Virus record (IMG/VR): IMGVR_UViG_3300030085_001998
Location: 1-35,809 of that record
DNA: 35,809 nt
DNA from: a virus
Strand: one strand, 5' to 3'
Shown one piece after another: positions 1 through 35,809 of this stretch. A model generated the notes under the pieces. That model saw nothing but the letters and a program-made list of their open reading frames with translations, made no database searches and had not been told where the DNA came from. Made by a program: the position numbers and the translations under genes. The number at the start of each line of letters is the position of its first letter. Positions within the stretch are counted from its first letter, which is position 1.

Positions 1-2
1 CG

Positions 3-4280
<4,278 letters not shown>

Positions 4281-4292
4281 TAACATAAAAAT

Positions 4293-5018
4293 ATGCCAAA
4301 TCTTACTGCTGTAAAATATGCTTTAGCTTTAGGTCCGATTGATAGTAGCTTTTCAACTGCACGTTCGTCAGATGCACAATCTAGAACTACTAGTACTTTA
4401 GCATCTAATACTAGGGTAGTAGAATTTTTTAGAAATTCAGGTAAAGGCGCTACTAATTATAGATTTGGTAGATTATTTCTAGTTTTCGATTTTAGTAGTT
4501 ATACTTCAGGGACTATAACTAATTTAGTATTAAATTATAGAGCTTCAAATGGGACTACTACTACAGGTTTAGAAAAAAGAGTTGCTATTCTTAAATTTGA
4601 CGGAATGGGCTCAGGCCCTTCTTTTAGCACCTTTGATAATTCTGAAATGTTTGATGATGTAGATTATGGTACTGCTTATACTGACGTATCTAGCACTATA
4701 CCTGAATGGACCGATGCTAATTCAGATGCAACAATAGCTATGAATTCTACTGCTATCTCTGATGCTCAAAGTAACGGCGAGTTAAAAATAGCTCTAGTTC
4801 AATATACTAATGACTATAACGGTGTGGATGCAAGTAGTGACCAAAGTTATAATTACAAAGCAAATTTTCAAACTAGTGGTGATGGATTTGTACCTTTTGT
4901 ATCTTTCGATCATGTAGCAGGATATGGAAATCGCGTTGTCGGAGTATTACCAGCGGATATAGCAAACGTAAAAGGAGTAGCAACAGCTAATATAGCGAAC
5001 GTTATAGGAGTATCGTAA
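4293..5018 (+). CDS. Virion structural / adhesin-like protein, beta-rich
   Basis: A 241-residue protein starting 12 bases after the fibre gene, so probably cotranscribed with it. It is rich in Ser, Thr and Asn and lacks a signal peptide or membrane segment. Residues about 55-95 (a RLFLVFDFSSY stretch followed by ITNLVLNY and VAILKFDG) resemble the beta-sandwich of DNRLRE or carbohydrate-binding-like modules. The last 20 residues hold two copies of an (A/N)IANV(K/I)GV unit, a tail motif I associate with structural proteins of marine T4-like phages. A role in the fibre or its tip is inferred from location and composition. There is no catalytic motif. Confidence 0.65.
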   Translation: MPNLTAVKYALALGPIDSSFSTARSSDAQSRTTSTLASNTRVVEFFRNSGKGATNYRFGRLFLVFDFSSYTSGTITNLVLNYRASNGTTTTGLEKRVAILKFDGMGSGPSFSTFDNSEMFDDVDYGTAYTDVSSTIPEWTDANSDATIAMNSTAISDAQSNGELKIALVQYTNDYNGVDASSDQSYNYKANFQTSGDGFVPFVSFDHVAGYGNRVVGVLPADIANVKGVATANIANVIGVS

Positions 5019-5023
5019 AATAG

Positions 5024-5054
5024 TTGTTTATTAAATAAAAAATTCATATATTAT
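5024..5054 (+). promoter_or_regulatory. Bacteroidota-type promoter for the modification cassette
   Basis: TTG (5024-5026, inside TAGTTG), a 20-base spacer, then TATATTAT (5047-5054), 22 bases before the oxygenase ATG. This matches the Bacteroidota -33 TTG / -7 TAnnTTTG layout and recurs at five other gene starts here. Confidence 0.6.
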
Positions 5055-5076
5055 ATATTAACTAAAAATTTTAAAC

Positions 5077-5670
5077 ATGTTTATAAGTTACAATTTCGAT
5101 AGGGAGGCAACAGACCCTACTAATTATTATTTTTTTGAAGAAGGTTTTTCACAAGAAGAATTAGATAAAATTGCCAAAGGAATAGAATCATTAGAAGAAC
5201 AAAAAGCTCAAACTGTTGGAGGAGGAAAAGATGATGTTCGTTCATCTAAAGTAAGATGGATACCTCAAGATACTAACTGGTGGTGGTTATATGAAAAACT
5301 TCATGATATGGCCGTTGAAGCAAACAATTGCTTATGGAAGTTTGATTTAACATCTTTATCTGAAAAAATTCAATATACTGAATATCATGCCGAAGAAGGC
5401 GGACATTATACTTGGCATCAAGATATAGGACCTGGTGATATGTCAGTCAGAAAAATATCTATCACAGTACAGTTATCTGACCCTTCTGAATACGAAGGAG
5501 GAGATTTAGAGTTATGGACTGCTGGTTCTGAAGAGCATGCTACTAAAGCTTATAAAGGAGCAGGTTCAGTATTTATGTTTCCTTCATATATGCTACATAG
5601 AGTTACTCCAATTACTAAAGGAACTAGACGTTCATTCGTACTTTGGTTAGGAGGTTCTCATTATAGGTAG
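5077..5670 (+). CDS. 2OG-Fe(II) oxygenase, prolyl-4-hydroxylase/PKHD-like
   Basis: A 197-residue single-domain protein of the 2-oxoglutarate/Fe(II) dioxygenase superfamily. The iron triad reads H114-x-D116 (in YTWHQD) and H174 (in YMLHRVTP). R184 or R185, ten residues later, is placed to bind 2-oxoglutarate. The segment with ISITVQLS and EGGDLELW, followed by VFMFPSYMLHRV, is typical of PiuC/YbiX (PKHD) and P4H catalytic domains. Such enzymes hydroxylate side chains, classically proline, using O2, 2OG and Fe(II). It lies downstream of a collagen-like gene, with one structural gene between, behind its own host-like promoter, and one base ahead of the next gene. The collagen-like fibre is therefore an attractive substrate, though this is inference. 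Structural-region 2OG oxygenases with unknown targets are common in marine phages. Confidence 0.88.
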   Translation: MFISYNFDREATDPTNYYFFEEGFSQEELDKIAKGIESLEEQKAQTVGGGKDDVRSSKVRWIPQDTNWWWLYEKLHDMAVEANNCLWKFDLTSLSEKIQYTEYHAEEGGHYTWHQDIGPGDMSVRKISITVQLSDPSEYEGGDLELWTAGSEEHATKAYKGAGSVFMFPSYMLHRVTPITKGTRRSFVLWLGGSHYR

Positions 5671-5671
5671 T

Positions 5672-7435
5672 ATGATCAAAAATTTAGCTAAGTTATGTTT
5701 AGATAATGGAGGTTCAATTTCACCTTCTATTATCCCCGGTGATCTTATAGATGGTACAGGTCTTTGTAATTCTTCTATTTTTATAGATGATAACGGAGAT
5801 ATACTACTTAATTTAAGACACGTACATTATTCTCTATACCATAGTGAGTTTAAACAAAAGTTTTATAGCGGGTGGGGATGTTTAGCATACCTCAACCCAG
5901 AAGACGATATCTGCCTTAAAACCGGGAACTACCTTTGTAAACTAGACTCAGATACATTATATATTAAAGACTATAAAAAAATAGATACTTCTAAATATGA
6001 TATTAAACCAATATGGGAATTTATAGGATTAGAAGATTCTCGTATTTTTAGATGGGATGGTAAATTATTTGTTAGTGGAGTTAGAAGAGATGTTAAGGAT
6101 GATGGTGAAGGCAGAATGGAATTATGTGAAATTAAATTTGATAATGGTAAATATAAGGAAGTATCTAGATTAAGAATAGAAGTAGATCCTCATACTTACT
6201 TAGAAAAAAATTGGATGCCTATTTTAGATATGCCTTACCATTATGTTAGATGGGCTAATCCCTTACAAATAGTTAAAGTTAATCCTAATGATAAATCTAG
6301 AGTTAAAGTCAAAGAAGGAACTTTAACTACTATTACTTGTGAAACAGTTATTAATAAAAGTTATGAATATTATACTGAAAGAGGCTTGAGAGGAGGTTCT
6401 CAGGTATTAAAGTATAAAGATTATCATTTAGCTATTACTCATGAATGTGATTATTGGATTAACGAAGGCAATACAAAAGATGCTAAATATTATCATAGAT
6501 TTATTTTTTGGGACAAAAATTGGAATTTAGCTAAACTTTCTAAACCATTTAAATTTATGGATACTCAAATAGAATTTAGCTGTGGTTTAGCAATAAAAGA
6601 AAATACTTTTTTAATAACTTATGGATATCAAGATAATGCAGCATATGTTTTAAAAATGCCTGAAAAAATATTAGATAAATTAGAATACGAAGATTTGAAC
6701 AAAGATCTTAAATTTGAATCTAAATATCCTGAGTTTTCTTGGGGATCTAATGAACCTTATCTTTCAAAAATTATTAATCAAGAAATATTCGAAGACGGTA
6801 TATATCAAAAGCATTTTAAGGTTAATGCAAACGATATTGTTTTAGACGTAGGAGCTAACGTAGGTGCTTTTTCTTATAAAGCATTGAAAGAAAATCCTAA
6901 AAAAGTCTACAGTATAGAACCTTCTAGATCATTACTACCTACTTTAGAAAAAAATCTTAGTAATTTTAGTAATAAAGAAATTATAAATTATAGATTAGCT
7001 GATAATAATTCTAAAAATAATAAAATTAAGTATAACAACGAAATTCACATATACGATAACTCAGGAGCTACTTACGATAATATTAAATTTAAAGATATTA
7101 TTAAAAAGTATAATATAAATAAAATAGATTTTTTAAAATGTGATTCTGAAGGAGGAGAATATTTTATTTTTAATAAAGAAAATAAAGATTGGATAAGTAA
7201 TAATGTAAAACATATAGCAGCTGAATTTCATCTTTGGGGTGTACCGGCAGCATTAGATAGTTTTTATATTTTTAGAGATTTATATTTACAAAATAAAGAT
7301 AATTATATAGTTGAAAATAGAGAAGGTAAAGACGTAAGTAAGCATATGGATGACGATCAATGGTTAAAAGACTTCAGTTGGGGTCAACAAACTAGAGCAC
7401 AATTAAACGTTTATATAAAAGATGGTAGAAAGTAA
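5672..7435 (+). CDS. Beta-propeller (GH130-like) / FkbM methyltransferase fusion
   Basis: A 587-residue two-domain protein starting one base after the oxygenase stop. Residues about 1-340 look like a five-bladed propeller of the GH130/GH43-related type: GLEDSRIF, then SGVRRD, RGGSQVLKY and FSCGLAI...FLITYGYQD recall the blades of mannosyl-phosphorylase-like proteins. Catalysis there cannot be judged. Residues about 385-570 form an FkbM-type SAM methyltransferase, with VLDVGANVGAF (motif I), an acidic post-I site at SIEPS, and DFLKCDSEGGEY, the family's D-x-E-G-x-E signature. FkbM enzymes methylate hydroxyls, often on sugars. Coupling to an oxygenase and a sugar-related protein suggests a glycan or hydroxyl modification pathway. 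Base composition is more AT-rich than the fibre gene. The methyltransferase call is firm; the propeller call is moderate. Confidence 0.75.
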   Translation: MIKNLAKLCLDNGGSISPSIIPGDLIDGTGLCNSSIFIDDNGDILLNLRHVHYSLYHSEFKQKFYSGWGCLAYLNPEDDICLKTGNYLCKLDSDTLYIKDYKKIDTSKYDIKPIWEFIGLEDSRIFRWDGKLFVSGVRRDVKDDGEGRMELCEIKFDNGKYKEVSRLRIEVDPHTYLEKNWMPILDMPYHYVRWANPLQIVKVNPNDKSRVKVKEGTLTTITCETVINKSYEYYTERGLRGGSQVLKYKDYHLAITHECDYWINEGNTKDAKYYHRFIFWDKNWNLAKLSKPFKFMDTQIEFSCGLAIKENTFLITYGYQDNAAYVLKMPEKILDKLEYEDLNKDLKFESKYPEFSWGSNEPYLSKIINQEIFEDGIYQKHFKVNANDIVLDVGANVGAFSYKALKENPKKVYSIEPSRSLLPTLEKNLSNFSNKEIINYRLADNNSKNNKIKYNNEIHIYDNSGATYDNIKFKDIIKKYNINKIDFLKCDSEGGEYFIFNKENKDWISNNVKHIAAEFHLWGVPAALDSFYIFRDLYLQNKDNYIVENREGKDVSKHMDDDQWLKDFSWGQQTRAQLNVYIKDGRK

Positions 7436-8822
7436 ATTACAACCGTTTATTGATAAGTACATTAGTGATCCTAATAATCCTGATACTAATTACTGGTTAG
7501 CATACGAATACGAAAAGATAGGACAAAATGCAGCAGCATTATCTTACTATTTAAGATGTGCTGAAATCTCTGAAGATAAAAATTTAGTTTATGAATCTCT
7601 TTTGAAGACGTGGTTAATGTTGCATAGAACTGAGAGAAGACCTTGGTACGAACAACAACAATTATTAACTGCTATAACTTACTATCCTCAAAGACCGGAA
7701 GCTTATTACCTTCTGTCTATATTACATGAAAAAAAAGAAGAATGGAAAGAATGTTTTTATTATGCTAGTGTAGGATTAGAAATGTGTGACTTTAGTTTAC
7801 CTAAATTAAGAACTGAAGTTGAATATCCTGGTGATTTTGCTTTATTATTACAAAAAGCTTTTAGTAGTTGGTACGTAGGGCAAAGAGAAGAAAGTAAAAA
7901 ACTTTGGATTGAAACATACGAACACCCTTTAATAACTGGTAAGTATAAAGAATTAGCAAAAAATAATCTAATAAAATTTAATATCTTTAACGAAGATAAT
8001 TTAGATAAAATTGATATTGTACTACAAGGTAAATACTCAGAATATGTTTTAGAAACAGCTAAACAATATTTAAAACTTTCATTTGTAAATGATATAATTA
8101 TTTCATGTTGGATTGATGATATTACTCCTACAAATAATATAGACAATATAAAATTTATCAAGAGTAAGTATCCTACATCTAACGGTACTGGTAATAGAAA
8201 TCTTCAATTAGTTAGTTCTCTTAATGGAGTAAAAAATACTTCTTCTACGTTTGTAGTTAAAATGCGTAATGATCAAAGATACGATAATAGTAGTATGCAA
8301 AAAATGTTTGATTTTTTTAACGTTAATAAAGAAAGAAAATTAAATTATGAAAATAATAATTCATTTCCTAAAAATAGAATATTAGTTGCAGGTAATTTTC
8401 ATGCTTTTCCATTCCATCCTAGAGATCATATCTTTTGGGGTCATAGAGAAGATCTAATAGAGTTATTTGACGCTCCATTAGAAATCAGTAGTATAGAAGA
8501 AAGAGTTAAAATGAAAAGAGAAGATTATTGGAAATACTATGACTGCTATATTAGAACCGAATCTTATATTGGTAGTCACTATTGTTCTAATTTTGATGAA
8601 AGGATAAAAAAATGGCTACTTAAACCTGAACTATTTCTTTACGACAACGCTCCTAATTATAATGAAGCATTAGAATTAAGTAATAATTTAACTAAAAAAA
8701 TATTTAAATCGTTTCCTAAAGAAGGAATAGATTTAGAATGGGATAAATATAATTGGAAGAAGTATCCTTATGAAAATCAATATTCTCAATTTGAAGAGAG
8801 ATGGGATGAAGATGGATTCTAA
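7422..8822 (+). CDS. TPR protein with WavE-like (sugar transfer) C-terminal domain
   Basis: A 466-residue protein overlapping the previous gene by 14 bases, so translation is probably coupled. Residues about 1-175 are helical repeats of TPR type (NYWLAYEYEKIGQNAAALSY and a second YYLLSILHEKKEEWKECFYY unit), like the TPRs attached to glycosyltransferases acting on proteins. Residues about 205-460 resemble the WavE family of LPS-synthesis proteins: IIISCWIDD, then NRNLQLVSSLNGV and VVKMRNDQRYDN, with a later HPRDHIFWG. WavE proteins are thought to be glycosyltransferases, but their chemistry is poorly known. Position beside the oxygenase and methyltransferase suggests that it decorates a virion protein or the host envelope. 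The WavE assignment is from memory of the family pattern. Confidence 0.65.
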   Translation: MVESKLQPFIDKYISDPNNPDTNYWLAYEYEKIGQNAAALSYYLRCAEISEDKNLVYESLLKTWLMLHRTERRPWYEQQQLLTAITYYPQRPEAYYLLSILHEKKEEWKECFYYASVGLEMCDFSLPKLRTEVEYPGDFALLLQKAFSSWYVGQREESKKLWIETYEHPLITGKYKELAKNNLIKFNIFNEDNLDKIDIVLQGKYSEYVLETAKQYLKLSFVNDIIISCWIDDITPTNNIDNIKFIKSKYPTSNGTGNRNLQLVSSLNGVKNTSSTFVVKMRNDQRYDNSSMQKMFDFFNVNKERKLNYENNNSFPKNRILVAGNFHAFPFHPRDHIFWGHREDLIELFDAPLEISSIEERVKMKREDYWKYYDCYIRTESYIGSHYCSNFDERIKKWLLKPELFLYDNAPNYNEALELSNNLTKKIFKSFPKEGIDLEWDKYNWKKYPYENQYSQFEERWDEDGF

Positions 8823-8845
8823 TTAAATAATTTTTTTAATAAAAG

Positions 8846-8876
8846 TTTGAATTTAAAATATTATTTCCTATATTTA
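8846..8876 (+). promoter_or_regulatory. Bacteroidota-type promoter
   Basis: TTTG (8846-8849), 19-base spacer, TATATTTA (8869-8876). The second box matches TAnnTTTG at all but the last base. It lies 35 bases before the ATG of the coiled-coil gene. Confidence 0.65.
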
Positions 8877-8911
8877 TTCTAGTATACATTAATCGATTAA
8901 TAAAATAAAAA

Positions 8912-9199
8912 ATGGCAAAGAAAAAGTTATCAAAAAAAGAATTAGAACAAATTCAAGATATTCAAAATAGAATGTCAGCGGTAAAAACTGAATTAGGTCA
9001 ATTAGCACTAGCTGAAATTGATTTAAAAAATCGTAGAACTAACGTAGAAAATTATCTAGCAGAAACTAAAAATATGGAAACAGAATTAGTTACTAATTTA
9101 GAAAATTCTTACGGTAAAGGATCTATAGATTTAAATGAAGGAACTTTTCTTCCTGAAGTAGAACAAACTGAAAAAGAGGTTGTGCCAACGGTTGAATAA
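8912..9199 (+). CDS. Small coiled-coil phage protein, function unknown
   Basis: A 95-residue, charged protein with a basic N terminus (KKKLSKKE), a long heptad-like helix at residues about 8-65, then a G-x-I-D-L-N-x-G-x-F segment and an acidic tail. It lacks Cys, membrane segments and any catalytic motif. It stands alone between the enzyme cassette and the tail sheath gene, with its own host-like promoter upstream and a GC-rich hairpin downstream. I have seen similar short coiled-coil proteins near structural genes of T4-like marine phages but cannot name a function. The ATG is preceded by an A-rich stretch and no Shine-Dalgarno. Confidence 0.75.
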   Translation: MAKKKLSKKELEQIQDIQNRMSAVKTELGQLALAEIDLKNRRTNVENYLAETKNMETELVTNLENSYGKGSIDLNEGTFLPEVEQTEKEVVPTVE

Positions 9200-9224
9200 T
9201 TTAAAATAGTTTTATATCTATCAT

Positions 9225-9251
9225 GGGGGGAGGTTTTGTACCTTCCCTCCC
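9225..9251 (+). terminator. GC-rich hairpin, possible terminator before the sheath gene
   Basis: GGGGGGAGGT (9225-9234) pairs with ACCTTCCCTCCC (9240-9251) across a TTTGT loop, giving ten base pairs with two single-base bulges on the 3' arm. It lies 26 bases after the stop at 9199. The downstream sequence is AT-rich but has no run of T, so it may be a weak terminator or an mRNA processing or stability element. Confidence 0.5.
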
Positions 9252-9308
9252 TATTTATATACAGATAACTACCTGTAATTAGCAGGACTGGTTTACAAAA
9301 TAAGCAGA

Positions 9309-9321
9309 TATTTATAAAAGA
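9309..9321 (+). promoter_or_regulatory. Candidate late promoter (TATTTATAA motif), sheath gene
   Basis: TATTTATAAAAGA begins 36 bases before the sheath ATG. It is one of four near-identical elements before structural genes. No conserved upstream box is seen, as in T4 late promoters, which need only a -10-like element. Confidence 0.5.
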
Positions 9322-9344
9322 CATTTTAATAAACTTCATCAAAC

Positions 9345-11510
9345 ATGGCAGAAACAATTATCTCTCCAGGTGTATTCACAAGAGAAAATGATATTTCATT
9401 TATTCAACCAGCCCCTGTAGCAGCAGGTGCGGCTATTATTGGACCAGCAGTAAAAGGTCCAGTAGAGGTACCAACACTCGTTACTTCTTATAATGATTAT
9501 GTAAGAAAATTTGGAACAACTTTTAGTTCAGGTTCAACTTCGTTTGAATTTTTAACTTCAATTGCGGCAAAAAATTATTTCCAACAAGGAGGTAATTCTC
9601 TTCTAGTATCAAGAGTAGTAACAGGTTCGTTTGGTAGAGCAACTTCTACTAACATTACTAACTTAACAACAGCTACTGGATTAGGCTTTGCTAGTGGATC
9701 ACTTACACTTGCAAGAGTTGCAGTAGACAACCAAGAATTTAGAGTAGGAAATATAAGCTCAGGAGGTTCTACTCTTACTTATAGATTCGTTGCTTCTGGT
9801 AACCCTATTCCTACTGATGATACTGATGGTTTAGTATTTTTCTTTTCTACAGGTTCAACTGCAGCTGCTTCAGCTGAAAATTTAAAAGAAGAAATTAATT
9901 CAGCTTTTGCAGGTTCACATGTTTCTGCAAGTGTAGATTCAGCTAAAATTATACTTTCAGGTTCTGCAGCAGGTATAGCAGCTAACGGAATAACATTCTC
10001 TACTGGTTCTGAAACAGGAACGTTTGAGTCTGATAATTTGTTAGGATTTACTTTAGCTGGAGGATCAAATACTACTACAGCTACTACTAATTCATTTTTA
10101 TTAGAAACTTTAGGTAAGGGTATAATTTATAACAACTCTACTGGAGCAACAGATCCTGGAGTACATAATACAGATAGTTCATTAGTATCAGGATCATCTG
10201 ATAACTTAAGATGGGAAGTTTCTAACGTCAATTCATCATTAGGTACTTTTACTTTAAGTATCAGACAAGGTGATGATAGTTTAAAAAATAAAGTAGTATT
10301 AGAAACGTACAATAATCTTTCATTAGATCCAAACAACGATAACTATATAGAAAAAGTTATCGGTAATCAGTACCAACAAATTAATACTTCTGAAACTCCT
10401 AACTATATAGAAACGATAGGTGAGCATGTAAATAAATCTAACTTTGTTAGAGTCTCAGCAGTAAATGCACCGACATTAGATTACTTAGGTAATGACGGCT
10501 TAACTGTTAGAACAGATGGACAGAATGTTTCTTATTCTGCTTCACTACCTATAGCACAATCAGGATCGTTCCATGGAGCTACAGGAGCATTATTTTCTTC
10601 TGATAGAGAAGCAAAATTCTTTAAAAATATAAGTAATACCGATACTCAAGGATTGACAGCAGGATGCTACACTAACATTATCTCAGTACTAGAAAATACA
10701 GACGATTATCAGTTTAACATTCTTAGTGCTCCAGGTTTAATATACGATCATGCTTCTCATATCACTCCTTTAGATAGTATTATTTCACTAACTGAAACAA
10801 GAGGAGATGCTATAGCAGTAATAGATTTAGTAGAACATGGTTCAACTGTATCTACTGTAACTACGCAAGCTGGATTATTAAATACATCTTATGCTGCTGC
10901 TTACTGGCCATGGTTACAGACACAATCTGCTACAGGTCGTAATGAATTTATACCTGCATCAGTAGTAATACCAGGAGTATATGCATTTACAGATAGTAGT
11001 TCTGCACCTTGGTTTGCACCAGCAGGATTAGTTAGAGGAGGTATTACAGGAGTAATACAAGCTGAAAGAAGACTTACAAGAACTCAAAGAGATACTCTTT
11101 ATAGTGATAAAGTTAATCCAATTGCTTCTTTCCCAGGACAAGGGATCTCAGTATTTGGTCAGAAAACTTTACAAACTAAAGCATCAGCTTTAGATAGAGT
11201 AAATGTAAGAAGATTACTAATTGCATTAAAGAAATTTATTGGTGATCAAGCAAGAACTTTAGTATTCGAGCAAAATACTATTACAACTAGAAACAGATTC
11301 TTAGCGGCAGTTAATCCTTACTTAGAATCAGTAGTACAGAGACAAGGTCTTTTTGCTTTCAGAGTAGTAATGGATGACACAAACAACACAGCAGACGTTG
11401 TAGATAGAAATCAATTAATAGGTCAAATCTTTATTCAGCCAGCTAAAACTGCAGAATTTATAGTATTAGACTTTACAATCGAACCTACAGGAGCAACATT
11501 TGCAGGATAA
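9345..11510 (+). CDS. 18: Tail sheath protein (T4 gp18 family)
   Basis: A 721-residue contractile sheath subunit. It polymerises around the tail tube and contracts on infection. The N terminus (ISPGVFTRENDISF, then AIIGPAVKGP and a VTSYNDYVRKFG segment) and the C-terminal domain (VNVRRLLIALKKFIGDQAR, RFLAAVNPYLESV, then a D-x-N-N-T and FIVLDFTIEPTG end) are classic for phage sheath proteins. The middle, about 120-330, is Ser/Thr/Gly-rich and variable, as expected for the surface-exposed insertions. T4 gp18 is about 660 residues, so this one is somewhat longer. The tube gene follows directly, which is the T4 order. The start is supported by the conserved N terminus. Confidence 0.97.
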   Translation: MAETIISPGVFTRENDISFIQPAPVAAGAAIIGPAVKGPVEVPTLVTSYNDYVRKFGTTFSSGSTSFEFLTSIAAKNYFQQGGNSLLVSRVVTGSFGRATSTNITNLTTATGLGFASGSLTLARVAVDNQEFRVGNISSGGSTLTYRFVASGNPIPTDDTDGLVFFFSTGSTAAASAENLKEEINSAFAGSHVSASVDSAKIILSGSAAGIAANGITFSTGSETGTFESDNLLGFTLAGGSNTTTATTNSFLLETLGKGIIYNNSTGATDPGVHNTDSSLVSGSSDNLRWEVSNVNSSLGTFTLSIRQGDDSLKNKVVLETYNNLSLDPNNDNYIEKVIGNQYQQINTSETPNYIETIGEHVNKSNFVRVSAVNAPTLDYLGNDGLTVRTDGQNVSYSASLPIAQSGSFHGATGALFSSDREAKFFKNISNTDTQGLTAGCYTNIISVLENTDDYQFNILSAPGLIYDHASHITPLDSIISLTETRGDAIAVIDLVEHGSTVSTVTTQAGLLNTSYAAAYWPWLQTQSATGRNEFIPASVVIPGVYAFTDSSSAPWFAPAGLVRGGITGVIQAERRLTRTQRDTLYSDKVNPIASFPGQGISVFGQKTLQTKASALDRVNVRRLLIALKKFIGDQARTLVFEQNTITTRNRFLAAVNPYLESVVQRQGLFAFRVVMDDTNNTADVVDRNQLIGQIFIQPAKTAEFIVLDFTIEPTGATFAG

Positions 11511-11523
11511 TTTAAATTTAAGA

Positions 11524-11536
11524 TATTTATAATAAA
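11524..11536 (+). promoter_or_regulatory. Candidate late promoter, tube gene
   Basis: TATTTATAATAAA lies 24 bases (start to start) before the tube ATG and is identical in 13 of 13 bases to the elements at 13126 and 16238. Confidence 0.5.
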
Positions 11537-11547
11537 GAATAATTAAA

Positions 11548-12033
11548 ATGGCAGTATTAGATCCAAACGAAATTATGTTTAGAGCCTTCGAACCGAAGGT
11601 ACAAAATAGATTTATCATGTATATGGATAACATTCCTTCATTCATGGTAAAAACAGTATCAGCTCCAAGCTTTGAAGATGGAGAAGTGGTATTAGATCAC
11701 ATCAATTCATATCGTAAGATAAGAGGTAAGAGAGTATGGAACGATATGGATATGACTTTATACGATCCAATCACACCTTCTGGAGCTCAAGCGGTAATGG
11801 AATGGGCAAGATTATCTTACGAATCAGTAACCGGTAGAGCTGGATATTCAGACTTCTATAAAAAAGATTTAACTCTAAACGTGTTAGGTCCTGTAGGAGA
11901 TGTAGTTTCTGAATGGATTATTAAAGGTGCATTTATAAAAACAATGGCACAAGGAGACTTTGACTGGTCAGCACCTGATGCAGTAGAGTTATCTATGACA
12001 GTTGCGATGGATTATTGCGTCTTAAACTACTAA
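11548..12033 (+). CDS. 19: Tail tube protein (T4 gp19 family)
   Basis: A 161-residue protein, very close to the 163 residues of T4 gp19. It forms the hexameric rings of the inner tail tube through which DNA passes. Family features visible are the N-terminal FEPKVQNRFIMYM with IPSFMVKTVSAPSF, the central RKIRGKRVWNDMDMTLYDPI, and the C-terminal WIIKGAFIKTMAQGDFDWS and ELSMTVAMDYCVLNY. It is preceded by a late-like motif and followed by a strong terminator, which suits an abundant protein made from its own short message. Confidence 0.97.
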   Translation: MAVLDPNEIMFRAFEPKVQNRFIMYMDNIPSFMVKTVSAPSFEDGEVVLDHINSYRKIRGKRVWNDMDMTLYDPITPSGAQAVMEWARLSYESVTGRAGYSDFYKKDLTLNVLGPVGDVVSEWIIKGAFIKTMAQGDFDWSAPDAVELSMTVAMDYCVLNY

Positions 12034-12053
12034 TACAGCCTTAAATATAACAG

Positions 12054-12090
12054 AAAGCTCGAATTTTTCGGGCTTTTGTTGTTTTAAAAA
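12054..12090 (+). terminator. Rho-independent terminator after the tube gene
   Basis: AAAGCTCGAA (12054-12063) pairs with TTCGGGCTTT (12067-12076) around a TTT loop, with one G-T wobble, followed by a T-rich run (TTGTTGTTTT). It is 20 bases after the tube stop. Confidence 0.85.
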
Positions 12091-12109
12091 ATAATTCTTC
12101 GTATATTTA
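12079..12109 (+). promoter_or_regulatory. Bacteroidota-type promoter, gp26-like gene
   Basis: TTG (12079-12081), 20-base spacer, TATATTTA (12102-12109), 31 bases before the ATG at 12141. The -33 box lies inside the T-rich tail of the preceding terminator. The same place also reads TATTTATAT, a weaker match to the late-like motif. Confidence 0.55.
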
Positions 12110-12140
12110 TATTTAGAACTAGTTTTAATTAATAAGATTT

Positions 12141-12884
12141 ATGGAACAAACACAAAAATTTCCAACAGAAGTAGTCGACTTACCTTCTCAAGGAAAACTT
12201 TACCCAAAAGAATCTCCTTTATCTTCAGGTACTATAGAAATGAAGTACATGACTGCTAAAGAAGAAGATATCTTAACTAACCAGAATTATATAGAAAAAG
12301 GTATAGTTGTAGATAAACTACTAAAAGCTTTAATCGTAGATAAGACTATAGATTATAATGAATTATTAGTAGGAGATAAGAATGCTTTATTGATAGCTGC
12401 ACGTATTTTAGGTTATGGAAAAGATTACGAATTCGATTATGCAGGTATAAAAGAAACAGTAGACCTTTCTTTACTTAATAATAAGCCTTTGCATCCTGAT
12501 ATGGAAAAAGCTAAAGGTAATGATTTTAATTTTACTTTACCTTCTACAGGAACGGTTATCAGTTTTAAAATACTTTGTCACGGAGACGAACAGTCTATAG
12601 ATAGAGAAATTAAAGGATTAAAAAAGATTAATAAAGAATCTTCCGCTGAACTTTCTACTCGTCTTAAATATATGATTACAGGAGTAGATGGAGATACTGA
12701 AAAGAAAAATATTAGAGCATTTGTAGATACTAGATTCTTAGCTAGAGATTCAAGAGCTTTTAGAAACTATGTTAGAGACTTTCAGCCTGATGTAGATATG
12801 ACATTCTATCCAGAAAATGGACCAGACGGAGGGGTCGATATTCCTATAGGTGTTAACTTTCTTTGGCCTGACGCAGCAGTATAG
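12141..12884 (+). CDS. T4 gp26/gp51-type baseplate protein, possible tail chaperone
   Basis: A 247-residue protein matching the T4_baseplate family (T4 gp26 and gp51). The N terminus has VVDLPSQGKLYPKES, then MKYMTAKEEDILTNQNYI, and next VVDKLLKALIVD and VGDKNALLIAARILGYG, the strongest family signature. T4 gp26 is 208 residues. In T4 the gp26/gp51 pair acts in baseplate hub formation. Here the gene lies between tube and tape measure and its 3' end overlaps a second ORF by 35 bases in another frame. That is the layout of tail-assembly chaperone genes (lambda G/GT, Mu), so it may have a chaperone role. It ends in IPIGVNFLWPDAAV, immediately before the frame of the downstream ORF becomes homologous-looking. 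Confidence 0.8.
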   Translation: MEQTQKFPTEVVDLPSQGKLYPKESPLSSGTIEMKYMTAKEEDILTNQNYIEKGIVVDKLLKALIVDKTIDYNELLVGDKNALLIAARILGYGKDYEFDYAGIKETVDLSLLNNKPLHPDMEKAKGNDFNFTLPSTGTVISFKILCHGDEQSIDREIKGLKKINKESSAELSTRLKYMITGVDGDTEKKNIRAFVDTRFLARDSRAFRNYVRDFQPDVDMTFYPENGPDGGVDIPIGVNFLWPDAAV

Positions 12885-13113
12885 ATTATCAGTATTTTCT
12901 CAAATACACGAAATAGTATTTCATGGTAAAGGAGGATATGACTATGATACTATATATAATATGCCTATATGGTTAAGAAACTTTACTTTTAGAAAAATGC
13001 AAGAGCATTATGAAAAAGAAAAAGCAGAATATGATAAAGTGAATAAAAAAAGTAAACAGTTAAAAGGACCTAAAATAAAAAAACCTTCCTATAGTACAAG
13101 GGCTCGCAAATAA
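12850..13113 (+). CDS. Small ORF overlapping the gp26-like gene (GTG start or frameshift product)
   Basis: The frame is open from just after a TAG at 12847-12849 to the TAA at 13111-13113. The only canonical start upstream of the conserved-looking part is a GTG at 12850, deep inside the previous gene; the first ATG (12961) would remove half. The sequence YRLSVFSQIHEIVFHG followed by GGYDYDTIYNMPIWLRNF looks like a real domain, and the C terminus is Lys-rich. The frame is +1 (equivalently -2) to the gp26-like gene, so ribosomal frameshifting within 12850-12881 could make a fused protein, as with phage tail chaperones. I know similar short ORFs after gp26-like genes in T4-like marine phages but cannot name a function. 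Confidence 0.7.
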   Translation: MLTFFGLTQQYRLSVFSQIHEIVFHGKGGYDYDTIYNMPIWLRNFTFRKMQEHYEKEKAEYDKVNKKSKQLKGPKIKKPSYSTRARK

Positions 13114-13120
13114 GCGAGCC
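13101..13120 (+). terminator. Hairpin spanning a stop codon, likely terminator
   Basis: GGCTCGC (13101-13107) and GCGAGCC (13114-13120) form a perfect seven-pair stem with an AAATAA loop that contains the TAA stop of the small ORF. TTAACTATTTATAA follows, so the T-run is weak. It separates the gp26-like pair from the tape measure gene. Confidence 0.65.
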
Positions 13121-13125
13121 TTAAC

Positions 13126-13138
13126 TATTTATAATAAA
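13126..13138 (+). promoter_or_regulatory. Candidate late promoter, tape measure gene
   Basis: TATTTATAATAAA, 24 bases (start to start) before the tape measure ATG and 6 bases after the hairpin at 13101-13120. Confidence 0.5.
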
Positions 13139-13149
13139 CTCTTTTTATA

Positions 13150-16100
13150 ATGGCAAACGGAGATAATAATTTTCAAAATGATCCTAGTAACTTCGATCCT
13201 AGAAGTCCTATGAACAAATTTGCAAAAGAAGATGCTAAGAATGCTCAAGAGCTTACTTCAGCAGCAAGAACTTTAACTGAAGAATTAAAAGATCAGTTAG
13301 GGATCCGTTCGCGTTTAAACGAAACTAAAAGAGAGACCTTAAACATTGCCCGAGATTTAACTAGATCTGCTCAAGAAAATACCATTGAAATAGGTAACGC
13401 AGGTAATATCGAAAGACAACTCGCTAAAGATAGAAAGAGAGCCCTTGCTATCGAAAGAGAAAGACAAGATATTGTAGAAAATATGGGTCCTGAACAAATC
13501 GATCATGCTAGACGTATCTTTGATATAACTTCTGATATAGAAGAATTAAATAAAAAAATGGCTGAGGCTTCTGAAGAGGAGAAAAAAAGTATAGAAAAGC
13601 AGATTATAGGTAAGGAAAAAATGCTAATGGTTACTTTAAAAACTGCTGATGCTGATGTACAAAGATTAGCAGTTCTTCAAGGTATGGAATCAGTTAATAA
13701 TAAATTAATTGAACAAAGAGAAAAAGAAGCTGAACTACAGCAAAAGATAAGTGATAAAATGGGGGTAACCGGTGCTTTAGTAAAAGGTACCGGAGCATTG
13801 ATGGAAAGATTGGGTATGAGATCTGGTATTTTCCAAGATGCAATGAAGAATTCAGCTGAAGAAATGCGTAAAATGGCTGAAGAAACCGTAAGAGGAGAGA
13901 AAAACTTTAGCAAATTAGAAATTATGCTCAAAGGTTTTAGTACTTTATCTCAAGGATTTGGTAAAGCATTATTCGATCCATTTACCATTATAACGGCAAT
14001 AGTAAGTAAATTTTTTGAACTCAATAAAGCTAGTGTAGAATTTCAAAATTTAACTGGTCAAAATGTAGGAATACAAGCAGCACACAATAATAAATTAGCA
14101 ACTGCAGCTGAAGTTATAGAAACTATGACTGAGTTTACCAAAGAAACTGGCCTTAATGCAGCCAGTGTATTTGATTCAGATACTCTAGGTAGAATGGCTG
14201 AAGCTCAAAACCTTTTAGGATTATCAGCAGCAGAATCAGTAAAATTAGGACTTTTTTCAAAAGTATCAGGAGATAATTTTAGAGATAGCCAAGAAGCAAT
14301 AGTAGCTGGTGTTAACGGAATAAATGAACAATTAGGTGCTTCAGTAGCTCACGGACAAGTTATGAGAGATGTAGCTAATACGTCTGAAGATATAGCTATT
14401 AGCTTAGGAGGTAATGCTGGTAAAATAGCAGCTGCAGCAACAGCAGCAAGAGCTTTAGGTCTAGACTTACAAAAAGTTAACGATATAGCAGATGGATTAT
14501 TAGATTTTGAGCAATCTATCCAAAACGAATTAGAAGCTCAACTACTTACCGGGAAAAATATTAATATGAATAAAGCTAGGGAATTAGCTTTAAATAATGA
14601 CTTAGAAGGATTAGCAAAAGAATTATCTAAACAAGGTATTAACGCAGCTGAATTTGCTAATATGAATAGAATACAGCAAGAAGCTGTAGCTAAGTCTTTA
14701 GGATTATCTAGGAATGAACTAGGTAAAATGGTAGCAGCACAAGCAGCCCAAGGGGAAATAACTAAAGAACAGGCTGCTAAAATGCAAGGAATGACTCTAG
14801 AACAGTTAGAGCAAGCTGAAGCAGCTGAAAGTTTGAAAAAAGCATTTGGTAAAATAGCTGAACCATTAGCAAGTATCTTAAATGCTTTAGCACCAATTTT
14901 AACTGTTGTAGCAAAAATTGTATCTTTTGTAGCTCCATTTGCTGCTCCTATATTTTTAGCAGTTAAAGGATTTCAACTACTTAATTCTGGTATACTAGGT
15001 AATATAAAAAATATGGTCAAACTTTTAACTAAGACTAAATTATTTGGTAAATTTTATAAAGGTGGTCAATTTATGCCTGGTGGAGGAAGAGCTAAAGCAG
15101 GAGGACAAAGAGCTGGAGGTTTATTTGGTAAAGTAAAAGAGAGTATATTTGGTAAAAAAGGAGCTAGTGAAGCGATTAAAAAGAGCACTGATGCTACCAA
15201 AGGAGCAACTCCAAAAAAAGCAGTAGGAATTAAAAGCTTTTTAACAGGTTTAGGATCAGGTTTAAAATTTATAGGTAAAAATTTTACTAACGTAGTAAAA
15301 GGAGCACTAGCTATAACTATAGCTGGTTTAGCTCTAGCAGGTTCTTTTGCTTTAGGTTTAAGAATGGTTAAAGATGTAGAACCTACAACTATGTTAGCAT
15401 TTGCAACTTCTTTAGGAATATTAGGATTTTCATTAGCGGCAATAGGTAAAATGGGAGGCTCAGTAATTAAAGGAGCTATAGCATTGGGTATACTTTCTGT
15501 AGCTTTAATACCAGCAGCTTTTGCATTTAGTATGCTACAAGGAGTTAATGCAGGTTCTATGTTTGCTTTTGCAGGTGCTTTAGCATTATTAGGAGTAGCA
15601 GCAGCTGGATTAGGTTTAGTAGCTCCATTTGTAATGGCAGGAGCAGGAGCTTTAGCTGTATTAGGATTAGCGTTAATACCAGCAAGTTTAGCTTTTAAAA
15701 TGTTATCAGGTTTAGATATGGATGTAGTAACTTCTTTTGCTGCAGGAGTAGGAGTACTAGCACTTACAGCTGCAGGATTAGGACTTATAGCTCCGCTTAT
15801 ACTAGCAGGTTCATTTGCTATAGCGGCTTTAGGTCTATCTTTAATGCCTTTAGCATCAGGATTTGCAGCTTTAGGACAAACTCCTATAGAATCTATTATA
15901 GGTAAATTACAAGGTTTAGCATTATTAGCTCCTCAGTTATTACTAGTTGGAGGAGCATTATTTAGTATAGCAGCAGGATTAGGAGCTATAGCAGTTGCTG
16001 GGGTATTAGCATTACCGGCATTAAATGGTTTAGCTATCTTAGCTTTATCAGCTACACCTTTATTAGCATTAAGCGGTTTATTTGGTGATGGAGATAGTGA

Positions 16101-16233
16101 AGACAGTAGTATGGCTGAAATATCATCTAAATTAGATACTTTAATAGCTGCTGTGGAATCAGGAGGTAATGTTTACTTAGATGGTAGTAAAGTAGGAGAA
16201 ACACAAGTAATAGGTTCTTATAAACTTGCTTAA
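13150..16233 (+). CDS. Tail tape measure protein
   Basis: A 1027-residue protein, the longest in the tail module apart from the fibre. Residues about 30-330 are helical and coiled-coil-like with many Arg, Lys and Glu. Residues about 330-560 are Ala-rich helices. A hydrophobic segment lies at about 565-620, a basic Gly-rich linker at about 635-680, and residues about 715-980 are almost continuous hydrophobic Ala/Leu/Gly segments. These include three copies of a unit of about 56 residues that ends in (A)LIPA or LMPLA. The C terminus has VYLDGSKVGE, common at tape measure C termini. Tape measures set tail length and enter the host membrane. T4's counterpart (gp29) is about 590 residues, so a longer tail is suggested. 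Position after tube and chaperone-like genes supports the call. Confidence 0.9.
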   Translation: MANGDNNFQNDPSNFDPRSPMNKFAKEDAKNAQELTSAARTLTEELKDQLGIRSRLNETKRETLNIARDLTRSAQENTIEIGNAGNIERQLAKDRKRALAIERERQDIVENMGPEQIDHARRIFDITSDIEELNKKMAEASEEEKKSIEKQIIGKEKMLMVTLKTADADVQRLAVLQGMESVNNKLIEQREKEAELQQKISDKMGVTGALVKGTGALMERLGMRSGIFQDAMKNSAEEMRKMAEETVRGEKNFSKLEIMLKGFSTLSQGFGKALFDPFTIITAIVSKFFELNKASVEFQNLTGQNVGIQAAHNNKLATAAEVIETMTEFTKETGLNAASVFDSDTLGRMAEAQNLLGLSAAESVKLGLFSKVSGDNFRDSQEAIVAGVNGINEQLGASVAHGQVMRDVANTSEDIAISLGGNAGKIAAAATAARALGLDLQKVNDIADGLLDFEQSIQNELEAQLLTGKNINMNKARELALNNDLEGLAKELSKQGINAAEFANMNRIQQEAVAKSLGLSRNELGKMVAAQAAQGEITKEQAAKMQGMTLEQLEQAEAAESLKKAFGKIAEPLASILNALAPILTVVAKIVSFVAPFAAPIFLAVKGFQLLNSGILGNIKNMVKLLTKTKLFGKFYKGGQFMPGGGRAKAGGQRAGGLFGKVKESIFGKKGASEAIKKSTDATKGATPKKAVGIKSFLTGLGSGLKFIGKNFTNVVKGALAITIAGLALAGSFALGLRMVKDVEPTTMLAFATSLGILGFSLAAIGKMGGSVIKGAIALGILSVALIPAAFAFSMLQGVNAGSMFAFAGALALLGVAAAGLGLVAPFVMAGAGALAVLGLALIPASLAFKMLSGLDMDVVTSFAAGVGVLALTAAGLGLIAPLILAGSFAIAALGLSLMPLASGFAALGQTPIESIIGKLQGLALLAPQLLLVGGALFSIAAGLGAIAVAGVLALPALNGLAILALSATPLLALSGLFGDGDSEDSSMAEISSKLDTLIAAVESGGNVYLDGSKVGETQVIGSYKLA

Positions 16234-16237
16234 GTAA

Positions 16238-16250
16238 TATTTATAATAAA
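16238..16250 (+). promoter_or_regulatory. Candidate late promoter, small structural gene onward
   Basis: TATTTATAATAAA, 36 bases (start to start) before the ATG at 16274 and 5 bases after the tape measure stop. Confidence 0.5.
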
Positions 16251-16273
16251 TTAATAACTTTAAAACTATAATT

Positions 16274-16483
16274 ATGGCAAATGGAATTTTAGATAATCAA
16301 CTACCTAATTCAACATTAGGATTAGGAGGAAGCACTCCAGCAACAAGACCGGGTGCTTTAAAAACTTCTACATTACATAATCAATCATCTCTTAATAGTG
16401 TACCACCAATCGAACAAAGTCCTTCATCATTAGACTTAGATGGTAACACACCTGATAAGTATTTAGACAATCCTCCTCAGTAA
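16274..16483 (+). CDS. Small structural-region protein, unknown
   Basis: A 69-residue protein rich in Ser, Pro, Asn and Leu with no membrane segment or known domain. The C-terminal S-S-L-D-L-D-G-N-T-P-D-K-Y pattern looks like a linker or docking peptide seen in tail proteins. It begins 40 bases after the tape measure gene behind a late-like motif and ends 6 bases before the gp48-like gene, so it is probably a baseplate or tail-tube accessory part. Function unknown. Confidence 0.65.
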   Translation: MANGILDNQLPNSTLGLGGSTPATRPGALKTSTLHNQSSLNSVPPIEQSPSSLDLDGNTPDKYLDNPPQ

Positions 16484-16489
16484 TAAGAT

Positions 16490-18913
16490 ATGCCGATTAT
16501 TAGAAACTTAAGAAAGGACTTCGAAGAAGGCCGTATGGATAGTCTCCGTTCTATAACGTATGAAGAATCAGGGACCCAAACTCCTTTTGTTTCTAAAGAT
16601 ATAACCGACCCTCCTCAGGAAAGAGGTGTGCTATTGCAAGCTAATAAAAGAATAGATGATTTAACTAGAGTATCTAAATTACTTATTAATCAACCAGGAC
16701 TTCAATTTCAAGCAAATGAAGCTCTTTTGAAACAATTTGATCTTACTAAAAAACTAGAGGGTAATAATAAAAAACAAGTTGGTAACGTAATTAGAAGAAC
16801 AGGCGGTACATTAAAGCATGTTGCTCAAGTTGTTGCTTCTACTTTACTCCAAGTACCAGTTAACGGTACAGGGACTCATTTTGTTAGAGGATTTAGAAGT
16901 GATACTTATATTCAAGATACTGTAACTAGAAGCGGTTTTGCTGAAACTTTTGGTGCTGGAGGTGTTGAAGGAACTCAATATTCTTTAAGAGGAGAAAGAG
17001 TTCCTATGCTAGGATTAATTAATGATTCAGAAGTACCCAAAAGTAATACCACTGCTATCCCAGGAGATATAGGAGTAACTAACATAGCTATAAAAGGTAA
17101 GTACTCACCTAATAAACCAGCTGCTCCATTATATAATAGTGGCAGCACCTATTATAATAAAACTTTTATTACAGGACCTAATTCTAAAGGCATAGTATTT
17201 CCATTATCATCATCTAATTTTCAACAATCTACTGTAGTACCCGGTGCATTAGGATTAGATAAAACAGCAACAGGTGCTGAACAAATTAGCCCTACTGGAG
17301 GAAAACCATTAAAGGTAAATGAAAACCCTGCATTAATAACTAATACTTATAATCCTAACGCTAATAAAGAATTTTATCAAAAAACAGAAACTAATATTAT
17401 TTCTGCTAATAACGGGAGTCCTATAAGTAGAGGCGAGTTTATATCAAATCCAAATTCTTTAACAGATTTAGTATTTACTCCATTTCCACCGTTTACTACT
17501 GCAAGATCCGGTAGTTTTGGTATAAATAATAAAATAGGATTCACAAATGAAGTATCTGGATCGGTAGCTGGTTTAGCTCCTGCTAAAATAGAAATATTTA
17601 GCTCAGGTAGTAGAAAAACTAAACTAACTACAGGAGAAAATATAATAGCAGTAAGTAGTACCGGAGTTATTCCTTTAGATAAAGCAGGTATCGAAACTAC
17701 TAATACTATAATATTAAGTCAAACTAACAATTTTGATTCAGGTGATGTAGTTAACTTACTTACTGATAAAGAACCTAATACTCCTTTTGTAACTAATAAA
17801 TTTAGTGATAGTATTCCTTATATAGGTAGATTTCAAACTAATAGAACGTCTACACTAGATAATATAAATAAAGTACAAAAACAAGACCTAGTTGTAGGAA
17901 CTGATGGAGTATTGCCTCTTAGAGATTTTTCAAATGACCCTTTAGGATTAAGATCTATAAGTCTTAGCGATGATTTAATAACTAGTGCAAGTTACGGTGG
18001 ATTAAATTCATCTTTTGGAGAAGATAAACCATTAGGTACATTAGAAGATTTTAGATCTAAAGGTCAAATAGAAGGTATACCTGAATCAACTACTGATTTT
18101 ACCGGAGAAACACAACGACCAGTAAAGACTTATGCTTTTGATTACAATAATATAAATATAAATAAAGAAACCAGAGTAGGTTTAGGAAATCCAGGAAAAG
18201 TTTCTAGAAACAGAATATCTTATTTCGAACAAGACGAAGATACTAGAGATAAGATAAATATGATACCCGTAAAAAAAGAACCCCTCGATGGTATAGCTGA
18301 AAATAGAGATTTAATTCAATTAGAATTCCAAGTTATAACTCCTGATGATACCTATTATTTAGCTTTTCGTGCATTTTTAGATACTTTTGATGATAGTTTT
18401 AATGGCAGTTGGAGCGGTAATCAATATTTAGGTAGAGCAGATAACTTTTATACCTATACAGGTTTTGAAAGGAGTATAAATTTAGGGTTTAAGATAGCAG
18501 CTCAAACAAGGGAAGAAATGGAACCTTTATACAGAAAAGCTGCAACATTAGCTTCTGTAACTGCTCCTACCTACGGAGAAAAAGGTAGATTTATGAGAGG
18601 TACTTTATCTAAAATTACTGTAGGTGATTATATTTTTGAACAACCAGGTATTATAGAATCAGTACAATATACATGGCAGAAAGATTATCCTTGGGAAATA
18701 TCATTCCAAAATCCTGAAATAGGAGATAAAAAAGGAGATCAAATTTTGCCGCACGTTTTAGACGTTACTATATCGTTTAAAGCTATTCATGATTTCTTAC
18801 CAGTAGCAGGTATTACTCCTTTTATTACTAACTACAGACCTAAAAAAGAAAATAAAAGAAAATATATAGAATTAGTAGATCAAACAATTACCTCAACTGA
18901 AAACTCAGAATAA
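16490..18913 (+). CDS. 48: Baseplate tail-tube-junction protein, T4 gp48-like
   Basis: An 807-residue protein, much longer than T4 gp48 (about 364). The N-terminal part (LINQPGLQFQANEALLKQF, then VASTLLQVPVNGTGTHFVRGF) and the C-terminal part from about 595 (LIQLEFQVI, AFRAFLDTFDDSFNGSW, LGRADNFYTYTGFERSINL, MRGTLSKITVGDYIFEQPG, PWEISFQNPE, then ISFKAIHDFLPV) match the gp48-like pattern in T4-like phages. These proteins cap the central baseplate and start tube polymerisation. The middle (about 180-590) is a low-conservation Asn/Ser/Thr/Pro-rich insertion. Next comes a LysM gene, then the hub, a logical baseplate order. Confidence 0.75.
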   Translation: MPIIRNLRKDFEEGRMDSLRSITYEESGTQTPFVSKDITDPPQERGVLLQANKRIDDLTRVSKLLINQPGLQFQANEALLKQFDLTKKLEGNNKKQVGNVIRRTGGTLKHVAQVVASTLLQVPVNGTGTHFVRGFRSDTYIQDTVTRSGFAETFGAGGVEGTQYSLRGERVPMLGLINDSEVPKSNTTAIPGDIGVTNIAIKGKYSPNKPAAPLYNSGSTYYNKTFITGPNSKGIVFPLSSSNFQQSTVVPGALGLDKTATGAEQISPTGGKPLKVNENPALITNTYNPNANKEFYQKTETNIISANNGSPISRGEFISNPNSLTDLVFTPFPPFTTARSGSFGINNKIGFTNEVSGSVAGLAPAKIEIFSSGSRKTKLTTGENIIAVSSTGVIPLDKAGIETTNTIILSQTNNFDSGDVVNLLTDKEPNTPFVTNKFSDSIPYIGRFQTNRTSTLDNINKVQKQDLVVGTDGVLPLRDFSNDPLGLRSISLSDDLITSASYGGLNSSFGEDKPLGTLEDFRSKGQIEGIPESTTDFTGETQRPVKTYAFDYNNININKETRVGLGNPGKVSRNRISYFEQDEDTRDKINMIPVKKEPLDGIAENRDLIQLEFQVITPDDTYYLAFRAFLDTFDDSFNGSWSGNQYLGRADNFYTYTGFERSINLGFKIAAQTREEMEPLYRKAATLASVTAPTYGEKGRFMRGTLSKITVGDYIFEQPGIIESVQYTWQKDYPWEISFQNPEIGDKKGDQILPHVLDVTISFKAIHDFLPVAGITPFITNYRPKKENKRKYIELVDQTITSTENSE

Positions 18914-18936
18914 AAAATTTTTCATATATTAATTAA

Positions 18937-19242
18937 ATGGCTAGAAGATTTAGAAAAATATTAAATAATAAAACTAAAAGTGGTACGATATATAAAAAAA
19001 ATGTTATATATCCAGAAATACCTCTAGATCAAAACGACGTTTACGTAATAAGCCAGTACGGAGATCGTTATGATACATTAGCACAAGAGTTCTATAAAGA
19101 CTCAGAGTTATGGTGGATTATTTCTTCTGCAAATAACTATCAAAAAGGGTCTTTAAATGTTACTCCTGGAGTTCAACTTAGAATTCCAGCAGATAAAAGC
19201 GCTGCTGTTAGTTTATTTGAAGAAGTAAATAAAACTAGATAA
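18937..19242 (+). CDS. LysM-like baseplate protein (gp53 / tail protein X type)
   Basis: A 101-residue protein with one LysM-like fold: VYVISQYGDRYDTLAQEFY, then SELWWIISSANN and TPGVQLRIP. T4 gp53 (196 residues) and P2-type tail protein X carry similar modules, which link baseplate parts rather than bind peptidoglycan. The basic N terminus (RRFRKILNNKTK) precedes it. The TATATTAA box just upstream has no matching TTG at the right distance. The stop codon overlaps the next start by one base (TAATG), so translation is coupled. Confidence 0.75.
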   Translation: MARRFRKILNNKTKSGTIYKKNVIYPEIPLDQNDVYVISQYGDRYDTLAQEFYKDSELWWIISSANNYQKGSLNVTPGVQLRIPADKSAAVSLFEEVNKTR

Positions 19243-20777
19243 TGTCTAAAGTAGGAAAAGATATACCTCAAGATAATCCAAAAGAAGTAATAGGAGGAGG
19301 ATTAAATGGTAGCGTAGTTAAACAGCTAATAGCTAGAGAAAAGTTATTATCTCAAAATAAAAGAAGTAAAGATCATCTTTTATTTTTTAATAGTAATGGT
19401 GCTTGGGCTAGGCTAGTTTCTAGTATCAATACTATTACTGAAGAAGAAACAAAGGCATTAGCAGATGGTACTGTAACTATAAAAGAAGTTACTGGTAATA
19501 AAAATTTAGCTTATAATAACGTTTTGATGGGAGGAGTATTTAAACAAACAACTCCTAAAAACCAAACAAGTATAGGATCTGGATTAAATCAAGAATTACA
19601 TAATCCTATAAATATAGACAGTAAAGGATTTATAACTGCAGGAGATATAAATAAAGCAGCATACAATAAATACGAAAGCTTAGGGTTTAGACCTCAACCA
19701 GGTATAACATCTGTATCAGTTAATTCCAAAGGTACTTACGGTACATTAAGAGAAGCTGAAGTACAAGTTACAGTTTGGACTTTAGAAGATTTAGAAATGA
19801 TGCAAGCTTTATATCTAAGACCGGGATATACAATTTTATTAGAATGGGGACATAGTTTACAATTAGATAGCGAAACTGGTACTGTAAATAAAGAAATAGA
19901 TTTTTATAGAAAATTCTTAACTCAAAAATTAAAAAAAGACGTAATACAAAACGACTTAAAAGAAATAGCTTTTAACTCAGACTATAATTATGATTCGATG
20001 TCAGGATATATATCTAATTTTAATTGGTCTTTTCGAGATGATGGAGGATATGACTGTGTTATAAAGATAATATCAACTGGAACTGTTTTAGAATCTATAG
20101 CAGTAACTTTTGATACTTCAAATGTTTATCCTGGAAAGCAATTAGATTCGTGGAAAGACGATAAAGGTAAAAAAGAAAGAAGATCTATATATCATAAGCT
20201 ATTTGTAGAATTAGAACATTTACATGGAACTCCTGATTCGTATTCAAACTTTAGTGCAGGTATTACCGGTGCTAGTCAGTTGAATGCTGCTGCATATCAA
20301 TTTATCACAGGAGATACTGATGAAGCTAAAGCATTAGCTTTAGAAGGATTAGATAATATATCAAAAGCTCTTTACGGTGATGCAGAAGAAGAAATGAGAA
20401 AAGCTTTAGATATACAATCAGCTACAGGTCGTAAACTAGCTGCTGATTCTACATTTAAACAGAAATTAGATAAATTAATTAAAGGAGATACTGTAGTTTA
20501 TAAAGGTAAAGATTACAGTTGGACTCAAGAAACAACTATTACATCGTTAGAAGAAGAAGAAGTCACTCAATATATGAATGAAAAATTTGGTATGTATGGA
20601 TTAGAGTTTAAAAAGAATTTTATGGGTGATTCGATGACTGTAAAAGTAAAAGGAAATGATGATATTGATGATAGATATATAGACTTAGATTTAGATAATG
20701 AAACAAAAAGACAAGTTTATTTTTGGAAATTAGTAGATTATATGCTAGAAAATGGTAAATTACCAGAAGATCAATAG
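19242..20777 (+). CDS. Baseplate/hub structural protein, family without assigned role
   Basis: A 511-residue protein. A conserved-looking core at about 145-205 reads RPQPGITSVSVNSKGTYG, followed by REAEVQVTVWTLEDLEMM and TILLEWGHS, a pattern I recall from virion proteins of marine T4-like phages. It is followed by SDYNYDSMSGYISNFNWSF and a C-terminal domain with acidic segments. There are no catalytic residues, signal peptide or membrane segments. It sits between the LysM protein and the lysozyme-bearing hub, eight bases before the latter, so a baseplate hub or wedge role is inferred from position. Confidence 0.7.
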   Translation: MSKVGKDIPQDNPKEVIGGGLNGSVVKQLIAREKLLSQNKRSKDHLLFFNSNGAWARLVSSINTITEEETKALADGTVTIKEVTGNKNLAYNNVLMGGVFKQTTPKNQTSIGSGLNQELHNPINIDSKGFITAGDINKAAYNKYESLGFRPQPGITSVSVNSKGTYGTLREAEVQVTVWTLEDLEMMQALYLRPGYTILLEWGHSLQLDSETGTVNKEIDFYRKFLTQKLKKDVIQNDLKEIAFNSDYNYDSMSGYISNFNWSFRDDGGYDCVIKIISTGTVLESIAVTFDTSNVYPGKQLDSWKDDKGKKERRSIYHKLFVELEHLHGTPDSYSNFSAGITGASQLNAAAYQFITGDTDEAKALALEGLDNISKALYGDAEEEMRKALDIQSATGRKLAADSTFKQKLDKLIKGDTVVYKGKDYSWTQETTITSLEEEEVTQYMNEKFGMYGLEFKKNFMGDSMTVKVKGNDDIDDRYIDLDLDNETKRQVYFWKLVDYMLENGKLPEDQ

Positions 20778-20784
20778 TTAAATT

Positions 20785-23526
20785 ATGTTAAGCGACGGAA
20801 CTTTAAAAGGATTAAAATATTTAGATACTACTCCTAAGTCAGGAGAGAGTATACCTTCTAGCGAAAAGGATAATGCTTTACATATAGCTAAAGGTTTAAA
20901 AGCTGGTGGATATACTAAAGCTGGAACTCAAGCTGTGTTAGCTAATATAGATAGAGAAAGTTCATTCGATCCAAAAGCATTAGAAGACAAAAGCGGAACT
21001 AGTCGAGAAATAGGAGGCAAAGGAGGTTATGGGTTAATACAATGGACAGGTCAAAAAAACGGTAATCAAAGAAGATGGAAATTAGAAAAAGCAGCTAATT
21101 TTGATATACCAACAAGAGATAATATAGATTTTCAAATAGGATATATACTATCAGAAAAAGCAGGTAAATCTATAACAAAAGTTTTAAAAACCACTGATAA
21201 CCCAGTTATAGCTTGTTTAGAGTATTTATTTAGAGATATTAGATCTGGTTCATCTACAAGATTTAAAAAAGCAGTAGCAGCCGATAAAGTACCTACTGAA
21301 GACGATACTAAAAGAGTTCAAAGGAGGGTAAATTCGTTATGGAGGTCTCAAGCTATAGTAGATGAAGTATTCGGCGGTACAATAGCAGATTATCCTACCG
21401 GTCAATCAGCTGTATCGGGTTCAATAGACCCTAATACAGGCACTGTAGTAAATCCTGATACAATTGCTAATCAAAGTAACCAAATTACAGCTTCTCAACC
21501 TAGTAGTATACCTGCTGATGAAAAATTACCTATTTTCACCAAAGATAGTTTTGTAAGACCTCAAGCTGAACATTTTAAAAAAATGTTAAGTGGATTTGTA
21601 GCATTAAAACTCTATAATATAGAAGAAAAAGATACAGGTGTTTTTGATAATGATGATTTAAACGAATATTGGATTCCTTTTTGGGCAATATTAGATGTAT
21701 ATAACCAATATATCAGCTTGTTGAACGGAGCTCAAGAAAAACAAAAAGGTTCAAATACACCAGGTAGGAAGTTAACACAATTTTATACTGGTTACCAAGA
21801 TCCTGATACATCTAAAAAAGAATACGATAAAAAATGTAAATTTGTTACTAACGATATGCATTTTTCAATCGATCCTATGGTTTGTATACTACCTAAACCA
21901 TTAGGTAATATAGTACTTTACGATAGTAAAGGAGAAAAAATTCCTTGGAGAGATCCTCTTTTAGGTTTTGACGTGACTGAATATGCTCCTGGTTTAGTAT
22001 ATAAAAATGGGTTTCATGCAAACATTCAAGAAGCTTTTTCAAGAGGGTTAATGAGAGGAGGAAATGATGATATACTAAATATTTTTATATCTTGTCAGTT
22101 TTTACAAGATGAATTAGATAAGATAGTAAAAGCTGATAAAGACTCAGATCAGAACGATAATAATGATATGGTTTCTTTTCTTCGAACAGTTTTAGGTGCT
22201 TGTAACGAAGCTATGGGAGGAATAAACGATCTTGAAACTATATACGACGAAGAAGACGATTTATTTTATATAATAGATAGAAAAGTTACACCAGCATTGC
22301 GACAATTTATTCCAACTATTAGTTTAACTGGTTTAAAATCTACTGTATCAAACCTTAGTATAGAAAGTAAGATTAGTTCGAGAATAGGTCAAATGATATC
22401 GATAGCAGCACAAGGAACTGGAGGTCATACTAAAGATAATATAGCTCCTCTTCTTGAATGGAATAGAGGTTTATTAGATAGGCATATTATACATAAAGCA
22501 CAAAAAACTGATCCCGACGGAGATCCTATTGAAAATAGAGAATCTGCTGAAGATGAAAGATTAAAAAAATGGGCTTTAGCTTATTATGATTTTTGGGAAG
22601 AGTTTAACGGCAGTGCAGGATTCTGGCCTGACGATGGAGATTACGATAGAAAAGCAATTGCTAATATTAAAGGATACCATAAGGAATGGTGTCAAAAATG
22701 GGTAGTTGAAAAGTTAAGAAAAGATCCTAAAAATCCAATACCCCCGCCTGGAGTTATTCCTATAGAACTTTCTTTTACTATGATGGGTATAGGGGGAATA
22801 AAAATAGGACAAGCATTTTTAGTAGAAGAAGGTTTACTACCTCACCAATACTCAGAAAATTTTGGATTTATTATTACAGGTCTTTCTCATAATATAGAAG
22901 CAGGCAAATGGACTACTGATATAAAAACTCAATTTTATTCTACAAGAAAACCTACTGAGTCTGAAATAGCAGCTTTTAAAAATAAGTATGGAGTAGAAAC
23001 TAAACCTTACGACATTTCTAAATTTAGAAGTAAGTCTGGCGGAGGAGCTTCAGCACCGGTAGCATTTACAGGAGTAGCTGATGGAGTTCCTGCAGGAGTA
23101 AACACACAAGGTTATATACACCCAATGGGAACTTTCCCTACTAAATTAAGTGCACCTTGGGGACAAGATCGTGGAAGTAGAATTCATAAAGGAGTAGATA
23201 TAGTAGGGTCAGGCAAAAGTATAAACGGACAAAATATTTTTGCTATCAAAGCAGGGGAGGTAATTTATGCAGGTTACTCTGATTCTTATGGTAATGTAGT
23301 TTATATGGATCACGGTGATACACAGAGTAGGTACGCACACATGATAAATTCACCTGTAGTTAGTAAAGGTCAACAAGTTGCCCAAGGAACACTTTTAGGA
23401 CAAGTAGGAAGTACCGGAAGATCTACAGGTCCGCATTTACATTTTGAAATATTAACAGGAAAAACCTCATCAACATCCAACAGTAAGTTAACTCGTGTTG
23501 ACCCGAATCAATTTATACAATTTTAA
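20785..23526 (+). CDS. Baseplate hub with tail lysozyme and M23 endopeptidase domains
   Basis: A 913-residue, three-part protein. Residues about 30-190 match the phage tail lysozyme family (LKAGGYTKAGTQAVLANID, E58 as the likely catalytic acid in RESSFDP, and GYGLIQWTG). Residues about 250-760 are a hub-like structural core, ending in a FTMMGIGGIKIGQAF and TGLSHNIEAGKWTTDIK pattern typical of gp27/hub-type proteins. After a Gly/Ala linker, residues about 775-910 are an M23 (LytM) zinc endopeptidase with H801-x3-D805 (HKGVD) and H884-L-H886 (PHLHFE). It should cut both glycan strands and peptide cross-links during DNA injection. T4 gp5 has one lysozyme only, so this is an unusual double-enzyme needle. 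Both enzyme calls are strong. Confidence 0.9.
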   Translation: MLSDGTLKGLKYLDTTPKSGESIPSSEKDNALHIAKGLKAGGYTKAGTQAVLANIDRESSFDPKALEDKSGTSREIGGKGGYGLIQWTGQKNGNQRRWKLEKAANFDIPTRDNIDFQIGYILSEKAGKSITKVLKTTDNPVIACLEYLFRDIRSGSSTRFKKAVAADKVPTEDDTKRVQRRVNSLWRSQAIVDEVFGGTIADYPTGQSAVSGSIDPNTGTVVNPDTIANQSNQITASQPSSIPADEKLPIFTKDSFVRPQAEHFKKMLSGFVALKLYNIEEKDTGVFDNDDLNEYWIPFWAILDVYNQYISLLNGAQEKQKGSNTPGRKLTQFYTGYQDPDTSKKEYDKKCKFVTNDMHFSIDPMVCILPKPLGNIVLYDSKGEKIPWRDPLLGFDVTEYAPGLVYKNGFHANIQEAFSRGLMRGGNDDILNIFISCQFLQDELDKIVKADKDSDQNDNNDMVSFLRTVLGACNEAMGGINDLETIYDEEDDLFYIIDRKVTPALRQFIPTISLTGLKSTVSNLSIESKISSRIGQMISIAAQGTGGHTKDNIAPLLEWNRGLLDRHIIHKAQKTDPDGDPIENRESAEDERLKKWALAYYDFWEEFNGSAGFWPDDGDYDRKAIANIKGYHKEWCQKWVVEKLRKDPKNPIPPPGVIPIELSFTMMGIGGIKIGQAFLVEEGLLPHQYSENFGFIITGLSHNIEAGKWTTDIKTQFYSTRKPTESEIAAFKNKYGVETKPYDISKFRSKSGGGASAPVAFTGVADGVPAGVNTQGYIHPMGTFPTKLSAPWGQDRGSRIHKGVDIVGSGKSINGQNIFAIKAGEVIYAGYSDSYGNVVYMDHGDTQSRYAHMINSPVVSKGQQVAQGTLLGQVGSTGRSTGPHLHFEILTGKTSSTSNSKLTRVDPNQFIQF

Positions 23527-23536
23527 TTAAATCTTT

Positions 23537-24649
23537 ATGAAATATCTTCCTAAATCACAATACGTTTTCAAAAAAATAAATGATATACCTGAAGTTGAAC
23601 GATTAGTAGATCGACTAGGTAATGATGTAGAAAGACGAAAAGAGATAGTTGTTACAGCTTTTGGAACGTTCTTTGAAAAGAAAGGTATAGATTTTGATAA
23701 AGGAGATTTTACTAAAGCACAGGAATTATTTAATATTTCTAATCACCAACCTGATGGTAACGCACAATCGACAATTTCTATAGGCGATCCTGAACTATAC
23801 AGCGCACCTAGTGATCTGATTCAAATTCCATCGTTAAAACTACCTCCTACTTCAAGAGATAAATCAAAAGGCGTAATGAAAAGATGTTTTTTAAAAAATA
23901 AAAGTACAGGTAAAATAAAAGAAATTTCAGTCTTACAATTAATAAATTCATCTAGAAATGCTAAAAAATACCAACAATTTACTCATATAGACTGGTTGAT
24001 CAAAGGACCTGCTAAGGATCAAGTAGTTAATGGTTATTTTTTAGAAGGTATAGAAAGTAAAAACGCAAAAACTTTAGACAAATTAAGTAAAGTAATGCCA
24101 GGGGCTGAGGCATTAATAGAAGGGCCTTTAGAATATGTTATAGATACTTTACCTATTACTAATAATACTCCTACAGTATCAGAAGTAGGTTTCGATGTTC
24201 CGGCACCTGGTAAAACCGTAGGCGTATCAAAAAGTATATTTAAAAAAGCATACAATGGTTCTTCGAACGGTAGAGTAAAAGAAAATTTATATGCAGGACC
24301 TGGAGAATTTTTAATAGAAGGAACTAATGAAGAATATGTAGGGCTTTATCATTTACACCCTACTAAAGGACCTATGGTAGGAGCTAAACACGTTAGTACT
24401 CCACATAGTAGATTGGTACCTAGAGATAAATCTAAAAGTAGAATAGGTATACAACAAACTCGAAAAAATCAAGGTGTAGTAACTCAACAGACAACTACTA
24501 CTTCTCAACCATCTGGAGGAGGAACACCTGGGTACTCTGCTCCAGCACCTAGTTCGTCACCTTCACCATCACCATCTCCTTCACCTTCACCCTCACCTTC
24601 ACCATCTCCTAGCTATTCACCCCCTAGTGGCGGTGGCGGTGGCTATTAG
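23537..24649 (+). CDS. Virion protein with His-rich motif and Ser-Pro tail
   Basis: A 370-residue protein following the hub by 10 bases. Residues about 1-230 have no recognised domain. Residues about 250-295 contain EFLIEGTNEEYVGLYHLHP, followed by KGPMVGAKHVSTPHSRLVP. The Y-H-x-H-P and K-H-x3-P-H pattern is one I recall from marine phage structural proteins and could bind metal. The C terminus is low complexity: Gln/Thr-rich, then nine Ser-Pro pairs and a run of Gly ending in Tyr. Position at the end of the baseplate block, before a promoter for replication genes, suggests a baseplate or fibre attachment part. Function unproven. Confidence 0.7.
   Translation: MKYLPKSQYVFKKINDIPEVERLVDRLGNDVERRKEIVVTAFGTFFEKKGIDFDKGDFTKAQELFNISNHQPDGNAQSTISIGDPELYSAPSDLIQIPSLKLPPTSRDKSKGVMKRCFLKNKSTGKIKEISVLQLINSSRNAKKYQQFTHIDWLIKGPAKDQVVNGYFLEGIESKNAKTLDKLSKVMPGAEALIEGPLEYVIDTLPITNNTPTVSEVGFDVPAPGKTVGVSKSIFKKAYNGSSNGRVKENLYAGPGEFLIEGTNEEYVGLYHLHPTKGPMVGAKHVSTPHSRLVPRDKSKSRIGIQQTRKNQGVVTQQTTTTSQPSGGGTPGYSAPAPSSSPSPSPSPSPSPSPSPSPSYSPPSGGGGGY
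24557..24610 (+). repeat. Nine Ser-Pro codon pairs (6-base repeat)
   Basis: Eighteen codons alternate TCA/TCT with CCT/CCA/CCC, giving an extended rod-like linker before a poly-Gly end. The 6-base repeat may vary in length between relatives. Confidence 0.9.
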
Positions 24650-24680
24650 TTTGTAGTTAAAAATATTTTTCTTATATTTA
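24650..24680 (+). promoter_or_regulatory. Bacteroidota-type promoter, polymerase gene
   Basis: TTTG (24650-24653), 19-base spacer, TATATTTA (24673-24680), 16 bases before the polymerase ATG. The -33 box directly abuts the TAG stop of the structural gene and marks the change from tail to replication module. Confidence 0.65.
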
Positions 24681-24696
24681 AATAAAGGTTATATAA

Positions 24697-26022
24697 ATGT
24701 TCTATATAGTAGAAGAAGAAAAAAAATTAAACTCCCTTGAAAATTTAGTAAAACTAGGTTGTTATGTAGAGGTAATAACTTCTAACGATTTCTACCATCC
24801 TAAACTTACTACAACAGTAGCTGTCTATATTAGAATGGTGAATAGTAAGCATGGTTTTATAATACCTATTGATCATGATGAAGGTCTTAACGTTGATAAA
24901 GATCGTGTCTATGAAATACTTTCTAAAGCTAATAAACTTTATACCATTAATAAAAAGAAGCTTCTCTATCACTTTAATTTACAGAAAGCTATAGATTTAT
25001 CTTTACTTTATAGTATGAATAAGTTTGATAGATTAGAAATTCTAACTAATAATTCAACTATCAATTTTTATTATAGTAAGTATGATAGTAAATCTGATAT
25101 TAATAAGTTAATTCCTATATCAAAGTTATATGAAAAATGTGAAGAAACTTATGAAAATATAAAAGAAGTTTTAAAATTTGAAGTACCATCTGGATTTGAT
25201 TTTTATAATAAGATAGCTACTAATGTATTTTTCCTTTTAGAACAAAAAGGTGTAGGTACTATATATGACAGCTTTAAAAAACTCTTTAAACCTAAAAATA
25301 CTTTATATAACACAGTAGATAATATAGTTTATACTGAATATAACTTATATAACCCAACCTCTAGACCTACAAATACATTTAATTCAGTAAATTTTGCTGC
25401 TATTCCAAAAGCTGAAGAATATAGAAAATGTTTTAAACCTCAAAATGATTTCTTTGTAGAATTCGATTTTGATGGATACCATCTAAGACTTTTAGCAGAA
25501 CAGTTAAACTACCCTTTAACTGAGGAATCAGCACATAAACAGCTTGCTAAACATTATTTCGGTAAAGAAGAAATTACAGATGTAGAGTATGCTAAAGCAA
25601 AACAGATTAATTTTCATGCAATTTACGGAAAAATACCTGAAGAACATAAGAATCTAAAAATATTTAAAGAAATACAAGAATACATTGATACTATGTGGAA
25701 AAGTTTTCAAGAAGGAGGATATGTATGGAATCCTCAATCAGGTAAACACTTTACTCAAGAGTTAAAAGACATGAATCCAGCAAAGTTGATGAATTATATG
25801 ATGCAATCGTTGGAAACTTCAAATAATATTATTATATTAAAAGATATACTAGAGTATCTCAAGAATAAAAAATCATTTATTACTTTATACACTTATGATG
25901 CTATTTTATTCGACTTTAATAAAGAAGATGGTAGAGAAACTTTAGAAGATATAACAAGAATAATGGAAAATCAAGGGAAATACCCTGTAAAATTTAAATA
26001 TAGTACTAATTTAGTGTTATAG
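24697..26022 (+). CDS. Family A-like DNA polymerase, short and divergent
   Basis: A 441-residue protein with the palm/fingers motifs of PolA. Motif A is D-F-D-G-Y-H-L-R-L-L-A-E (about 256-267), against D-Y-S-Q-I-E-L-R in E. coli Pol I. Motif B is KQINFHAIYG (about 302-311), with the O-helix Lys and Phe kept. Motif C is YTYDAILFDF (about 398-407), keeping the metal-binding Asp where Pol I has H-D-E. Deviations are His in place of the Pol I Glu710 steric gate, Tyr in place of Arg754, and Ala in place of Glu883. Residues 1-190 may be a degenerate 3'-5' exonuclease; its acidic residues are not evident. T4 uses a family B polymerase, so this is a different replicase. It heads the replication block behind a host-like promoter. 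Polymerase identity is fairly sure, activity is not. Confidence 0.82.
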   Translation: MFYIVEEEKKLNSLENLVKLGCYVEVITSNDFYHPKLTTTVAVYIRMVNSKHGFIIPIDHDEGLNVDKDRVYEILSKANKLYTINKKKLLYHFNLQKAIDLSLLYSMNKFDRLEILTNNSTINFYYSKYDSKSDINKLIPISKLYEKCEETYENIKEVLKFEVPSGFDFYNKIATNVFFLLEQKGVGTIYDSFKKLFKPKNTLYNTVDNIVYTEYNLYNPTSRPTNTFNSVNFAAIPKAEEYRKCFKPQNDFFVEFDFDGYHLRLLAEQLNYPLTEESAHKQLAKHYFGKEEITDVEYAKAKQINFHAIYGKIPEEHKNLKIFKEIQEYIDTMWKSFQEGGYVWNPQSGKHFTQELKDMNPAKLMNYMMQSLETSNNIIILKDILEYLKNKKSFITLYTYDAILFDFNKEDGRETLEDITRIMENQGKYPVKFKYSTNLVL

Positions 26023-26042
26023 AACAGCACAACTATTTATAT

Positions 26043-26495
26043 ATGATAACAAATGCGACAAAGCCAAGGTTCGATTACGACATAGAACCTATATTTACCA
26101 GTGAAGATATGAGTAACAAGCTGTTTTGCACTTTTTCTACAGAAGAAGGTTTAGATGAAGTGCTCTCTAATATTCAAGAAAGGTATAAAATCATTTACAA
26201 TAAGATTTTTGTACTTTATTCTAAAAGTCAAGATGAGTACATCTGTACTTATAATGTTGATTTTGGTAATATAGGTACTTTTTTAGAAAATACTATCTTA
26301 GTACACAGAAAAAAAGAAACCAATACTCTTTATACTATTAATGCTTTAAATACTTTAATTAAAGAATTAAATGGAGGTGTTTTGGATACTAGTTATCGTA
26401 TCAATTGGACTGATTATCGCAATTGCGTACTACTTACTAAAGGTCCAGAACTAAAAAGAGTTAATACAAAGTTATATAAAATTATAGAGCTATAG
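26043..26495 (+). CDS. Unknown replication-region protein
   Basis: A 150-residue soluble protein 20 bases after the polymerase gene. It has a mixed alpha/beta pattern and ends in TINALNTLIKELNGG, followed by W-T-D-Y-R-N and a RVNTKLYKIIEL end. I recall similar proteins near gp32/uvsX in marine T4-like phages but do not know a function. Its location between polymerase and SSB suggests a replication accessory role. The start ATG follows a TATTTATAT stretch with no Shine-Dalgarno. It is not RegA-like in any feature I can see. Confidence 0.65.
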   Translation: MITNATKPRFDYDIEPIFTSEDMSNKLFCTFSTEEGLDEVLSNIQERYKIIYNKIFVLYSKSQDEYICTYNVDFGNIGTFLENTILVHRKKETNTLYTINALNTLIKELNGGVLDTSYRINWTDYRNCVLLTKGPELKRVNTKLYKIIEL

Positions 26496-26526
26496 TTGGC
26501 TATTTAATTTTTTATTACTATATTAA
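26496..26526 (+). promoter_or_regulatory. Bacteroidota-type promoter, SSB gene
   Basis: TTG (26496-26498) directly follows the TAG stop of the preceding gene; a 20-base spacer and TATATTAA (26519-26526) follow, 29 bases before the SSB ATG. Confidence 0.65.
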
Positions 26527-26555
26527 TAATAAGTTATAATTTAAAAATTAGTTAT

Positions 26556-27350
26556 ATGGACATTAACGCAATTCGCGCTAAATTAGATGCGCTAAACAAC
26601 AGCGGTCAACAAAGAGAGAAGACCGATTATTCCGAAATATTTTGGAAACCACAATTAGGAAAGCAAACAGTACGTATAGTACCTTCAGCTTTTGACCCTT
26701 CATACCCTTTTAAAGAATTAAAATTTCATTATGGAATAGGAAAATTTCCTATGGTAGCTTTATCAAATTTTGGTAAGCAAGATCCTATTGAAGAATTTGT
26801 AAAAGAGTTAAGAAAAACAAATGATAAAGATAACTGGTCGTTATCAGGTAAGATTTCTCCTAAAACTAGAATTTTTGCTCCTGTAGTAGTAAGAGGAGAA
26901 GAAGATAAAGGAGTAAGATTATGGGGATTTGGAATTACTATTTATAAATCTTTACTAGCTTTAGCTGAAGATGAAGATGTAGGAGACTATACTGATGTTA
27001 TTAACGGCTGGGATATGGTAGTTGAACAAAGACAAGGTAATCCTTATCCTGAAACTAGCGTAAGAATCAAACCTAAACAAACACCTTTATCAGATAATAA
27101 TGATTGGGTAGATAAGTGGTTAAAAGAACAACCTAATCCTACTGAAGTATTTACTCAATACGATTACGATTTTATAAAGAAAAAACTTCAAGAATATTTA
27201 GATCCTAATGCTGTAGAAGAAAGTTCTCCTGCTGCAGGTTCTGAAACTCCGCCAGAAAGCTCAAGTTCTCAAAAAACTGACTTTACTTTAGAAACAGCTA
27301 CTGCTGGCAATAAAGATACAGTTAGTAAATTTGATGACTTATTTAATTAA
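26556..27350 (+). CDS. 32: Single-stranded DNA-binding protein, T4 gp32-like
   Basis: A 264-residue protein that coats single-stranded DNA during replication and recombination. Features are a short N-terminal region (INAIRAKLDALN), an OB-like core beginning IFWKPQLGKQTVRIVPS with FKELKFHYGIG, then LWGFGITIYKSLL and DYTDVINGWDMVVE, and a Ser/Pro/Glu linker ending in an acidic tail, VSKFDDLFN. That tail is the gp32 signature for protein partner binding. T4 gp32 is 301 residues and has a zinc site; this one has no Cys at all, so the zinc ribbon is absent, as in other divergent relatives. uvsX follows within 6 bases, which fits recombination-dependent replication. Confidence 0.9.
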   Translation: MDINAIRAKLDALNNSGQQREKTDYSEIFWKPQLGKQTVRIVPSAFDPSYPFKELKFHYGIGKFPMVALSNFGKQDPIEEFVKELRKTNDKDNWSLSGKISPKTRIFAPVVVRGEEDKGVRLWGFGITIYKSLLALAEDEDVGDYTDVINGWDMVVEQRQGNPYPETSVRIKPKQTPLSDNNDWVDKWLKEQPNPTEVFTQYDYDFIKKKLQEYLDPNAVEESSPAAGSETPPESSSSQKTDFTLETATAGNKDTVSKFDDLFN

Positions 27351-27355
27351 TAAAA

Positions 27356-28426
27356 ATGGCAAAAACAAAAGAAGTAAAAGCTAGAGCTACTGAATCAGTA
27401 AGAAAGTCTTTTAATCTAAGTAATTTTAAAAAGAAAAAAGGTTTTTCTAATGCATCTGTAAAGTTTAAAGAGCAAGGATGGATTCCTCTCTCAAAAGCTT
27501 TTCAAGATATAACTTCCTTACCAGGAATCCCTACAGGTCATATTACCCTGTTAAGAGGACATTCCGATACAGGTAAAACCACAGCTTTGATAGAAGCAGC
27601 AGTAAATGCCCAGAAAATGGGTATTTTACCTGTTTTTATTATAACAGAGATGAAATGGTCTTGGGATCATGCTAAAGAAATGGGGTTACAGATAGAGGAA
27701 GTATTAGATGAAAACGGTAATGTTACAGATTATGAAGGACATTTCTTATATGCAGATAGAGGTACGTTAAATACTATAGAAGATGTTGCAGTTTATATGG
27801 CTGATCTGATGGATGAACAAGCTAAAGGTAACTTACCTTTTGATATATGTTTCTTCTGGGATAGTATAGGATCAGTTCCTTGTGATTTATCAGTACGTTC
27901 TAATAAGAATAATAATGAATGGAATGCAGGAGCAATGTCTACTCAATTTGGTAATAATCTAAATCAAAAGATATTATTATCAAGAAAAGAAAATTCTCCT
28001 TATACTAATACTTTAGTAGCAATCAATAAAGTATGGACTATGAAACCTGAATCTCCTATGGGGATGCCTAAATTACAGAATAAAGGAGGTATGTCTATGT
28101 GGTACGATTCTACTTTAGTTATTACTTTTGGTAATATTACTAATCCAGGAACATCTAAGATTAAAGCTATTAAAGATGGTTTACAGGTAGAATTTGCTAA
28201 AAGGACTAACGTTCAAGTTGAAAAGAATCATATCGGTGGAGTACAGTCTAGAGGTAGAGTAGTAATGACATCTCATGGATTTATTCCCGACGATAAACGT
28301 GCTATAGATAAGTATAAAAATGAACATAAAGATCATTGGTTAAAACTTGTTGGTAGTATAGATTTTGATTTAATTGAAGAAGGAGATTTAGAAGAAGATA
28401 AAATCACAACCGGAATTTTAGATTAA
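27356..28426 (+). CDS. uvsX: UvsX, RecA-like recombinase
   Basis: A 356-residue recombinase that forms filaments on single-stranded DNA and drives strand exchange and recombination-primed replication. Walker A is GHSDTGKTT (68-76), and Walker B is in CFFWDSIGS. A TEMKWSWDHAKEMG segment and LVAINKVWTMKP follow the UvsX order. T4 UvsX is about 391 residues. The basic N terminus (KTKEVKARATESVRKSFN) is consistent with a short polymerisation region. It sits after the SSB gene and shares one base (TAATG) with the next nuclease gene. Confidence 0.95.
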   Translation: MAKTKEVKARATESVRKSFNLSNFKKKKGFSNASVKFKEQGWIPLSKAFQDITSLPGIPTGHITLLRGHSDTGKTTALIEAAVNAQKMGILPVFIITEMKWSWDHAKEMGLQIEEVLDENGNVTDYEGHFLYADRGTLNTIEDVAVYMADLMDEQAKGNLPFDICFFWDSIGSVPCDLSVRSNKNNNEWNAGAMSTQFGNNLNQKILLSRKENSPYTNTLVAINKVWTMKPESPMGMPKLQNKGGMSMWYDSTLVITFGNITNPGTSKIKAIKDGLQVEFAKRTNVQVEKNHIGGVQSRGRVVMTSHGFIPDDKRAIDKYKNEHKDHWLKLVGSIDFDLIEEGDLEEDKITTGILD

Positions 28427-29445
28427 TGGCTGATTATTCTAATATTCTAAATAAGCTCAAAGAAACCCCTCCCCGAGAATTGAACGATCACATTCTAGTG
28501 ATCGATGCTATGAATATGTTAATTCGTAGCTTTTCTCTATTGAAAGCGATGAATCCATCAGGTACGCATATCGGAGGCCTGGTGGGTTTTCTTCGCTCGT
28601 TGGGTTATGTAACAAGAATATTTGACCCTACTAGAGTTGTTGTTGTTTGGGACGGTAAAGGTGGTTCTGGTAACAGACAAAATATAGATCCAAATTATAA
28701 AGCTCAAAGAGCTACAGCTAGAATTACTCATTGGGGTTTATACGATTCAAGAGAAGAAGAGCAAGAAGCTTTAATCAACCAGTTGTTAAGAGTTCAAGAT
28801 TATTTAGAATGTCTTCCTATGCAACAAATAGTTATGGAAAAATTAGAAGCTGATGATATAATAGCATATCTAGCTAAAGAAGCAGCTAATAATAATAAAA
28901 AAGTAACTATAGTTTCTTCTGATAAAGACTTTTTGCAATTAATAAATAATAATATAGAAGTTTACGCTCCGGTAAAGAAAAAAACTCTAAATAGTGATAA
29001 TATACTAGAAGAGTTAAAAGTTTTACCCAAGAATTACAATGTAATTAAAGCATTACTAGGAGATAACTCAGATAATTTACCCGGTGTAAAAGGTTTAGGA
29101 ATAAAAACTATAGTAAAAGAATTTCCGGACTTAGTAAACAAAGTAGCAAATTTAGATTACGTTTTTTCTATTTGCGAAAAAAAATTAGAAGACAAAAAAA
29201 TATTTCCTAAGATTATTCATAACTGGGATCGTGTAGAGACTAATTTTAAATTAATGGATTTACATGAAACCTCGTTGGATATTAAAGAAAAAAATTATAT
29301 ATTAGATATAATAAAGAGTGATATTCCTGACCTACAAACAGGGGCATTTTTACATCTACTAGATCAAGATAAGATTGAAGGGATTACTAAAAATACAGAA
29401 GGTTGGTTAGAGAATTTTAGAGGTTTAACGGTTTTTAAAAAATAA
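28426..29445 (+). CDS. FEN-like 5'-3' exonuclease / RNase H (T4 Rnh type)
   Basis: A 339-residue flap nuclease that removes RNA primers and 5' flaps. The acidic cluster is visible in order: D27 (VIDAMN), D76 (VVVWDGKGG), E141, D143 and D144 (LEADDII), D166 and D168 (SSDKDF), and D213 and D216 (GDNSDNLPGVKGLGIKT). The last motif also marks the helix-hairpin-helix DNA-binding loop. T4 Rnh is 305 residues. It is coupled to uvsX by a one-base overlap and lies 7 bases before the helicase gene. Because the adjacent polymerase lacks a 5'-3' nuclease domain, this gene would supply that function in trans. Confidence 0.9.
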   Translation: MADYSNILNKLKETPPRELNDHILVIDAMNMLIRSFSLLKAMNPSGTHIGGLVGFLRSLGYVTRIFDPTRVVVVWDGKGGSGNRQNIDPNYKAQRATARITHWGLYDSREEEQEALINQLLRVQDYLECLPMQQIVMEKLEADDIIAYLAKEAANNNKKVTIVSSDKDFLQLINNNIEVYAPVKKKTLNSDNILEELKVLPKNYNVIKALLGDNSDNLPGVKGLGIKTIVKEFPDLVNKVANLDYVFSICEKKLEDKKIFPKIIHNWDRVETNFKLMDLHETSLDIKEKNYILDIIKSDIPDLQTGAFLHLLDQDKIEGITKNTEGWLENFRGLTVFKK

Positions 29446-29452
29446 GTTATAG

Positions 29453-30799
29453 ATGACATTAAAAGCATTGAATCAGTATGGAAAAGGTTTCCAACTGAAA
29501 GTATTAGGCTCATTGCTGACAGATAAAAATTTCTTACTTAACGTTAGAGACGTTCTTCAAGAAGATTATTTTGACTCAGATGCACATAAGTGGATTATTA
29601 ATCAAATAGTAAAGTATTTTGATAAGTATCATACTACTATTACTATGGACGTACTAAAAGTTGAATTACAAAAAGTAGATAATGATATATTAAAAGTAGC
29701 TCTAAAAGAAGAGTTACGAAATTCCTACCAGGCTTCACAAGACGATTTAGATTATGTACAAGAAGAGTTTACTACTTTCTGTAAAAATCAAGAAATGAAA
29801 CAAGCTATACTTAATTCTACTGATTTATTAAAAGCAGGTGATTTTGATGGTATTAGAAATACTATAGAAAAAGCTATGAAAGCTGGTATGGATAAAAATA
29901 TAGGACATGAATATAATAAAGATATTGAAACTCGTTATAGAGTTGATTACCGTCCTACTATTCCTTCTCCTTGGCCTGTCCTTAACGATGGTATTCAAGG
30001 AGGATTTGGACCTGGGGACTTGGCTATTGTATTTGGTAATCCTGGTGGTGGTAAGTCGTGGACTATGGTGGCTATTGCTGCTCATGCTGTTAAGCTTGGG
30101 CATAAGGTCAATTATTACACTTTGGAACTCGGGGAAGATTACGTTGGTAAGCGATTTGACTGCTATTTTACAGGATACTCTATTGATGAAGTTAATAACC
30201 ATAGGAAAGACGTACAAAAAGTAGTTGATAATTTAAAAGGTAAGTTAATAGTAAAAGAATATGCTCCTAAAAACGCTACTGTTAATACTATAAAGTCACA
30301 TATTCAAAAATGTATGGATATGGAACATAAACCTGATTTAGTAATAATAGATTACGTTGATTATTTAAGAGCTCCTTCTAGAGGTAAATCTTTTGAAAGA
30401 AAAGACGAAATAGATGATGTGTTTATAGCAACTAAAGGTTTAGCAAAAGATTTAAAAATACCAATACTAACACCATCACAAGTTAATAGAATGGGTGCTA
30501 AAGATTCAGTAATAGAAGGAGATAAAGCAGCCGGGTCGTATGATAAAATGATGGTAGCAGATATATGTTTATCTTTATCTCGACAAAAAGAAGATAAAGT
30601 ATTAGGTACAGGTCGAGTCCATGTAATGAAAAATAGATATGGACAAGATGGTATGACATACAACGTTAAAATGGATACAAATAACGGTCATATAGAATTT
30701 GAAGGTAAGGCAGACTTAAACGAACAGTTAAATTCTACACAAGGTCCTATTTTTAATTTATCGAGAGATAAAATGTCAGAATTATTTGATAAAAAATAG
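29453..30799 (+). CDS. 41: Replicative DNA helicase, T4 gp41 / DnaB family
   Basis: A 448-residue hexameric 5'-3' helicase. The N-terminal helical domain (about 1-150) is of the DnaB type. The RecA-like domain holds Walker A GNPGGGKS (195-202), YYTLELGEDYVGKRFDC, the Walker B region LVIIDYVDYLRAP, TPSQVNRMG and a C-terminal RYGQDGMTYNVKMD. T4 gp41 is 475 residues. The neighbouring order uvsX, nuclease, helicase is close to T4's uvsX-40-41 cluster. A terminator follows at 30824-30862. No primase gene is visible in the window. Confidence 0.94.
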   Translation: MTLKALNQYGKGFQLKVLGSLLTDKNFLLNVRDVLQEDYFDSDAHKWIINQIVKYFDKYHTTITMDVLKVELQKVDNDILKVALKEELRNSYQASQDDLDYVQEEFTTFCKNQEMKQAILNSTDLLKAGDFDGIRNTIEKAMKAGMDKNIGHEYNKDIETRYRVDYRPTIPSPWPVLNDGIQGGFGPGDLAIVFGNPGGGKSWTMVAIAAHAVKLGHKVNYYTLELGEDYVGKRFDCYFTGYSIDEVNNHRKDVQKVVDNLKGKLIVKEYAPKNATVNTIKSHIQKCMDMEHKPDLVIIDYVDYLRAPSRGKSFERKDEIDDVFIATKGLAKDLKIPILTPSQVNRMGAKDSVIEGDKAAGSYDKMMVADICLSLSRQKEDKVLGTGRVHVMKNRYGQDGMTYNVKMDTNNGHIEFEGKADLNEQLNSTQGPIFNLSRDKMSELFDKK

Positions 30800-30823
30800 A
30801 ATATATATGCTATTTATGGAAAC

Positions 30824-30862
30824 ATCTCCAATACAGGCATAGCTTAAATGGAGATTTTTTTT
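30824..30862 (+). terminator. Rho-independent terminator after the helicase gene
   Basis: ATCTCCA (30824-30830) and TGGAGAT (30849-30855) form a seven-pair stem with an 18-base loop, running straight into eight T residues (30855-30862). It closes the replication operon before nrdB. Confidence 0.85.
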
Positions 30863-30886
30863 GTCTAATTAAATAAATATTTTAAA

Positions 30887-31870
30887 ATGAGTTTACTACA
30901 AGAACGTATAGTTTATAAGCCCTTTGAATATCCGAAGGCATTTGATTATTGGTTAAAACAACAACAAGCACACTGGTTACATACTGAGGTTCCGATGTCA
31001 CAAGATGTTACAGATTGGAATAGTAATTTAAAAGATTACGAAAAAAATGTAGTAGGGCAAATTTTAAAAGGTTTTGCACAAACAGAAACTATAGTAAATG
31101 ATTATTGGTCAACTTTAGTTACTAAATGGTTTAGAAAACCAGAAATTATAATGATGGGGACTACTTTAGGTTCTAGTGAAACTATACATGCTGAAGCATA
31201 CTCTTTATTAAATGAGCAACTAGGATTAGACGATTTCGCAGAGTTTTTAGAAGATGAAACTACTATGGCTAAGATTGAAGCTTTGATGAACGTTAGAGAT
31301 AATCACGATGGTACTCCTAACTGGCATGAAAGAGCTAAATCTTTAGCTATATTTTCAGCATTTACTGAAGGAGTAAATTTATTTTCTTCTTTTGCTGTTT
31401 TACTATCATTTAAAATGAGAAATAAATTAAAAGGAGTAGGACAGATAGTAGAATGGTCAGTTAGAGATGAATCTTTACATTCTGAGGCGGGATGCTGGTT
31501 ATTTAGAACTTTAATGAAAGAGCATCCTGAATTTAAAACTGATGAATTAGTTAAGGAAATAGAAGAAGCAGCTCGTTTAGCTTTAAAATTAGAGTTTGAT
31601 TTTATAGATAAAGTATTTGAAATGGGTGATTTAGAAAACTTAACTAAAGATGAACTTAAAAATTTCATAAGACATAGAGTAAATACGAAAATGAGCGATT
31701 TAGGCTTAAAACCTATAGTTCCAGCAGAAGAAATTGATAAAGGTGCTTTAAAAACTATGAAATGGTTTGATGCTGTTATAGCTGGTAAACAACATACTGA
31801 TTTTTTCGCTAATAGGGTAACTAATTACGCTAAAGGTCATATGGAATGGGACGAAGCATCAATTTTTTAA
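30887..31870 (+). CDS. nrdB: Class I ribonucleotide reductase, beta subunit (NrdB)
   Basis: A 327-residue radical-generating subunit. Metal ligands by alignment to E. coli NrdB are E67 (Asp84 position), E98 and H101 (SETIHAEAY), E161 (FTEGVNLF), and E195 and H198 (RDESLH). The radical Tyr122 is kept as Y105. The C terminus (WDEASIF) is a typical alpha-subunit-docking tail. The Glu at the Asp84 position departs from E. coli class Ia and recalls variant metal sites, though Tyr is kept. It precedes nrdA by 9 bases, the reverse of the common host nrdAB order. No RBS is visible upstream. Confidence 0.95.
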   Translation: MSLLQERIVYKPFEYPKAFDYWLKQQQAHWLHTEVPMSQDVTDWNSNLKDYEKNVVGQILKGFAQTETIVNDYWSTLVTKWFRKPEIIMMGTTLGSSETIHAEAYSLLNEQLGLDDFAEFLEDETTMAKIEALMNVRDNHDGTPNWHERAKSLAIFSAFTEGVNLFSSFAVLLSFKMRNKLKGVGQIVEWSVRDESLHSEAGCWLFRTLMKEHPEFKTDELVKEIEEAARLALKLEFDFIDKVFEMGDLENLTKDELKNFIRHRVNTKMSDLGLKPIVPAEEIDKGALKTMKWFDAVIAGKQHTDFFANRVTNYAKGHMEWDEASIF

Positions 31871-31879
31871 TTATAAGTT

Positions 31880-33595
31880 ATGAGCATAGCAGTAGATACT
31901 TCCAATTGGGAAGCAGGTAAGGATTATCCTGAATGGATGAACGAAATTTCTTTAGCAACAATTTCTAAAGGTTACTTGTTAGCTGATGAAAATCCTAAAA
32001 AAGCATATAGAAGGGTAGCTGATAGAATAGCTAAAAGACTAGACCGTCCAGACTTAGCAAATAAATTTTTTCGATATATGTGGAAAGGATGGCTGAACTT
32101 AGCCTCACCAGTTTTATCGAACACCGGAACCGACCGAGGATTACCGATCTCATGTTTTGGAATTGATACGCCCGATTCAATTCGAGGTATTGGTTTAACC
32201 AATGCTGAACTAATGAGACTTACCTCCCTCGGCGGTGGTGTCGGTATAGGGCTTTCACGTATTAGAGGTAGAGGTGAAAAAATAGGTAGTGGAGAGATGG
32301 GACAATCTGAAGGAGTAGTTCCGTGGGCTAAAATATATGATTCGACTATTATAGCTACTAATCAAGGAGCAGTAAGAAGAGGAGCAGCATCAGTAAACTT
32401 AGATATTAATCATCCTGATATAGAGGAATACTTACAAATACGTAGACCTAAAGGTGATCCTAATAGACAGTGTTTGAACTTACATCAATGTGTAGTTGTA
32501 GATGATCAGTTTATGCAAAGATTAGAAAGAAGAGATCCTGAAGCTATGAAACTTTGGGTGACTATTTTAAAAGCAAGAGTTGAAACAGGAGAACCTTACA
32601 TTATGTATAAAGATAATGTTAACAACGATAATCCACCTGCTTATGTTAAAAATAACTTAGACGTATCGATGACTAATATATGTTCAGAGATAACCTTACA
32701 TACAGATGAAGAACATAGTTTTATATGCTGCTTATCATCAGTTAATTTAACTAAATGGCACGAATGGAAAAATACCGACCTTATAGAAACAGCTATATAT
32801 TTTTTAGATGGAGTTTTAGAAGAGTTTTTAGCTAAAACATCAGGTAGAGATTCTTTAGTAAGAGCTCATAGAAGTGCTAAAAAAGGTAGAGCAATAGGAT
32901 TAGGTGTATTAGGATGGCATACTTTTTTACAAAATGAAAGAATACCTTTTAATTCTATAGCAGCTACTTCATATACTCATCAAATATTTTCACAAATTAA
33001 ATCTCAAGCAGAAGCAGCATCAAGAAAATTAGCTGATGAATATGGAGAACCGATATGGTGTAGAGGAACAGGAATGAGAAATAGTCATCTTTTAGCGATA
33101 GCTCCTACTGTATCCAATAGTACTATATCAGGAGGTGTGTCAGCAGGAATAGAACCTGTACCTGCAAATGTATATACTTTTAATTCTGCTAAAGGTACCT
33201 TTATTAGAAAAAATCCAGCTTTAGAATCTTATTTAGAAGAAAGAGGACAAAGTACTGAAGAAGTATGGGATGCAATTATGAAAGATAGAGGCTCAGTAGC
33301 AAACTTACCTGAAGACGTTATGCCTTTAGAAGATAAGCAAATATTTTTAACTTTTGCTGAAATTAACCAGCTAGCTTTAGTAGAGCAAGCGTCTGTTAGA
33401 CAGAAGTATATAGATCAAACACAATCATTAAATTTAGCTTTTGACCCTACAGATTCACCAAAATTTATTAACTTAGTACACCAAACAGCTTGGAAACTTG
33501 GAATAAAAACTCTCTATTACTTAAGAACTGATTCAGTAATTAACGGTGATATAGGATCTAGAACTTCTGAAGATTGTTTAAGCTGTGACGGATAA
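31880..33595 (+). CDS. nrdA: Class I ribonucleotide reductase, alpha subunit (NrdA), no ATP cone
   Basis: A 571-residue catalytic subunit that reduces ribonucleoside diphosphates for phage DNA synthesis. Active-site residues are C92 (ISCFGID, E. coli Cys225), N266-I-C268-S-E270 (Asn437/Cys439/Glu441), the C283/C284 pair before LSSVNL (Cys462 region), the radical-transfer Y546-Y547 and the C-terminal C566-x2-C569 shuttle. E. coli NrdA has 761 residues and reaches Cys225 only after an N-terminal ATP cone; here the same Cys is residue 92, so the cone that senses dATP is missing. The enzyme should resist dATP shut-off. Its electron donor may be the thioredoxin at 34197. Confidence 0.95.
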   Translation: MSIAVDTSNWEAGKDYPEWMNEISLATISKGYLLADENPKKAYRRVADRIAKRLDRPDLANKFFRYMWKGWLNLASPVLSNTGTDRGLPISCFGIDTPDSIRGIGLTNAELMRLTSLGGGVGIGLSRIRGRGEKIGSGEMGQSEGVVPWAKIYDSTIIATNQGAVRRGAASVNLDINHPDIEEYLQIRRPKGDPNRQCLNLHQCVVVDDQFMQRLERRDPEAMKLWVTILKARVETGEPYIMYKDNVNNDNPPAYVKNNLDVSMTNICSEITLHTDEEHSFICCLSSVNLTKWHEWKNTDLIETAIYFLDGVLEEFLAKTSGRDSLVRAHRSAKKGRAIGLGVLGWHTFLQNERIPFNSIAATSYTHQIFSQIKSQAEAASRKLADEYGEPIWCRGTGMRNSHLLAIAPTVSNSTISGGVSAGIEPVPANVYTFNSAKGTFIRKNPALESYLEERGQSTEEVWDAIMKDRGSVANLPEDVMPLEDKQIFLTFAEINQLALVEQASVRQKYIDQTQSLNLAFDPTDSPKFINLVHQTAWKLGIKTLYYLRTDSVINGDIGSRTSEDCLSCDG

Positions 33596-33605
33596 AAATT
33601 AAATC

Positions 33606-34013
33606 ATGTTAGAATACATATTATTGATACTAATTCCTATAGTAGGAGTAGTATTTTACTTTACAAGAAAAATTAATAAATTAAAAGAAGGTTTTGAAAT
33701 TGAAAGAGATTTAATAAAAATTGATGCTAAAAAAAGGTCTGGAGCAGTTCAATGGGGTAAAACTATCGAACATTTCGTTCCTTTTACTGATAATTTTCCA
33801 GTACCTGCAGAAGATTGTACTTTTTTAGGTATGCCTATAGATTATGTAGCTTTTTGTAATACCAGAAGTAAAACTAAATGTTCAGTACATTTCGTTGAAG
33901 TTAAGAGTGGTAACTCATTTTTAATGGGAAAACAAAAAAATATTAAAAAAGCTATTGAAGAGGGTAGAGTACATTGGCATGAAGTATCTGTTGATGGAAA
34001 TAACTTTAAATAG
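33606..34013 (+). CDS. Membrane-anchored Holliday-junction-resolvase-like nuclease
   Basis: A 135-residue protein with one N-terminal membrane helix (residues about 3-20, hydrophobic Leu/Ile/Val) and then a basic helix. The C-terminal domain (about 45-120) matches the endonuclease family annotated as Holliday junction resolvase related: FLGMPIDYVAF gives D79, VHFVEVKSG gives E98-V-K100, and Q110 completes a PD-(D/E)xK core. The family cuts or processes DNA, but phage targets are unknown. The TM anchor is odd for a resolvase. It follows nrdA by 10 bases. It may resolve recombination intermediates or degrade host DNA. Confidence 0.8.
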   Translation: MLEYILLILIPIVGVVFYFTRKINKLKEGFEIERDLIKIDAKKRSGAVQWGKTIEHFVPFTDNFPVPAEDCTFLGMPIDYVAFCNTRSKTKCSVHFVEVKSGNSFLMGKQKNIKKAIEEGRVHWHEVSVDGNNFK

Positions 34014-34044
34014 TTGTTTCTATGCAGTTTTTTTCTTATATTAA
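34014..34044 (+). promoter_or_regulatory. Bacteroidota-type promoter, thioredoxin group
   Basis: TTG (34014-34016) abuts the TAG stop of the nuclease gene; a 20-base spacer and TATATTAA (34037-34044) follow, 24 bases before the ATG at 34069. Confidence 0.65.
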
Positions 34045-34068
34045 TAGTATAATATAAAATTAAGTTAT

Positions 34069-34200
34069 ATGTCGAAAAATACAGCAAAACAGATTTATAC
34101 ACAGACTTTAGAATGGTTAAAATCTAGAGGAATTAAAGTAGCTAATACTAATAGAAAAAAGTCAAGATTTAATAATTACAAAGAAAAAAGGAGAAAATGA
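34069..34200 (+). CDS. Tiny basic protein, unknown
   Basis: A 43-residue ORF, ATG 34069 to TGA 34198-34200, very rich in Lys and Arg with one Trp (YTQTLEWLKSRGIKV near the middle). The start is preceded by AAGTTAT, the leader seen before other genes in this window, and by a host-like promoter. Its stop overlaps the thioredoxin start (ATGA). A basic stretch (KKSRFNNYKEKRRK) ends it, so nucleic acid binding is possible. Function unknown; it may also serve as a leader that couples thioredoxin translation. Confidence 0.6.
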   Translation: MSKNTAKQIYTQTLEWLKSRGIKVANTNRKKSRFNNYKEKRRK

Positions 34201-34457
34201 TAAAGGTAGTAAAATTTTATGCTGACTGGTGTGGACCCTGTCGTATATATGCTAAAACTTTCGATAAAGTAACTGAAGAATTAAAAGACTCAATAGAAGT
34301 TTTAAATATAAATGTTGAAAAAGATACTGAAGGACTGGCTGCTAAACATAAAGTTACTTCTATTCCTATGACTGTAGTAATAAAAGATGGAGTTGAAAAT
34401 AGTCAGATAGGAAGAATGGATGAAGCTGAATTAAAGAATTTTATTTTAAATGAATAA
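34197..34457 (+). CDS. Thioredoxin
   Basis: An 86-residue minimal thioredoxin with the W-C-G-P-C active site (C12, C15), the FYADW lead-in strand, and the cis-Pro loop TSIPMT. E. coli TrxA has about 108 residues; here the N-terminal strand is trimmed. It is a plausible reductant for the NrdA C-terminal cysteines. The ATG overlaps the previous stop (ATGA) and has an AAGGAG sequence three bases upstream, one of the few Shine-Dalgarno-like sites here; it may be coincidental because it encodes Lys-Arg. The end overlaps the next gene by 8 bases. Confidence 0.93.
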   Translation: MIKVVKFYADWCGPCRIYAKTFDKVTEELKDSIEVLNINVEKDTEGLAAKHKVTSIPMTVVIKDGVENSQIGRMDEAELKNFILNE

Positions 34458-34794
34458 AAATATAGCAATAGCGTTTGTATTATTTTTTATAGCTCAAACT
34501 ATGATATGGTATCAAACTAATGGTCAGTTTTTAAGCAACTGGGTTAAGGAAAGACCAGCACTTATTGCTTTTATGGGAGTGCCTATAAGTTATATTTTAA
34601 TTTATGCTACTAAATACGTAGTTGTAGGATTTGATGGTTTATTATGGCCTGGTAGGCTTATAGGATTTTCATCAGGAATGTTAATAATGGCAGTTTGCAC
34701 TTATATACATCTTAATGAAGGAATAAATTTAAAAACTGGAGTTACTTTAACTCTAGCTTTTATTATAGTACTAATACAAATATATTGGAAATAA
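34450..34794 (+). CDS. Four-helix membrane protein, unknown
   Basis: A 114-residue protein with about four hydrophobic helices (near residues 5-20, 36-56, 66-86 and 93-112) separated by short loops such as NGQFLSNWVKERPAL. There is no enzymatic motif. It overlaps thioredoxin by 8 bases, so it is coupled to it. Possible roles include altering the host membrane, holin-like activity or superinfection exclusion, none of which the sequence proves. Confidence 0.75.
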   Translation: MNKNIAIAFVLFFIAQTMIWYQTNGQFLSNWVKERPALIAFMGVPISYILIYATKYVVVGFDGLLWPGRLIGFSSGMLIMAVCTYIHLNEGINLKTGVTLTLAFIIVLIQIYWK

Positions 34795-34812
34795 ATTTAA
34801 AATTAAAAAGTT

Positions 34813-35118
34813 ATGCTTAGAAGACCAGATTCTATCCCTGCCGGGGATACTATTATAGAAGATACAGTAATGGAACCATTTTTTATTGCTAAATCTTCCT
34901 CAGGTGGTTATACACTGTATGAAAGAGTAGTAAAAGGTGAAAATAATACTCATTATATTAAAACTATTTGCTACCCTGGTAATTTTAATGCTGCGTTAAA
35001 AGCAGTATGTAGAGAATTACTTAATGGTAAAAGTAATCATTATACATCTATCAAAGATTATATTAATGAATGGAAAAATATTCAAGAAAAAATGTCGTCA
35101 TTGACTAATATAGATTAA
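34813..35118 (+). CDS. Conserved-looking phage protein, unknown
   Basis: A 101-residue soluble protein with two Cys, in KTICYPGNF and KAVCRELLN, and a Tyr-rich GGYTLYERVVKGEN strand. No fold is recognised. It lies 18 bases after the membrane protein gene, with a TTATG-type leader (AAAAGTTATG), and before the pseudoknot and queC. I recall similar proteins in marine phage contigs without a function. Confidence 0.65.
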   Translation: MLRRPDSIPAGDTIIEDTVMEPFFIAKSSSGGYTLYERVVKGENNTHYIKTICYPGNFNAALKAVCRELLNGKSNHYTSIKDYINEWKNIQEKMSSLTNID

Positions 35119-35123
35119 AAAAT

Positions 35124-35158
35124 AGCGTTTGCCTATACGCTTTATAATACCTGGCAAA
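35124..35158 (+). promoter_or_regulatory. H-type pseudoknot upstream of queC, possible preQ1-like riboswitch
   Basis: Stem 1 is AGCGT (35124-35128) with ACGCT (35137-35141). The loop of this hairpin contains TTGCC (35129-35133), which pairs with GGCAA (35153-35157) beyond the hairpin as stem 2. The linker is an AT-rich 11-base loop, TTATAATACCT. This is an H-type pseudoknot, the topology of preQ1 class I riboswitches. The gene behind it makes preQ0, the precursor of preQ1. Base identity does not match the class I consensus I know (no obvious ligand-pairing C in the short loop), so binding is a hypothesis. TTTATAATA here could also be a promoter box. Confidence 0.5.
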
Positions 35159-35176
35159 TATTTAAATTATAAAATT

Positions 35177-35809
35177 ATGGCAAAAAATGTTGTAGTGTCT
35201 TTATCTGGAGGGATGGACTCCTCTACTTTACTACTCAGATGTTTATCAGAGTATGATAACGTAACAGCTTTATCTTTTGATTACGGTCAAAAACATAGAG
35301 TTGAATTAAATAAAGCTCAGTCACTAGTTGACTATTTAAGTAAGAATGGACATAAAGTTAACTATCAAGTTATTAAGTTAGATGGTTTAGTTAATTTATT
35401 AAATTCTAATCTTGTAGAAGGAGGAGAAGATGTACCGGAAGGTCATTATGAAGAAGATAATATGAAAGCTACTGTAGTACCTAATCGTAATAAAATCTTC
35501 GCTTCTTTAATTCAGGCAGTTGCTTTATCAGCAGCTAACGCTAATGGAAATAATACAGATATTGCATTAGGAATTCATGCTGGTGATCATGCTATTTATC
35601 CTGATTGTAGACAAGAATTTAGAGATGCAGATGATGCAGCTTTTAGAATAGGAAATTGGGAAGCTGATAAAGTAGGTTACTTTACTCCTTATTTGGAAGG
35701 AGATAAATTTGATATCTTAAAAGATGGAGAAAAATTATGTGACCAACTTAATATTGAATTTGATGAGGTTTATAGTAGAACTAATACTAGTTATAAGCCT
35801 TATCCTAGT
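35177..35809 (+). CDS. queC: QueC-like 7-cyano-7-deazaguanine synthase, 3' truncated
   Basis: The open frame from ATG 35177 runs to the window end, giving 211 residues. QueC uses ATP and ammonia to convert carboxydeazaguanine (CDG) to preQ0. The PP-loop SGGMDSS is at 10-16, followed by SFDYGQKH, VVPNRNKIFAS and the diagnostic GIHAGDHAIYPDCRQEF near 135-151. Near the end, QueC normally has S-C-Y, the first Cys of its zinc site; here the segment reads RTNTSYKPYPS with Ser in that place. The remaining zinc Cys would fall outside the window. Phage QueC serves queuosine-type pathways or 7-deazaguanine modification of phage DNA. No other queuosine genes are visible here. Confidence 0.92.
   Translation, partial: MAKNVVVSLSGGMDSSTLLLRCLSEYDNVTALSFDYGQKHRVELNKAQSLVDYLSKNGHKVNYQVIKLDGLVNLLNSNLVEGGEDVPEGHYEEDNMKATVVPNRNKIFASLIQAVALSAANANGNNTDIALGIHAGDHAIYPDCRQEFRDADDAAFRIGNWEADKVGYFTPYLEGDKFDILKDGEKLCDQLNIEFDEVYSRTNTSYKPYPS

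Follow-up and report, generated by a model that had tools for sequence, protein, structure and literature searches.

A covarying pseudoknot in the leader of phage queC genes as a candidate 7-deazaguanine riboswitch

The window, i.e. the whole stretch of 35,809 nucleotides analysed here, is a 35.8-kb IMG/VR virus record. Among its genes are one for a phage tail sheath and a block devoted to replication and nucleotides, which comprises a polymerase fragment, a recombinase, an exonuclease, a helicase, subunits of ribonucleotide reductase, Endonuc_Holl and thioredoxin and ends with queC. In gene content and order, this block resembles the start of the Flavobacterium phage vB_FspM_immuto (hereafter immuto). 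Positions 3..4280 encode a highly repetitive collagen-like repeat protein of 1425 aa, open at its start, which is probably part of a tail fibre. Near the end of the window, a small open reading frame (101 aa) terminates with a stop codon at 35116-35118, and a pseudoknot spanning 35124-35155 begins 5 nt further on, between this stop codon and the queC ATG, which follows 21 nt downstream. The downstream gene encodes QueC according to PF06508 (E 7e-38), as the initial annotation had it. The features of the locus are as follows:

34813..35118, + strand: small open reading frame of 101 aa 5' of the pseudoknot, with no Pfam match (open reading frame listing, Pfam)
35123..35160, + strand: whole modelled element, a type A queC-leader pseudoknot (covariance model R1, 62.1 bits, E 2e-16, the window sequence itself being among those from which R1 was built)
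35124..35128, + strand: 5' strand of P1, AGCGU, pairing with 35137-35141, with compensating changes in relatives
35129..35130, + strand: L1, two variable bases (TT, TA, TC, CC, AA and others among relatives)
35131..35133, + strand: 5' strand of P2, GCC, unchanged in all 107 leaders that were located independently of it
35134..35136, + strand: L2, UAU, invariant in alignment A1, its last U directly 5' of the 3' strand of P1
35137..35141, + strand: 3' strand of P1, ACGCU, its first A pairing with the invariant U35128 (type A alignment)
35142..35152, + strand: L3, UUAUAAUACCU, including a conserved AAUAC at 35146-35150, of which AUAC is invariant in types A and B
35153..35155, + strand: 3' strand of P2, GGC, invariant in type A, with covariation in the corresponding type B helix
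35156..35176, + strand: spacer of 21 nt to the start codon, A/U only and lacking a Shine-Dalgarno sequence (from the sequence)
35177..35809, + strand: queC (7-cyano-7-deazaguanine synthase), ATG at 35177, cut by the window end (PF06508, E 7.1e-38)

The element thus reads AGCGU-UU-GCC-UAU-ACGCU-UUAUAAUACCU-GGC and forms an H-type pseudoknot of ~34 nt with two helices. The initial annotation had already placed such a pseudoknot upstream of queC, and both of its stems (AGCGT at 35124-35128 with ACGCT at 35137-35141, and TTGCC at 35129-35133 with GGCAA at 35153-35157) are present where it located them. It described them as nested, but they interleave; moreover, only GCC/GGC of its 5-bp P2 is conserved, while the outer TT varies, which leaves a P2 of 3 bp. 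With the collagen-like gene set aside, and with at least six G/C demanded among the ten bases of both 5' strands, no other + strand site in the window combines two perfect 5-bp stems that interleave. The nested minimum-energy fold does not mark the element (z = 0.39), so folding energy alone is uninformative and it is the comparative evidence that singles the element out. No + strand terminator is predicted between it and the queC AUG.

We then compared the leaders of related queC genes. Eighty relatives of the queC protein were taken from viral contigs, the leader being ignored in the selection, and 70 of these loci carry the same element; conservation of the stems in relatives, named beforehand in the initial annotation as a point on which its proposal could fail, is therefore borne out. 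Among 229 distinct phage queC leaders gathered by protein similarity alone, 108 contain an element like that of the window (type A), 58 contain a second form (type B, of which one or two calls may be chance), three contain a possible third form (type C) and 60 contain none. The pattern GCCTATA..ATACCTGGCA has at least 120 matches in viral contigs, and queC follows all of the examined matches except two chance ones. The upstream gene is swapped while the motif stays at queC; the element precedes a QueC that is only 45% identical in one contig (L087), and it lies shortly before queC in the cultured phage immuto. The distance from P2 to the ATG is nearly constant, at 18-25 nt (median 20, n = 151) in type A and with a median of 20 nt (n = 56) in type B, and the spacer consists of 96% A/T and 1% G, with no Shine-Dalgarno sequence in either type. 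In one contig (L145), a small insertion has displaced the type A element from queC. There, within positions 10600-11200, type A is followed ~450 nt on by a type B element directly before queC, with small reading frames between the two.

Compensating base changes were assessed in an alignment of 110 distinct type A sequences (A1). P1 occurs as GCGU/ACGC, ACGU/ACGU, GGAU/AUCC, GUGU/ACAC and other variants, and the full helix changes in a compensating manner in relatives (e.g. AACGU/ACGUU, AGGAU/AUCCU, AGUGU/ACACU and UGGAU/AUCCA). Three of its four pairs vary on both sides, and the 54 double changes counted exceed the number in every one of 500 shuffles. On a tree of the QueC proteins (all trees were built with FastTree only), the minimum numbers of changes in the three pairs that vary are 12, 23 and 12, respectively, and the variation thus does not reflect one inherited event. 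Covariation of P2 was sought within type A and none was found, GCC/GGC being present in all 107 leaders located without using P2. Type A by itself therefore cannot prove P2, and we infer this pairing from the topology that type A has in common with type B.

Type B came to light by following a divergent QueC protein (L191), which led to leaders that contain, instead of type A, a pseudoknot of the same order. Examples are CCGGUU-AA-GGAGU-U-AAUCGG-..AAUAAUAC-GCUCC, AACGCUU-AAAC-GGGA-GU-AAGCGUU-..AAAUACAA-UCCC and AGGUU-UGCA-ACUCC-AU-AACCU-ACAAUACC-GGAGU. Both helices covary in this type, and the check proposed in the initial annotation, i.e. covariation in the two stems, thus has a positive outcome for P1 in type A and for both stems in type B. 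All five P2 pairs of type B vary on both sides, with 37 double changes (none of 500 shuffles reaches this), and the P2 cells are 98.2% paired compared with 18-51% for slid helices; the paired fraction is not independent evidence, because the type B descriptor demands pairing, but the controls are. This descriptor finds 54 of 94 queC leaders, compared with one of 1860 dinucleotide-shuffled leaders at a score of at least 15 and two of 982 other windows of the same contigs. Of the type B elements, 44 distinct ones were segmented; in each of them, P1 is closed by two U-A pairs, a U immediately precedes the second P1 strand and loop 3 carries AUAC near its end; the descriptor required AUAC and the A that opens the second P1 strand, but not the U.

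Types A and B share (i) a U-A pair that closes P1; (ii) a U immediately before the second P1 strand; (iii) a loop 3 that ends in (A/C)AUAC; and (iv) a P2 that ends ~20 nt before the AUG, the spacer between them being A/U-rich and free of a Shine-Dalgarno sequence. Over the types, P1 ranges from 4 to 7 bp and P2 from 3 to 7 bp. This small shared core suggests that A and B are subtypes of one class. The possible type C (L301, L309 and L390, upstream of queC) reads GGAU..CCC-U-AUCC..ACAUACU-GGG and overlaps the 3' end of the upstream coding frame; its region is homologous to the leader region of another contig (L064), where type A likewise sits in coding sequence.

The element appears to be specific to a single gene. 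In 21 of 22 long phage records, model R1 finds a single strong copy, which lies at queC, and model R2 likewise finds one strong copy per record at queC. The whole immuto genome contains a single strong copy; the best of its weak second matches lie inside structural or hypothetical genes, lack a full P1 and were rejected. No copies at other genes were found with R1 or R2 in the long phage records and the immuto genome. An exact-pattern scan of one genome each for 84,980 bacterial and archaeal species gave 46 matches, of which 44 lack the combination of P1 and queC and were dismissed as chance, while the remaining two have P1 and sit in phage-like contigs before phage-like queC genes. One of these two contigs (L241) belongs to a Flavobacteriales MAG. 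When 346 genomes from the order of this MAG were searched with R1 and R2, nothing credible emerged beyond the contig itself; a match of 30.8 bits, antisense inside an apparent crtI-like gene, was judged to be chance. As far as tested, the element thus appears to be restricted to phages.

We also considered the pathway to which queC belongs. The immuto record is annotated with FolE, QueD, QueE, QueC and QueF, and Pfam matches agree, for QueE only at the level of a radical-SAM protein. All 22 long relatives tested have a homologue of the immuto DpdA, a call that is taken from the record annotation and has no Pfam match, and 15 of the 22 have a QueF-family match, seven of them over the cut-off. 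In some records dpdA directly follows queC (e.g. L541, with queC at 3341-2481 and dpdA at 2474-1665, both on the minus strand). Insertion of 7-deazaguanines into phage DNA is carried out by DpdA and protects the DNA against restriction (PMC6884629).

A second element lies at another gene of this pathway. The best match to the preQ1-I family (RF00522) in the phage records is sub-threshold (21.8 bits, E 0.0059 for the short stretch) and lies just before folE. Relatives, immuto included, contain GGAG-UCGUAGAAC-CUCC-AUAAAAACA at 5-11 nt before the start of the FolE-matching gene, and its P1 covaries to UGAG/CUCA and UGUG/CACA. The AC 5' of the second P1 strand fits the type II preQ1-I consensus (PMC11625349), while the immuto copy has no Rfam match. 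Two copies have the following coordinates:

L249 (immuto), 32364-32392: preQ1-I-like element in the folE leader
L540, 2384-2425, minus strand: preQ1-I-like element in the folE leader

Further folE-leader copies are found in L544-L547, L568, L576, L577, L580, L612, L615, L624 and L653. The same UCGUAGAAC...UAAAAACA element with a short P1 also occurs upstream of genes that cannot be recognised as folE (L618, 9587-9608; L647; L616). In these phages, a preQ1-I-like switch thus probably serves folE, and the present element queC. The folE element makes a 7-deazaguanine ligand plausible for the queC element as well, which may read a different member of the same family.

The structure of the queC element is conserved and covaries, and the gene whose leader contains it is of metabolic relevance, as expected of a riboswitch. 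We propose, with a probability of roughly 60%, that the element serves as the aptamer of a candidate class of riboswitches, restricted to phages and situated in the leader of the queC mRNA, which would sense a 7-deazaguanine and block translation. As 7-deazaguanine accumulates, either preQ0 (the product of QueC) or preQ1 (the product of QueF) would bind at the helix junction and stabilize the pseudoknot, and the stabilized knot would block access of the 30S subunit or S1 to the A/U-rich initiation region, so that queC translation would fall. When the ligand is scarce, P2 would open and queC would be translated. Through such feedback, the supply of modified base would stay in step with the DpdA-dependent marking of phage DNA. 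Cytosines read the guanine-like face of the ligand in all three preQ1 classes (PMC11625349). In the present element, no cytosine outside the helices other than the C of AUAC is conserved in all subtypes, and this C is a natural candidate for the role. If, alternatively, the U before the second P1 strand acts as a specificity base of the preQ1-I kind, an adenine-like ligand would be expected.

A fuller form of this proposal, to which we give just short of even odds, is that the element represents a fourth and phage-only 7-deazaguanine riboswitch class, which comprises two or more subtypes, may be selective for preQ0, controls translation without a Shine-Dalgarno sequence and tunes DNA hypermodification during infection. 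If preQ0 or preQ1 is sensed, phages would exert feedback on the supply of a modified base by which they shield their DNA from restriction, and the aptamer would be compact and new. Riboswitches of mRNAs without a Shine-Dalgarno sequence have been predicted yet are hard to find (PMC11625349). The present element looks like such a case, and its fixed 20-nt geometry makes the mechanism directly testable; since immuto and its host, Flavobacterium sp. LMO8, are cultured, tests are possible at once.

Known pseudoknots of phage mRNAs suggest another reading. T4 gp32 binds a pseudoknot in its own mRNA leader and represses translation, and pseudoknot operators occur in T4-like phages. The queC element could likewise be a translational operator to which QueC, DpdA or another phage protein binds, thereby repressing queC translation. 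It resembles the autoregulatory pseudoknot of T4 gene 32 in its H-type fold, its place in a T4-like phage mRNA leader and its presumed control of translation, and its gene specificity, single copy per genome and constant distance to the AUG would suit an operator equally well. By contrast, the T4 pseudoknot is bound by protein and differs in gene and sequence, while the queC element has a conserved loop core and precedes a metabolic gene. Its junction and loops (AUAC, U and UAU) are strictly conserved while its helices vary, which is typical of a compact aptamer pocket, and the same phages carry a preQ1-I-like metabolite element at folE. We therefore regard an operator as unlikely.

H-type pseudoknots can also serve as stability elements, and the upstream stop codon lies just 5 nt away. 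A pseudoknot acting independently of any ligand could thus stabilize the mRNA, insulate queC from upstream ribosomes or fix its level of translation. However, a general stability element would be expected before other genes too, which is not the case in the long phage records and the immuto genome, and mere stability does not call for the loop bases that are kept across QueC proteins down to 45% identity. This makes such a role rather improbable.

Next we consider whether the pseudoknot at queC could belong to a known riboswitch class. Similarities to preQ1-I riboswitches (RF00522; types I-III, PMC11625349) include a small H-type pseudoknot with a P1 of ~5 bp and a short P2, an A-rich loop 3 and a position in the leaders of 7-deazaguanine genes, which for the present element is always queC. 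In the preQ1-I consensus, a specificity cytosine (UC or AC) lies directly 5' of the 3' strand of P1 (PMC11625349). The queC element instead has a U at this position, in the invariant UAU of type A and in 44 of 44 type B elements; it also differs in its L2 of just 1-3 nt, the U-A pair that closes P1, the (A/C)AUAC core and its distance of ~20 nt from an AUG without a Shine-Dalgarno sequence. The initial annotation had remarked that the class I consensus does not fit and suggested an RNA family search; consistent with this remark, RF00522 does not match the leader of the window when hits up to E 10 are admitted, the window as a whole has no Rfam match at the gathering cut-off, and the leader searched up to E 10 gives chance families only. 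Over the cut-off, RF00522 is found in none of 25 phage records, compared with one of 14 control genomes. Membership of the preQ1-I class is thus very improbable, and the element is better treated as a candidate new riboswitch class.

Like the present element, preQ1-II (RF01054) and preQ1-III (RF02680) regulate 7-deazaguanine genes. Their pockets consist of U-A-U triples and a conserved C, a chemistry that the core of the queC element could offer. They differ, however, in being larger HLout pseudoknots with 4-5 helices, and the queC element matches neither in Rfam. The glutamine riboswitch of marine phages is an example of a riboswitch carried by phages, but it belongs to an unrelated, catalogued class known from bacteria (PMC9004378), and riboswitches are described as rare in phages (PMC9004378). 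The study of 7-deazaguanines in phages does not mention riboswitches (PMC6884629), and the preQ1 review does not mention phages (PMC11625349). The element has no entry in Rfam 15, and no description of it was found in the literature searched in full text, a partial coverage that leaves an earlier description possible. 'A divergent or new class carried by a phage', as the initial annotation put it, remains its best description, given that it is conserved, covarying, apparently phage-restricted and without an Rfam match.

A TATAAT-like string within L3 might suggest a promoter or protein-binding site in the DNA, but this is scarcely credible given the compensating changes in two interleaved helices, the constant strand and distance to the AUG, and promoter-like matches in the region that do not exceed chance level.

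The 60 of 229 queC leaders without any element (e.g. L337, L351 and L433) indicate that it is dispensable in some phages; several of their start codons abut or overlap the upstream gene. In the queC phages Cellulophaga phiSM, KVP40, Dp-1, BSP7, R5C, 033B, CPt10 and CAjan, neither model nor a known riboswitch has a match near queC. In the unrelated Campylobacter phage CPt10, an array of five tandem repeat units is annotated immediately before queC (L538, 1014-1388).
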